Assembly (NCBI GenBank): GCA_016794525.1
Contig: JAEUJY010000028.1
Span: 1 to 59,031, forward strand
Direction of reading: 5' to 3'
Origin: Myxococcales bacterium
GTDB lineage: Bacteria; Myxococcota_A; Polyangia; Haliangiales; Haliangiaceae
DNA: 59,031 bases
The number at the start of each line of letters is the position of its first letter. Position 1 is the stretch's first letter. The notes under the pieces are model-generated. The model saw nothing but the letters and a program-made list of their open reading frames with translations. It was not told the origin of the DNA and did not search any database. Positions 1 through 59,031 of the stretch are shown here, piece after piece. The translations under genes and the position numbers were made by a program.

Positions 1-22
1 ACGGGCACGGGCACGGGCACGG
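1..22. repeat. Period-6 G-tract (ACGGGC)n, left edge
   Basis: Three and a half copies of the hexamer ACGGGC lie at the window edge and probably continue to the left. GGG runs occur every 6 nt, the same period and composition as the longer tract at 4997-5098. The (G3N3)n pattern has G-quadruplex potential on the plus strand. Confidence 0.75.
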
Positions 23-331
23 AGTCGGCCGCGGCCACGGCCGCGGCCGCGGGCATACGGTGCGACACCATCGTGCCTACCGCGCGTGGGTCGCACGCGA
101 TCGCGCGGTCACTTGCAGTCAGAGACCGGGGGCTATGAGCGGGCGTTTCCCCGGTGATAGACACGACGTGGGGGATCATGGCGCGGAGCCCCCGACCTGT
201 AGGTCTAGCCGCGTCGATGTGCTTGACAAGCGTCAGACCAGACGAGTAAGACCACGCGACTTTTCCAGCGGTTGCCCCACGTCGGGGCTTCCGAATCCGA
301 TTCTCGAGCTTGCGACGGAGCAAACTGAACC
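23..331 (+). other. Upstream region of the lipoprotein/TonB receptor operon
   Basis: I see no convincing gene here; open frames in both strands have shadow-like composition. The first part is a CCGCGG/CGGCCG-rich palindromic stretch. A short palindrome GACCTGTAGGTC lies near 193-204. A TTGACA at 223-228 could be a -35 box, but no good -10 follows at 16-18 nt. A weak GGAG near 318 lies about 12 nt before the ATG at 332. Confidence 0.4.
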
Positions 332-1477
332 ATGGCAAACCTCACTAGGTGGGCACTCGCATCGGCGACGGCGACGCTCCTCGCGTCGGCGTGCTCGGTT
401 CCCGAGTCCTCGACCGACCTCGTCCCCGAAGGCCCGCCGATGATCCGGCAGGTGTTCCTGTTCGAGACCTCGGCCAACGGCTTCCGCAACGTGCTGGCCC
501 ACGGCTGGCACCCGGACGTCGCCAACGGTCGGCAGGACGCCGACCCGCCCGAGACCGAGGACGACACCCACCCGGTGACCACCGCCTCGGTGTCGGGCCA
601 GGCCATGCGCGTCGTCTTCGACGAGATCCTCTACGGCAACAGCCTCGAGGAGATCGAGTGCCGCGACACGACGTTCTCGCGCGTGCCGCTCGGCACGACG
701 CCCGACGACATCGCCAACTGCGCGGTCGCCGCCGACCTGCTGCCCGCGCTGTGCAAGGGTGAGCACGCGGTCTGCCTCAACCCGGCCGGCGTCCCGGTCG
801 GCGTCGTCGACGACGACGAGGACGGCGCCGCCGACAACACCCGCATGATCGCGGGCGCCGTCACGCTCCGCTGCGGCACCTTCGAGGTTGAGCTCAACCG
901 CGAGCAGAGCTTCTGGCAGCCCGCCGGCACGCAGCTGGTCCCGGCCGGTCAGACGCCCGGCACGAGCATCGGCCCGGCGCTGATCATCGCCCCCGAGGGC
1001 GGCCGCATGCCGAGCAAGCAGACCGACTGCCGCCTGGCGTTCGCGCCGGACGTCACGGACAAGGACTTCATCCAGCCGTGCGTGCCCACCGGCGGCGAGG
1101 AAGACACCGACAACTACGGCGACTGCACCGGCGGCGACCTGAGCGCGTTCCACTTCGGCACGGAGTCGATCGTCCTGAGCGGCTCGCTGCCGACCAACAA
1201 CTCGCCGGCCGTCGCCGTGACCCGCCGCGCGCTGCAGATGACGCTGTCGGCCGAGTTCGACATGAGCTCGGTCGCCGGCGCGACCGCGACGGTCATGGAG
1301 GGCGCCACCGCCCGCACCGACTTCACGCTGACCTCGACGGTGCCCCGCCGCGTCGACGTCACGATGGCGGCCAACCTGGTCGCCAACACGATGTACACCA
1401 TCACCGTCACCAACCTGAAGGACACGTTCGGCGTCGTGCTCGACCCGATCGTTCTCCAGTTCACCACCGCCCCGTGA
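332..1477 (+). CDS. Lipoprotein with C-terminal Ig-like (SbsA/Big_5-type) domain
   Basis: A 381-residue predicted lipoprotein. The N-terminus has positive and hydrophobic residues followed by a lipobox LLASAC, with lipidation expected at Cys21. The middle (residues about 30-260) is acidic, cysteine-containing and not recognised. Residues about 285-380 resemble a bacterial Ig-like fold of the SbsA/Big_5 type, with alternating hydrophobic strands and a final strand ending QFTTAP. It ends 8 nt before the start of the TonB-dependent receptor, so the two are likely cotranscribed and this may be a surface or periplasmic partner of the receptor. Family-level function is unknown; the Ig-like call is from sequence pattern only. 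Confidence 0.72.
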   Translation: MANLTRWALASATATLLASACSVPESSTDLVPEGPPMIRQVFLFETSANGFRNVLAHGWHPDVANGRQDADPPETEDDTHPVTTASVSGQAMRVVFDEILYGNSLEEIECRDTTFSRVPLGTTPDDIANCAVAADLLPALCKGEHAVCLNPAGVPVGVVDDDEDGAADNTRMIAGAVTLRCGTFEVELNREQSFWQPAGTQLVPAGQTPGTSIGPALIIAPEGGRMPSKQTDCRLAFAPDVTDKDFIQPCVPTGGEEDTDNYGDCTGGDLSAFHFGTESIVLSGSLPTNNSPAVAVTRRALQMTLSAEFDMSSVAGATATVMEGATARTDFTLTSTVPRRVDVTMAANLVANTMYTITVTNLKDTFGVVLDPIVLQFTTAP

Positions 1478-1485
1478 GGACCCCC

Positions 1486-4400
1486 ATGAAGACCTCCAAG
1501 ATCCTGCTCGCCGTCGTGCTCGGCAGCTCCGGGGCCCTCCTCGGCGCTGGCCTGACGACCACCGACGCGCGCGCCCAGAGCTCCACCACCGGCGCCATCC
1601 AGGGCCGCGTCACCGACAGCTCGTCGGGCGCGGCGCTGGCCGGCGTCACCATCGTGGTCAGCGGCAACTCGTCGCAGACCACCATCACCGAGGAGGACGG
1701 CAGCTACCGCATCACCGACCTCACCCCCGGTGAGTACCTCGTGACCTTCTTCTTCGGCGACGTCACGATCGAGCGCCGCGGCATCAAGGTCGGCGTCAAC
1801 AAGACGATCCCGCTGTTCCAGAAGATCAACACCTCGGCGGCCGTGTCCGAGACGATCGTCATCGACGACAAGCCGCCGGCGATCGACCCGACGTCGACGA
1901 CGCAGGGCATCACGATCGATCAGGACTACACCAAGAACATCCCGGTCCCGGGCCGCACGTTCGAGTCGACGCTGGGCGCCGCCGCCGGCTCGCAGAGCGA
2001 CGGCGTGGGCGTGTCGTTCTCCGGCTCGTCGTCCCTCGAGAACCAGTACGTCGTCGACGGCGTCAACACCACCGGCCTCAAGTACGGCACGGTCGGCTCG
2101 CCGGTCATCAACGACTTCATCGAGGAGATCGAGGTCATCACCGGCGGGTACAACGCCGAGTACGGCCGCGCCACCGGCGGCGTCGTCAACGTCGCGACGC
2201 TGACCGGCGGCAACGAGTTCGAGGGCAAGGTCTTCGCGTACATCACGCCGGGCCAGCTCATCGCGGCGCGCGAGCGCAGCCCGTCGGAGTCGATCTCGAT
2301 CGACGCGACCACCAACAAGGACATCGACGCCAACGTCGGCTTCACGCTGACCGGCCCGATCATCAAGGACCGGGTGTGGTTCGCGGTCGGCGCCGCCCCG
2401 CGCTACGTCCAGAACACGATCACCCGCACCACCAAGCGCCGCCGCGACTGCCAGGTCCGGCTTCCCACCGGCCAGCTGTCGGCCTGTGACCCCGAGATGT
2501 ACGGCGACGGTGACGCGGACATCGATCCGGCCACCGGCTTCCACATCTACGAGGACCTCGACTCGTCGAAGCTGCGCCCGAACGCGACGTCGCTGTCGAC
2601 CCTGGCCAAGATCAACTTCGCGGTGAAGCCCGAGCACCAGGGCCAGCTGTCGTTCCAGATCAACCCCGGCCGCAGCAACAACTACGCGGTCTACGGCCTC
2701 CGCACCACCGGCGACTACCAGGCCGACTCGATGGGCCTCGACGGCGGCGTCAAGTGGACGTCGAAGTTCGACGACTCGAAGTCCGAGGTCGAGGTCGTCC
2801 TCGGCTGGCACCGCGATCAGCTGTCGGGCGACGCGAACGCCGCCGGCGCCCGCCACGTCCCGTTCGAGATCCTCCGCCGCGGCACCCTGGGTAACTGGGG
2901 CAACATCATGGATCTCAACGGCAACTACGCCGAGAGCGAGATCACCCGCGCCGGTTGCCTCGACGCGCCGCCGCCGCCCCCGGGCATGCCGCGCCTCGAC
3001 CCCTACCCGGACATCCCGAACTGCCCGGACGTCGCCGACGTCGGCTACCGCGTCGGTGGCTTCGGCAGCATCCTCGACAACACCGAGGACCGCTACTCGG
3101 CGAAGCTGGCGGTGACCCGCCGCCAGAAGCTGTTCGGCAACCACGAGATCAAGGCCGGCGTCGACGTCGAGGACAACATCTCGGACGAGCCCCGCGCCTA
3201 CACCGGCGGCGTGTTCTTCGAGAACTACCGCACGGCCATCATCGCGAACCGCTTCGTGCAGATCGCGCCGCAGACCACCACCGATCCGAAGTTCGACGCG
3301 CGCTGCCAGTACGGCTCGGGCAACGGCGACTACGTGCCGTGCCGCTACATCGGCGAGACCGGCGAGGGCGCGCGGGTCCAGGGCGAGACGCTCAACTGGT
3401 CGGCCTACCTGCGCGACTCGTGGCAGATCCGCCCGAACCTGACGGTCAACGCCGGCCTGCGCTACGAGGAGCAGCGCCTGCGCTTCGCCGAGTACGTCCG
3501 CGACGAGAAGGACCCGCTGACCGGGCGGCCGTTCGGCAAGAACGCCATCGTCATGCAGGGCATGCTGGCGCCGCGCGTCGGCATCCTCTACGACTGGACC
3601 CGCGAGGGTCGGTCGAAGATCTACGGCCACTGGGGGCGCTTCTACGAGTCGATCCCGATGGACATCAACTCGCGCTCGTTCGCGGGTGAGGCGACGTTCC
3701 GGCAGCAGTTCGCCGCCACGACGTGCAACGGCGTCCAGGCCCCGGACGGCTACGGCGCCAACACCGGCAACGGCTGCGATCTGCAGTCGCAGGCGCCGGG
3801 CACGATCATCGGCCTCGAGGGCACCGCGGTCGCGCCGGGCCTCAAGCCGCAGTACCTCGACGAGCGCATCGCCGGCGTCGAGTACGAGCTGATGGAGGAC
3901 CTGAAGATCGGCGTCGCGTATCAGAACCGCGAGCTGGGCCGCGTCATCGAGGACGTCTCGGTCGACGGCGCCAACACGTACATCATCGCCAACCCCGGCG
4001 AGTGGTCGGAGGACGAGGAGGCCAAGCTCGAGGCGCAGCTGGCCGCCGCGACCGATCAGGAGGAGATCGACCGCCTGAGCAACCTGCTGCGGCAGTTCCG
4101 CGGCATCCGGATGTTCGACAAGCCGAGCCGCAAGTACGACGCGCTGCAGTTCACGGTGTCGCGCCGCTTCTCGAAGGCGCTGTACATGCAGGGCAGCTAC
4201 ACCTACTCGCGCACCAAGGGTAACTACCCCGGCCTGATCTCGTACGACAACGGCCAGATCGACCCCAACATCTCGTCGCAGTACGACCTGATCGAGCTCC
4301 TCGGCAACCGCCAGGGCCCGCTCAACCAGGACAAGCCGCACTACATCAAGCTCGACGGCTACTACAAGTTCGACCTGAAGAAGGCCGGCGAGATCACGGT

Positions 4401-4827
4401 CGGCACCCGCCTCCGCGCGCTGTCGGGCGTCCCGCGCCAGGCCCAGGCCGCGCACTGGCTGTACGGACCGGGCGAGTCGTTCCTGCTGCCGCGCGGCCAG
4501 ATCGGCCGCACCCAGTTCGAGACCGGCATCGACCTCCACCTCGGCTACGCCAAGAAGCTCGCCGGCAACATGGAGCTCGAGGTGTTCACCGACCTGTTCA
4601 ACCTGGTCAACAACCAGGGCGTCGCCGGCGTCGACGACACGTACTCGATCTCGTCGTCGAACCCGATCTCGGGCGGCTCGTACGAGGACCTGGTGTTCGC
4701 CAAGTCGAACGACGCGGGTTCGGGCACCGAGTCTTCGTCGCCGATCACCCGCAACCCGAACTACGGCAACGTCAACGGTCGCTACGCCCCGCGCTCGATC
4801 CAGCTGGGCGCGCGGCTGAGCTTTTAG
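1486..4827 (+). CDS. TonB-dependent receptor with carboxypeptidase-regulatory-like N-domain
   Basis: A 1113-residue outer-membrane receptor. A signal peptide of about 30 residues ends at ARA-Q. Residues about 35-112 form a carboxypeptidase-regulatory-like beta-sandwich (GAIQGRVTDSSSGAALAGV, then DGSYRITDLTPGEYLV). A plug domain follows at about 120-240, containing VVDGVNTTG and EVITGGYNAEYGRATGG. The rest is a long beta-barrel ending in the typical C-terminal phenylalanine (GARLSF). This layout matches Oar/SusC-like receptors of Myxococcota and Bacteroidota. The ATG at 1486 follows GAGGA by 5-6 nt and is 8 nt after the lipoprotein stop. The substrate cannot be inferred. The stop codon's G is the first base of a hairpin element. 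Confidence 0.93.
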   Translation: MKTSKILLAVVLGSSGALLGAGLTTTDARAQSSTTGAIQGRVTDSSSGAALAGVTIVVSGNSSQTTITEEDGSYRITDLTPGEYLVTFFFGDVTIERRGIKVGVNKTIPLFQKINTSAAVSETIVIDDKPPAIDPTSTTQGITIDQDYTKNIPVPGRTFESTLGAAAGSQSDGVGVSFSGSSSLENQYVVDGVNTTGLKYGTVGSPVINDFIEEIEVITGGYNAEYGRATGGVVNVATLTGGNEFEGKVFAYITPGQLIAARERSPSESISIDATTNKDIDANVGFTLTGPIIKDRVWFAVGAAPRYVQNTITRTTKRRRDCQVRLPTGQLSACDPEMYGDGDADIDPATGFHIYEDLDSSKLRPNATSLSTLAKINFAVKPEHQGQLSFQINPGRSNNYAVYGLRTTGDYQADSMGLDGGVKWTSKFDDSKSEVEVVLGWHRDQLSGDANAAGARHVPFEILRRGTLGNWGNIMDLNGNYAESEITRAGCLDAPPPPPGMPRLDPYPDIPNCPDVADVGYRVGGFGSILDNTEDRYSAKLAVTRRQKLFGNHEIKAGVDVEDNISDEPRAYTGGVFFENYRTAIIANRFVQIAPQTTTDPKFDARCQYGSGNGDYVPCRYIGETGEGARVQGETLNWSAYLRDSWQIRPNLTVNAGLRYEEQRLRFAEYVRDEKDPLTGRPFGKNAIVMQGMLAPRVGILYDWTREGRSKIYGHWGRFYESIPMDINSRSFAGEATFRQQFAATTCNGVQAPDGYGANTGNGCDLQSQAPGTIIGLEGTAVAPGLKPQYLDERIAGVEYELMEDLKIGVAYQNRELGRVIEDVSVDGANTYIIANPGEWSEDEEAKLEAQLAAATDQEEIDRLSNLLRQFRGIRMFDKPSRKYDALQFTVSRRFSKALYMQGSYTYSRTKGNYPGLISYDNGQIDPNISSQYDLIELLGNRQGPLNQDKPHYIKLDGYYKFDLKKAGEITVGTRLRALSGVPRQAQAAHWLYGPGESFLLPRGQIGRTQFETGIDLHLGYAKKLAGNMELEVFTDLFNLVNNQGVAGVDDTYSISSSNPISGGSYEDLVFAKSNDAGSGTESSSPITRNPNYGNVNGRYAPRSIQLGARLSF

Positions 4828-4893
4828 GGAGGTCTGTCGCCAGACCTCCCCTCGATCCCGGCAAGCCGGGATCGAGCCTCCCCTCCAAGACGG
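4827..4893. repeat. TCGN-loop double-hairpin element, copy a
   Basis: Hairpin 1 is a perfect 10-bp stem, GGGAGGTCTG (4827-4836) against CAGACCTCCC (4841-4850), with tetraloop TCGC. It begins on the last base of the receptor stop codon. Hairpin 2 abuts it: a 12-bp perfect stem CTCGATCCCGGC (4851-4862) with GCCGGGATCGAG (4865-4876), loop AA. A CCTCCCCTCC tail follows. No T-run follows either hairpin. The same architecture occurs near 8359, 10981, 31191 and 45782, and partially at 37104. Confidence 0.8.
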
Positions 4894-4961
4894 CTGTCCG
4901 CCAACGTCCCAGGAGCGGCGGATAGGTCGGGCGGGTTGAGCGGCGTGAACCAGACGTCGAT

Positions 4962-4996
4962 GACGCCTCCGCAGTCTGCGGGGGCGTCGGTGTTTT
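4962..4996 (+). terminator. Rho-independent terminator after the TonB receptor
   Basis: A strong stem GACGCC-T-CCGCA (4962-4973) pairs with TGCGG-G-GGCGTC (4977-4988), with loop GTC and one T-G wobble. GGTGTTTT follows. This is a classic intrinsic terminator shape for the upstream receptor operon. It closely resembles the stem and tail at 45873-45905. Confidence 0.65.
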
Positions 4997-5098
4997 CGGG
5001 GACCGGGACGGGGACGGGGACGGGATCGGGATCGGGATCGGGATCCGGATCGGGCACGGGCACGGGCACGGGCACGGGCACGGGCACGGGGATGGGCA
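4997..5098 (+). repeat. Period-6 (GGGNNC)n tract upstream of the helicase gene
   Basis: About 100 bp in which GGG runs recur every 6 nt, first as GGGGAC/GGGATC units and then at least six GGGCAC units. Each unit leaves a 3-nt loop, so the plus strand has many overlapping G3N3 quadruplex motifs. The tract ends about 40 bp before the proposed -10 box of the helicase gene. It translates to GT/GS or PV/PD dipeptides in all frames, which is not a gene. Confidence 0.85.
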
Positions 5099-5137
5099 TT
5101 GGCGTGGTTGGGCGTTGGCGGTGTCAGCGAGGTGCGG

Positions 5138-5143
5138 TAAGAC
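5138..5143 (+). promoter_or_regulatory. -10-like box (TAAGAC) 7 nt before helicase ATG
   Basis: TAAGAC lies 7 nt upstream of the ATG at 5151, with no good Shine-Dalgarno. It fits the leaderless spacing seen at several other genes here but lacks the final T of TANNNT. No -35 is evident. Confidence 0.35.
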
Positions 5144-5150
5144 GGCGAGG

Positions 5151-7457
<2,307 letters not shown>

Positions 7458-7460
7458 CGC

Positions 7461-8270
7461 GTGACGACCGCCGTCGACGTCGCGCCGCCGTGGGCCCGGT
7501 TCCCGACCTACGAGCGCTACACGATCGGCTGGCGGATGGGCGCGGGCGAGGACTACATGGTCCGCTGGTGGGCCTTCGTCGCGGCGCTGCCGCCCGACGA
7601 GGCGACCCGGCGCGGCTACCTGCGGCGCCATCCGCCGGCGCCGTTCACCTGGGCCGAGCTGGTCGACCAGGTGCTGCGCCCGCGCACCGACGGCGACGAC
7701 GCGGACGACGCGGACGATGACGACGACGGCGCGGGTGTCGACGCGCGGCACGCGCGGCGCGCCGCGCTGGCGGCCGACGGGCTGATCGCCGAGGACGTCG
7801 CGTACCGGACCTGGCGCGCGACCCAGGCCGAGCTGGCGTGGCCGTGGGCGTGGGCCGACACGCCGATCGCCGCGGCGCGCTACTGGACCCGCGACCTGTG
7901 GTTCTGGTCGCGGCACCTCGCGGAGCGGCGCGCGGCGGGGGACGTGCCGCGCGTCGACGCGCCGCCGGCGTGGGCGGCGATCGCCGAGGTGATCTGCGGC
8001 GCGCCGCCCGCTCCGATCGATCCCGACGCCGGGCTGGCGTCGCTGGCGCGCGGCCTGGCCGCCGGCCACGTGGTGGCGCCGTGGCAGGCCGGCCTCGCGA
8101 TCGACGGCTTCGCCGATTCGTACGACGACGCGATGGGCTACGTCGACGCGTTCCGCCTGTGGGCGGGCGCCGCGTTCGACGACGCGCCCACCCGCGAGCG
8201 CTACCTGGCGGCGACCGCGATGCCGGCCGGCTGGCGCGCGTGGATCGACGCGCAGCTCGGGCTCGGCTGA
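7461..8270 (+). CDS. Hypothetical protein, Trp/Tyr-rich
   Basis: A 269-residue protein I do not recognise. It starts with GTG 3 nt after the helicase stop, so it is probably translationally coupled to it. It is rich in Trp, Tyr, Arg and Ala, with no signal peptide or membrane segment. An acidic linker of Asp residues (DGDDADDADDDDDG) lies near residues 76-90 and separates an N-terminal part (RYTIGWRMGAGEDYMVRWW) from a larger C-terminal part. The codon pattern is typical of its neighbours, which supports it being real. No catalytic motif was seen. Confidence 0.7.
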   Translation: MTTAVDVAPPWARFPTYERYTIGWRMGAGEDYMVRWWAFVAALPPDEATRRGYLRRHPPAPFTWAELVDQVLRPRTDGDDADDADDDDDGAGVDARHARRAALAADGLIAEDVAYRTWRATQAELAWPWAWADTPIAAARYWTRDLWFWSRHLAERRAAGDVPRVDAPPAWAAIAEVICGAPPAPIDPDAGLASLARGLAAGHVVAPWQAGLAIDGFADSYDDAMGYVDAFRLWAGAAFDDAPTRERYLAATAMPAGWRAWIDAQLGLG

Positions 8271-8288
8271 GCGCGCGCTGCGACGCGC

Positions 8289-8352
8289 GCTACTCCGGCA
8301 TCGGCTCGGGCGTCAGGTCGACGCGGATCGCGCCGCGGTCGCGCCAGACGGT
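8289..8352. repeat. 64-bp duplicated copy of the htrA-like gene 3' end
   Basis: These 64 bases are identical to 8431-8494, which encode the last residues and stop codon of the minus-strand protease gene. The copy is a direct repeat offset by 142 bp and lies outside the intact gene. The 78 bp between the two copies contain double-hairpin element b. The upstream copy has no matching gene body and is a fragment. Confidence 0.95.
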
Positions 8353-8358
8353 CTTGCC

Positions 8359-8424
8359 GGAGGTTCGTCGCCGAACCTCCCTCGGCGGGGCCGGGTCCCC
8401 GCCGAGCCTCCCTCCCGGACGCGA
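8359..8424. repeat. TCGN-loop double-hairpin element, copy b
   Basis: Hairpin 1 is a perfect 9-bp stem GGAGGTTCG (8359-8367) with CGAACCTCC (8372-8380), loop TCGC. Hairpin 2 abuts it: CTCGGCGGGG (8381-8390) with CCCCGCCGAG (8397-8406). The tail CCTCCCTCCCGGACGCGAGA resembles the tail of the copy at 31191. It lies between two convergent genes and between the 64-bp direct repeats. Confidence 0.8.
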
Positions 8425-8431
8425 GATCCTG

Positions 8432-9517
8432 CTACTCCGGCATCGGCTCGGGCGTCAGGTCGACGCGGATCGCGCCGCGGTCGCGCCAGACGGTGAGCTC
8501 GACGGTGCGGCCGACCGGCGCGTTGGCGGCGAGCCACGGCAGGTTCTTGTGATCGACCGGCTTGCCGTCCCAGGCCTGGACGACGTCGCCGGGGCGCAGG
8601 CCGGCCTTGGCGGCGGGCGAGCCGGCCTTGACCTCGGTGACGATCGCGCCGGCGACGGTGGCCATCGTCAGCTGTGTGGCCAGCTCGCGGGTGACCGGTC
8701 GCGCGAGGACGCCTAGCCAGGCGCGGCGCACGGTGCCGTAGGTCTTGAGCGGCTCGATGACCTCGCGCAGCCGCGCCGCCGGCACCGCGAACGACAGCTC
8801 GCCGGTGCGATCGCCGGTGGCCACCGCGACGCCGATGACCTCGCCGGCGGTCGACAGCACCGGGCCGCCGGAGTTGCCGCGGTGGACGCGGGCGTCGACC
8901 TGCAGGAACGTGCGGAAGCCCATCGCCGGGCCCGGCACCAGCGACGCCGCGGCCTCGCGGCCGGTGGCCGAGACGATGCCGGCCGCGGCCGTGACCTCGT
9001 CGCCGAACGGGTTGCCCAGCACGACGACCCACTCGCCGACGGCGACCTCGTCGCTGTCGCCCAGGCGCAGCGCCGGCAGCCGCGGCGCGTCGACCGCGAG
9101 CAGCGCCAGGTCGAGCCGCGGATCGCGGCCGACGACCCGGGCCGGCAGCTCGGTGCCGTCGACGGTCACCACCCGGACGTCGGCGGCGTCGGCGACGATG
9201 TGATCGTTGGTGACGACGAACGACCCGCCGGCGGCGATCAGGAAGCCGGTGCCGAGCGACGGATCCGACGCGGTCGGCGGCGCGCCCGGGAACATCGCCG
9301 CCGGGCCGCTCTTGACCGGGGTGGCGCTCTTGATCGCGACCACCGCGGCGCGGGCGTCGCGGACCACGTCGACGAACGACACCGGCGCCGCCGGGTACAG
9401 CACGCGGCTCGGGCGCGGGGTCTCGACCTCGACCGGCGGTGGCGCGGCGGCGCCGCCGGCGTCGGGCCCGCCCCACTTGCACGCCGCGACCACCAGCGCC
9501 AGCGCCGCCGCCTTCAT
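8432..9517 (-). CDS. HtrA/DegP-type serine protease lipoprotein with PDZ domain
   Basis: A 361-residue trypsin-like serine protease of the HtrA family. The ATG at 9517 gives an N-terminus with lipobox LVVAAC (Cys13), so it is probably lipid-anchored to face the periplasm. The catalytic triad is visible: His106 in VVTNDHIVA, Asp136 in DPRLDLALL and Ser216 in HRGNSGGPV. A single PDZ domain occupies about residues 262-350 (AGSPAAKAGLRPGDVVQAWDG). It likely degrades or chaperones misfolded envelope proteins. The start overlaps the upstream DUF1844 stop by 4 nt, so the two form an operon. The last 64 bp of the gene are duplicated downstream. Confidence 0.92.
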   Translation of the reverse strand: MKAAALALVVAACKWGGPDAGGAAAPPPVEVETPRPSRVLYPAAPVSFVDVVRDARAAVVAIKSATPVKSGPAAMFPGAPPTASDPSLGTGFLIAAGGSFVVTNDHIVADAADVRVVTVDGTELPARVVGRDPRLDLALLAVDAPRLPALRLGDSDEVAVGEWVVVLGNPFGDEVTAAAGIVSATGREAAASLVPGPAMGFRTFLQVDARVHRGNSGGPVLSTAGEVIGVAVATGDRTGELSFAVPAARLREVIEPLKTYGTVRRAWLGVLARPVTRELATQLTMATVAGAIVTEVKAGSPAAKAGLRPGDVVQAWDGKPVDHKNLPWLAANAPVGRTVELTVWRDRGAIRVDLTPEPMPE

Positions 9518-9801
9518 GCGCGCCGCGCGCTCGCCGAGGCGTCGACGAACGCGACCCGCAGGTCGTAGATCAGGCTCTGCAAGAGCTTCTGCTCCGACTC
9601 GTCGAGGTTGCCGCGGGTCTTCTGTTCGAGCATGCCCAGCACGTCGATCAGGTGGCGGGCGGTGTCGAGATCGGGGGACAGCGTCTCGCCGCCCGGCGCC
9701 GGCATCCGGCCCAGCGCGATCATCGCCGACGAGGCCAGCGACAGCACGTGGGTCGAGAAGTCGATGGGCCCCAGCGCGAGCGGCGGTTCGGACTCGGCCA
9801 T
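9514..9801 (-). CDS. DUF1844 family protein
   Basis: A 95-residue soluble protein resembling the DUF1844 family, small acidic proteins found widely in Deltaproteobacteria and other phyla. Supporting segments are DFSTHVLSLASSAMIALG near the N-terminus and the helical DLDTARHLIDVLGMLEQKTRGNL followed by LLQSLIYDLRVAF. Its function is unknown. Its stop overlaps the protease ATG (ATGA), implying cotranscription. A TAGGAT lies exactly 6 nt before the ATG and no Shine-Dalgarno is visible, so the mRNA may be leaderless. Confidence 0.85.
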   Translation of the reverse strand: MAESEPPLALGPIDFSTHVLSLASSAMIALGRMPAPGGETLSPDLDTARHLIDVLGMLEQKTRGNLDESEQKLLQSLIYDLRVAFVDASASARRA

Positions 9802-9807
9802 GCCGGC

Positions 9808-9813
9808 ATCCTA
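9808..9813 (-). promoter_or_regulatory. -10-like TAGGAT, 6 nt before DUF1844 ATG
   Basis: On the minus strand TAGGAT is followed by GCCGGC and then ATG at 9801. The spacing puts the transcription start on or next to the start codon. No -35 was identified. Confidence 0.45.
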
Positions 9814-9882
9814 CCCGAGCTGGTACCTCGCCGCAGCGGCCCGGTGTGCACCGCGGTCGGATCCGTGACATCGTTGACGCAC

Positions 9883-10980
<1,098 letters not shown>

Positions 10981-11187
10981 GAGGGTCTTTCGAAAAGACC
11001 CTCCCCCGGCGTGTTGATGCCGAGGGTTTTTCGCAAAAACCCTCCCCCGGCATTCGCCGGGGCCCCCACCCGAAACGGCCCGGAGCGAGACCCCGAACGT
11101 AGGAGCCTGACCCGACCGATTGTTGGAGCGAGAGCGGTTCCGGATCCCGATCCGGTTCCGGCAACGGATCCGGTTCCCGATCCCGAT
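10981..11187. repeat. TCGN-loop hairpin element, copy e (tandem)
   Basis: The element starts immediately after the MoxR stop. Hairpin 1: GAGGGTCTTT (10981-10990) with AAAGACCCTC (10994-11003), loop CGA. A CGGC/GCCG stem follows. A second hairpin of the same design comes next: GAGGGTTTTT (11022-11031) with AAAAACCCTC (11035-11044), loop CGC. Then CCCCGGC (11045-11051) pairs with GCCGGGG (11056-11062), followed by a 25-bp tail (11163-11187) identical to the tail at 45822-45846. It lies between genes expected to be coexpressed. Confidence 0.8.
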
Positions 11188-11250
11188 CCCGATCCCGTCC
11201 CCGATCCCGTTCCCGTCCCCGTCCCCGATCCCGTCTCTGCATCCCGAATC
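11136..11250 (-). repeat. Period-6 (GNNCCC)n tract upstream of DUF58 gene
   Basis: CCC runs recur every 6 nt (GATCCC, GTCCCC, GTTCCC units) up to just before the ATG at 11256. The minus strand therefore carries many G3N3 quadruplex motifs. This is the mirror orientation of the tract at 4997-5098. The sequence just before the ATG has no Shine-Dalgarno. Confidence 0.85.
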
Positions 11251-11255
11251 CGCCC

Positions 11256-12143
11256 ATGCCCATCGTCGCCAGCGAGCTCTTCAAGAAGGCCAAGAAGATC
11301 GAGATCGCCACGCGGCGGTTGGTCGACGAGCGCCTCGCGGGCCAGTACCACTCGGTGTTCAAGGGGCGCGGGCTGGTGTTCTCCGACGTGCGGCCCTACA
11401 TCGCGGGCGACGACGTGCGGTCGATCGACTGGAACGTCTCGGCGCGCATGAACGCGCCGCACGTCAAGCAGTTCGTCGAGGAGCGCGACCGCACGGTCAA
11501 CCTGATGATCGACATGAGCGCGTCGGGGCTGTTCGGCACGGCGACCTTGTCGAAGCGCGAGCTGGCGGCCGAACTGGCGGCGATGGTGGCGTTCTCGGCG
11601 ATCAAGAACAACGATCGGGTCGGGCTGTTCCTGGTGACCGACAAGGTCGAGCGCTACGTGCCGCCGAAGAAGGGCCGCCGCCACGTCATGCGCGTGGTCA
11701 GCGAGATCCTGTCGTTCAAGCCGGAGTCGCGCAAGACCGACCTCGGCGCGGGCCTCGACTTCCTCGGCAAGATCGCGCGCCGTCGCTCGGTGGTGTTCCT
11801 GGTCAGCGACTTCCTATCGGAGGGCTGGGACCGGCCGATGCGCATCACCGCGCAGCGCCACGAGCTGGTGCCGGTGGTGATGGCCGATCCGGTCGAGCTG
11901 ATGCTGCCGAGGGTCGGGCTGGTGCAGTTCGAGGACCTCGAGTCGGGCGAGGTGGCCGAGTTCGACACCAGCGGCTGGAACGCCCAGGCCTACCGCCGCC
12001 GGCTGGCCGGACAGGCCGCGGCCCGCGATCTGGTGCTGCGGCGGATGAACCTCGACACGGTGATGGTGCGCACCGACCAGCCGTACGTCGACGCGCTGAT
12101 CGCGTTCTTCAAGGCGCGGGCGCGCCGCATGGCCCACGGATGA
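11256..12143 (+). CDS. DUF58 domain protein (VWA-like)
   Basis: A 295-residue DUF58 protein. It carries the hallmark RPYIAGDDVRSIDWNVSAR followed by a VWA-like core with the metal-site motif DMSAS (DxSxS) in NLMIDMSASG. DUF58 proteins are standard partners of MoxR ATPases and are encoded next to VWA proteins in Bat-type operons. No membrane segment is evident, so it is probably cytoplasmic and membrane-associated. Its stop overlaps the next ATG (ATGA). The start lies at the end of a C-rich period-6 tract with no Shine-Dalgarno. Confidence 0.93.
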   Translation: MPIVASELFKKAKKIEIATRRLVDERLAGQYHSVFKGRGLVFSDVRPYIAGDDVRSIDWNVSARMNAPHVKQFVEERDRTVNLMIDMSASGLFGTATLSKRELAAELAAMVAFSAIKNNDRVGLFLVTDKVERYVPPKKGRRHVMRVVSEILSFKPESRKTDLGAGLDFLGKIARRRSVVFLVSDFLSEGWDRPMRITAQRHELVPVVMADPVELMLPRVGLVQFEDLESGEVAEFDTSGWNAQAYRRRLAGQAAARDLVLRRMNLDTVMVRTDQPYVDALIAFFKARARRMAHG

Positions 12144-13360
12144 GCGCCCGCCGCGGCGCAGCGGTGGCGGCCCACCGGTGGCGGATCGCGGGGCTGGCGC
12201 TCGCGGTCGCGGGCGCGCTGGCGGCGCCGGCGGGGGCCCAGCCCGGGCCCGACGCCGGGGTCGATCTCGACGGCGGCGTCGCGGTCGGCGGCGCGCCCAG
12301 CGACGGCGGGGTCACCGGCGACGCGGGGCCGACCCGGATCGTCATCGACGGGCCGACGCTGCTCGGCATCGGCAAGCCGCAGGTGTCGGCGTCGGCGTCG
12401 CCGACCGAGATGCGCCTCGGCGACAAGTTCACGCTGTTCGTCGACGTGGTGTTCGACGAGAACGTCACGGTGTCGGTGCCGTCCGGGCTCGATCTCGCGC
12501 CGTCGTTCGACGAGCTCAAGCGCACGTCGGTCGAGGAGCGCCGCTCCGACGGCACCCGCAAGCGCACCTACCAGATCCAGCTGCAGGCGTGGGAGCTGGG
12601 CGACGTGCGGTTGCCGCCGGTGCAGGTGACCTACTCGGTCGGCGGCGACAGCTCGTGGGTGGTCACCAACGAGGTGCCGCTGCGGATCGTCGGCTCGATC
12701 GACTCGATCGACGATCCCAACGCGTTCCTCGGCGCGACCCCGCCGGTGCCGCTGCGCCGGCGCAACTGGCTGTGGCTGAGCCTGGCGATCGGCGTCGCGG
12801 TGATGGCGGTGGTCGGCGGCGCCACCTGGCTGTGGTCGCGGCGCCGCCGCAAGGCGCGGGCCGCGGCGCGCCCGGTCGAGGCGACCAGCGACGGCCTCGA
12901 GCCGCTGGTGGTGCTGGCCGCCCCGGCGACGGTGGCCGCGGCGCCGCCGGCGATGAAGGTCGCGCCCAAGGCGCCGGCCCGCCGCGCGGCGTGGATCGAC
13001 CTGAGCCGGCTGACCGACGCCGCGCGCAAGGCGCTGGCCGCGCTCGACGAGCTCGAGCGCGCCGGCACGCTGGTCGACGATCAGGTCGCGGGCTACCGGG
13101 TGATGGCCGGCATCGTCCGCACCTACCTGCTCGAGGAGTTCGCGCTGCCGAGCCGGCACCGCACCACCCGCGAGCTGATCAAGGCGCTGGGCGCGACCCC
13201 GATCGCGCCGAGCGGCCTGACCGAGGCCGAGCGCTGGCTGGGCGCCGCCGACCTGGTGAAGTTCGCGGCGGCGGTCGACCCCGAGCAGGGCGCGATCGCG
13301 CTGGCCGACGCCCGCGCGCTGATCACCGCGATCGCCGGCGCGCGCGGAGGTGCGCGGTGA
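12140..13360 (+). CDS. BatD-like single-pass membrane protein
   Basis: A 406-residue membrane protein in the position of BatD. A signal-type N-terminus (residues about 13-34, ending PAGAQ) is followed by an Asp/Gly-rich linker. A beta-sandwich extracytoplasmic domain (about 55-195; VSASASPTEMRLGDKFTLFVDV) comes next. One transmembrane helix lies at about 212-236 (WLWLSLAIGVAVMAVVGG), followed by a basic RRRRK stop-transfer. The Ala-rich cytoplasmic C-terminus has a helical domain (about 290-400). It overlaps the DUF58 stop by 4 nt and is overlapped by the next GTG. Assignment rests on layout and operon position; sequence-level BatD similarity is weak to my eye. Confidence 0.78.
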   Translation: MSARRGAAVAAHRWRIAGLALAVAGALAAPAGAQPGPDAGVDLDGGVAVGGAPSDGGVTGDAGPTRIVIDGPTLLGIGKPQVSASASPTEMRLGDKFTLFVDVVFDENVTVSVPSGLDLAPSFDELKRTSVEERRSDGTRKRTYQIQLQAWELGDVRLPPVQVTYSVGGDSSWVVTNEVPLRIVGSIDSIDDPNAFLGATPPVPLRRRNWLWLSLAIGVAVMAVVGGATWLWSRRRRKARAAARPVEATSDGLEPLVVLAAPATVAAAPPAMKVAPKAPARRAAWIDLSRLTDAARKALAALDELERAGTLVDDQVAGYRVMAGIVRTYLLEEFALPSRHRTTRELIKALGATPIAPSGLTEAERWLGAADLVKFAAAVDPEQGAIALADARALITAIAGARGGAR

Positions 13361-14445
13361 ACCGCTGGCTGCGCGCGCTCTTGCCCTACGGCCTCTTGGT
13401 CGCGATCGGCGGGCCGCTGGCGCTGATCCTGCGCGACTACTACCGCGATCCCAGCCGCCACGCCGGCGCGCTGTCGTGGGCCCACCCGCAGGTCTGGGTG
13501 CTGAGCGCCGCCGGCCTCTTGCTGGCGTGGGTCGGCTTCCACCTCGGGCGATCGCGCGGCGCGACGATGGGCTTCTCGCGGGTCGGCGAGCTGAGCCGCG
13601 CCGGCGGCGGCGTCCGCAGCTACCTGACGACGCTGCCGACCGTGCTGCGGATCGTCGCGCTGGGCGCGGTGATCGTCGCGCTGGCGCGACCGCAGACCTA
13701 CCGGACGATCACCCGCGAGGTCGACTCGATCGACATCATGATCGTCCTCGACATGTCGAAGTCGATGGAGGAGACCGACATGGCCCGCGGCGATCCGCTG
13801 GTCCAGACCGACCGCCTCGACGCCGCGCAGCGGGTGATCCGCCGCTTCATCGCCGGCCGCCACGGCGACCGGGTCGGGCTGACGGTGTTCGCGCAGCAGA
13901 CGATGTTGCAGTGTCCGCTGACGCTGGACATGAAGATCCTCGATCAGGTCGTGGCCGACCTCGCGCTCGACGACATCCCGGCGATGGGCACGGCGATCGG
14001 CGACGGGCTCGGGCTGGGGCTGGCGTCGTTGCGGCGCAGCGACGCCAAGTCGAAGATCGTGATCCTCCTGTCCGACGGCGAGAACAACGTCTCGACCCAG
14101 ATGACCCCGCAGCAGGCGGCCGAGGTCGCGTTCGACGATCGGGTCAAGGTGTTCACGGTGCTGGTCGGCGCCGAGGACGGCCCCAAGCAGTTCGGCAACA
14201 CGGTCAACCCGGCGACGCTGCGCAACATCGCGCAGGTCACCGGCGGCATGTTCTTCAAGGCCACCGACTTCAAGGAGCTCGAGAACGGCTTCGAGACGGT
14301 CCGCAAGGAGCTCGACAAGACCCGCCGGGTCGAGAAGGAGCGCAAGAAGGACGCCGAGCTGTGGGTGCTGCCGCTGGCGATCGCGCTGGCGCTCCTGTGC
14401 CTCGACGCGCTCCTGGCCCGGACCTGGCTGCGGAGGTTCCCGTGA
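13357..14445 (+). CDS. VWA domain membrane protein, BatA-like
   Basis: A 362-residue inner-membrane protein of BatA/BatB type. It has hydrophobic helices near residues 7-26, 45-62 and 85-103. A VWA domain (about 115-300) carries the MIDAS motif DMSKS in IMIVLDMSKSMEETD, with later metal-site residues in GTAIGDGLG and LLSDGENN. A final transmembrane helix lies near 340-358. The GTG start at 13357 is preceded by GGAGGT at 5 nt and overlaps the previous stop (GTGA). It presumably works with MoxR and the DUF58 protein in envelope function or stress tolerance; this role is inferred from Bat operons. Confidence 0.92.
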   Translation: MNRWLRALLPYGLLVAIGGPLALILRDYYRDPSRHAGALSWAHPQVWVLSAAGLLLAWVGFHLGRSRGATMGFSRVGELSRAGGGVRSYLTTLPTVLRIVALGAVIVALARPQTYRTITREVDSIDIMIVLDMSKSMEETDMARGDPLVQTDRLDAAQRVIRRFIAGRHGDRVGLTVFAQQTMLQCPLTLDMKILDQVVADLALDDIPAMGTAIGDGLGLGLASLRRSDAKSKIVILLSDGENNVSTQMTPQQAAEVAFDDRVKVFTVLVGAEDGPKQFGNTVNPATLRNIAQVTGGMFFKATDFKELENGFETVRKELDKTRRVEKERKKDAELWVLPLAIALALLCLDALLARTWLRRFP

Positions 14446-15590
14446 CCTTCGCCTATCCCGACCTGCTCCCGGTGGCGGTGCTGGCGCCGCTGATCGTCGT
14501 CGCGCTCGCGGCGTGGGATCAGCTCCGCCGCCAGGCCGTGGTGCGCCAGCTCGGCCACGTGCCGCAGGTGCAGCGGATGCTGGCCTCGGCCTCGGCGTGG
14601 CGGCGCTGGACCAAGACCGCGCTGGTCGCGCTGGGGCTGTGCGCGATCGCGCTCGCCGCGGCGCGACCGCAGCGCGCCGGCAAGCACGACGGCAGCAAGC
14701 AGGGCCTGGACCTGGTGATCGGGCTCGACGTGTCGAAGTCGATGCTGGTCAGCGACGTCGACGGCACCCGCCTGGCCAAGGCCCGGGCCTTCATCGACGC
14801 GCTCCTGCCCAAGCTGGTCAACGATCGGGTCGGCGCGATGGTGTTCGCCGGCACCGCCGCGCACTTCCCGCTGACCGACGACAAGGAGGTCGGCGCGCAG
14901 TTCCTCCGCGACCTGGGCCCGGCCGACCTGCCGGGCGGCTCGAACCTCGACGAGGCGTTCCGCGTCGCGACCTGCGTGCTGCGCCCCGACACCAGCGACC
15001 CGTGGGGCGGGCGCTGCGCCGGCCTGCGCGGCCGCGGCCACGGCGGCGATCCGCTGCCGGGCGAGCCGGCCGACACGCCGGTGGCGGCGGCCACCGAGGA
15101 GATCAACGACCGCAGCAAGGTGTTCATGCTGATCACCGACGGCGCCGATCGCGACCGCGCCGGCGACGGCGTCAGCGCCGCGCTCGACCAGGCGGCGCAG
15201 GCCAAGCAGCTGGGCGTCACGCTGATCGTCGTCGGCGTCGGCACGCCGAGCGGCGGCAACGTGCCCGACATCGACGCCGAGGGCCGGCCCAGCGGCTGGA
15301 AGTACGACGCCCAGGGCAAGATCGTCCGCTCGGCGCTGGACCCGTCGTCGCTGCGCACGCTGGCCGAGGCCGGCGGTGACCCCAATCGCTACATCGAGCT
15401 GGGGCCGGGCCCGCCGCCGGTCGACGCGGTGGTGGTGGCGCTCGACGCGCTGACCCGCGGCTCGCTGTCGAAGCGCGACGAGCGGGTGATGGACGAGTGG
15501 TACGCCGCGTTCTTGTTCCCCGGGTTCATGCTGCTCTTGATCGAGGCCTGCCTGGGCACCCGCCGGCGGGTGCGGTTCCCCGAGGGCTAG
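14442..15590 (+). CDS. VWA domain membrane protein, BatB-like
   Basis: A 382-residue paralog of the preceding gene with the same topology: helices near 8-24 and 58-75, a VWA domain at about 90-310 with MIDAS DVSKS (LVIGLDVSKSM), then a C-terminal helix near 348-366. It carries a Cys- and Gly-rich insertion (about residues 180-215) with PDTSDPWGGRCAG that the first paralog lacks. The GTG start is preceded by GGAGGT at 4 nt and overlaps the BatA-like stop by 4 nt. Its TAG stop provides the first base of an inverted-repeat element. Confidence 0.92.
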   Translation: MTFAYPDLLPVAVLAPLIVVALAAWDQLRRQAVVRQLGHVPQVQRMLASASAWRRWTKTALVALGLCAIALAAARPQRAGKHDGSKQGLDLVIGLDVSKSMLVSDVDGTRLAKARAFIDALLPKLVNDRVGAMVFAGTAAHFPLTDDKEVGAQFLRDLGPADLPGGSNLDEAFRVATCVLRPDTSDPWGGRCAGLRGRGHGGDPLPGEPADTPVAAATEEINDRSKVFMLITDGADRDRAGDGVSAALDQAAQAKQLGVTLIVVGVGTPSGGNVPDIDAEGRPSGWKYDAQGKIVRSALDPSSLRTLAEAGGDPNRYIELGPGPPPVDAVVVALDALTRGSLSKRDERVMDEWYAAFLFPGFMLLLIEACLGTRRRVRFPEG

Positions 15591-15767
15591 GGCCCCCGCG
15601 TGACCACCCCGGTGGTGCTCGCGACCGATCCATCCCGGCTGGCGGCGTTGCCGGCTCCGGTCCTCAGGTCACGTCCAACGAGGACGCTCCCTTCCGGTCC
15701 TCGCCAGCGCCTTGCCATCCGGGCGCCTCGGCCGCGATCACCGCTCGACGTGGTCACGCGGGGGCCC
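15590..15767. mobile_element. 178-bp MITE-like element with 18-bp terminal inverted repeats
   Basis: GGGCCCCCGCGTGACCAC at 15590-15607 is the exact reverse complement of 15750-15767. The left repeat begins with the last base of the BatB-like stop codon, and the right one ends 44 bp before the ATG of the TPR gene. The interior has no gene; it contains GTCCTC/GAGGAC hairpin combinations and blocks similar to each other in inverted order. It could be a miniature inverted-repeat element or a large regulatory hairpin inside the operon. No target duplication is obvious. Confidence 0.6.
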
Positions 15768-15811
15768 ATCCCGTGATGGCACCGGCGCCGGGGCCGTGGC
15801 AGACTCGGAGC

Positions 15812-16716
15812 ATGCGGCGGTTGCGCGCGCTGTGCTTCGTGCTGGTGCTGATCCCGCTCGGCGGCTGGGAGCCGCTGTGGCAGAACGACGCCGACGTCGA
15901 CGCCGGCAACCGCGCCTACGCCGAGGGCCGCTACGACGACGCGCTGGCCGCGTACCAGCGGGCCCGCGACAGCGGCGTCGACAGCGCCGGGCTCGCCTAC
16001 GACGAGGGCACCGCGACGATGGCCAAGGCCGACCAGCAGGCCGACGCGGCGGGGCGCGACGCGCTGTTCGAGGAGTCGTGGAAGCAGCTGGGCCAGGCCA
16101 CCCACGCCAAGGACAAGGCGCTGGCCGCCCGTGCCCACTACAACCGCGGCAACATCCGCATGAAGCAGAAGAAGCTCGACGAGGCGGTCGACGAGTACAA
16201 GGACGCGCTGCGCGCCGATCCGACGCTCGAGAGCGCGCGTCAGAACCTGGAGCTGGCGCTGCGCCAGCGCGAGAAGCAGCGCCAGCAGCAACAGCAGCAA
16301 GGGCAGGGGCAAGGGCAGGGCCAGCAGCAGCAACCGCAGCAGGGCCAAGGCCAGGGCCAGCAGCAGCAACCGCAGCAGGGCCAAGGCCAGGGCCAGCCGC
16401 AGCAGCAACCGCAGCAGGGGCAGGGCCAGGGCCAGCCGCAGCAGCAACCGCCGCAGGGGCAGGGCCAGGGGCAGCCGCCGCAGCAGCCCCCGGGCCAGCA
16501 GGGCCAGCAAGGTCAGCAGCCGCCGCAAGGGCAGGGGCAGCCGCCGCGGCGCATGCCGCAGGCGCAGTGGCCGCAGGACGACACCGAGGGCGACACCCCG
16601 GATCTGCCGCAGGGGCAGAAGCTCGATCAGCTCGAGAACATGTCGCGCCAGCTGCGGCGCAGCCGGGTCCGGGACGGCAGCGACCCGTCGGGCGCGCAGC
16701 CGACCCAGGACTGGTA

Positions 16717-16717
<1 letters not shown>
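15812..16717 (+). CDS. TPR protein with Gln/Gly repeat tail, BatC-like
   Basis: A 301-residue exported TPR protein in the BatC position. A hydrophobic N-terminus (RALCFVLVLIPLGGW) is followed by TPR-like units at about residues 28-65 (GNRAYAEGRYDDALAAYQRA) and 108-150 (ARAHYNRGNIRMKQKKLDEAVDEYKDALRADPT). Residues about 157-255 are low-complexity Gln-Gly-Pro repeats (GQGQGQQQQPQQ units). The coding DNA is correspondingly repetitive (about 16282-16550) and may vary in length between strains. A short charged C-terminus (KLDQLENMSRQLRRSR) ends it. CAGACT lies 6 nt before the ATG. The stop overlaps the next GTG by one base. Confidence 0.88.
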
Positions 16718-18096
<1,379 letters not shown>

Positions 18097-18112
18097 CGCC
18101 GCCGCGCTCTGC

Positions 18113-18118
18113 TACCGT
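18113..18118 (+). promoter_or_regulatory. -10-like TACCGT, 6 nt before tag ATG
   Basis: TACCGT is followed by CGCGCG and the ATG at 18125, without a Shine-Dalgarno. This is the leaderless spacing shared with other genes in the window. Confidence 0.45.
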
Positions 18119-18124
18119 CGCGCG

Positions 18125-18730
18125 ATGGCCCGCCTGCCCGCTGGAGTGAAGCTCGGCCCCGACGATCGCCCGCGCTGCGGCTGGTGCGTCGGCAGCCCCG
18201 ACTACGTCGCGTACCACGACGCCGAGTGGGGCCGCCCGGTCCACGACGATCGCCGCCTGTTCGAGAAGCTGTGCCTCGAGGGCTTCCAGGCCGGGCTGTC
18301 GTGGCTGACGATCCTGCGCAAGCGCGAGGGCTTCCGCGCGGCGTTCGCCGGCTTCGACCCGGCGGCGGTGGCGCGGTTCGGCGCGCGCGACGTGAAGCGG
18401 CTCCTGGCCGACGCGGCGATCGTCCGCCATCGCGGCAAGGTCGAGGCGACGATCCACAACGCCGGGCGCTACCTCGCGCTGATCGAGGAGTGCGGCTCGC
18501 TCGACGCCTACGTCTGGCGCTTCGAGCCGCCGGCCAGCGCGCGGCCGCGCAAGCTCACGCTGGCCGCGCTGCGGGCGATGCCGACGACGCCGGCGTCGAC
18601 GGCGATGTCGAAGGACCTCAAGCGGCGCGGCTGGCGCTTCGTCGGCCCCACCACCGTCTACGCCTTCATGCAGGCGATGGGGCTGGTCGACGATCACCTC
18701 GACGGCTGCGCGTTCCGCGGCGCGGCCTGA
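18125..18730 (+). CDS. tag: DNA-3-methyladenine glycosylase I
   Basis: A 201-residue base-excision repair enzyme that removes 3-methyladenine from alkylated DNA. Family features are RCGWCVGSPDYVAYHDAEWG near the N-terminus, with zinc-ligand Cys/His and active-site Glu-Trp, then LFEKLCLEGFQAGLSWLTIL. Next come FRAAFAGFDP, IVRHRGKVEATIHNA and the C-terminal MSKDLKRRGWRFVGPTTVYAFMQA. The final VDDHLDGCAFR supplies the His and Cys zinc ligands. Length is normal for Tag. It is likely monocistronic. Confidence 0.96.
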   Translation: MARLPAGVKLGPDDRPRCGWCVGSPDYVAYHDAEWGRPVHDDRRLFEKLCLEGFQAGLSWLTILRKREGFRAAFAGFDPAAVARFGARDVKRLLADAAIVRHRGKVEATIHNAGRYLALIEECGSLDAYVWRFEPPASARPRKLTLAALRAMPTTPASTAMSKDLKRRGWRFVGPTTVYAFMQAMGLVDDHLDGCAFRGAA

Positions 18731-18766
18731 CGATCCGGCGGGGGCGCGACGCGCGCCCCACCCGCG

Positions 18767-19147
18767 TCACGGGGTCGGGGCGGCGGGGGCGGCCGGATCG
18801 GCGGCCGGCGGCGCGGCGGGCGGCTCGGTCGGGGGCGCGGCCGGCGGGTCGGCCGGCTTCGGCGCGGCGGCCTCCTCGAGCTTGTCCATGCAGTCGCGGG
18901 CCGCGTGCTCGAGCTCCTTGTACTTCTTCTTGAACGAGTCCGACGGCTCCGAACCCTTGAGGCGCTTCATGTTCGCCTCCATCCACTTGTCGTACTCCTC
19001 GTCGGCCTTCTCGGCGCAGGCCACGTCCTTGCAGGCGCAGATCTTCTCCTTCTTGGTCTTCATCTTGGCCATGGCCTCGTCGGCGGCGCTGCCGCCGCAC
19101 GCCGCCACCAGGGAACCGAACAGGAACGCGATGATCGCCTTTTGCAT
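18767..19147 (-). CDS. Small Cys-containing lipoprotein, Pro/Ala-rich tail
   Basis: A 126-residue predicted lipoprotein with lipobox LVAAC (Cys17). The mature part holds a lysine-rich helical region with paired cysteines (KICACKDVACAEKADEEYDKWM) and another Cys in AARDCMDKLEE. It ends in a Pro/Ala-rich tail (PADPPAAPPTEPPAAPPA) that could span the envelope or cell wall. Similar small lipoproteins are common in myxobacteria; function is unknown. TAGCAT lies 6 nt before the ATG and no Shine-Dalgarno is seen. It is divergent from fumC. Confidence 0.82.
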   Translation of the reverse strand: MQKAIIAFLFGSLVAACGGSAADEAMAKMKTKKEKICACKDVACAEKADEEYDKWMEANMKRLKGSEPSDSFKKKYKELEHAARDCMDKLEEAAAPKPADPPAAPPTEPPAAPPAADPAAPAAPTP

Positions 19148-19153
19148 CGGGCG

Positions 19154-19159
19154 ATGCTA
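19154..19159 (-). promoter_or_regulatory. -10-like TAGCAT, 6 nt before lipoprotein ATG
   Basis: On the minus strand TAGCAT, six bases, then ATG at 19147. It faces the fumC promoter across the divergent spacer. Confidence 0.45.
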
Positions 19160-19234
19160 CCGCAGGGTCGGTCGGCCGTGGGGCCGGCGGCGCCGGGGCG
19201 CGGACGATCGGGATCGTCGAGGGGCGAACCGGCG

Positions 19235-19240
19235 TAGGGT
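19235..19240 (+). promoter_or_regulatory. -10-like TAGGGT, 6 nt before fumC ATG
   Basis: TAGGGT, GGCCGG, then ATG at 19247, with no Shine-Dalgarno. Leaderless spacing. Confidence 0.4.
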
Positions 19241-19246
19241 GGCCGG

Positions 19247-20656
19247 ATGACGCCCACGCCGCCGCGCCCCGCTCCCACCCGCCGCGAGTCCGACAGCCTC
19301 GGCGTCGTCGACGTGCCGGCCGATCGCTACTGGGGCGCCCAGACCCAGCGGTCGCTGGCCAACTTCCGGATCGGCGGGCACCGGTTCCCGCGCGCGGTGA
19401 TCCGCGCGTTCGGCGTCGTCAAGCAGGCGTGCGCGCGCGCCAACCGCGCGCTGGGCCTGCTCGCGCCCGAGGTCGCGGCGCTGATCGAGCGCGCCGCGGC
19501 CGAGGTGATCGCCGGCGACCTCGACGACCACTTCCCGCTGGTGGTGTGGCAGACCGGCAGCGGCACCCAGTCGAACATGAACGCCAACGAGGTGATCGCC
19601 AACCGGGCGATCGAGCTGGCCGGCGGGGCGCTCGGCAGCAAGGCGCCGGTCCACCCCAACGACCACGTCAACCGCTCGCAGTCGTCGAACGACGTGTTCC
19701 CGACGGTGATGCACCTCGCGGCGGTCGACGCGTTGACCGCCGACGTGCTGCCGGCGCTGGCCGCGCTCGAGGCCGCGCTGGCCGCGCAGGCGCAGGCCCA
19801 CGCCGGGGTGATCAAGCTCGGGCGGACCCACCTGATGGACGCCACGCCGATCACGCTGGGCCAGGAGCTCGGCGGGTACGCGGCGCAGCTCGGGTTCTGC
19901 GCGACCCGGCTGCGCGCCGCGGTGGTGGCGCTGTACCCGATCGCGCTGGGCGGCACCGCGGTCGGCACCGGCCTCAACTCGCACCCGCGCTGGGCCGCCA
20001 CCGTCGCCGCCGAGCTGGCCGCGATCACCGGCGCGCCGTTCACCTCGGCGCCCGACAAGTTCATGGCGCTGGCCGGCCACGAGGCGATCGTCGACGCCAG
20101 CGGCGCGCTGCGCACGCTGGCCGGCGCGTGCTTCAAGATCGCCAGCGACGTGCGGCTCCTGGCCAGCGGCCCGCGCGGCGGCCTGGGCGAGCTGATCCTG
20201 CCGACCAACGAGCCGGGCTCGTCGATCATGCCGGGCAAGGTCAACCCGACCCAGAGCGAGGCGCTGACGATGGTGGCGGTGCAGGTGATGGGCAACGACG
20301 CCGCGATCGGCTTCGCCGGCAGCCAGGGGCACCTCGAGCTCAACGCGTTCAAGCCGGTGCTGATCCACAACCTGCTGGAGTCGGCGCGGCTCCTGGCCGA
20401 CGCGATGACCAGCTTCCGGGTCCACTGCGTCGAGGGGCTGGCGCCGGACCGCGCGGTGATCGCGCGCCACCTGGCCAGCTCGCCGATGCTGGTCACCGCG
20501 CTGACGCCGGTGCTCGGCTACGACCGCGCCGCGACGATCGTCGCGACCGCCCACGCCCAGCAGGTGACGCTGCGCGAGGCCGCGGTCGGGCTCGGGTACG
20601 TCACCGCCGCGGAGTTCGACGCGCTGGTGCGCCCCGAGGCGATGCTGGCGCCGTGA
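19247..20656 (+). CDS. fumC: Class II fumarate hydratase
   Basis: A 469-residue fumarase of the aspartase/fumarase superfamily, interconverting fumarate and malate in the TCA cycle in the cytoplasm. Visible landmarks are [67 protein letters not shown] and the superfamily signature [13 protein letters not shown], whose Ser lies in the mobile catalytic loop. Length is normal. Aspartate ammonia-lyase is the main alternative; the GTGLN/HP region and substrate-site motifs favour fumarase. The 3' end faces the giant kinase gene with about 20 bp between stops. Confidence 0.95.
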
Positions 20657-20677
20657 CGGCGGGCGCCGCCGCCGTGA

Positions 20678-23600
20678 TCACAGCGCGACCGGCAGCCGCA
20701 CCGAGAAGCACGCGCCCTTGCCGAGCTCGCTCTCGACCCAGATCGCGCCGCCGTGCTGGCGGACGATCTCGCGGCACAGGTACAGCCCGAGGCCGAGGCC
20801 GCCGTGCTTGGCGGCGCCCGCGCCCTGGGTGAACTTCTCGAACAGCTGGGCCCGCAGCTCGGCGCTCATGCCCGGGCCGTGGTCGCGGACGTCGAGGCGG
20901 ATCACGTCGCCGAGTTCGTCGTCGGCGGCCAGCGGGATCCACGCCCGGGCGTCCGACGGCGACAGCGGCGGCGCGGTGGGGTCGCCGACCTGCACCCGCT
21001 CGCGGAGGATCGTGATCGCGATCGTGCCGCCGGGCGGCGAGAACTTCACCGCGTTGCCGAGCAGGTTCGACACCACCTGCGCGAGGCGATCGGGGTTGCC
21101 GAGCGCGGGGCCGACCAGCTCGGCGACCTCGACGGTCACCGCCAGCCGGCGGTCGGCGATCGCCCGGGCGAAGTCGCCCAGCACGGTGCGGACGACGCGC
21201 TCGAGCTCGACCGGGCCGTACGACGCGTCGAGCCGCCCGGCCTCGTGGCGCGACAGCTCGAAGACGTTGTCGACCAGCCGGCGCAGCCGCTCGGCGTCGC
21301 CGTGGATGCGATCGAACAGCGCGCCGGCGTCGAGGTGGGCCGGGGCCAGCTCGGGCTCGCGGCCCATCTCGGAGTAGCCGAGGATGCCCGCCAGCGGGTT
21401 GCGGATCTCGTGGGCCAGGATCGACATCAGCTCGGCCGAGCGCCGGCCCTCGGCCACCAGCCGCGCGTGGTCGAGCGCGACCGCCAGCGGCGCCACCGCG
21501 GCGTCGAGCAGCTCGGGGGCGAACGGGCGATCGTCGATGTCGGCCGCGGCCGAGTCGGCGTAGACGATGCCGATCAGCCGGCCGCGCGCGCGCATCGGCG
21601 CGGCCCACACCCGGCGCAGGCCGAGCGCGACGACGCTCGACTGCTCGCGCAGCTCGGCGTCGAGGATCGCGTCGGCGACCGCGACCGCCTGGCCGGTGGC
21701 CGCGACCTTCTTGACGATCGTGCCCGACACGCTGGCGTCGCCGCGATCGAAGCCGCGGGCGTGCTCGCCGGTGAGGCGCGCCCGGATCTGCGGCCGGCCG
21801 CTGCCGTCGAGCGTGAGCACGAAGCCGCGATCGCAGCCCGACGCCGCCAGCACCGCGGCCAGCGCCAGCTCGATCGCGCGATCGCCGTCGCCGTCGGCCA
21901 CCGCCCGCGCCACGCCGATGACCTCGGGCAGCGCCGCGGTCGGCACCGGGCGCGGGCCCAGCGTCCGGCGCAGGCCGCGCACCCGCTCGAGATCCCAGCG
22001 CGCGCCGAGCGTCGCCAGCTCGGCCTCGGCGGCCGCCAGCTGGATCAGCGCGCGGTCGTCGGCGCCGCCGGCGTGGGCCAGCTCGGCGGCCTCGACCGCG
22101 ACCCGGGCCAGCTCGTAGCGCGCGCCGAGCCCGGCCAGCAGCTCGCGGGCGCGATCGACGAACCACGCCGCGCTGTCGAGATCGCCCTGCGCGCGCAGCG
22201 CCGACGCCGCGACCCGGTGCAGCACGCCCTCCTCGAAGCGAGCGCCGAGATCCTTGGCGTCGCGCGCGGCCTCGAGCGCGCGGGCCAGCGCCTCGTCGAC
22301 GCGCCCGACCGCGAGGTCGAGCTCGGACAGGCGGCGCCGGGTCTCGATCGCGTCCTCGCGCGCGCCGAGCCGCACGCACTCGGCCAGCGCGCGCTCGTAG
22401 CGGTCGCGGGCGGTGCCGAGGTCGCCGGCCCGCGCGTCGACCTCGCCGCGGTTGGCGAGGATCATCGCCGCCATGTGGGCCGCGCCCAGCTGCTCGGCCA
22501 GCTCGGCGGCGCGATCGAACGCGGCGCGGGCGTCGGCCAGCATGCCGAGATCGCGGTACAGCGAGCCGAGGTTGTTGAGCGCGTGCAGCGTCTCGGTGCG
22601 ATCGCCCTGGCGCTCGCTCTGCTGGCGGAACTGCAGCCACAGCCGTCGGGCCCGGGCCCAGTCGCCCTGGTAGTAGCAGGCGGCGCCGAGGTTGTTGGTC
22701 GAGCGCGCGCGCTGCTCGAGATCGCCGGCCGCCTCGGCCGCGGCGATCGCGCGCTCGAGCGCGAGGATCGCGCGCGGGTAGTCGCCGGCCTGGATCGCGG
22801 CCCGGCCCAGCTCGTGGGCGACGCCGGCGGCGAGCCGCGGTTGATCGGCCGGCACCGGCGGCAGCGCGTCGAGGATCGCCAGCGCGCGGCGCGGCTCGCC
22901 GACCGAGGTGGCGATCGCCGCCGCCACCCGCGACAGCTCGAGCTCGAGCGCGCCGTCGCCGGTCTTGCGCGCCAGCGGCAGGCCGATCGTCGCGTGGTCC
23001 GACGCCAGCGCGTAGTCGGCGCGATGCGCGTGCAGCCAGGCGATGCGCAGGTGGCAGCGCGCCTCGAGCAGCGGATCGCCGCGGCGGCGCGCGGCGGCCA
23101 GCGCGCCGGTGGCCGCGGCCAGCGCCTGATCGCCGTGGCCGCGGCGGCGCTCGAGGTCGGCGATGTCGAGCGCGATCAGCACGCTGGCGGCTGGCGTCGC
23201 GCCATCGGCGGCCAGCCGGTAGTGGTGCAGCGCCAGCTCGAGCTCGCCGGCCTGGCCGGCCAGCTCGGCGACCCGCAACAACAGCGGCCGCTGCTCGCCG
23301 GGATCGGCCAGCGTCAGCGCGTCGGTGGCGTGGGCCACCGCGGTCGGCAGATCGCCCTCGCGGACCGCGGCGTCGGCGGCGGCCAGGCACCAGCGCGCCG
23401 CCAGGTGGCCGTCGCCGAGCGCCCGGTGGTGGCGGGCCATCGCCGCCGGCGGGACCACCTGGCCGGCGGCCAGCCGATCGTCGAGCGCAAGCGCCGCGCG
23501 GCGGTGGTACTCGAGGCGCGCCGCCGGCGTCAGCTCGCGGCCCAACAGCTCGGCCAGCTCCTTGTGCGCGAACCGGAACTGGCCGGCGGCCGGATCGGCG

Positions 23601-25594
23601 ATCAGCGCGCGCGCGGCCACCGCGTCGGCCAGCGCCAGGTCGACCTCGTCGATCGTGGGATCGATCGCCACCCGCCGCGAGGCGTCGTCGTCGAGCACCA
23701 GCGCCTCGGCCACCGGGATCCGGGTCGACACCGAGATCAGGCCCTCGGCCAGCGGCTCGGGGACGCCATCGGCGATCGGCACCGGCGGCGCGGCGATGCC
23801 GAGGATCGCGGCCAGGAGCTCGCGATCGAACGGGTCGCCGAGGATCGCGGCGGCCCGCAGGTAGCCGCGGGCGCTGGCCGCGAGCGTCGCCAGCCGGACG
23901 AGCGCGCTCTGCCGCGCCGCCGGCAACAGCGGCACGATCAGATCGGGCGTCGTGGTCCAGCGGCCGCCGTGGCGGGCGATCGTGCCGGCGTCGATCATCG
24001 CGTCGAGCGTGGCGATCGCGTGGCCGGGGTTGCCGCCCGAGACGCGGCGCAGCTCGTCGGCGACGCGGCTCGCGACCTCGGCGCCGACCGCGGCGATCAC
24101 CAGCGCGAAGAAGCTCGACTGGCCCAGCGGCACCAGCTCGAGGCGCCGCCCACGCTCGGCCACCGCCACCGCCGCGTCGAGCGGCGCCACCACCGGCCGC
24201 GCCGACGGCTCGGGCGCGCGCCCGGCCACCACCAGCAGCACCGCGAGGTCGGGGACGGCGCGCACCAGGTACGCGAGCACGTCGGCCACCGCCGGCGGCG
24301 CGGCCTCGGCGTCGTCGACCAGGATCGCCAGCGGGCGCACCGCCGCGGTCGCCGCCGCCAGCTCGACCACCGCCTCGGCCAGCACCCAGCGGCCGGCGCC
24401 CAGCGGCGCGCTGTGATCGAGCAGCGCCGCGACGTGGGGCGCCGCCGCCGAGCCGGCCCGCGCCCACGCCGGCCCGGCGATCGTGATCAGCGTCCGCGCC
24501 AGCGCCCGCAGCGGCGCCCACGGCCCGTCGCTGGCCCGCGCCGACAGCCGGACGACCTCGCCGCCGTCGAGCTGCAGCTGCAGCGCCAGCTCGGCGAGCA
24601 GCCGCGACTTGCCGATGCCGGGCTCGCCGGTGATGACGACCGGGGCGCCGCGGCCCAGCTTGGCCTCGGCCCACGCGCGGTCGAGCTCGGCCAGCTCGCG
24701 ATCGCGCCCGACCAGCGTCGGCACCGCCGCGGCGCGGCGGGTCGCGCGGCCGCCGCTGGCGCGCGCCGCGATCGCCGGGTAGCCGAGGCCGTCGGCGATC
24801 GCCCGCCAGCGCTCGAGCACCTCCTCCGCGCTCTCGGGGCGGGCGCCGGGCGCCGGATCGATCAGCGCCAGCATCAGCTCGGCCAGCGCCGGCGGCAGCT
24901 CCGGCCGCAGCTTGCGCGGGTCGCCGGGGTGGCCGGCGCGCTGCGCCGCCACCACCGCGCGCGGCGACGCGCCGCCGAACGGGCGCGCGCCGATCACCAG
25001 CTGCCACAGCACGACGCCGAACGAGTACAGGTCGGCGCGGGCGTCGATGCGCCCCGACCACGCCTCGGGCGCGGCGTAGCCGATCGTGCCGCGGGCGGTG
25101 GCGCCGCCGGGATCGGCCAGCGGCGTCGCCAGCCCGAAGTCGGCCAGCCGCGCCGCGCGCCCCGGCGCGTGCAGGAGCGACGCGCCGTCGACCAGGATGT
25201 TCGACGGCGTGAGGTCGGCGTGGACCATGCCGGCGCCGTGGACCGTGGCCAGCGCGTCGAGCACGCCGCCCAGCAGCGCCCAGATCCGGTGGGCGGTGAT
25301 CGGGCCGGCCGCCGCGGTCAGCGCCGGGCCCGCCACCAGCTCCATCGTGAAGTACTCGTCGCCGGCGTCGGTGAGGCCGTAGTCGAGCACCGACACGACG
25401 TTGGGGTGGCGCAGCCGCGCCAGCGCGACGAACTCGCCGCGCAGGTTGGTGGCGCCGCGCGCCCGCGGCATGATCTTGAGCGCGACCTCGCGGCCGGTCG
25501 CCAGATCGAGCGCGCGGTGCACGACGCCGATCGACCCCTCGCCGAGCCGCTCGATCAACCGGTAGCGCTCGGCCGGGCGCATCGCCGCGATCAT
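20678..25594 (-). CDS. Ser/Thr kinase-AAA ATPase-TPR-GAF-histidine kinase hybrid
   Basis: A 1638-residue signalling protein. Residues about 10-270 form a Ser/Thr kinase domain with GEGSIGVVHRA, Lys in VALKIMPR, DFG in LADFGLA and APE in GYAAPEAW. The catalytic loop reads HAD (VHADLTPSNI) rather than HRD. An AAA/NACHT-like ATPase follows (about 300-560; Walker A GEPGIGKS near 323, Walker B LAILVDDAE). A TPR array spans about 640-1130. A GAF domain lies at about 1225-1370, then a histidine kinase core with H-box SILAHEIRNP near 1396 and an ATPase with NLLGNAVKFSPPGG and GLGLGLYLCREIV. No membrane segment is evident. This architecture is known in myxobacteria and cyanobacteria. No cognate response regulator is adjacent. 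It is divergent from the sigma-factor gene. Confidence 0.93.
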   Translation of the reverse strand: MIAAMRPAERYRLIERLGEGSIGVVHRALDLATGREVALKIMPRARGATNLRGEFVALARLRHPNVVSVLDYGLTDAGDEYFTMELVAGPALTAAAGPITAHRIWALLGGVLDALATVHGAGMVHADLTPSNILVDGASLLHAPGRAARLADFGLATPLADPGGATARGTIGYAAPEAWSGRIDARADLYSFGVVLWQLVIGARPFGGASPRAVVAAQRAGHPGDPRKLRPELPPALAELMLALIDPAPGARPESAEEVLERWRAIADGLGYPAIAARASGGRATRRAAAVPTLVGRDRELAELDRAWAEAKLGRGAPVVITGEPGIGKSRLLAELALQLQLDGGEVVRLSARASDGPWAPLRALARTLITIAGPAWARAGSAAAPHVAALLDHSAPLGAGRWVLAEAVVELAAATAAVRPLAILVDDAEAAPPAVADVLAYLVRAVPDLAVLLVVAGRAPEPSARPVVAPLDAAVAVAERGRRLELVPLGQSSFFALVIAAVGAEVASRVADELRRVSGGNPGHAIATLDAMIDAGTIARHGGRWTTTPDLIVPLLPAARQSALVRLATLAASARGYLRAAAILGDPFDRELLAAILGIAAPPVPIADGVPEPLAEGLISVSTRIPVAEALVLDDDASRRVAIDPTIDEVDLALADAVAARALIADPAAGQFRFAHKELAELLGRELTPAARLEYHRRAALALDDRLAAGQVVPPAAMARHHRALGDGHLAARWCLAAADAAVREGDLPTAVAHATDALTLADPGEQRPLLLRVAELAGQAGELELALHHYRLAADGATPAASVLIALDIADLERRRGHGDQALAAATGALAAARRRGDPLLEARCHLRIAWLHAHRADYALASDHATIGLPLARKTGDGALELELSRVAAAIATSVGEPRRALAILDALPPVPADQPRLAAGVAHELGRAAIQAGDYPRAILALERAIAAAEAAGDLEQRARSTNNLGAACYYQGDWARARRLWLQFRQQSERQGDRTETLHALNNLGSLYRDLGMLADARAAFDRAAELAEQLGAAHMAAMILANRGEVDARAGDLGTARDRYERALAECVRLGAREDAIETRRRLSELDLAVGRVDEALARALEAARDAKDLGARFEEGVLHRVAASALRAQGDLDSAAWFVDRARELLAGLGARYELARVAVEAAELAHAGGADDRALIQLAAAEAELATLGARWDLERVRGLRRTLGPRPVPTAALPEVIGVARAVADGDGDRAIELALAAVLAASGCDRGFVLTLDGSGRPQIRARLTGEHARGFDRGDASVSGTIVKKVAATGQAVAVADAILDAELREQSSVVALGLRRVWAAPMRARGRLIGIVYADSAAADIDDRPFAPELLDAAVAPLAVALDHARLVAEGRRSAELMSILAHEIRNPLAGILGYSEMGREPELAPAHLDAGALFDRIHGDAERLRRLVDNVFELSRHEAGRLDASYGPVELERVVRTVLGDFARAIADRRLAVTVEVAELVGPALGNPDRLAQVVSNLLGNAVKFSPPGGTIAITILRERVQVGDPTAPPLSPSDARAWIPLAADDELGDVIRLDVRDHGPGMSAELRAQLFEKFTQGAGAAKHGGLGLGLYLCREIVRQHGGAIWVESELGKGACFSVRLPVAL

Positions 25595-25653
25595 GGCGGC
25601 GCGCGGCGCATCGACGCAAGCCGCGTCGCCGGTTGTTCGCGACCACGCGGTGG

Positions 25654-25659
25654 TACACT
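25654..25659 (+). promoter_or_regulatory. -10-like TACACT, 6 nt before sigma factor GTG
   Basis: TACACT, GGCCCC, then GTG at 25666. The identical hexamer and spacing precede the solute-binding lipoprotein at 43668. This box supports the GTG start over the upstream in-frame TTG at 25633, which would lie upstream of the transcription start. Confidence 0.5.
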
Positions 25660-25665
25660 GGCCCC

Positions 25666-26256
25666 GTGGAATCCGACGTCGACCTGCTGAACGCGTGGCG
25701 CGCCGGCGACGCGGCCAACGGGCGGTTGCTGTTCCAGAAGTACTTCCAGGCGCTGTACCGGTTCTTCGCCAACAAGTGCGACGACCCCGACGAGATGGTC
25801 CAGCAGACGTTCCTGGCGATCGTCAAGGCCAAGGATCAGTTCGCGGGCCGCTCCAGCTTCCGTACGTACCTCTACACGGTCGCGCGCCACGAGCTGTACC
25901 GCCACCTGCGCGGGCTGCAGCGCGCGCGCAACTTCGATCCGGCGCTGTCGTCGATCGCCGATCTGGCGACCAGCGCCGGCGGCAAGCTGGCGCGCAACCA
26001 GCAGCACAAGCTGCTGTGCGCCGTGCTGCGGACGCTGCCGGTCGAGCAGCAGACGCTGCTCGAGCTGCACTACTGGGACGGCCTCGACGCCACCGCGCTG
26101 GCCGAGGTGTTCGAGTCCAACGCCGCGGCGATCCGCAACCGCCTGCACCGCGCCCGCGAGAAGCTGCGCGAGGCGATGGCGGCGACCGAGGGCATCCCGC
26201 CGGACACCGTGGCCACGGTCGAGGCAGTCGACGCGTTCGCCCGCAGCCTGCGCTGA
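25666..26256 (+). CDS. ECF-type RNA polymerase sigma factor
   Basis: A 196-residue sigma-70 family factor with only regions 2 and 4. Region 2 shows LLFQKYFQALYRFFANKCDDPDEMVQQTFLAIVKAKDQF and then SSFRTYLYTVARHELYRHLR. Region 4 shows LRTLPVEQQTLLELHYWDGLDATALAEVFESNAAAIRNRLHRAREKLREAM, a clear helix-turn-helix. No anti-sigma gene is adjacent; instead it is divergent from a Ser/Thr kinase-histidine kinase hybrid and upstream of an ADYC protein. In myxobacteria ECF factors near Ser/Thr kinases can be kinase-regulated, which is an inference here. A terminator-like hairpin follows. Confidence 0.93.
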   Translation: MESDVDLLNAWRAGDAANGRLLFQKYFQALYRFFANKCDDPDEMVQQTFLAIVKAKDQFAGRSSFRTYLYTVARHELYRHLRGLQRARNFDPALSSIADLATSAGGKLARNQQHKLLCAVLRTLPVEQQTLLELHYWDGLDATALAEVFESNAAAIRNRLHRAREKLREAMAATEGIPPDTVATVEAVDAFARSLR

Positions 26257-26311
26257 CGCCGCTCGACGTCCAGTGCTCTAACTGCGAGTAATTGCGGGAG
26301 TTCAGGTCCGC

Positions 26312-26335
26312 CACCCCAAAAGGGTGATCTTTTTT
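26312..26335 (+). terminator. Intrinsic terminator after sigma factor
   Basis: CACCC (26312-26316) pairs with GGGTG (26322-26326) around a CAAAA loop, followed by ATC and a run of six T. The stem is short, but the T-run is unusual in this GC-rich DNA. It separates the sigma factor from the ADYC gene. Confidence 0.55.
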
Positions 26336-26404
26336 CGGTGCGGCGCGACACATCCAGACCCTGCCGGACTCTACCTGCCCACACCCAAGGGAGGCTGGTC
26401 CGTC

Positions 26405-27424
26405 ATGAAGTCGCTCGTCTCGTTGTCGCTCAGTGTCGCGGTCGTCGGCGGCGTGTTCGCCGCCAGCGTCGCGCCGGCCCACGCCAAGTGCAGTCTGATC
26501 GAGTGTGGCACCAACTCGCCGATCATCGACTCGTTCCCGTTCCACGAGCTCAACGAGGCGGGGCTGCCCAACGAGATCGGGCTGCGCTTGCGCGATCTGG
26601 TCTCGGCGGACGGCACCCACTACCACCCCGACGTCATCGGCGGACGGCTGGTCGGGCGCGACCTGGCCAGCAACGCGATCACGCTCGAACACGGCGCGCT
26701 GGCGGGCGGCTACCTCGAGCTGTTCTCGTCGAGCGGGGCGCCGTACCGGATGTCGATCGACCACGTCTCGCTGGCGGTGCCGTTCCTGGTCGCGCCTCAG
26801 GCGTCGACCGCGGCCGAGACCTACGAGCTCAACTACACCGGGCCTGGCATCACCCAGAAGATCCCGGTGTGCTCGAGCCCGCCGCGCGGCGTGCTCGGCA
26901 ACCAGCTGTACAAGGAGGCGGTGCTGTTCGCCGGGGAGCGCTTCGTCGCGTCGACCAAGCGGGTGCGCGCCGCGGCCTCGGATGACACCAGCTGGTTCAA
27001 CGTCGGCTGCTACAGCCACGTCTTGTGGAAGCTGTACTTCACCCGCCACACGATCCCGTCGTCGGCGCTGGGGTTTGCGATGTCGACCTCGCGCCACCAG
27101 GCGATGCTCAAGATGTACGTCGGCGACGTCTGCGGCAACGGCAACGCCTTCACGACCCAGGGCACGCCGCTGGCCTGGGACAACCCGCCGTTCGACTGGG
27201 GGCCGGCGGTCCTGGGCCAGGACGTCCTCGAGGGTGTCTGGGGGCCCAACGGCGCGCTGTGCATCGACGACTACCGCAAGGGCGCGAGCTACTGGCAGTC
27301 GGTGGTGGTCCCGGCGTGTGGCGCGTCGTTGCTGCCGCCGAGCTGCGCCGCGACCTATCCGAGCCTGTCGCCGCTGCCGTCCCCGGGCTACCTGTTCACG
27401 ACGATCCCGCAGGCCCTGCCGTAG
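26405..27424 (+). CDS. Secreted ADYC-domain-like protein (1)
   Basis: A 339-residue exported protein. A signal peptide (MKSLVSLSLSVAVVGGVFAASVAPAHA) is followed by the mature start KCSLIECGTNSP. The C-terminal half has LKMYVGDVCGNGNAFTTQGT, which I read as a variant of the ADYC motif (ADYCGDG...GT) of a myxobacterial domain family of unknown function. Several cysteines suggest disulfides. The second copy at 30149 shares KCSLIECGTNSP, the HxxxKLYFTRHT/KMFMTRHA region and LKMYV-DVCG. A GGGAGG lies 10 nt before the ATG at 26405; an upstream in-frame start at 26324 would run through the terminator. ADYC assignment is from memory of the motif. Confidence 0.8.
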   Translation: MKSLVSLSLSVAVVGGVFAASVAPAHAKCSLIECGTNSPIIDSFPFHELNEAGLPNEIGLRLRDLVSADGTHYHPDVIGGRLVGRDLASNAITLEHGALAGGYLELFSSSGAPYRMSIDHVSLAVPFLVAPQASTAAETYELNYTGPGITQKIPVCSSPPRGVLGNQLYKEAVLFAGERFVASTKRVRAAASDDTSWFNVGCYSHVLWKLYFTRHTIPSSALGFAMSTSRHQAMLKMYVGDVCGNGNAFTTQGTPLAWDNPPFDWGPAVLGQDVLEGVWGPNGALCIDDYRKGASYWQSVVVPACGASLLPPSCAATYPSLSPLPSPGYLFTTIPQALP

Positions 27425-27486
27425 CCGAGCGCGAGCGAGGCTTCGCTCTGGGGCTACGCGGTACGAGCTACTAGCCGCGTCCGCCG

Positions 27487-30000
27487 TCAGCCGGCGAGGC
27501 GGGCGCGCAGCCGCGCCAGCGCGTGCTGGCGTCGCTCGAACATCGCCCGTGGCATCGGCAGGGCGACGCGCTCGAGCAACGCCGAGGCCGCGTCGATCTC
27601 GGTCGTGGCCGCCGCGCGGCGCCCGGCGGCGAGATCGCAGACGGCGATCGCGAGGCGCAGGGTCAAGAGCTGGTTGTAGTGCCACCACGGGGACGTCGGG
27701 GTGGCGGTCGCGAGCAGCGGCGCCGCCAGCGCGCGCAGCCGCGCCGCCGCGTTCGCCGCGTCGCCGGCCGTCATCGCGCCGAGCGCCTCGACCATCGCGA
27801 CCTCTTCCTCGGCGGCGCCGTGGGCGCGGGCGGCGGTGACCGCGGCCGCGAGCTGCCGCACCTGCGCCGTGTCGCCGTCGATGGCGGCCGCGAGCGCGGG
27901 CTCCCGCGCGAGGTCGGCGATGACGCCGCCCAGCTCGGGGTGGTAGCGCGCCAGCTCGAGGACCGCGCCGCCGGCGCCGGTGCGCGCCGCGTCGAGCTCG
28001 GGGGCGGCCAGCCCGACGAAGATGCGCGCCTGCAGCGTGAGCGGGTGGTGCGCGCCGAGCGCCGCGGTGCGGTCGCGGAGCAGCTCCTCGCCCGCGAGCC
28101 GCCGCTGCGCCGAGTCATCGGATTGCAGCACCAGGTTCTCGAGCGCCGAGCCCAGCTCGGCGGCGTCACGCGGCGCCAGGCCGGCGCGCTGGTCGCGCGC
28201 GAGGCCGAACTCGTGCAGCGCCGCGGCGCGGTCGCCGCGCGACATCGCCACGACGCCGAGGTTGTTGTGCAGCAGCGCCCGCGCGAAGCGCCCGCGCTCG
28301 CCGGCCCGCGCCGCGATGCCCTCGACCAGGCCGCGCCCGTCGACCGCCGCCGCGTCGCCGGCCATCGTCGCGCTCCACGCGTGACGGGCCCACGCCTCGA
28401 TCACCAGCGGATCGTCGTCGGCGGCCAGCGCGGCTTGCGTCGCGGCCGCGAACGCCGCGGCGCCGAGGTCGCCGTCGCCGGCGGTCATCGCCACCCGGCC
28501 GGCCGCGATCTGCGCGCGCGCCTCGAGCGCCGGGTAGCCGGTCGCCGCGGCCCGCGCCAGCAGCGGCGCCAGGCCGGTGGTCGCGGCGGCCACTCGGCCG
28601 GCGTCGCGCTCGACGTCGATCCGCGCCAGCGCGTCGTCGACCGCGCGCACCTCGGCGGCGATCGCCGGGCCGGGCGCCGAGCCGGCGAGCAGCGCCGTGT
28701 CGTCGGTGCACGCCGCCAGGTCGGGCAGGGCGCTGGCCGCGCGGACCAGGCCGGCGACGTCGGCGTCGGCGGCCTGCGCGGTGAGGTCGGTCAGCGCCGC
28801 GAGCGCGGCGCGGGCGCGCCCCAGGCACGCCGTCCGCCGGTCGAGGAGCTCCGACGACAGCTCCTTGCGCGCGTGGGCCCGACACGACTCGCGGTGCGAC
28901 GTCAGCCAGGCCCCGGCGTAGCCGTCGAGGGTCGCCAGCAGGCGCGGCGTGGTGTCGCGCGCGTAGGTGCCGGTCAACGCGGTCAGCGTCTGGGCGATCT
29001 CGGCCCGGCGCGCGGGGCCCCAGCTCGCGGCGATCAGCCCGGGGCCGCCGGTGCACGGCTCTTCGGTCGGGCCGCCGTGCTGGGCGCGGCCGATCAGGAA
29101 CGCGCCGGCCGCGCCGGCGATGGCGAGCGCGCCGCCGCCGAGCAACGCGCGGCGCCGCCACCGCGTCGCCGGATCGAGCGCCAGCGCGGCGAGCAGCTCG
29201 GCCATCGCCGGGTAGCGATTGCCTGGCGCCGCCGCCGTGCCGCGGGCCAGCACCGGCTGCAACCAGCGCGGCACGCCGCCGCGGGCGGTCAACGACTCGC
29301 GCAGCGCGACGCACAGCGCGAACTGATCGACCGCCGCCGTGAGCTTCTCGCCGCGCTCTTGCTCGGGCGCCATGTAGCCGGGCGTGCCCGCGACGAAGCC
29401 CTCGCCGCCGCCGGCGTCGTGGGCCAGCCCGAAGTCGAGCACCCGCACCCGCCCGTCGGCGCCGAGCAGCGCGTTGTCGGGCTTGAAGTCGCGGTGGATC
29501 AGGCCGGCGGCGTGGGCCGCGGCGAGCCCCTCGCCGGCCTGGCGGTAGTCGCGGACAATCTGCGCCGGGGTGCGGGTCTTGCTGGCGGCGCGCAGGCTCT
29601 CGCCCTTGATCAGCTCCATCACCAGCAGGACGCGATCCTCGTGATCGAGCACGTCGTAGATGGGCACCACGTTGGGGTGGGACAGCCGGGCCAGCGCCCG
29701 GGCCTCGTCGCGCGCCAGCGCCCGCGCCTCGGCGTCGCCCGACGAGGCCAGCTTGAGGGCGACCGCGCGGCCCAGCTCGGGATCCCAGGCCGACCAGACG
29801 ATGCCCATGCCGCCAGCGCCGACCCGCTCGATGATGCGGTAGCGACCGATCCGCACCGCCTCGCTCGCGCCGAACAGCGCGGCCTCGGCCTTGGACTGCG
29901 CCACCCGCAGATCGATCGTCGGGATCGACGGCACCGCGTCGGCGATCGCCTCGCCAGCGACGACGGTAGGGGCGGTGGGTGAGGGGCGTGACTTGGCCAC
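27487..30000 (-). CDS. Ser/Thr protein kinase with TM segment and TPR-like C-terminus
   Basis: An 837-residue kinase. After about 40 residues the kinase domain (about 50-300) shows GRYRIIERVGAGGMGIVWSA, Lys in VALKLASS, an intact catalytic loop IHRDFKPDN, DFG in VLDFGLA and APE in GYMAPEQ. A transmembrane helix lies near 308-330 (RRALLGGGALAIAGAAGAFLI). The large extracytoplasmic part is Ala-rich and TPR-like. This is a common myxobacterial receptor kinase layout. The GTG at 30000 is preferred over an ATG at 30087: the added residues look non-coding and a TACGCT box lies between the two. It sits between two ADYC genes, one convergent and one divergent. Confidence 0.9.
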   Translation of the reverse strand: MAKSRPSPTAPTVVAGEAIADAVPSIPTIDLRVAQSKAEAALFGASEAVRIGRYRIIERVGAGGMGIVWSAWDPELGRAVALKLASSGDAEARALARDEARALARLSHPNVVPIYDVLDHEDRVLLVMELIKGESLRAASKTRTPAQIVRDYRQAGEGLAAAHAAGLIHRDFKPDNALLGADGRVRVLDFGLAHDAGGGEGFVAGTPGYMAPEQERGEKLTAAVDQFALCVALRESLTARGGVPRWLQPVLARGTAAAPGNRYPAMAELLAALALDPATRWRRRALLGGGALAIAGAAGAFLIGRAQHGGPTEEPCTGGPGLIAASWGPARRAEIAQTLTALTGTYARDTTPRLLATLDGYAGAWLTSHRESCRAHARKELSSELLDRRTACLGRARAALAALTDLTAQAADADVAGLVRAASALPDLAACTDDTALLAGSAPGPAIAAEVRAVDDALARIDVERDAGRVAAATTGLAPLLARAAATGYPALEARAQIAAGRVAMTAGDGDLGAAAFAAATQAALAADDDPLVIEAWARHAWSATMAGDAAAVDGRGLVEGIAARAGERGRFARALLHNNLGVVAMSRGDRAAALHEFGLARDQRAGLAPRDAAELGSALENLVLQSDDSAQRRLAGEELLRDRTAALGAHHPLTLQARIFVGLAAPELDAARTGAGGAVLELARYHPELGGVIADLAREPALAAAIDGDTAQVRQLAAAVTAARAHGAAEEEVAMVEALGAMTAGDAANAAARLRALAAPLLATATPTSPWWHYNQLLTLRLAIAVCDLAAGRRAAATTEIDAASALLERVALPMPRAMFERRQHALARLRARLAG

Positions 30001-30148
30001 GGAGGTCGAGGGGAGCGTAGCTGGCAAGGTCTGGCAGTGGCAGGGCCGGGTGGTCCAACCGACCGGAGGCGGCGAGCGCCACCCCAACGGGATGAGTCGG
30101 AGAGCGATTTCTGTGACACGTCTTTGCCGGTCGCGACTCTACCGAGGC

Positions 30149-31183
30149 ATGCGCAACCTCTCCGTCCGGTTCACCTCTGTCGCGCTGGGGGTCGCCCTCA
30201 TCGCGGTCTCGGCCCAACGCGCCCAGGCCAAGTGCAGCCTGATCGAGTGCGGCACCAACTCGCCCTACCTCTCCCAGTACAGCTTCCACGAGCTGAACTT
30301 CGACGGCCTGCCCAACGACGAGGGGCTGATCGTCACCGGCCTGGAGTCACCGCTGGTGTGGTGGACCCAGCTCTACCCCCGGGTCGAGGCCGACCGCCTG
30401 ACCGCGGTCGACGGCCACGGCAACACCTGGCTCCACGGCACGATGCTGGGCGGCGCGACGATCACGATCATCGACTCGGCCCCCGAGCCGCGCAAGTTCG
30501 AGCTGCAGATCCAGACCGTCTACGGCGGCTTCGACCTGTGGGTCGATCCCAACGGCGAGGAGCTCGAGTCGTACAAGCTGTCGTGGAAGGAGGCCGGCGC
30601 GCCGCCCCAGGACTTCCGCCCGCTGTGCACGCTGCCCCCGCCGCAGGTGATCGGCGATGGCCAGGAGTGGTACCCCGATCCCGACGGCACGCTGCTGTTC
30701 ACCGGCGATCGCTACTCGGCCGAGAAGAAGATGGTCTACGACACCGACCCGCACTCGACGATGGGGTGGGTCAACGTCGCGTGCGCCGGCGGCGCCAAGT
30801 ACAAGATGTTCATGACCCGCCACGCCACGGTGACCTCCGACGACCTGCACCAGTCCGACGAGAAGCAGCGCACGGCGATGCTCAAGATGTACGTGTCGGA
30901 CGTGTGCGGCGACGGCCAGTCGTTCACCAAGCAGGGCACGCCGCTGCACTGGACCAACGAGAAGGACTGGGGCTACGTCACCTGGAGCGAGTACGACACC
31001 GAGGCGTACTGGGGCGCCGAGGGCGCGCTGTGCCTGAACGTCCACCGCCTCGGCGACACGTTCGTCAACGAGATCGAGGCAGCCTGCCACCTGCCGACCT
31101 GCGAGTCGGCGTTCCCGACCGCGCCCGGCCACTGGCCCGACGGCGCCTACGTCGTCAGCCGCCTGCCGGTGAAGCCGATCTGA
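30149..31183 (+). CDS. Secreted ADYC-domain-like protein (2)
   Basis: A 344-residue exported paralog of the protein at 26405. The signal peptide (VALGVALIAVSAQRAQA) is followed by KCSLIECGTNSP, identical to the other copy. The C-terminal half has LKMYVSDVCGDGQSFTKQGT, the ADYC-like motif, then EAYWGAEGALCLNVHRLGD, equivalent to EGVWGPNGALCIDDYRKG in copy 1. The middle regions diverge strongly. It is divergent from the Ser/Thr kinase, with about 150 bp of shared upstream DNA. Function unknown; conserved Cys suggest an extracytoplasmic disulfide-stabilised fold. Confidence 0.82.
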   Translation: MRNLSVRFTSVALGVALIAVSAQRAQAKCSLIECGTNSPYLSQYSFHELNFDGLPNDEGLIVTGLESPLVWWTQLYPRVEADRLTAVDGHGNTWLHGTMLGGATITIIDSAPEPRKFELQIQTVYGGFDLWVDPNGEELESYKLSWKEAGAPPQDFRPLCTLPPPQVIGDGQEWYPDPDGTLLFTGDRYSAEKKMVYDTDPHSTMGWVNVACAGGAKYKMFMTRHATVTSDDLHQSDEKQRTAMLKMYVSDVCGDGQSFTKQGTPLHWTNEKDWGYVTWSEYDTEAYWGAEGALCLNVHRLGDTFVNEIEAACHLPTCESAFPTAPGHWPDGAYVVSRLPVKPI

Positions 31184-31190
31184 ATTTCCC

Positions 31191-31259
31191 GGGGGCTCGT
31201 CGCCGAGCCCCCCTCGATCCCGGCCGAGCCGGGATCGAACCTCCGCCCGCGACGCGAGA
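31191..31259. repeat. TCGN-loop double-hairpin element, copy c
   Basis: Hairpin 1: GGGGGCTCG (31191-31199) with CGAGCCCCC (31204-31212), loop TCGC. Hairpin 2: TCGATCCCGGC (31214-31224) with GCCGGGATCGA (31228-31238), loop CGA; this stem is identical to hairpin 2 of copy a. The tail CCTCCGCCCGCGACGCGAGA resembles copy b. It lies between convergent ADYC (plus) and peptidase (minus) genes, 7 nt after the ADYC stop. Confidence 0.8.
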
Positions 31260-31269
31260 CCGCCGCGGC

Positions 31270-32688
31270 TCACCGCGTCGCGTGGCGCGCGATCACGTCG
31301 GCGACGCAGGCGGTGAGCTTCTTGGCCATCGGGATGTCGAGGAACTCGTTGGGGCCGTGGGCGTTGGAGCCGGGGCCGAGCACGCCGGTGATGAAGAACT
31401 GCGCCTCGGGGAAGCGCTGGCCGAGCATGCCCATGAACGGGATCGAGCCGCCTTCGCCCATCGACACCGGCGGCTTGCCGAAGTGGGTGGCCGAGGCCTC
31501 CTCGAGCGCCGCCTCGAGCCACGGCGCCAGCGCCGGGGCGTTCCAGCCGGCGTTGGCGCCGCCCGGCTCGAAGCGGACCTTGGCGCCGTAGGGCGGGTTG
31601 GCCTCGAGCAGCGCCTTGACCCGCGCCAGCGCGTCGGCGGCGTCGACGGTCGGCGGCACCCGCAGCGACAGCTTGAGCGAGGTCGACGGCCGCATCACGT
31701 TGCCGGCGTTGCCGATCGCCGGGATGCCGTCGGCGCCGGTGATGGCCAGCGCCGGGCGCCAGGTGCGGTTCAAGATCAGCTCGGCGCCGTCCTTCGACAC
31801 CGGGCTGACGCCGGGATGGAACGGGAACTTCGACCACACGTCGTCGCCGAGCACGTCGGCGGCGCGCGCCGCCTGGTCGATCCGGCCGCGCGGGATCTGC
31901 GCGTACAGCTCGGCGGGGCGGATCGCGCCGGTGTGGCTGTCCTCGAGCCGGTCGAGCAGCTGCCGCGCCACCCGGAAGCTCGACGCGACGACGCCCGAGC
32001 CGTCGCCCGAGTGCACGCCCTCGCGCAAGAGGCTCACCTCGAGCGTGCCCAGCACCAGGCCGCGCAACGACGTCGTGCACCACAGCTGCTCGTAGTTGCC
32101 GCAGCCCGAGTCGAGGCAGACCACCAGGCTCGGCGTGCCGATCCGCGGCGCCAGGTGCTCGATGTACGCCGGCAGGTCGAAGCTGCCCGACTCCTCGCAC
32201 GCCTCGATCAGCACGCAGCAGCGCGCGAACGGGCGGCCCTGCTGCACCAGCACGTTGATCGCGGTCAGGCTGGCGAAGATCGCGTAGCCGTCGTCGGCGC
32301 CGCCGCGACCGTACAGCCGCTCGCCGCGCATGACCGGCGTCCACGGGCCCAGGCCCTCGTCCCAGCCGGTCATCTCGGGCTGCTTGTCGAGGTGGCCGTA
32401 GAGCAGCACGGTGTCGCCGTCGCGCGCGGTGCCGGGCACCTCGATGAAGATCACCGGCGTGCGGTCCTCGACCCGCACCACCTCGAGCGTCGCGCCCGGC
32501 GGCAGGTGCCGCTTGGCCCAGCCGGCCAGCAGCTCGACCGCGCGATCCATGTGGCCGTGCTCGCGCCACGCCTTGTCGAACATCGGCGACTTGTTGGGGA
32601 TGCCGATGTATTCGACCAGCGTCGGGACGATGCTGTCGGCGAAGGTGGTGTCGATCTGGGAGCGGGCGGCGCCAGCGTCGATGCTCAT
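31270..32688 (-). CDS. M20 family metallopeptidase (dipeptidase-like)
   Basis: A 472-residue zinc peptidase of the M20 family (CNDP/PepV-like dipeptidases and related amidohydrolases), cytoplasmic by lack of signal. Metal and catalytic residues are visible in order: VLLYGHLDKQPE (His, then catalytic Asp), GRGGADDG (bridging Asp), EACEESGS (catalytic Glu plus ligand Glu), CLDSG (Asp ligand) and SNAHGPNE (His ligand). The dimerisation lid lies in the middle (LREGVHSGDGSG). The ATG at 32688 is chosen over 32727 because TACACC lies 6 nt upstream, giving leaderless spacing, and homology begins soon after. Substrate is not predictable. Confidence 0.92.
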   Translation of the reverse strand: MSIDAGAARSQIDTTFADSIVPTLVEYIGIPNKSPMFDKAWREHGHMDRAVELLAGWAKRHLPPGATLEVVRVEDRTPVIFIEVPGTARDGDTVLLYGHLDKQPEMTGWDEGLGPWTPVMRGERLYGRGGADDGYAIFASLTAINVLVQQGRPFARCCVLIEACEESGSFDLPAYIEHLAPRIGTPSLVVCLDSGCGNYEQLWCTTSLRGLVLGTLEVSLLREGVHSGDGSGVVASSFRVARQLLDRLEDSHTGAIRPAELYAQIPRGRIDQAARAADVLGDDVWSKFPFHPGVSPVSKDGAELILNRTWRPALAITGADGIPAIGNAGNVMRPSTSLKLSLRVPPTVDAADALARVKALLEANPPYGAKVRFEPGGANAGWNAPALAPWLEAALEEASATHFGKPPVSMGEGGSIPFMGMLGQRFPEAQFFITGVLGPGSNAHGPNEFLDIPMAKKLTACVADVIARHATR

Positions 32689-32694
32689 GGCCGG

Positions 32695-32700
32695 GGTGTA
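32695..32700 (-). promoter_or_regulatory. -10-like TACACC, 6 nt before M20 peptidase ATG
   Basis: On the minus strand TACACC, CCGGCC, then ATG at 32688. The final T of TANNNT is a C, so it is weaker than the other examples. Confidence 0.3.
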
Positions 32701-32794
32701 CCGCTTTTCGGGCAGGTCGACAGGCACTTCGGCGCCGATCCACTGCCCGATCGGGCGGGTCGCCAGCGCTGGCGCGCACGCTAGATCTTGCCGC

Positions 32795-32800
32795 TATAGT
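32795..32800 (+). promoter_or_regulatory. -10 box TATAGT, 7 nt before clpS ATG
   Basis: TATAGT matches TATAAT at five of six positions and lies 7 nt before the ATG at 32808. No Shine-Dalgarno is visible. It is the best -10 match among the leaderless candidates and probably drives clpS-clpA. Confidence 0.55.
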
Positions 32801-32807
32801 GTTCGCC

Positions 32808-33188
32808 ATGAACCCGCCTGCGATCGCCTCTGCACGCGTCCCGGCGCGCGCCGCCGGCGACGACAAGAAGCCCAACCGCCCCGCGCCCAAGCAGGACACC
32901 GGGGTCGCGCTGGAGGAGCGCACCCGCACCAAGAAGCCACCGATGTACAAGGTGCTCTTGCACAACGACGACTACACGACCAAGGAGTTCGTGGTCTTCG
33001 TGCTGCAGACGGTGTTCCAGCGCAGCGAGGCCGACGCGGTGGCCATCATGACCCACGTGCACAACCAGGGCGTCGGCGTGGCCGGCGTCTACACCTTCGA
33101 GATCGCCGAGACCAAGGTCCAGAAGACCGTCCAGCTCGCCCGCTCGAACGAGTACCCGCTGCAGCTCTCGATCGAGCCGAGCGAGTAG
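32808..33188 (+). CDS. clpS: ATP-dependent Clp protease adaptor ClpS
   Basis: A 126-residue N-end-rule adaptor that delivers N-degron substrates to ClpA. A disordered basic N-tail of about 40 residues is followed by the ClpS core: PPMYKVLLHNDDYTTKEFVVFVLQTVF, with the N-degron-binding Asn-Asp-Asp, then AIMTHVHNQGVGVAGVYTFEIAETKV. All core motifs are present. The ATG at 32808 is used; a GTG at 32799 lies inside the -10 region. The stop is 13 nt before the clpA ATG, a classic clpS-clpA operon. Confidence 0.97.
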   Translation: MNPPAIASARVPARAAGDDKKPNRPAPKQDTGVALEERTRTKKPPMYKVLLHNDDYTTKEFVVFVLQTVFQRSEADAVAIMTHVHNQGVGVAGVYTFEIAETKVQKTVQLARSNEYPLQLSIEPSE

Positions 33189-33201
33189 GGAAGAGGCCAC
33201 C

Positions 33202-35490
<2,289 letters not shown>

Positions 35491-35542
35491 ATTCCACGCC
35501 GCGCGCGCCGGCGATCGTGCCGGGGGGCGGCCCGCTCCGAGC

Positions 35543-35710
35543 GCGCTGTGGAGTTGCCGGCGGTGGTGGACAACCGCGCCTGGCGGCGCGCCGGCGAGCC
35601 CGCGTCGATGCCGGCGCGCGGCTGCCCACACCGCCTTGAAGAACGGCGCGGCGAAGGGCGCGCTCCGACGGCGATCGCCGGAGCGCCGTTCTTCACAACC
35701 CACACAGCGC
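35543..35710 (+). mobile_element. Palindromic 168-bp element, copy 1
   Basis: The ends are imperfect inverted repeats: GCGCTGTGGAGTTG at the left and CAACCCACACAGCGC at the right. The centre is a hairpin AGAACGGCGC...GCGCCGTTCT near 35640-35695, whose apex is a second stem CGCTCCG/CGGAGCG. Copy 2 at 35889-36055 matches its reverse complement, except that the apex differs and has its own pairing. The apex difference that preserves pairing suggests a selected or mechanistically maintained fold. Confidence 0.75.
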
Positions 35711-35888
35711 GGGCCGCTATCCCTGATCACTCCGTTGGTGATCCCAGAACCGAGGCCGCTGAGCCCGGGCCCGATCCAGGCGGCCACCCCGTCGGCCTCG
35801 CGATCGTCGCTGCGTGGGCCGCGACCCTCGCCGTGCCCGCGTTTCTCTCTCTCTCCACTCAAACGAAGTGATCAGGGCCCGGCGATCC

Positions 35889-36055
35889 GCGCTGTGTGGG
35901 TTGTGAAGAACGGCGCCCCGCCATGGCGTGCACCACGCCACCGTCGCCGCGCCGTTCTTCAAGGCGGTGTGGGCAACCGCGCGACGGCGCCGACGTGGGC
36001 TCGCCCGCGCGCCGCCAGGCGCGGTTGTCCACCACCGCCGGCAACTCCACAGCGC
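35889..36055 (-). mobile_element. Palindromic element, copy 2 (inverted)
   Basis: This is the inverted copy of 35543-35710. It has the same GCGCTGTG termini and GAAGAACGGCGC/GCGCCGTTCTTC stem. Its apex is different (TGGCGTG/CACGCCA) but still self-complementary. Similarity to copy 1 continues outside the element to a shared CCCTGATCAC block, giving the 188-bp arms. It lies about 140 bp upstream of the RAYT gene. Confidence 0.75.
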
Positions 36056-36157
36056 TCCGGGAGGTGCCGGCCATCTCACCCTCGATCGCTATCCCGCGCC
36101 GCGCTCGCAGATCGACGGCGTGGTCGCAGTTCTCTCTCGCTGAATCCCCTTCTCACC

Positions 36158-36185
36158 TTGACGGGCTGCTTGCAGGTGTTATATT
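36158..36185 (+). promoter_or_regulatory. Sigma-70-type promoter for RAYT gene
   Basis: TTGACG (36158-36163), 16-nt spacer, TATATT (36180-36185). It is the best two-box promoter I see in the window and lies 11 nt before the ATG at 36197. The local A+T content is unusually high for this DNA. Confidence 0.6.
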
Positions 36186-36196
36186 CGCCCAATCAT

Positions 36197-36961
36197 ATGA
36201 GGGCGCGGAAGGCGACGCAGCTGGGGTTGTCAGGGACCGAGGGGGCGCCACGCCGCGCGAGCAACCCGACCGGCCACGGTGGCAAGCGCGCCGGCGCGGG
36301 GCGCAAGCGGACGCTGCCCGGCCCGCCGCGCGGCAAGCACCGCGCGCGGCCGTTCCACGATCGCCGCCTGCCGGTGCACGTCGTCCTGCGCGTCACGCGG
36401 CAGGTCGGCCGGCTGCGCCGCCCGCAGGCGTACGCGGCGGTGCGGGCGGCGATGATCGCGCTGGTCGGCCGCGCCGACTTCCGCGTCGTCCACCTGTCGA
36501 TCCAGCGCCACCACATCCACCTCCTGTGCGAGGCCCACGATCGCCGCGCGCTGGCCAACGGGGTCCGCGCGCTGTGCGTCTCCGCCGCGCGCCGTCTCAA
36601 CGCGATGGTCACCGAGGCGCCCGGCGTGCCGCGCCGCGGCCGGGTCTTCACCGACCGCTACCACGCGACGACGCTCGAGAAGCCGCGCCAGGCGCGCCAC
36701 GCGCTGGCCTACGTGCTCAACAACTGGCGCCGCCACCGCGAAGATCACGCCGGCGTCGGACAGCGCCGTGCACCGCTCGATCGCTACGCCAGCGGCGTCG
36801 CCTTCGCCGGCTGGGCCGAGCGCGACGGCGTGCCGTTCGCGTGGCCCACGGGCTTCGAGCCGATGCCGACCGCGGCGCCGCAGACCTGGCTCATGCAGGG
36901 TGGCTGGAAGCGCGGCGGCCCTGCGCCCAGCCTCTGGGAGCGCCCGGGTCCGCTGGCGTGA
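36197..36961 (+). CDS. REP-associated tyrosine transposase (RAYT, Y1/HUH family)
   Basis: A 254-residue single-strand DNA transposase-like protein related to IS200/IS605 TnpA. The HUH motif is His106-Ile-His108 in SIQRHHIHLLCEA and the candidate catalytic tyrosine is Tyr172 in HALAYVLNNWRRH. A basic N-terminus with GGKRAGAGRK is typical of bacterial RAYT-like proteins. RAYTs act on short palindromic (REP) repeats and are usually single-copy and vertically maintained. The ATG at 36197 sits 11 nt after a TATATT -10. The larger frame that begins upstream runs through the inverted repeat and is rejected. Two palindromic elements lie upstream and a hairpin lies just downstream. Confidence 0.88.
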   Translation: MRARKATQLGLSGTEGAPRRASNPTGHGGKRAGAGRKRTLPGPPRGKHRARPFHDRRLPVHVVLRVTRQVGRLRRPQAYAAVRAAMIALVGRADFRVVHLSIQRHHIHLLCEAHDRRALANGVRALCVSAARRLNAMVTEAPGVPRRGRVFTDRYHATTLEKPRQARHALAYVLNNWRRHREDHAGVGQRRAPLDRYASGVAFAGWAERDGVPFAWPTGFEPMPTAAPQTWLMQGGWKRGGPAPSLWERPGPLA

Positions 36962-37103
36962 CGGGGAGGCGCGCCGATGCGCGAGGCGGTCCCTCGCGCG
37001 ATGGCCGTTCGCGGCGTCGGCGGTTGCACGCGCCAGGTCGCCGTGGAGATGTGATGGATGATCAGGTATCGATAGGGGGACCCGGTGGGGGCATGACCCC
37101 GCC

Positions 37104-37133
37104 GGGGGAAGGTCTGTCGACAGCCCTTCCCCG
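37104..37133. repeat. TCGN-loop hairpin, copy d (single)
   Basis: GGGGAAGG (37105-37112) pairs with CCTTCCCC (37125-37132). Inside, CTG/CAG pairing leaves loop TCGA. It resembles hairpin 1 of the double-hairpin family, but the neighbouring CGG-T-GGGG/CCCC-G-CCG stem (about 37083-37104) precedes it instead of following it. It lies between convergent RAYT and gpsA genes. Confidence 0.65.
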
Positions 37134-37138
37134 GGCGT

Positions 37139-38167
37139 TCAGTCCTTCTCGCTGCGCAGCGAGCGCGCCATCAGCCGCTGCATCGTCTCGCGCGCCGGCG
37201 CGCCCTCGTGGACGATCGCGTGCATCACCTCGGTGATCGGCGCCGGCACCCCCAGCTTGCGCGCCAGGTCCCACGCGACCTTCGTCGTCTTGACGCCCTC
37301 GGCGACCATCCGCATGTCGGCGAGGATCTCGGCCATCGTCTGGCCGCGGCCCAGGGCCAGGCCGACCTTGCGGTTGCGCGACGTGTCGCTCGAGCAGGTC
37401 AGCACCAGGTCGCCCATGCCCGACAGCCCGGCGAAGGTGACCGGATCGGCGCCCATCGCCACGCCGATGCGGGTGATCTCGGCCAGGCCGCGGGTGATCA
37501 GCGCGGCGCGCGCGTTGGAGCCGAAGCCGAGGCCGTCGGACACGCCGGCGGCGATCGCGACGACGTTCTTGATCGCGCCGCCGACCAGCACGCCGACGAC
37601 GTCGTCGGTCGAGTAGGTGCGGAAGCGATCGGTCGACAGCGCGCGCTGCACCATCGCGGTGGTCTCGGGATCGCGGCCGGCCAGGACGATCGCCGACGGC
37701 ATGCCGCCGGCGATCTCGGCGGCGAAGGTCGGCCCCGACAGGTAGGTCGCGCGGCCGGCGATCCGCGCCGGGAAGATGTCGGCGTAGACCCGATCGATCG
37801 TCTGCAGCGTGCCGTCCTCGAGGCCCTTCGACGCGTTGACCACGACGACGTCGGGATCGAGCCACGCCGCGGCCCGGCCGAGCACGTCGCGGATCGCGTG
37901 CGACGGCGTCACCCCGACGACGATCTGCTTGCCGCGCACCGCCGTCTCGAGATCGGCGGTGACGGTCACGCCGTCCGGCAGCCGGAACCCCGGCAGGTAC
38001 AGCTTGTTCTCGCGGGTGGCCTGCAGCTCGGCGGCGGCGGCCGCGCCGCGGCACCAGAAGTCGACCCGGTGCCCCGCCGACGCGGCGAGGATGGCCAGGC
38101 AGGTGCCGTAGCTGCCGGCGCCGATGACGGCGACGTCCTTGGGCGAGCGCGCGGGGGCGGTGGTCAT
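37139..38167 (-). CDS. gpsA: Glycerol-3-phosphate dehydrogenase [NAD(P)+]
   Basis: A 342-residue cytoplasmic enzyme reducing dihydroxyacetone phosphate to sn-glycerol-3-phosphate for phospholipid synthesis. The N-terminal Rossmann motif is VIGAGSYGTCLA. Family motifs follow: VVNASKGLEDGT, YLSGPTFAAEIAGGMPS, the catalytic-lysine region GGAIKNVVAIAAGVSDGL, and FGSNARAALITRGLAEI, then GLSGMGDLVLTCSSDTSRNRKVG. The ATG at 38167 is preferred; the in-frame GTG two codons upstream lies too close to the TAGGTT box. It is convergent with the RAYT gene. Confidence 0.96.
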   Translation of the reverse strand: MTTAPARSPKDVAVIGAGSYGTCLAILAASAGHRVDFWCRGAAAAAELQATRENKLYLPGFRLPDGVTVTADLETAVRGKQIVVGVTPSHAIRDVLGRAAAWLDPDVVVVNASKGLEDGTLQTIDRVYADIFPARIAGRATYLSGPTFAAEIAGGMPSAIVLAGRDPETTAMVQRALSTDRFRTYSTDDVVGVLVGGAIKNVVAIAAGVSDGLGFGSNARAALITRGLAEITRIGVAMGADPVTFAGLSGMGDLVLTCSSDTSRNRKVGLALGRGQTMAEILADMRMVAEGVKTTKVAWDLARKLGVPAPITEVMHAIVHEGAPARETMQRLMARSLRSEKD

Positions 38168-38175
38168 CGCCACCG

Positions 38176-38181
38176 AACCTA
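38176..38181 (-). promoter_or_regulatory. -10-like TAGGTT, 8 nt before gpsA ATG
   Basis: On the minus strand TAGGTT, eight bases, then ATG at 38167. This is slightly wider than the common 6-nt leaderless spacing. Confidence 0.35.
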
Positions 38182-38204
38182 CCGCAAGTCGTCGGCGGCC
38201 GGGC

Positions 38205-39269
38205 TCACCCGCTCGCCGGCTCGCCGGGGTTGGCGGTGGCCAGCACGACCCGATCGCGGCCGGCGCGCTTGGCCGCGTACAGCGCGTCGTCGGCCGACCG
38301 CACCAGCGCCATCGCGTCGCCGGCGTCGTCGGGGAACGACGCCACGCCGATCGAGATCGTGACCCGGCCCAGCGGCTGCGCCTCCTTGTGCGCGAAGCCG
38401 AACCCGATCACCCGCTCGCGCACCCGCTCGGCCAGCTTGGCCGCGGTGAACTTGGCGGTGTCGACCAGCACGACCCCGAACTCCTCGCCGCCGTAGCGCG
38501 CGACGAGGTCGTTGGCGCGCCGGCCCTCGGCGAGCAGCCGCGCGATCTGGCGCAGCACCTCGTCGCCCGACGGGTGGCCGTGGTGGTCGTTGTAGTGCTT
38601 GAAGTGATCGACGTCGATCATCAGGAGCGACAGCGGCAGGCCGTTGCGCGCCGAGCGCTCGACCTCGAGCGCGAGCCGCTCGTGGAAGTGGCGGTGGTTG
38701 TACAGCCCGGTCAGGCCGTCGGTGACCGCCAGCTGCGCCAGCCGGGCGTTGGCCTCGGCCAGCTCGTGGGTGCGCTCGTGGATCTTGGCCTCGAGCTCGC
38801 GGTTCATCTCGAGCAGCGCCTGGTTCTTGGCCGACAACGTCGCGATCAGCTCGCGGTTCTCGGCGGTCAGCCGGTACTGCCGCAGCAGGTTCTCGACCGC
38901 CAGCCGCAAGGACGCCTCGTCCCACGGCTTGGACAGGTAGTGGTTGAGGTTGGCGCGGTTGATCGCGCTGACCACCGCGTCGAGGCCGGCCTGCCCGGTC
39001 AAGAGGATCTTGGTGGTCGACGGGCTGCGGCGATCGACCAGCTCGAGCAGATCGACGCCCTTCATGCCGGGCATGATCTGATCGGCGATCACCACCGCGA
39101 TCTTCTCGCCGTCGCGCTCCAGCTCGTCGAGCAGCTCGAGCGCGTCGGCGCCCGACGACGCGGTCGCGATGTCGCACTCGTGGCCGAAGCGCGCCGCGAG
39201 CTGCTGGCGCAGCGCGTGGAGCACGCCCTCCTCGTCGTCGACGCACAGGATGGTCTCGCGCAGGCTCAC
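38205..39269 (-). CDS. Response regulator with GGDEF diguanylate cyclase output
   Basis: A 354-residue protein predicted to make c-di-GMP on phosphorylation. The receiver domain (1-125) has CVDDEEG, phosphoacceptor Asp in VVIADQIMPG and Lys in YLSKPW. A coiled coil (about 140-185; ELIATLSAKNQALLEMNRELEAKI) links to a GGDEF domain (about 190-350) with DGLTGLYNHRHF, DVDHFKHYNDHHGH and the active-site signature GGEEF. No inhibitory RxxD site is obvious just before it. The GTG at 39269 overlaps the histidine kinase stop by 4 nt (GTGA), so it is the expected partner of that kinase. Confidence 0.95.
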   Translation of the reverse strand: MSLRETILCVDDEEGVLHALRQQLAARFGHECDIATASSGADALELLDELERDGEKIAVVIADQIMPGMKGVDLLELVDRRSPSTTKILLTGQAGLDAVVSAINRANLNHYLSKPWDEASLRLAVENLLRQYRLTAENRELIATLSAKNQALLEMNRELEAKIHERTHELAEANARLAQLAVTDGLTGLYNHRHFHERLALEVERSARNGLPLSLLMIDVDHFKHYNDHHGHPSGDEVLRQIARLLAEGRRANDLVARYGGEEFGVVLVDTAKFTAAKLAERVRERVIGFGFAHKEAQPLGRVTISIGVASFPDDAGDAMALVRSADDALYAAKRAGRDRVVLATANPGEPASG

Positions 39270-42061
39270 GCGCTCGCGCCTCCGCGGGTCACCGTCGGCA
39301 GCCACACCTCGAACGCGGTGCGCCCGGGCACCGAGTCGCACGCCACCCGGCCGCCGTGCTTGACGACGATCTGCGCGACGATGCCCAGCCCGAGCCCGGT
39401 GCCCTCGCCCTTGGGCTTGGTGGTGAAGAACGGCTCGAAGATCCGCGGCTGGATCTCGGGCGGCACGCCGGGGCCGTCGTCGATGATCCGCACCACCACC
39501 CCGGCGGGGTCGGTGGCGGTCGCGGCGGCGCCGGTGGTCTCGATCGTGATCGTGCCTCTCCCCGCGCACGCCTGGACAGCGTTCTGGATCAGGTTCGTCC
39601 AAACCTGATTGAGCTCATCGACGAAGATCGGCACCGCGGGCAACTCGGCGAACCGCCTCACCACGGTTATATCACGCAGCGCGTACCCCATGAGGGTGAG
39701 CGTGGTCTCGATCCCCTCGTGGACGTCGGCGGCGACCCGGGTCGGCTCCTCATCGAGGTGCGAGTAGGTCTTGAGCGCACCCACGATGCGCTGGATGCGC
39801 ACGATCGCGTTGGCGATCAGCAGCGACGCGCGGTGCACCTCGGCCAGCTCGACCAGGTAGGTCAAGACCGCGCCGGCCGCGCTGGCCGGCACCGCGGCCA
39901 CCAGCGCGTCGACGGTGGCGACCTCGGCGCCGGCCTCGGCCAGGCGGGTGCCCAGCTCGGGCGCCGCCCCCGCCCCCAGCTCGACCAGCCGCGCCCGCAG
40001 CTCCTTGGCGGCGCGCCGCACCGCCGCGCCGGTCGGCATCCGCTCGGCGGCCAGCCGGCGGGCGTGCTCCTCGACGGTGGCGAACAGCGCGGCGCGGGCG
40101 GCCGCGGTCGGCACCACCGCCGCCAGCGTGTGCATCGGCACCGCCAGCCGGCCGATCGCCGCGGTCATGCCCTCGACCGCGCCGCGGATCGCCGCCGACG
40201 GCGAGTTGATCTCGTGGGCCACGCCGGCGACGAGGAGGCCGAGGCCGGCCATCCGCTCCGACAGCACCAGCTGGGCCTGGGTGTCGCGCAGCTCGGAGAG
40301 CGCGCGGCCCAGCTCGGCGTTGATCGCGGTCAGCTCGGCGGTGCGCAGCCGCACCTTGGCCTCGAGCTCCTCGCTGGCGTCGCGGACCTGCGCGTAGAGC
40401 CGGGCGTTCTCGACCGCCGCCGCCGCCTGGTCGGCGAAGGTCGCCAGCAGGTTGGCGTCGGCCTCGAGGAAGGTCCGGCTGCGCTGGGTGCGGCCCAGCA
40501 CCAGCACGCCGACCACCGCGCCCTTGCGCTCGAGCGGCATCGCCAGCAGCGAGCCGTCGACGCCGGCCGCCAGCGCCGCGTCCTTGCGCCGGGGGTCGGC
40601 GATCACGTCGTCGACCCGCAACGTCGCGCGCAGCCGCGCCACCTGGGCGGCGATCGGCGCCAGCGGCGCGGCGTCGGCGGGATCGACGCCGATCAGCGCG
40701 CTGCTCAGCTCGGCCTTGCGCACCCGGGCCGCCGCCACCGTCACCCGCGGCTCGTCGCGGCCGGCCGACGTCACCGCGAACAGCGCGCACAGCCGCACGT
40801 CGAACACCCGGGCCACCGCGTCGACGATCTTGGCCGACACCTGGTCGAACTCGATCACCGACGACATCGCCCGGCCGGCGTCCTGGATCGCCACCATCTC
40901 GCGCATGCGCGCCGCCAGGCGGTGCTGGTTCTCCTTGAGCGCGGCGGTCATGTGGGTGAAGGCCTTGGCCAGGTCGCCGATCTCGTCGCCGGCCGGCACG
41001 TCGATCACCTGATCGAGCTCGCCGCGGGCGATCGCGATCGCGCCGCGGTGCAAGGTCGCGATCGGCCGGCCGACCCGGCGGGTCAGCGCCGCCGCCAGCA
41101 CGAACGCGAACGCCACCGCCACCGCGGCGCCGATCGCCAGCGAGCGGAACGCCACCCGCTGCGCCTGCGACAGCGATCGCCGATCGATCGCCACCGCGAA
41201 CAGCCCGACCGCGCGGCCGCGATCGTCCTCGAGCGCGGTCCACGCCACCGCGTGCTCGCGGCCGGCGATGGCCTGGGTCACGACCGGGTGGCGGCGCTCG
41301 CGCACCTGGGCCAGCACCCGGGTCGGCACCTGCAGCGCCGACAGCCGCCGGCCGTCGGCGTCGCGCACCGTCGACGTCGCCACGCCGGCGTTGAGGCTGC
41401 CGATCAGCACGTCGACGCCGAGCGCGCCCTTGATGCCGTCGGCGAAGGCGCCGTCGAGCGGCACCGAGATCACGACCACGCCGACCAGCGACAGCTGGCG
41501 ATCGAGCACCGGCGCCGAGGCGCGGACGACGACGCCCTTGGGCGACAGCTCGAGCTGCACCCGCCGCGCCCAGTCGCGCGCCGACGCCACCGTCGCCGAG
41601 GCGCCGTCGACCGCCAGCTCCGAGAACCGCGCCTCGTCGCCGCCGATGACCTCGCTGGTGATCGGCAGGCCGTCGCGCGACAGCACCTGGACCAGCGCCG
41701 ACGGCAGGTACGCCGCGCGCTGCGCGACGACCTCGTGGATCGGCGCCGCGCCGCGCGGCACCGCGTCGGCCAGCTCGGGGTTGGCCGCCAGCCGCACCGC
41801 ATCCTCGCCCAGCCGCTCGACCGAGCGCAGCGTCAGGTTGAGGCCGACGTCGAGCTGGCGCTGGACGTCGGACTGCAGGCCGCGATCGAGGCTGCCGAGC
41901 ACGACGCCCGACGCCAGCGACGCCACCACCAGCATCGGCAACAGCGCGGCGACGATCAGCGCCAGCGCCAGCTTGGTGCGCAGGCGCGCGCGCGCGATCC
42001 GCCGCACCGGCCAGGCCAGGGCCGCGCCCAGCCCGCGCAGCCAGCGCCCCGGCCGGCTCAC
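39266..42061 (-). CDS. Membrane histidine kinase with HAMP and GAF domains
   Basis: A 931-residue sensor kinase. One transmembrane helix lies near 28-52 and a second near 300-320, enclosing a roughly 250-residue periplasmic sensor domain (Cache-like by size; not proven). A HAMP domain follows (about 325-380), then GAF (about 420-530), a coiled segment and an H-box AGVAHEINSPSAAIRG near 615. The ATPase domain near 820-925 has NLIQNAVQACAG, DDGPGVPPEI and GTGLGLGIVAQIV. About 200 mostly helical, Ala-rich residues separate the H-box from the N-box, longer than usual. The GTG at 42061 overlaps the binding-protein stop by 4 nt. An apparently longer frame upstream is a shadow of that gene. Confidence 0.93.
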   Translation of the reverse strand: MSRPGRWLRGLGAALAWPVRRIARARLRTKLALALIVAALLPMLVVASLASGVVLGSLDRGLQSDVQRQLDVGLNLTLRSVERLGEDAVRLAANPELADAVPRGAAPIHEVVAQRAAYLPSALVQVLSRDGLPITSEVIGGDEARFSELAVDGASATVASARDWARRVQLELSPKGVVVRASAPVLDRQLSLVGVVVISVPLDGAFADGIKGALGVDVLIGSLNAGVATSTVRDADGRRLSALQVPTRVLAQVRERRHPVVTQAIAGREHAVAWTALEDDRGRAVGLFAVAIDRRSLSQAQRVAFRSLAIGAAVAVAFAFVLAAALTRRVGRPIATLHRGAIAIARGELDQVIDVPAGDEIGDLAKAFTHMTAALKENQHRLAARMREMVAIQDAGRAMSSVIEFDQVSAKIVDAVARVFDVRLCALFAVTSAGRDEPRVTVAAARVRKAELSSALIGVDPADAAPLAPIAAQVARLRATLRVDDVIADPRRKDAALAAGVDGSLLAMPLERKGAVVGVLVLGRTQRSRTFLEADANLLATFADQAAAAVENARLYAQVRDASEELEAKVRLRTAELTAINAELGRALSELRDTQAQLVLSERMAGLGLLVAGVAHEINSPSAAIRGAVEGMTAAIGRLAVPMHTLAAVVPTAAARAALFATVEEHARRLAAERMPTGAAVRRAAKELRARLVELGAGAAPELGTRLAEAGAEVATVDALVAAVPASAAGAVLTYLVELAEVHRASLLIANAIVRIQRIVGALKTYSHLDEEPTRVAADVHEGIETTLTLMGYALRDITVVRRFAELPAVPIFVDELNQVWTNLIQNAVQACAGRGTITIETTGAAATATDPAGVVVRIIDDGPGVPPEIQPRIFEPFFTTKPKGEGTGLGLGIVAQIVVKHGGRVACDSVPGRTAFEVWLPTVTRGGASA

Positions 42062-43668
42062 CGCTTGACCCGCTTGAGCCCGGCGTAGACGACGTGGCCG
42101 GTCGGATCGACGACCACGCCGGTGATGTCCTCGCGCGCCGCCACCGTCACCTGCGAGTGGGCCAGCGGCACCCACGGCGCGTCGGCCGCGATCCGCGCCT
42201 GGGCCTCGGCGTAGAGCTGCTCGCGCTCGCCGCGGTCCTCGACCCGCTGGGCCCGGCGCAGCAGCGTCGACACCGCGTCGTCGCGGTAGAACGCGATGTT
42301 GCGGGCGATGCCGGGCACGGTGTTGTCCTTGTCGAACATCAGGTACAGGTAGTTGTCGGGGTCGCCGTTGTCGCCGACCCAGCCGGCCAGCGCCAGGTCG
42401 TGGCGCCCGGCCTGGGTGTCCTGCCGGGTCGCGGCGAACGGCTGCAAGACCAGCTCGACGTGCAGGCCGACCTCCTCGAGGTTGGCGCGGATGATCCGCG
42501 CGACCTGCTCGGGGTTGGGCAGGTACGGCCGCGGCGTCGTCGGCGCGTAGAGCTTGTAGGTGTGCGCGAGGTCGATCGCGCCCTCGGCGGCCAGCTTCTC
42601 GAGCCGGGCCCGCGCCGCCGCCGGATCGAAGCGCACCGCGCCCAGCCCGGCGCGGTAGCCCCACTGCGACGGCGGCAGCGGACCGTCGGCGGCGGTGGCC
42701 AGGCCCTGGTACGCCAGCCGGACGATCGCCTGCTTGTTGATCGCCTGGGCCAGCGCCTGCCGCACCGCCGGCTGATCGAACGGCGGCCGCGCGCAGTTCA
42801 TCGCCAGGTAGGTGACGTTGTTGGCCGGCGGCCGGTGCAGCGTCAGGCCGGGGTGCAGATCGAGGAACTGCGACTCGCCGGGCAGGATCGCCAGCGCCAG
42901 ATCGACCGCGCCGCTCTCGAGCGCGATCAGCCGCTGCCGGGCGTCGGGGATGACCTCGAAGACGACCCGGTCGATCGGCGGGCGCGGGCCCCAGTAGTCG
43001 GGGTTGCGCACGACGACGATCCGCTCGCCGCGGGTCCAGCGCTCGAGCCGGTACGCGCCGGTCCCGACCGGGTGATCGCCGAAGTCGTCGCCGAACCGCG
43101 CCACCGCGGTCGGCGACACGATCGACACCGGGAACGTCGCCATCGCCGCCAGGAACGGCGCGAAGCGATCGCTGATCGTGATCCGCACGATCATCGGCGC
43201 GACCGCCTCGACGCGCTCGATGTTCTTGAACGCGTTCTCCCAGTACGCGAACTTGCCGCGGTGGTACGGGTGCTGGGGATCGCGCTGGCGCTCGAAGCTG
43301 AACACGACGGCCGCGGCGTCGAGCGGGGTGCCGTCGTGGAAGCGCACGCCCGGCCGCAGCCGGAACGTCCACGAGCGCCCGGCGGGATCGACCTCCCACG
43401 CCACCGCCAGGCCGGGCTCGATCTCGGTGGTGCCCGGGCGGTAGCGCACCAGCGTGTCGTACAGCTGCGAGATCACCTCGGACGACTCGTTGTCGCTAGG
43501 CCGCGCCGGGTCGAGCGAGGTGGCGTCGGCGGGGCGCGCCACGACGATCGTGCCGGCCTTGAGCCCGCCCGGCCCGCGATCGGCCGGCGCCGCCCCGAGC
43601 CACGACGCGTCGCAGCCGACCGCGGCCAGGGCCAGGGCGCAGGCGAAGACCAGCCAGGCGCGCGTCAC
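42058..43668 (-). CDS. Family 5 solute-binding lipoprotein (oligopeptide-type)
   Basis: A 536-residue periplasmic solute-binding protein of the DppA/OppA class (SBP_bac_5). The lipobox is LAAVGC (Cys18). Family landmarks are TSLDPARPSDNESSEVISQLYDTLVRYRPGTTEIEPGLA, WTFRLRPGVRFHDGTPLDAAAVVFSFERQRDP, VGTGAYRLERW, NPDYWG, VTYLAMNCARPPFDQPAVRQALAQAINK and LALAGWVGDNGDPDNYL. No ABC permease or ATPase is adjacent; instead it overlaps a histidine kinase and a response regulator-GGDEF, suggesting a sensory role. The GTG at 43668 is supported by TACACT 6 nt upstream and by placing the lipobox correctly. Confidence 0.94.
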   Translation of the reverse strand: MTRAWLVFACALALAAVGCDASWLGAAPADRGPGGLKAGTIVVARPADATSLDPARPSDNESSEVISQLYDTLVRYRPGTTEIEPGLAVAWEVDPAGRSWTFRLRPGVRFHDGTPLDAAAVVFSFERQRDPQHPYHRGKFAYWENAFKNIERVEAVAPMIVRITISDRFAPFLAAMATFPVSIVSPTAVARFGDDFGDHPVGTGAYRLERWTRGERIVVVRNPDYWGPRPPIDRVVFEVIPDARQRLIALESGAVDLALAILPGESQFLDLHPGLTLHRPPANNVTYLAMNCARPPFDQPAVRQALAQAINKQAIVRLAYQGLATAADGPLPPSQWGYRAGLGAVRFDPAAARARLEKLAAEGAIDLAHTYKLYAPTTPRPYLPNPEQVARIIRANLEEVGLHVELVLQPFAATRQDTQAGRHDLALAGWVGDNGDPDNYLYLMFDKDNTVPGIARNIAFYRDDAVSTLLRRAQRVEDRGEREQLYAEAQARIAADAPWVPLAHSQVTVAAREDITGVVVDPTGHVVYAGLKRVKR

Positions 43669-43674
43669 CGTCCC

Positions 43675-43680
43675 AGTGTA
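43675..43680 (-). promoter_or_regulatory. -10-like TACACT, 6 nt before binding-lipoprotein GTG
   Basis: On the minus strand TACACT, GGGACG, then GTG at 43668. Hexamer and spacing are identical to those before the sigma factor at 25666. It would drive the whole binding protein-kinase-regulator operon. Confidence 0.5.
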
Positions 43681-43820
43681 CCCGGTCGCCCACCGCGTCG
43701 CCGTGATTGACTCTCGGCTTTCGCTCACTTAGCCTTCGCGTCCGGGGTAGCGGACGGGTTCAACCCGCCACCGCCGTGAATGCCCTACGCCGAACCCTCG
43801 TCTCTCACAGGACCTCGCGC

Positions 43821-44753
43821 ATGATCCGAACCTCTCGCCTCGCTCTCGCCGTCGCCGCCGTGGCGACGCTCGTGCTCGCCGCGTGCGACATGGGCCAGTT
43901 CACCGTCAACACCACGGCGAAGGTGCTCATCCGCGCCCAGCCGTCGATCAAGATGGAGTCCGACTACGAGCTCGCGGCGCGCGCCATCCCCGGCACGCTC
44001 AAGACCGTCGAGGGCTTCTGGGTGGTCGATCCCGGCAACCCGATCCTGCGCGGCATCCTCGCCGAGGGCTACTGCCAGTACGGCATCGGCTTCGTCGAGG
44101 ACGAGTGGGAGCGCGCGCTGATCGCCAACGACTACGACGCCGCGCAGGAGCTCGACAACCGCGCGACCCGGATGTTCGTGCGCTGCATGAACTACGCGCT
44201 GATGCAGCTCGGGAAGAAGTGGCAGGACGGCCTGTTCGGCGACACCGAGTCGGTGACCAAGCTGATCAACGGCGCGTCGGGCGGCCAGCGCACCCCGCTG
44301 ATGTGGGCGGCGATCGGGCTCGGCTCGATGATCAACCACAACAAGGACAACGTCGAGCTGGTGGCCCAGGCGCCGACCGCCAAGGCGATGCTGCTCAAGG
44401 TCGTCGAGATGGACGCCAAGCACCCGCCCAAGGACAAGGCGCTGGCGGCCCTGCCCCACGTCGCGCTGGGCCTGCTCTACACCGCGGCCGGCGCCCAGCT
44501 CGGCGGCGACGCCGCCAAGGCCGAGGAGCACTTCAAGAAGGCCCTGGCGCTCACCGACGAGAAGTTCCTGCTCGCCCGGGTGAATTACGCCAAGCGGGTC
44601 GGCGTCATGACCCAGAACCGCAAGCTGTTCCACGACGAACTGGTCAAGGTGCTGCAGACCGATCCGGCGATCTGGCCGGAGCAGCGCCTCGCCAACGAGA
44701 TCGCCCACCGGCGCGCCCGCCGGTACCTCAGCCAGGAAAAGGAGCTCTTCTGA
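43821..44753 (+). CDS. TRAP transporter TatT component family lipoprotein
   Basis: A 310-residue lipoprotein with lipobox LVLAAC followed by DMGQFTVNTTAKVL, a start typical of TatT-family proteins. TatT (first described in Treponema pallidum as Tp0956) is a trimeric helical TPR-like protein that binds the DctP-type subunit and is thought to assist ligand delivery. The mature part is all-helical (ESDYELAARAIPGTLKTVEGF; YCQYGIGFVEDEWERALIANDYD; LLYTAAGAQLGGDAAKAEEHFKKALALT). The stop TGA overlaps the dctP ATG (TGATG), fixing the partnership. Confidence 0.9.
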   Translation: MIRTSRLALAVAAVATLVLAACDMGQFTVNTTAKVLIRAQPSIKMESDYELAARAIPGTLKTVEGFWVVDPGNPILRGILAEGYCQYGIGFVEDEWERALIANDYDAAQELDNRATRMFVRCMNYALMQLGKKWQDGLFGDTESVTKLINGASGGQRTPLMWAAIGLGSMINHNKDNVELVAQAPTAKAMLLKVVEMDAKHPPKDKALAALPHVALGLLYTAAGAQLGGDAAKAEEHFKKALALTDEKFLLARVNYAKRVGVMTQNRKLFHDELVKVLQTDPAIWPEQRLANEIAHRRARRYLSQEKELF

Positions 44754-45775
44754 TGCGCACCCTTGTCAACCGTCTCACCCTCGCGACCGCCGTCGCGGCC
44801 TCCCTCGCGGCGATCGCCCCGGCGGCGGCCGACAACGTGGAGATCCGCCTCGCCACGCTGGCCCCGGATGGCAGCTCGTGGATGAAGATCCTCGGCAAGG
44901 GCGCCGCCGAGATCGACAAGAAGACCGAGGGCCGGGTCAAGGTCAAGTACTACGCCGGCGGCGTCCAGGGCGACGAGCGCGACGTGGTCCGCAAGATCAA
45001 CCTGGGCCAGCTCGACGGCGCCGCCGTGACCTCGGTCGGCCTGTCGATGGTCGAGGAGTCGATCCGCGTGCTCGAGCTGCCGCGCATGTTCGCGTCGGTC
45101 GAGGAGCTCGACTACGTCGCCGACAAGATGTGGCCGTACTTCGTCAAGAAGTTCGAGGCCAAGGGCTACAAGCTCGGCGATCGCGGCGACGTCGGCTGGA
45201 TCTACTTGCTGTCGAAGTCGGAGATCAAGAACGTCGGCAGCCTCAAGAGCTCGAAGGTGTGGATGTGGGGCGACGACGCGATCGTCCGCGCCATGTACAA
45301 GCGCCTCGGCATCTCGGGCGTGCCGCTCGGCGTGCCCGAGGTCGAGCCCAACCTGACCACCGGCCGCATCGACGCGTGCTACGGGTCGCCGTTGGCCGCC
45401 GTCGCGCTGCAGTGGAACACCAAGGTCAAGTACATGACCTCGCTGCCGATGAGCTACGGCATCGCCGCCACGGTCATCAAGCTCGACGCCTACAAGAAGG
45501 TGTCGGCCGAGGACCAGGCGCTGGTGCTCAAGATCTCCAAGGGCATGCAGAAGACGCTGCGCAAGCAGATCCGCAAGGACAACGAGAGCGCCAAGAAGCA
45601 GATGGAGCGCAAGGGCGTGAAGATCAGCGAGACCACCCCGGAGCTGCTCGCCGACTTCGACAAGGCGGCCAAGGACGTCTGGGCCGACCTGACCGGCAAG
45701 ATCTACACGAAGGACGAGCTCGCGATGGTGCTCAAGCACCGCGACGAGTACCGCGCCAAGCACCCGGCGCCGTGA
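44753..45775 (+). CDS. dctP: TRAP transporter solute receptor (DctP family)
   Basis: A 340-residue periplasmic substrate-binding subunit of a tripartite ATP-independent transporter. A signal peptide ends near APAAADN. Family features are IRLATLAPDGSSWMKILGKGAAEIDKKTEGRVKVKYYAGG, GDERDVVRKINLGQLDGAAVTSVGL and LKSSKVWMWGDDAI. The arginine-containing TTGRIDACYGSPL may hold the ligand carboxylate site. GGAG lies 8 nt before the ATG, consistent with an internal operon gene. The membrane subunits are encoded about 600 bp further on, after a minus-strand gene. Ligand not predictable. Confidence 0.94.
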   Translation: MRTLVNRLTLATAVAASLAAIAPAAADNVEIRLATLAPDGSSWMKILGKGAAEIDKKTEGRVKVKYYAGGVQGDERDVVRKINLGQLDGAAVTSVGLSMVEESIRVLELPRMFASVEELDYVADKMWPYFVKKFEAKGYKLGDRGDVGWIYLLSKSEIKNVGSLKSSKVWMWGDDAIVRAMYKRLGISGVPLGVPEVEPNLTTGRIDACYGSPLAAVALQWNTKVKYMTSLPMSYGIAATVIKLDAYKKVSAEDQALVLKISKGMQKTLRKQIRKDNESAKKQMERKGVKISETTPELLADFDKAAKDVWADLTGKIYTKDELAMVLKHRDEYRAKHPAP

Positions 45776-45781
45776 CCCTGA

Positions 45782-45846
45782 GAGGGTCTTTCGTAAGACC
45801 CTCCCCCGGCATGCGCCGGGGCCCCCACCCGAAACGGCCCGGAGCG
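45782..45846. repeat. TCGN-loop double-hairpin element, copy f
   Basis: Hairpin 1: GAGGGTCTT (45782-45790) with AAGACCCTC (45795-45803), loop TCGT. Hairpin 2: CCCCGGC (45804-45810) with GCCGGGG (45815-45821), loop ATGC. The 25-bp tail (45822-45846) is identical to that of copy e at 11163-11187. It starts 7 nt after the dctP stop, and a separate terminator follows at 45873. Confidence 0.82.
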
Positions 45847-45872
45847 TTCAGCGACGGTGCGCGTGAGGACCT

Positions 45873-45905
45873 GACGCCCCGCCTCGTGCGGGGCGTCGGC
45901 GTTTC
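45873..45905 (+). terminator. Intrinsic terminator after dctP
   Basis: GACGCCCCGC (45873-45882) pairs perfectly with GCGGGGCGTC (45888-45897), loop CTCGT, followed by GGCGTTTC. It shares the GACGCC stem base and GGYGTTT tail with the terminator at 4962-4996. Confidence 0.55.
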
Positions 45906-45960
45906 GGCGCGACGATCGCGCGGCGGCTACGCTCGGGCCGCTGGTGGTGGTGGCCTAGCT

Positions 45961-46080
45961 GGACCGCGCGAGGAAGCCCAGGGGCAAGGCGACGGTGGGG
46001 CCCCGAGGCCGAGCGTACTCCTGTACGTGAGGCGCTCGGGGGGGACCGGCAACGAAGCCCATGGGCTCCGCAGCCGGTCC
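45961..46080. other. Long (~120 nt) imperfect hairpin between convergent genes
   Basis: Nested complementary blocks fold the whole segment: GGACCG (45961-45966) with CGGTCC (46075-46080), AGCCCA (45975-45980) with TGGGCT (46062-46067), CGGT (45993-45996) with ACCG (46045-46048), and CCGAGC (46009-46014) with GCTCGG (46034-46039). The apex contains GTACTCCTGTAC. It starts 8 nt beyond the stop of the minus-strand zinc-ribbon gene and could be its 3' structure, a small RNA, or a palindromic mobile element. No T-run is adjacent. Confidence 0.6.
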
Positions 46081-46087
46081 GGTGGTG

Positions 46088-46264
46088 TTAGCGGCGACCC
46101 TTGTATCCCATCATGCCCTGGATGACGGCTTCGCTCGCCTCGGCGATCTCGGCGCCCTCGCGGGCGCGGTCGGCGCAGTCGGCGCACAGCTTGACGGCCT
46201 TGCCCGCGACCTTGACCGAGACCAGGCGATCGACTTCGTCCTTGCACTCGCGGCAGATCGGCAT
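46088..46264 (-). CDS. Small zinc-ribbon protein
   Basis: A 58-residue protein with two CxxC pairs: MPICRECKDEVDRL near the start and KLCADCADRAREG in the middle. This suggests a single treble-clef or zinc-ribbon knuckle. The C-terminus is helical and ends in basic GMMGYKGRR. It resembles short zinc-binding proteins found in Deltaproteobacteria, function unknown. TACGCT lies exactly 6 nt before the ATG at 46264, and no Shine-Dalgarno is present. It lies opposite in orientation inside the TRAP gene group, splitting dctP from dctQ. Confidence 0.8.
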   Translation of the reverse strand: MPICRECKDEVDRLVSVKVAGKAVKLCADCADRAREGAEIAEASEAVIQGMMGYKGRR

Positions 46265-46270
46265 GGGGGG

Positions 46271-46276
46271 AGCGTA
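46271..46276 (-). promoter_or_regulatory. -10-like TACGCT, 6 nt before zinc-ribbon ATG
   Basis: On the minus strand TACGCT, six C, then ATG at 46264. Leaderless spacing. Confidence 0.45.
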
Positions 46277-46377
46277 GCCGAGATGCCGCCTCCACTCGAG
46301 TCGCGAGGTGGCGCGTGGTGGCCGGCGGGACGAGCACTTGGTGGCGGCTTCGGTTGAGGCAGCTTCCGGATCCTGCG

Positions 46378-46383
46378 TAAGAT
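46378..46383 (+). promoter_or_regulatory. -10-like TAAGAT, 6 nt before dctQ GTG
   Basis: TAAGAT, GCCTGG, then GTG at 46390. It suggests dctQM has its own promoter, separate from tatT-dctP. Confidence 0.5.
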
Positions 46384-46389
46384 GCCTGG

Positions 46390-47082
46390 GTGAGCGCATC
46401 CGGTGATGACCCACCCGTCAAGCCATCGCCCGACCTGCCCGACCCCAAGGCCGACGGCGAGGTCCACCTCAAGACCGAACCACCCGCCGCGACGGGCATG
46501 GGCGTAGCCGTGGCCGCCGCGTTTCCCGAGCCCCACGTGGTCGACCACTTCGCCGACGAGCCGCCGCTGGCGCGGTCGGTGCGGCGCCTCGACGAGGCGG
46601 TCGGCGCGGGCGAGCGCGCGGGGCTGTTCGGCGCGTTCGCCGTGCTGGTCCTGGTCAGCTTGTACCGCACGTTCATCGACATGTTCGCCGGCGAGCGGCC
46701 GCTGTGGGCCATCGAGATCGTGCGCCTGTCGGCGTTCTCGATCGGCATGCTGGGCGCCGCCTACGCCACCCAGAGCCGGCGCAACTTCGGCCTCGACCTG
46801 GTCTCGGCGCTGTTCCCGACCAAGGTCAAGGCGATGGTGCGGGTGTTCACCAACCTCGCGGCGCTGGCCGCCGGCGCGCTCTTGTTCCACGGCGGCCGGC
46901 TGATCCAGCACGCGTTGACCAAGGAGAAGCAGCACTACGAGGTCATCCCGACCACGACCGTCGGCTGGCTGATCCCGGTGTGCGCGGTGCTGATCATGTT
47001 CCACGTCACCCTGCACATCGTCATCGAGATCGACTACCTGCGCCAGGGCAAGACCGCGCCCGAGCCGGAAGTGGCGGGCTGA
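46390..47082 (+). CDS. dctQ: TRAP transporter small permease (DctQ family)
   Basis: A 230-residue membrane subunit. It has an unusually long hydrophilic N-terminus (about 75 residues, Pro/Asp/Glu-rich) before the DctQ core of four helices: LFGAFAVLVLVSLYRTFIDMF, AIEIVRLSAFSIGMLGAAYAT, VFTNLAALAAGALLFHGG and VGWLIPVCAVLIMFHVTLHIVIEIDYLRQG. The conserved loop SRRNFGLDLVSALFP between helices 2 and 3 is typical of TRAP small subunits. The GTG start is supported by TAAGAT at 6 nt. The stop is one nucleotide before the dctM ATG. Confidence 0.88.
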   Translation: MSASGDDPPVKPSPDLPDPKADGEVHLKTEPPAATGMGVAVAAAFPEPHVVDHFADEPPLARSVRRLDEAVGAGERAGLFGAFAVLVLVSLYRTFIDMFAGERPLWAIEIVRLSAFSIGMLGAAYATQSRRNFGLDLVSALFPTKVKAMVRVFTNLAALAAGALLFHGGRLIQHALTKEKQHYEVIPTTTVGWLIPVCAVLIMFHVTLHIVIEIDYLRQGKTAPEPEVAG

Positions 47083-47083
47083 C

Positions 47084-48958
47084 ATGCTGACGCTCCTGAT
47101 CATCCTGCTGGTGCTGGCGTTCGTCGCCGGCTCCCCGCTGTTCGCGGTGATGTTGTTCCTGACCGCGATCGGCGCCGAGACCGGCACCAAGGGCTTCGAG
47201 AAGGACTTCGGCGGCTTCGCCTACGAGTTCTTCAGCCTCGGCACCGGCGACAAGTCGACGATCTTCTCGAGCATCCCGCTGTTCATCTACGCCGGCTACG
47301 TGATGGCCGCGTCGAAGACCGCCGAGCGGCTGGTGCGCTTCGCCAACGCCGCGCTCGGCTGGGTGCCGGGCGGCCTCGGCATCGTGACGATCCTCGCGTG
47401 CTCGGTGTACACGACGTTCACCGGCGCGTCGGGCGTCACGATCGTCGCGCTCGGCGGCCTGCTGATGCCGGCGCTGATCAAGCAGCGGTACCCCGAGCGG
47501 TTCGCGCTCGGCCTGGTGACCGGCACCGGCTCGGTCGGCCTGTTGTTCCCGCCGGCGCTGCCGATCATCCTGTTCGGCACGATCTACGGCTTGCAGCGCA
47601 TCCAGCCCAAGCCCGAGAACTGGCAGTGGGAGTGGGCCACCGAGCGCTTCTACTTCGCCGGCATTATCCCCGGCGCGCTGCTGATCCTGATGCTGTCGGT
47701 GCTGGTGGTCGCGATCGCGATCATCAAGAAGGTGCCGCGGCAGAAGTTCGAGTGGGGCGAGCTGTTCGCGTCGCTGCCGGGCGCGCTGCCGGTCATCTTC
47801 CTGCCGATCCTGATCTTGCTCGGCCTGGCCAAGGGCGTCGGCGACATCTCGCAGATCGCGTCGCTGACGGTGCTCTACCTGATCATCGTCGAGATGGGCA
47901 TCTTCCGCGACCTCAAGCCCCAGGCGCTGTGGGCCATCACCAAGGAGTCGATGGCGCTGATCGGCGCGATCTTCATCATCATCTACTCGGCGACCGCGCT
48001 GACCAACTACCTGGTGACCGCCGACGTCCCGGGCAAGCTGGTGCACTGGACCCGCGACCACATCGACTCGCGGTGGGCGTTCCTGCTGGCGCTCAACGGC
48101 CTGTTGCTCCTGACCGGCATGGTCATGGACATCTTCTCGGCGATCCTGATCGTCGTGCCGCTGATCGCCCCGGTGGCGCACGAGTACGACGTCAGCCCGT
48201 ACCACCTCGGCGTGATCTTCCTGCTCAACCTGGAGATCGGGTACCTGCACCCCCCGATCGGCCTCAACCTCTTCATCTCCAGCTTCAAGTTTCGAAAACC
48301 GTTGCTGGAGGTCACGGTCGCGACGTTGCCGTTCATGTTCACCGTCATGGCGGCGCTGTTGATCGTGACCTACGTCCCGAGCCTGACCGTCGTGCCGCCG
48401 CCGAAGCCCACCGGGACCCTCGACGGCCTGGTCGCCGTGGTGAAGTCCAGCGCGCAGGCGGTGATCAACGTCAGCGAGGTCACGCTGCCCGACGGCAAGG
48501 TCAAGAAGCAGGACGAGTGCAAGGGCATCGAGGACGAGTTCGAGCGCGAGAACTGCCTGGGCCTGTTCACCGACGTCACCAACTGCCGCAAGAAGGCGCC
48601 CGACGAGGCCAAGGCGTGCGAGGAGAAGGCGATCTCCGAGTGGGTCGAGGCCAACGGCGGCGGCGTCGACGACGGCGGTGACTTCGAGGACGAGGACACC
48701 GAGGACGAGGACACCGAGGACACCGACACCGAGGACACCGACACCGACGACACCGCGCCGGCCGCCGACGATGGCGACGCCGGCGTGGGCGCCGGGAGCG
48801 GCGCGGGCTCGGCCGCGGGCACCGGATCTGGTTCGGGCCCCGCCGCGGGCTCGGGCTCCGGTTCGGGCTCGGCCGCGGGATCCGCCGCGGGATCGGGCGC
48901 GCCGCCTGCCGCCGGCTCGGCGCCCGCCGCCGGCTCGGCCGCGCCGGTCGCGCCGTAG
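47084..48958 (+). CDS. dctM: TRAP transporter large permease (DctM) with long C-terminal extension
   Basis: A 624-residue membrane transporter. Residues about 1-440 are a DctM-type large permease with about 12 helices and TRAP motifs such as IPLFIYAGYVMAASKTAERLV, FTGASGVTIVALGGLLMPAL, GTGSVGLLFPPALPIILFG and NLEIGYLHPPIGLNLFISS. Residues about 440-624 are extra: a Cys-containing domain (KKQDECKGIEDEFERENCLGLF...NCRKKAPDEAKACEEKAI), then an acidic Glu/Asp/Thr repeat, then Gly/Ser/Ala repeats. Four cysteines suggest a compact extracytoplasmic knot. Normal DctM proteins end near residue 430-440, so the tail is unusual. It pairs with dctQ and probably tatT-dctP. Confidence 0.92.
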   Translation: MLTLLIILLVLAFVAGSPLFAVMLFLTAIGAETGTKGFEKDFGGFAYEFFSLGTGDKSTIFSSIPLFIYAGYVMAASKTAERLVRFANAALGWVPGGLGIVTILACSVYTTFTGASGVTIVALGGLLMPALIKQRYPERFALGLVTGTGSVGLLFPPALPIILFGTIYGLQRIQPKPENWQWEWATERFYFAGIIPGALLILMLSVLVVAIAIIKKVPRQKFEWGELFASLPGALPVIFLPILILLGLAKGVGDISQIASLTVLYLIIVEMGIFRDLKPQALWAITKESMALIGAIFIIIYSATALTNYLVTADVPGKLVHWTRDHIDSRWAFLLALNGLLLLTGMVMDIFSAILIVVPLIAPVAHEYDVSPYHLGVIFLLNLEIGYLHPPIGLNLFISSFKFRKPLLEVTVATLPFMFTVMAALLIVTYVPSLTVVPPPKPTGTLDGLVAVVKSSAQAVINVSEVTLPDGKVKKQDECKGIEDEFERENCLGLFTDVTNCRKKAPDEAKACEEKAISEWVEANGGGVDDGGDFEDEDTEDEDTEDTDTEDTDTDDTAPAADDGDAGVGAGSGAGSAAGTGSGSGPAAGSGSGSGSAAGSAAGSGAPPAAGSAPAAGSAAPVAP

Positions 48959-49027
48959 CCCACCGCACGGTTGGCGCCGGGAACTCGGCATCGCGTCGGG
49001 CCCCGTGCTAACACCGCGCGCTCGCCG

Positions 49028-49909
49028 ATGAGCCCGGCCCGCGCAGTCCTCAAGACGCTCCGCCCACACCAGTGGGTGAAGAACGTGTTCGTGGCCGCGC
49101 CGCTGGTGTTCGCCAAGCACCTCGAGGACGCCCACTACGCGCTGCGCGCCGCGCTGGCGGTGGCGGCGTTCTGCGCGCTGGCCGGCGCGGTCTACGCGTT
49201 CAACGACGTCCTCGACGTCGCCGCCGATCGCGCGCACCCGACCAAGTGCAAGCGGCCGATCGCCGCCGGGCACCTCAGCGAGCGCGCGGCGCTGGTGGTC
49301 GCGGCGGTGCTGGCGCTGGCCGGGCTGGGCACCGCGTTCGCGCTGGCGCCGATGGCCGGCGTGTGGGCCGGCGTGTACCTCGCGCAGAACCTGGCCTACA
49401 GCTTCAAGCTCAAGCAGGTCGCGTTCGTCGACGTCATCCTGATCGCCGCCGGGTTCATCCTGCGGGTCATGGCCGGCGGCGCGGCGATCGGCGTCGCGCC
49501 GTCGCCGTGGCTGCTGGCGTGCACGGGCCTCCTGGCGATGTTCCTCGGCCTCGGCAAGCGCGCCCACGAGCTGGCCCGCGCCAAGCTGGCCGGGCGCGAC
49601 GTCGGCACCACCCGCGCGGCGCTGGCCGGCTACCACCCGACGGCGGTGCAGTGGTCGATGATCGTGCTGGCGCTGGCGACGATCGGCGCGTACGTCGCGT
49701 ACACGCTCGACGCGCACACCATCCACTTCTTCGGCACCCGCAACCTGGTGTGGACCGCGCCGCTGGGCGCGGTCGGCATCCTGCGCTTCGCCGACCTGGC
49801 GCTGCGCAAGGCCGGCGAGGACAGCCCCACCGACGCGATGCTGCGCGACCCGCTGTTCCTGCTCAACGGCCTGGCGTTCGGGGTGCTGGTGCTGATGATG
49901 GTGTATTGA
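49028..49909 (+). CDS. UbiA-family prenyltransferase (DPPR-synthase-like)
   Basis: A 293-residue integral membrane prenyl/phosphoribosyl transferase. The N-terminal LRPHQWVKNVFVAAPLVFAKH resembles decaprenyl-phosphate 5-phosphoribosyltransferase (the Rv3806c type) more than quinone-forming UbiA. The first Asp-rich motif is NDVLDVAADRAHPTKCKRP and the second region is YSFKLKQVAFVDVILIAAGFILRV. About eight hydrophobic helices are visible. It lies 56 bp before the IPP-isomerase gene, so prenyl substrate supply is close by, but it may be transcribed separately. The ATG at 49028 is the start nearest the conserved region. The exact acceptor is uncertain. Confidence 0.85.
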   Translation: MSPARAVLKTLRPHQWVKNVFVAAPLVFAKHLEDAHYALRAALAVAAFCALAGAVYAFNDVLDVAADRAHPTKCKRPIAAGHLSERAALVVAAVLALAGLGTAFALAPMAGVWAGVYLAQNLAYSFKLKQVAFVDVILIAAGFILRVMAGGAAIGVAPSPWLLACTGLLAMFLGLGKRAHELARAKLAGRDVGTTRAALAGYHPTAVQWSMIVLALATIGAYVAYTLDAHTIHFFGTRNLVWTAPLGAVGILRFADLALRKAGEDSPTDAMLRDPLFLLNGLAFGVLVLMMVY

Positions 49910-49953
49910 CGGCCCCGGGCTCGACGGCGAGTCCCCGCGGAGGGGTGGCGTGC

Positions 49954-49959
49954 TAGAAA
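49954..49959 (+). promoter_or_regulatory. -10-like TAGAAA, 6 nt before fni ATG
   Basis: TAGAAA, CCGGCG, then ATG at 49966. The last position is A rather than T, so it is a weaker match, but spacing and lack of Shine-Dalgarno are as elsewhere. It would drive the mevalonate operon. Confidence 0.4.
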
Positions 49960-49965
49960 CCGGCG

Positions 49966-51054
49966 ATGGCCGACGAACCTGCGATCGCCCGGCGCAAGGC
50001 CGACCACCTCGAGGTCGCGGCCTCGGGCGAGGCCGACTTCGCCGAGCGCACGACGCTGCTCGAGCACGTGCACCTGGTGCACCAGGCGTTGCCCGAGCTG
50101 GCGGCTGACGAGCTCGAGCTCGACGTCGAGCTGTGCGGCCACCGGCTGGCGGCGCCGGTGATGGTGACCGGCATGACCGGCGGCACCGCGACCGCGGCGC
50201 GCATCAACCGCGAGATCGCCACCGCCGCGGCCGCGGCCGGCCTGGCGATGGGCGTCGGCTCGCAGCGCGCGATGGCCGAGCACCCCGAGCTGCTGGCCAC
50301 GTTCCGGGTCAAGGACGTCGCGCCGGCGGTGGTGCTGATCGGCAACCTCGGCGTGGTCCAGGCCAAGGCGCTCGGCGCCGCGCGGGTGATCGAGCTGGTC
50401 AAGCAGATCGAGGCCGACGCGCTGGCGATCCACCTGAACCCCGGCCAGGAGCTGATCCAGGCCGACGGCGATCGCGACTTCCGCGGCGCGGTCGACACGA
50501 TCGCCCGGCTGGTCGACGCGCTGCCGGTGCCGGTGATCGTCAAGGAGACCGGGTGCGGGCTGTCGGCGCAGGCGGCGGCGCGGCTCAAGTTCGTCGGCGT
50601 CACCACCGTCGACGTGGCCGGCGCCGGCGGCACCAGCTGGGTCGCGGTCGAGGCGCGGCGCGCGGCCGAGGGCTCGCGGGCCCGGGCGCTGGGCACCGAG
50701 CTGTGGGACTGGGGCGTGCCGACCGCGGTGGCGACCGTCGCGTGCGCCAGCCACGGGCTCACGACGATCGCGTCGGGCGGGCTGCGCAGCGGGCTCGACG
50801 TCGCGCGCGCGCTGGCGCTGGGCGCGTCGCTGGGCGGGCTGGCGGCGCCGGTGCTGCGCGCGCAGCGGGCCGGCGGCGTCGAGGCGATCGGCGAGCTGCT
50901 GACCGGCGTCATCGCGTCGGTGCGCGCGGTGATGCTCTTGACCGGCAGCCGCCGGGTCGCCGACCTGCGCGCGGCGCCGCGGCACCTGGGCGCGCCGCTG
51001 CGCGGGTGGCTCGAGGATCTCGGCCTGCCCGCGGTGGGCGTGGCGCGGCCGTGA
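49966..51054 (+). CDS. fni: Type 2 isopentenyl-diphosphate delta-isomerase
   Basis: A 362-residue FMN-dependent isomerase interconverting IPP and DMAPP. Motifs include RRKADHLE near the N-terminus, APVMVTGMTGGT, GVGSQRAM and HLNPGQELIQADGDRDFRG, which holds the Gln-Glu metal/substrate site. KETGCGLS, VDVAGAGGTSW and the FMN-phosphate region IASGGLRSGLDVARALALGA follow. First gene of a tightly overlapping mevalonate operon; its TGA overlaps the GTG of mevalonate kinase. Type 2 IDI commonly accompanies the mevalonate pathway in bacteria. Confidence 0.96.
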   Translation: MADEPAIARRKADHLEVAASGEADFAERTTLLEHVHLVHQALPELAADELELDVELCGHRLAAPVMVTGMTGGTATAARINREIATAAAAAGLAMGVGSQRAMAEHPELLATFRVKDVAPAVVLIGNLGVVQAKALGAARVIELVKQIEADALAIHLNPGQELIQADGDRDFRGAVDTIARLVDALPVPVIVKETGCGLSAQAAARLKFVGVTTVDVAGAGGTSWVAVEARRAAEGSRARALGTELWDWGVPTAVATVACASHGLTTIASGGLRSGLDVARALALGASLGGLAAPVLRAQRAGGVEAIGELLTGVIASVRAVMLLTGSRRVADLRAAPRHLGAPLRGWLEDLGLPAVGVARP

Positions 51055-51974
51055 TCGCGGACGCGCGCGGTCGCGGCCACGGCAAGGTGATCGTGCTCGG
51101 CGAGCACGCGGCGGTCTACGGCCACGCCGCGGTGGCCGGCGCGATCGATCGCGGCGTCGACGCGGTCGCCGCGGCGCGGCGCGGCCCGCTGGCGTTGACC
51201 GTCGGCGGCGCGTTCGCGGTGGCGGTGACCGCGAGCGACGATCACCCGGTGGCCGCGGCGCTGCGCGCGATCGGCGACGGCCTCGGCGTGACCGACGGCG
51301 TGGCGGTGACCGCGACCGCGACGGTGCCGGCCGGCGCCGGGCTGGGCTCGTCGGCGGCGCTGTGCGTCGCGATCGTCCGCGCGCTGGCCGGGGCGCGCGG
51401 GCGCGCGCTCGACGACGGCGCCGTGGCCGAGCTGGCCAACCGCGCCGAGCGCAGCTTCCACGGCAACCCCAGCGGCCTCGACGCCGCGCTGGCCAGCGCC
51501 GGCGGGCTCGGCCGGTTCGTGCGCGGGGCCGGCCTGACCGCGATCGCGGCGCCGCCGCTGCCGCTGGTGATCGGGCTGTCGGGGCAGCCGCGCTCGACCG
51601 CGGCGATGGTCGCGCGGGTGGCCGAGGCCCGGGCCGCCGCGCCGGCCGCCACCGACGCGACGCTGGCGCGGCTCGGCGCGCTGGCCGACGCCGCGGTGGG
51701 GCAGCTGGCCGCCGGCGCCGCCGGCTGGCCGGCGCTGGGCGCGGCCCTCGACGAGGGCCACCGGCACCTCGCGGGGCTCGGCGTCTCGACCGCGCGGCTC
51801 GACGAGCTGGTCGCGGCGGCCCGCGGCGCCGGCGCGCTGGGCGCCAAGCTCACCGGCGGCGGCGGCGGCGGCGCGGTGATCGCGCTGGCCCCCGACCGCG
51901 CCGACGCGGTGCTGGCCGCGTGGCGCGCGATCGGCGCCGATGGCTTCGTCACGACACTCGGAGGTGCTCCATGA
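51051..51974 (+). CDS. mvaK1: Mevalonate kinase
   Basis: A 307-residue GHMP kinase. The N-terminal motif is GHGKVIVLGEHAAVYGHAAVAGAI, with the Glu-His pair typical of mevalonate kinases. The glycine-rich ATP loop is VPAGAGLGSSAALCVAI, the catalytic Asp region is NPSGLDAALAS, and the C-terminal motif is GAKLTGGGGGGAVIAL. It phosphorylates mevalonate to 5-phosphomevalonate. The GTG at 51051 overlaps the fni stop by 4 nt, and its own stop overlaps the mvaD ATG. A GGAGGT lies within its 3' end and serves the next gene. Confidence 0.94.
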   Translation: MIADARGRGHGKVIVLGEHAAVYGHAAVAGAIDRGVDAVAAARRGPLALTVGGAFAVAVTASDDHPVAAALRAIGDGLGVTDGVAVTATATVPAGAGLGSSAALCVAIVRALAGARGRALDDGAVAELANRAERSFHGNPSGLDAALASAGGLGRFVRGAGLTAIAAPPLPLVIGLSGQPRSTAAMVARVAEARAAAPAATDATLARLGALADAAVGQLAAGAAGWPALGAALDEGHRHLAGLGVSTARLDELVAAARGAGALGAKLTGGGGGGAVIALAPDRADAVLAAWRAIGADGFVTTLGGAP

Positions 51975-52963
51975 TCGGTCGACCGTTCACCGCGCGCGCG
52001 TGCGCCAACATCGCGCTCGTCAAGTACTGGGGCAAGCGCGACGGCGTGCGCAACCTGCCCGCCGCCGGCAGCCTGTCGCTGACGCTCGACGCGCTGACCA
52101 CGGTCACGACCGTGCGCTTCGATCCCGCGCTGGCCGCCGACGCGATGACGCTCGACGGCGCCGCCGCCAGCGCCAAGGTGCTGGCCCGCACGACCACCTG
52201 GCTCGATCGGGTGCGCGAGCTGGCCGGCGTCACCACCCGCGCCGCGATCGACAGCGTCAACCACTTCCCGACCGCGTCGGGGCTGGCGTCGTCGGCGTCG
52301 GGCTTCGCCGCGCTGGCGCTGGCCGCGACCCGGGCCGCCGGCCTCGACCTCGACGGCGCGGCGCTGTCGCGGCTGGCCCGGCTGGGCTCGGGCTCGGCGG
52401 CCCGCTCGATCTACGGCGGCCTGGTGCGGATGCACGCCGGCGCCCGGGTCGACGGCGACGACGCGATCGCCACGCCGATCGCCGCCGCGCCGGCGTTCGT
52501 CGCCGACCTGCGCATGATCATCGCCGAGGTCGGCGGCGGCGCGCCCAAGACCCACGGCTCGCGCGACGCGATGGACCACTGCGCCGCGACCTCGCCGCTG
52601 TACGCCGCGTGGGTGGCGTGCCTCGACGGCGACCTCCGCGCCGCCGAGGCCGCGATCGCCGCCGGCGATCTCGAGGCGCTGGGCGCGGTGACCGAGGGCA
52701 GCGCGCTGGCGATGCACGCCGCGGCGATCGCGTCGCGGCCGACGGTGCTGTACTGGCAGCCGGCGACGCTGGCGGCGCTGGCGGCGGTGCGCGAGCTGCG
52801 CGGGCGCGGCGTCGGCGCGTGGGCGACGATGGACGCCGGCCCCCACGTCAAGGTGCTGACCCGCGCCGGCGACGGCGCGGCGGTGGCGGCGGCGATGGCC
52901 GCGGTGCCCGGCGTGACCGCGGTGACCACGGCGACGGCCGGCCCGGGCGTGGAGCCGGCGTGA
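51971..52963 (+). CDS. mvaD: Diphosphomevalonate decarboxylase
   Basis: A 330-residue GHMP-superfamily enzyme converting mevalonate diphosphate to IPP. The signature ANIALVKYWGKRD is at the N-terminus. Ser/Ala-rich FPTASGLASSASGFAALA forms the phosphate loop, RLGSGSAARSIYGGLV carries the catalytic Arg, and WATMDAGPHVKVL the catalytic Asp. Length is normal. GGAGGT lies 5 nt before the ATG, a strong ribosome site for an internal operon gene. Stop and next GTG overlap by 4 nt. Related phosphomevalonate decarboxylases exist, but the presence of a phosphomevalonate kinase gene favours the classical route. Confidence 0.94.
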   Translation: MIGRPFTARACANIALVKYWGKRDGVRNLPAAGSLSLTLDALTTVTTVRFDPALAADAMTLDGAAASAKVLARTTTWLDRVRELAGVTTRAAIDSVNHFPTASGLASSASGFAALALAATRAAGLDLDGAALSRLARLGSGSAARSIYGGLVRMHAGARVDGDDAIATPIAAAPAFVADLRMIIAEVGGGAPKTHGSRDAMDHCAATSPLYAAWVACLDGDLRAAEAAIAAGDLEALGAVTEGSALAMHAAAIASRPTVLYWQPATLAALAAVRELRGRGVGAWATMDAGPHVKVLTRAGDGAAVAAAMAAVPGVTAVTTATAGPGVEPA

Positions 52964-53877
52964 TCGCGACCGCGCCGGGCAAGATCATGCTGGCCGGCGA
53001 GTACGCGGTGCTCGACGGCGGCACCGCGGTGGTGATCGCGGTCGATCGCCGGGTGCGCGCGACGGTCGGCCCGGCGCCGGTCGCGCTGTCGGAGTTCCTG
53101 GCCGCCGCGGCCGAGGCGCTCGACCGCGACGTCGGCGCCGCGGCGGCCGCGGCGCTGCGCGCGGTCACCGTCGACAGCGAGGCGCTGCGCCAGGACGGCC
53201 ACAAGCTCGGGCTCGGCTCGTCGGCGGCGGCCACCGTCGCGGCGGTGGCGGCGGCGCTGCACGCGGTCGGCGGCTTCGAGCGGGCGCGGGTGGGCCGGCT
53301 GGCGGCCGCGGCCCACGCGGCGGCGCAGGGCCGGCGCGGCGCCGCCGGCAGCGGCGCCGACATCGCCGCCTCGACCTGGGGCGGCGCGATCGCGTTCACC
53401 CGCGGCGCGGTGGCGCCGATCGTGTTGCCGCCGGGGCTGGCGCTCGACGTGGCCTGGACCGGCGCCCCGGCCGACACCGCGACGCTGGTGGCCGCGGTCA
53501 CCGCCGCCCGCCCGCGCCCGGGCGTCGAGGCCGCGCTGGCCGCGATCGCCGACGCGTCGGCCGCGCTGGCCGCGGCCACCAGCGCGCCGGCCGCGCTGGC
53601 GGCGTTCGCCGCCGCCGCCGACGCGACCGCCCGGCTGGCGTCCGCCACCGGCGTCGCGCTGGTGCCCGACGCGGTGCGCGCGCTGCAGGCCCGGCTGGCG
53701 CCGCTGGGCGCGGTCGCCAAGACCACCGGCGCCGGCGGCGGCGATCTGGTCGTGATCGCGCGCCCGGACGCGCTCGATCGTAACCTGGCGACCGCCGCGC
53801 TCGTCGAAGCGGGACTGTGCCCGTTGTCGCTCGCCCTCGATCCGACCGGGGTGGACATCGTCGCGAGCCGGGCCTAA
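52960..53877 (+). CDS. mvaK2: Phosphomevalonate kinase (GHMP family)
   Basis: A 305-residue GHMP kinase placed between mvaD and HMG-CoA reductase. It opens with ATAPGKIMLAGEYAVLDGGTAVVIAV, where Gly-Glu-Tyr replaces the Gly-Glu-His of mevalonate kinases, as in bacterial phosphomevalonate kinases. The ATP loop is KLGLGSSAAATVAAV, the catalytic Asp region is GSGADIAASTWGG and the C-terminal loop is KTTGAGGGDLVVIA. It is somewhat short and very Ala-rich. GTG start overlapping the mvaD stop. The substrate is inferred from operon context. Confidence 0.88.
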   Translation: MIATAPGKIMLAGEYAVLDGGTAVVIAVDRRVRATVGPAPVALSEFLAAAAEALDRDVGAAAAAALRAVTVDSEALRQDGHKLGLGSSAAATVAAVAAALHAVGGFERARVGRLAAAAHAAAQGRRGAAGSGADIAASTWGGAIAFTRGAVAPIVLPPGLALDVAWTGAPADTATLVAAVTAARPRPGVEAALAAIADASAALAAATSAPAALAAFAAAADATARLASATGVALVPDAVRALQARLAPLGAVAKTTGAGGGDLVVIARPDALDRNLATAALVEAGLCPLSLALDPTGVDIVASRA

Positions 53878-53888
53878 GGTCCGGCCGC

Positions 53889-55180
<1,292 letters not shown>

Positions 55181-55184
<4 letters not shown>

Positions 55185-56140
55185 TCCACCGCATCGGCGA
55201 TCGTCGCGCCACCGCCCAAGCCGTCCCGCTGCCGCCCTCGCTCGAGGTCGGCGCCTGCTACCGCTACTGCGAGGCGCTGTGCCGCGCCCACCACCACAAC
55301 TTCCCGGTGGCGTCGATCTTCGCCCGCTCCAACCTGCGCCAGCACATCTTCGCGATCTTCGCGTTCGCGCGGGTGGCCGACGACTTCGCCGACGAGCCCG
55401 CCTACGAGGGCCGGCGCGCGCGCGAGCTCGACCGCTGGGAGGAGCTGCTGCACCAGACCTACTTCGGCAAGCCGCCCGAGCACCCGGTGTTCGTCGCGCT
55501 GGCCGCGACGATCAAGACGCTGGCGCTGCCGATCACCGAGTTCGTCAAGCTGGTGTCCGGGTTCCGGACCGACCTCGAGACGCTGCGCTACCCGACCTGG
55601 AACGACCTGCGGGCCTACACCCGCGAGGCCGCCGAGCCGGTCGGCCACCTGCTCCTGTACATCGGCGGCTACCGCGCCCCCGAGCTGCACGCGTTCGCCG
55701 CCGACCTCGCCACCGGGCTGGCGTTCGCCCGGCTGATCCAGGACATGCCGGCCGACCTCGCGCGCGGCCGGATCTACGTCCCGCAGGAGGACCTGCGCCA
55801 CTTCGGCGTCAGCGAGGCCGACATCGAGGCCCGCCGCACGACGCCGCAGGTCGGCGCGCTGGTCCGCTACGAGGTCGCCCGCACCCGGGCGCTCTTCGAG
55901 CGCGCCCGCCCGCTGGTCGACGTGGTCGGCCCCGACCTCGCCGTCGAGCTGGCGCTGATGTGGCACGGCGGCATGCGCATCCTCGACAAGATCGCCGCCG
56001 CCGGCCCGCGGCTGTTCGCCGACCGGCCGCGGATCAACCCGGCCGACAAGGCGCTGGTGGTGTCGCGGGCGCTGGCGTGGCGCGGCGAGACCCTCGGGCC
56101 GCGCGCGGTCGACCTGGTGCGGCGCACGTTCATGCGCTGA
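55181..56140 (+). CDS. hpnC: Squalene/phytoene synthase family protein, HpnC-like
   Basis: A 319-residue trans-isoprenyl diphosphate head-to-head synthase. The N-terminal CEALCRAHHHNFPVASIFA resembles HpnC proteins (HYENFPV). The first Asp-rich motif is FARVADDFADE. The second is LARLIQDMPADLARGRIYVPQEDL, where Gln-Asp replaces the usual Asn/Arg-Asp. HpnC works with HpnD and HpnE in bacterial squalene synthesis; neither partner is in the window. CrtB-type phytoene synthase is an alternative. The GTG overlaps the HMG-CoA reductase stop by 4 nt with AGGAG 8 nt upstream, tying it directly to the mevalonate operon. Confidence 0.85.
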
Positions 56141-56185
56141 CGCGCCCGGCGACGCGCCGCCGTCGCGGCGCCCGCGCCGCCGCGC

Positions 56186-58384
56186 TCACGACGCCAGCAC
56201 GACCTCGCCCGGCACGTCGTCGACCGCGATCTCGATCGGGCCGCCGTCGTCGTCGACGTTCCACGCGAAGCTGCCGGTCAGGAACGGCGCCAGGTCGGCG
56301 GGCGGCGCCGGCCGCGCGCAGTAGTAGCCCTGGATCTCGCACGCCGGGTAGCGGCCCAGCATCCGCACCTGCTGGGCGGTCTCGACGCCCTCGACCACCA
56401 CGGTGATGTCGAGCGCCTCGGCCATCGCCATCACCGCCGACACGATCGCGCCGCTGACCGGGTCGCGGCCGAGGCCCGCGACGAACGTGCGGTCGATCTT
56501 GATCACGTCGACCGGCAGCCGGGCCACGTACGCCAGCGACGACTGGCCGACGCCGAAGTCGTCGAGCACGATCCGCGCCCCGCGCGCGCGCAGCGCGTGC
56601 AGCACCGCGGCGGCCTGATCGAAGTCGTCGACGGTCGCGTGCTCGGTGATCTCGATCTCGAGCAGGCCGAGATCGAAGCCGGCGGCGGCCGCGATCGCGA
56701 CCACCCGCTCGACGAAGCCGACCGACCGCAGCTGCCGCGGCGAGACGTTGACCGCGACGTGGATCGGCGTGCCGGCCTGGACCCACGCGGCGCCCTGGGC
56801 GCACGCCTGGTGCAGCAACCAGTCCCCCAGCTGCGAGATCGCGTTGGAGCGCTCGGCCACCGGGATGAAGTCGCCGGGCGAGATCGGCGGCCCGTCGGCC
56901 GGGAACCACCGCATCAGCGCCTCGACCCCGACGGTGCGGCCGCTGCCGCGCTCGACCTTCGGCTGGTAGTAGAGCGTGAACTCCGGGACCCGGGTCGGGT
57001 CGGCGAGGTGCGCGACCGCGGTGCGCACCCGGCGCTCGAACTCGGCCGAGCGCCGCGCCGCCCGCAGCACGTCCGCCGAGAAGCGGTGGACCGGCAGGGC
57101 CGCGACCCGGGCCTGGTGGCTCGCGGCGCGCGCGTGCTCGATCAACGTCCGCGGATCGTCGCCCGAGTCGTCGGAGGTGGCGATGCCCAGCGGCGAGGTC
57201 ACGAACAGCTCGTGGTCGCCGATCCGGTAGCCGACCGCCAGCGCCGCCGCGATCCGCGTCGCGACCGGCTCGGGATCGACGGCGCGCGCGTCGCGCAGCA
57301 CCAGCACCAGCTCGTCGGAGCCCGGCCGGGCCAGGAGCGCGCCGCCGGCCCACGCGTCGGGATCGCCGACCGGCTGGTCGAGGCGCAGGTCGAGGTCGGC
57401 GCCGCGCACGTGCTCGACGACGCGCGCCGCGATCGCGCGCCGCAGCTCGTCGCGATCGGTCGGGCTGACCGTGCCCGGCACCGCGCCCAGCGCGATGCCG
57501 ATGCTGATCAGCGTCACCGGCGTGCCGCCGGCGCGCGCGTCGAGCAGCACCCGGCGCAGGAACCGGTGCAGGAACGCCCGGCTGGGGAGGCCGGTGAGAT
57601 CATCGAAGAACGCCAGCTGGGCGATCCGGCGCTCCGCCGCGCGCTGCTCGGTGACGTCCTGGGTCGCGCCGATCAGCACCGGCCGCCCGGCGTCGTCGAT
57701 GACCTCGGCGTCCTGCCGGACCAGGCGCTCGCTGCCGTCGGGCAGGACCATCCGGTAGTCGAGCTGGTGGGGCGCGGTCGTCGTCAGCGCGGTGGCGACC
57801 ATGTCGCGATCGTCGGGGTGGACCAGCGCCAGCAGCGAGCGCGGCGCCGGCACCGACGCCGCCACCTCGGGCCACAGCACCGCGCCGACGTCGCACGCCC
57901 AGGCGAAGCCGGCGACGTCGACCCGCCAGTGGGCCAGCCGCGCCAGCCGCTGCACCCGGGCCAGCACCTGGGCCTGCTCGCGCTCGTCGTGGAACGCCTG
58001 GGCCGCGCGCAGCAGGTAGCGCACGCGGTGGGCCAGGAGCGGGAGGTTGAGCGGCTTGGTCAAGAAGTCGGTGGCGCCGGCGGCGAACGCGCGCTCGACC
58101 GCGTCGACGTCGTCGAGCGCGGTCATCACCAGGATCGGCGTGGCGCTGCCCTCGGGCCGCGCCCGCACCTGCGCGCACACGCCGTAGCCGTCGAGGCCCG
58201 GCATGTTGACGTCGAGCAGCATCAGATCGGGCGTGAGCTCGGCGTGCGCGGCGACGCCGGCCGCGCCGTCGGCCGCCTCGAACACCTCGAAGCCCGCGCC
58301 TTCGAGCGTCTCGGTCGCGAGCAGGCGGGTCATGTCGTCGTCGTCGACGATCAACACCCGGGGACGGGGGGGATCAGCCAGCAC
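56186..58384 (-). CDS. Receiver-PAS-degenerate GGDEF-EAL response regulator
   Basis: A 732-residue protein. The receiver (1-125) has VDDDD, phosphoacceptor Asp in LMLLDVNMPG and Lys in FLTKPL. A PAS/PAC domain (about 150-265) contains YRMVLPDGSERLVRQ and IGATQDVTEQ. The GGDEF-like domain (about 270-440) has GSDEL in place of GGDEF, so cyclase activity is unlikely. The EAL domain (about 470-710) looks intact: GVEALMRW, NVSPRQL, EIEITEH, DDFGVGQSSL, DVIKIDRTFV, VVVEGVET and QGYYCARP. It is predicted to degrade c-di-GMP under phospho-control. The GTG at 58384 overlaps the HPt gene by 11 bp, so phosphotransfer from that protein is likely. Confidence 0.93.
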   Translation of the reverse strand: MLADPPRPRVLIVDDDDMTRLLATETLEGAGFEVFEAADGAAGVAAHAELTPDLMLLDVNMPGLDGYGVCAQVRARPEGSATPILVMTALDDVDAVERAFAAGATDFLTKPLNLPLLAHRVRYLLRAAQAFHDEREQAQVLARVQRLARLAHWRVDVAGFAWACDVGAVLWPEVAASVPAPRSLLALVHPDDRDMVATALTTTAPHQLDYRMVLPDGSERLVRQDAEVIDDAGRPVLIGATQDVTEQRAAERRIAQLAFFDDLTGLPSRAFLHRFLRRVLLDARAGGTPVTLISIGIALGAVPGTVSPTDRDELRRAIAARVVEHVRGADLDLRLDQPVGDPDAWAGGALLARPGSDELVLVLRDARAVDPEPVATRIAAALAVGYRIGDHELFVTSPLGIATSDDSGDDPRTLIEHARAASHQARVAALPVHRFSADVLRAARRSAEFERRVRTAVAHLADPTRVPEFTLYYQPKVERGSGRTVGVEALMRWFPADGPPISPGDFIPVAERSNAISQLGDWLLHQACAQGAAWVQAGTPIHVAVNVSPRQLRSVGFVERVVAIAAAAGFDLGLLEIEITEHATVDDFDQAAAVLHALRARGARIVLDDFGVGQSSLAYVARLPVDVIKIDRTFVAGLGRDPVSGAIVSAVMAMAEALDITVVVEGVETAQQVRMLGRYPACEIQGYYCARPAPPADLAPFLTGSFAWNVDDDGGPIEIAVDDVPGEVVLAS

Positions 58385-59031
58385 GTTCGGCCTCCGGTTC
58401 AGCAGGGATCTCGTCGGCGAGCGCCGCCAGCGCCTCGGCGTGGCGCGTCACCAGCTCGGCCAGCGCGGCCACCGCCGGCGCCAGCTCACCGGCGCGCGCC
58501 GCGCGCTCGATCCGGGCCACCGTGTCGACCAGCCGCGCCAGCCCGAGGTTGCCGCTGGTGCCCTTGAGGTCGTGGGCGCACCGCGCGACGCCGTCGACGT
58601 CGCCGGCCGCGGCCAGCGCCAGCAGCTCGGCCACCAGCGCCGGCGAGCGCTCGCGGTACATCGCGGCGATCCGTGGCAACAGCGCCGGTCGCCCCGGGCG
58701 CTGCACGGCCCGCACCCGCGCCAGCGCGCGACCGTCGAGGATCGGCAGCTCGCTGGCCTCGGCGACGTCGCCCGGCGCCGGCGCGACGGCCGGGCCCGGC
58801 GGCGCGGCGATCCGCGGCACGCTGGCGGTCGTCGCCACCCCCGCGGGCGCGGCGATCCGCGGGATGCTGGTGGTCGTGCGCCCGGTCGGCAGCGGCGCCG
58901 CGATCCGCGGCACGCTGGTGGTCGTCCGCCCCGCGGCCGGCGGCGCGATCCGCGGCCCGGTCACGGTCTGCCGGGCGGCGGCCGGCGGCGCGATCCGCGG
59001 CCCGCGGACGGTGGGCGACGGCGCCGCGGCC
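58374..59031 (-). CDS. HPt-domain protein with PRIAAP repeats (partial, cut by window edge)
   Basis: The frame is open to the right edge, so the true start lies outside. The visible C-terminal part has about 219 codons. The first part is tandem repeats of a PRIA(P/A)P core separated by Thr/Ser/Arg-rich spacers (TTTSV), five copies in view. The C-terminus is an HPt domain with phosphorylatable His in VARCAHDLKGTSGNLGL. It overlaps the start of the receiver-PAS-EAL gene, its likely phosphotransfer partner. Similar repeat linkers may continue toward an upstream kinase core. A GTG at 58964 is internal to the repeats and is not taken as the start. Confidence 0.8.
   Translation of the reverse strand, partial: AAAPSPTVRGPRIAPPAAARQTVTGPRIAPPAAGRTTTSVPRIAAPLPTGRTTTSIPRIAAPAGVATTASVPRIAAPPGPAVAPAPGDVAEASELPILDGRALARVRAVQRPGRPALLPRIAAMYRERSPALVAELLALAAAGDVDGVARCAHDLKGTSGNLGLARLVDTVARIERAARAGELAPAVAALAELVTRHAEALAALADEIPAEPEAERAG

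What the first reader, a model, noticed from the sequence alone, without database searches (positions are those of the whole stretch)
45961..46080. 120-nt long imperfect hairpin downstream of a small zinc-ribbon gene
Several nested complementary blocks pair across the entire segment, with a GTACTCCTGTAC apex. It lies between convergent genes and does not encode a plausible protein. I have an unverified impression that similar GTAC-apex palindromes recur in other proteobacterial genomes. It could be a structured RNA or a palindromic mobile element.
Basis: partly seen in the sequence, partly recalled or inferred. Interest (0 to 1): 0.5.

Follow-up and report, generated by a model that had tools for sequence, protein, structure and literature searches.

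The report
ERIC-like mobile hairpin after stop codons
The hairpin is one of about twenty scattered copies of a small non-coding DNA element that mostly sits directly behind genes in one direction, and it appears to be a distant relative of the ERIC repeats of gut bacteria, with further relatives in very different bacterial groups.

Summary
The 120-nt hairpin is real (z -4.9) and not unique. It is one of about 20 dispersed copies in its own genome (Kofleriaceae, Myxococcota); three others are 95-97% identical to it, and it recurs in related genomes. Its arms covary (22 of 34 pairs change on both sides; no shuffle reaches the observed score) with almost no G-U, and internal loops are conserved. 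Rfam has no match. A profile trained on copies from its own family, then widened with loci found by an apex pattern, finds relatives in Planctomycetota, Bacteroidota, Verrucomicrobiota, Bacillota, Desulfobacterota and Proteobacteria. The widened profile picks out an E. coli ERIC element (30.9 bits; next best 9.3) although ERIC was not in its training set. In 36 of 42 main-type copies a stop codon lies within 26 nt of one end (5 of 42 have one near the other end). The rule holds for 48 of 59 copies from four other lineages, but not for ERIC. Fifteen homologous loci of the adjacent zinc-ribbon gene lack the element. In Listeria goaensis 5 of 7 copies are flanked by a duplicate of the host gene's terminator hairpin. 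Best reading: a non-autonomous mobile palindrome of an ERIC-containing superfamily. Its effect on mRNA and its mobiliser are unknown.

The parts
45952..46080 (+). element body: 129-nt imperfect palindrome, model match (orientation defined by GAGCGTAC..GTACGTGAGG)
   Evidence: R1 134.7 bits E 2.4e-25; R2 109 bits. The copy is in the training set of both models.
45943..46085 (+). stretch shared with the nearest copies (96-97% over 143 nt)
46015..46026 (+). apex GTACTCCTGTAC (4-bp stem, 4-nt loop)
   Evidence: pairs 66-71/77-82
45968..45974 (+). conserved internal-loop strand GCGAGGA (partner CCGCAGC at 46068-46074)
   Evidence: invariant columns of A1
46068..46074 (+). conserved internal-loop strand CCGCAGC
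   Evidence: invariant or nearly invariant columns of A1
45984..45991 (+). conserved internal-loop strand GCAAGGCG (the first A of the two is G in some copies; partner CAACG at 46050-46054)
46050..46054 (+). conserved internal-loop strand CAACG
46027..46032 (+). GTGAGG, 3' side of the subapical GA-rich internal loop
   Evidence: pattern
46088..46264 (-). host gene, 58-aa CxxC..CxxC protein; stop codon 7 nt from the element
44753..45775 (+). convergent neighbour, DctP (PF03480); stop 176 nt from the element
15621..15744 (-). second copy in the window, of another subfamily (62.4 bits)
15590..15607 (+). left arm of an 18-bp perfect outer stem around the second copy; its first base is the last base of the TAG stop of the + strand ORF 13350-15590
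   Evidence: read
15750..15767 (+). right arm of that outer stem
   Evidence: read

Best explanation
The hairpin is a copy of a non-coding, non-autonomous mobile palindrome (MITE-like). It belongs to a superfamily of about 110-135-nt palindromes with a shared architecture (short helices separated by conserved purine-rich internal loops, apex GGAGC-stem-N4-stem-GTGA) that also contains ERIC. In this lineage the main type settles just behind stop codons in one orientation, so a read-through transcript of the host gene would carry the reverse-complement hairpin at the start of its 3' UTR. SHOWN: dispersed copies, covarying structure, cross-phylum relatives with a profile link to ERIC, orientation and spacing of the main type, absence at homologous gene loci, and terminator duplication in Listeria. 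INFERRED: movement by an enzyme acting in trans; folding as single-stranded or cruciform DNA during movement (the arms are kept almost strictly Watson-Crick, unlike tRNA stems of the same genome); and an effect on 3' end formation or stability of the zinc-ribbon mRNA.
For: Copies: 15 further places (14 copies) at E<1e-7 in the own genome; 21 matches with R1 at E<=0.001; 9 of 55 relatives by blastn. Structure: 98.4% of 881 cells paired, covariation 0.397 against 0.109 shuffled and at most 0.059 when slid. Superfamily: R1 finds beta-proteobacterial, Desulfobacter, Bacteroidales, Devosia and Bacillus loci; A2 covariation 0.629 against 0.145; R2 finds an E. coli ERIC at 30.9 bits, next best 9.3. 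Position: stop within 30 nt of the right end in 36 of 42, of the left end in 5 of 42; 48 of 59 against 9 of 59 in four other lineages. Mobility: none of 15 other zinc-ribbon loci holds a match; 5 of 7 Listeria copies are flanked by a direct repeat of the gene's terminator hairpin, control 0 of 42, and 19 homologous Listeria loci lack the element. Arms: 1 G-U of 855 cells against 31 of 697 in tRNA stems.
Against: No mobilising gene was sought or found, and no precise empty site was obtained in Kofleriaceae. Flanking direct repeats of score >=12 occur in only 1 of 48 copies there and in 0 of 52 in Scalindua, Bacteroidales and Desulfospira. ERIC-sized hits show no orientation or stop-codon rule (6 against 6 of 20), and R1 alone did not reach ERIC at E<=1. 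Enterobacterial GTAC-type loci score mostly little or no more with R1 than the apex alone. Four of the six second-subfamily copies examined in the own genome lie between or overlap 5' gene ends. A2 was aligned by R1 and leans towards its structure.
Confidence: 0.75

Rival explanations
1. A cis-acting 3' UTR RNA (terminator, 3'-end protector or RNase site) kept by selection at particular genes; repeats arise because many genes use the same device.
For: Tight spacing to stop codons and preferred orientation; strong covariation. Papers report stem-loops concentrated at 3' ends of genes, and ERIC at 3' ends changing mRNA levels in Yersinia (PMC1590033, PMC10969869; passages seen).
Against: None of 15 other zinc-ribbon loci in related genomes has it. 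Three copies beside genes of other lengths are 95-97% identical to it. I see no T tract at the window copy. G-U is nearly absent, unlike tRNA stems.
Confidence: 0.3
2. A REP/BIME or REPIN-type element moved by a REP-associated tyrosine transposase.
For: Dispersed palindromes; pairs in opposite orientation.
Against: Body is 129 nt, not 20-40 bp; by eye the conserved ends do not bear the GTAG/CGTC tags (PMC3733652: title and abstract start seen in a search listing only). No transposase was searched for.
Confidence: 0.05
3. A structured trans-acting ncRNA (ribozyme, guide RNA, retron-like RNA) present in many copies.
For: Conserved GA-rich internal loops and covariation.
Against: No Rfam family at gathering for the window and no credible one at relaxed thresholds for the window copy and nine further loci; none over the element in 17 loci of other taxa. 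The strand with purine-rich loops is antisense to the nearest host gene in most main-type copies. Strict Watson-Crick arms.
Confidence: 0.1

Closest known systems
ERIC / IRU / RU-1 (enterobacterial repetitive intergenic consensus)
   Same: Imperfect palindrome of about 130 nt; same order of motifs by eye (AAGGCG, GGAGC-stem-N4-stem-GTGA, CAACGC-like 3' loop); dispersed, intergenic; R2 finds one at 30.9 bits.
   Different: ERIC is reported from Enterobacteriaceae and Vibrionaceae (PMC10969869, passages seen). ERIC-sized hits here show no orientation rule; the apical stem sequence and base differ; R1 does not reach ERIC.
Other short intergenic mobile repeats (YPAL/RU-2, RU-3, NEMIS, RUP, CIR)
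   Same: Non-coding, short, dispersed, long stem-loops (PMC2229807, part 1 of 3 seen).
   Different: The RU-2 and RU-3 sequences printed in PMC2759123 (passages seen) do not show the motifs of this family, by eye.
Group IIC introns and other terminator-seeking elements (recalled)
   Same: Insertion next to terminator hairpins in one orientation resembles the Listeria copies.
   Different: The element is too short to encode an intron protein; terminator duplication is not an intron signature (recalled).
REP/BIME
   Same: Extragenic palindromes, often at 3' gene ends (recalled).
   Different: Much shorter, different conserved tags.

Membership tests
ERIC | single long imperfect palindrome of about 127 bp | tested here: met
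   129 nt, one long hairpin
ERIC | recognisable ERIC sequence (consensus similarity) | tested here: inconclusive
   superfamily profile R2 links them (30.9 bits); R1 alone does not at E<=1
ERIC | occurs in Enterobacteriaceae/Vibrionaceae | tested here: not met
   same-genus genome G006 matches the record titled Kofleriaceae in contig length and element coordinates
ERIC | TA target duplication | tested here: inconclusive
   TA beside the ends in many Scalindua copies, by eye; not resolvable for the window copy
ERIC | intergenic | tested here: met
   no overlap with a called gene in 41 of 42 main-type copies; G000:C54 overlaps a weak call
MITE | short, non-coding, multiple dispersed copies | tested here: met
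MITE | terminal inverted repeats and target-site duplication | tested here: inconclusive
   inverted repeat is the body itself; duplication of 22-25 bp in 5 of 7 Listeria copies and one 24-nt case among 48 Kofleriaceae copies
MITE | mobilised by a related full-length transposon | not tested
   no transposase search made
Rfam structured RNAs | match to any of 4227 families | tested here: not met
   (only chance-level matches below gathering scores)
REP/RAYT | 20-40 bp palindrome with GTAG/CGTC-type tag | tested here: not met
   129 nt; no such tag at the conserved ends, by eye
REP/RAYT | RAYT transposase in genome | not tested
   -

The most novel reading that the evidence does not exclude
ERIC is one enterobacterial branch of an ancient, cross-phylum superfamily of palindromic mobile elements. 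Outside enterobacteria these elements home to the stop codon or terminator of genes in one orientation, carry conserved internal-loop 'keys' read as folded single-stranded DNA, keep their arms identical by arm-to-arm copying, and in some hosts duplicate the gene's terminator on insertion: a previously unrecognised class of 3'-end-targeting element with an unknown mobilising machine.
Probability: 0.4. Interest if true: 0.8.

Novelty: new variant of a known kind. Interest (0 to 1): 0.62.

Why it matters
ERIC has been known since about 1990, is widely used for strain typing, and I know of no identified mobiliser. Relatives in many phyla, some with over 100 model matches per genome and a sharp target rule, give comparative material to find the mobilising enzyme and the role of the conserved loops. 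A palindrome that lands behind stop codons in one direction could also change the 3' ends of many mRNAs at once.

Tried and rejected
Unique terminator of the zinc-ribbon gene: rejected, because the copies are dispersed and 15 other zinc-ribbon loci lack it. Known RNA family: no match that stands (the sub-threshold microRNA hits look spurious). Phage- or plasmid-borne element: no apex match in viral contigs, no blastn match in plasmids or phages. Integron attC: considered from recall only and dropped, since copies are dispersed, not clustered. Flanking repeats of score 12 or more: absent in Scalindua (0 of 20), Bacteroidales (0 of 19) and Desulfospira (0 of 13), and found in 1 of 48 Kofleriaceae copies (swapped control 8 of 2256). 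Basal-loop motifs GCGAG (15 of 61, shuffles up to 17) and GCAG (33 of 61, shuffles up to 33) are not enriched in the other taxa. The G-U against A-C count on A2 (102 against 23), which would favour folding of the GGAGCG strand, was not relied on, because that alignment was fitted to R1; the count anchored only on GAGC and GTGA gives 1 against 0 of about 430 pairs, but it admits only stems with at least 3 of 4 Watson-Crick pairs. Paper searches for an earlier description of non-enterobacterial ERIC relatives found none (only CC-licensed PMC papers are held). Regex attempts failed for most or all loci and were replaced.

Dropped before counts: one search uses 42 main-type copies from eight genomes (41 of the 75 located, plus the window copy). 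Left out were 26 G025 and 2 G024 hits (gene caller not trained for them), five second-subfamily hits of G000 and one G002 hit (count by genome). Two of those left out (C113:146401, 59.8 bits; C4:18015, 52.8 bits) score above the weakest copy kept (49.5). Two more G000 matches (C128:7591, C113:123067) were not examined. One search left out L277 (contig end) and used the best-listed hits only: 20 of 150 Scalindua, 19 of 95 Bacteroidales, 7 of 14 Listeria, 13 of 33 Desulfospira. One search collapsed 117 apex places to 72 and counted the 61 that I did not label Myxococcota; for loci whose title was not shown the label was by sequence likeness. For one search I gave 51 of the 116 loci, and L244. 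One search took 20 of the weaker 130-135-nt hits. One search used the 30 best of 61 tRNA matches. One search matched 23 of 25 Listeria genomes; 20 loci were held and three matches not looked at.

Full report
OBSERVATION. The given strand of 45961-46080 folds to -76.1 kcal/mol (z -4.87, 0 of 200 shuffles as stable) and the other strand to -69.5 (z -4.10, 1 of 200). The apex GTACTCCTGTAC is at 46015-46026. The element ends 7 nt from the stop codon of a 58-aa CxxC..CxxC gene on the minus strand (46088-46264) and 176 nt from the stop of dctP.

IT IS A REPEAT. In the window's own 9.8-Mb genome the stretch has 15 further places at E<1e-7, that is 14 copies, since two places are the halves of one copy with an insert near the apex (72-97% identity). 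A covariance model (R1, from 26 copies of seven genomes of the same family) finds 21 matches there at E<=0.001. By blastn 10 of 56 genomes, the own one included, have a match; by R1 11 of 30 genomes of the family, own included; by the later model R2 19 of 140 genomes of the phylum, own included. The same-genus genome G006 appears to be the assembly of the record titled Kofleriaceae bacterium (contig of 127,843 bases and the same element coordinates), so I place the window in Kofleriaceae, Myxococcota.

STRUCTURE. On the MAFFT alignment of 26 copies, 22 of 34 pairs have two-sided changes. 98.4% of 881 cells pair (83.2% shuffled), and the covariation score is 0.397 against 0.109 (sd 0.010) shuffled and 0.059 at most when partners are slid. 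Three internal loops are conserved on both sides of the stem: GCGAGGA/CCGCAGC, GCAAGGCG/CAACG and GGAGCG/GTGAGG. No Rfam family matches. The arms are nearly strict reverse complements: 1 G-U among 855 cells (leaving out one near-invariant G-U pair) against 31 of 697 in tRNA stems of the same genome (Fisher p 2e-10; cells are not independent). In the apical stem, G-U is 1 and A-C is 0 of about 430 pairs in three groups of genomes, among stems with at least 3 of 4 Watson-Crick pairs. I infer that both strands matter, or that one arm is copied onto the other; RNA folding alone would tolerate G-U.

RELATIVES IN OTHER PHYLA. They include Enterobacterales, Aeromonas, Pseudomonas, Burkholderiales, Devosia, Desulfobacterota, Scalindua, Bacteroidales, Verrucomicrobia, Bacillus and Listeria. 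There were none in viral contigs. The sequence outside the apex is related too, in part of these. R1 gives 61 bits to a beta-proteobacterial locus and 35-57 bits to loci of Burkholderiales, Desulfobacter, Bacteroidales, Devosia, Bacillus and Scalindua, where the apex alone scores about 16-18; most enterobacterial loci stay near the apex-only score. In 61 non-redundant loci that I did not label Myxococcota, flanks are enriched in AAGGCG (13 against 2.3 in shuffles) and CAACG (19 against 5.3) and fold far better than shuffled flanks (median z -5.4); GCGAG and GCAG are not enriched beyond the shuffles. On 78 copies aligned by R1 the covariation score is 0.629 against 0.145, though that alignment leans to the model. 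R2 built from it gives, at E<=0.01, 150 matches in a Scalindua genome (every scored candidate), 142 in a 1.3-Mb Verrucomicrobia genome, 95 in a Bacteroidales genome, 33 in Desulfospira, 14 in Listeria goaensis and 16 in the Kofleriaceae record; copies of these organisms or their close relatives were in its training set.

ERIC. I noticed by eye that ERIC, recalled from memory, has the same order of motifs. The recalled stretch matches 5373 of 5426 E. coli genomes, and one locus was fetched. R2, trained without ERIC (but with four enterobacterial GTAC-type copies), finds ERIC there at 30.9 bits (E 1.5e-6), with the next best match at 9.3 bits. R1 alone did not find it at E<=1. E. coli genomes also carry places similar to a GTAC-type element, median 5 per genome.

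POSITION RULE. For 42 main-type copies in eight genomes (selection told under Tried and rejected), the right end faces a gene's 3' end in 40 of 42, with the stop codon within 30 nt in 36 of 42 (-1 to 26 nt). The left end has a stop within 30 nt in 5 of 42 (binomial p 4e-8 on discordant copies). The host gene is then antisense to the GGAGCG strand, and its mRNA would carry the reverse complement. The rule also holds for the best-listed copies of Scalindua (12 of 20), Bacteroidales (19 of 19), Listeria (6 of 7) and Desulfospira (11 of 13), against 1, 4, 1 and 3 on the other side, counting ORFs of 90 codons or more. Among 120 apex matches, stops of ORFs of at least 100 codons lying 50-100 nt before the apex number 54 against 22. 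It is weak for the best hits in four gammaproteobacterial genomes (17 against 11 of 30) and absent for 130-135-nt hits, 15 of 20 of which have an ERIC-type apex by a simple pattern (6 against 6 of 20). The second subfamily of the own genome mostly breaks it: of six copies examined, four lie between or overlap 5' gene ends. The second copy in this window (15621-15744) obeys it and sits inside an 18-bp perfect outer stem that begins at the stop codon of an ORF.

MOBILITY. The zinc-ribbon gene has matches in 15 other genomes. In the 13 that I read, the protein keeps its C-terminus (one lacks the last residue) and the element is not seen after the stop. R2 finds no match within any of the 15 loci, only in the window's own. 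In Listeria goaensis one host gene was compared with 19 homologous Listeria loci: none holds the element, and by eye they have a terminator-like hairpin after the gene, whereas L. goaensis has terminator, element, and the terminator again. Of 7 copies, 5 are flanked by a direct repeat of score 18-23 (22-25 nt) and a sixth by one of 10, against 0 of 42 swapped controls at 12 or more. This is not seen in Scalindua, Bacteroidales or Desulfospira. In Kofleriaceae only 1 of 48 copies shows it, a 24-nt repeat spanning the stop codon. In several Bacteroidales copies the outermost stem pairs with the last codons of the host ORF (read).

INTERPRETATION. The data fit a non-autonomous mobile palindrome that is recognised by its folded loops and often lands at gene 3' ends. 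A review says ERIC at 3' ends of Yersinia genes changes transcript levels through an RNase E site (PMC10969869, passages seen), so an effect on the zinc-ribbon mRNA is plausible but not shown. What moves it is unknown. The same review names Enterobacteriaceae and Vibrionaceae as the ERIC hosts, and I found no earlier report of wider relatives in the held papers (searches named under Tried and rejected).

Noticed in passing
window 15590-15767: Second element copy (15621-15744, minus strand, 62.4 bits) inside an 18-bp perfect outer stem starting at the stop codon of the + strand ORF 13350-15590.
   Followed up: partly
window 43821-48958: TRAP transporter cluster (TAtT, DctP, DctQ, DctM by Pfam) has the minus-strand zinc-ribbon gene and the element set between dctP and dctQ.
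   Followed up: no
G000 contig C7, about 40.2-48.0 kb: Dense array of more than 20 tRNA matches on one contig, perhaps a mobile element or phage tRNA island.
   Followed up: no
G000:C41:451-798 (L005), G009:C334, G003:C158, several G025 contigs: The opposite-strand element pairs under 500 nt apart that I saw (11) are all minus then plus, 5' ends facing; for two of them (C41, C334) the flanking genes are convergent. G025:C132 instead has copies in tandem.
   Followed up: partly
G000:C91:67349-67396 (L016/L081): A 48-nt short form with only the basal stem and GCCCATGGGC, as if the apical part had been deleted.
   Followed up: no
G064 (Verrucomicrobia, 1.3 Mb): 142 model matches in a 1.3-Mb genome, the highest density among the 11 genomes.
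   Followed up: no
L265-L284 (Bacteroidales): Outer stems vary from copy to copy and in some pair with the host ORF's last codons, suggesting capture of a native terminator or inverted copying of the gene end.
   Followed up: no
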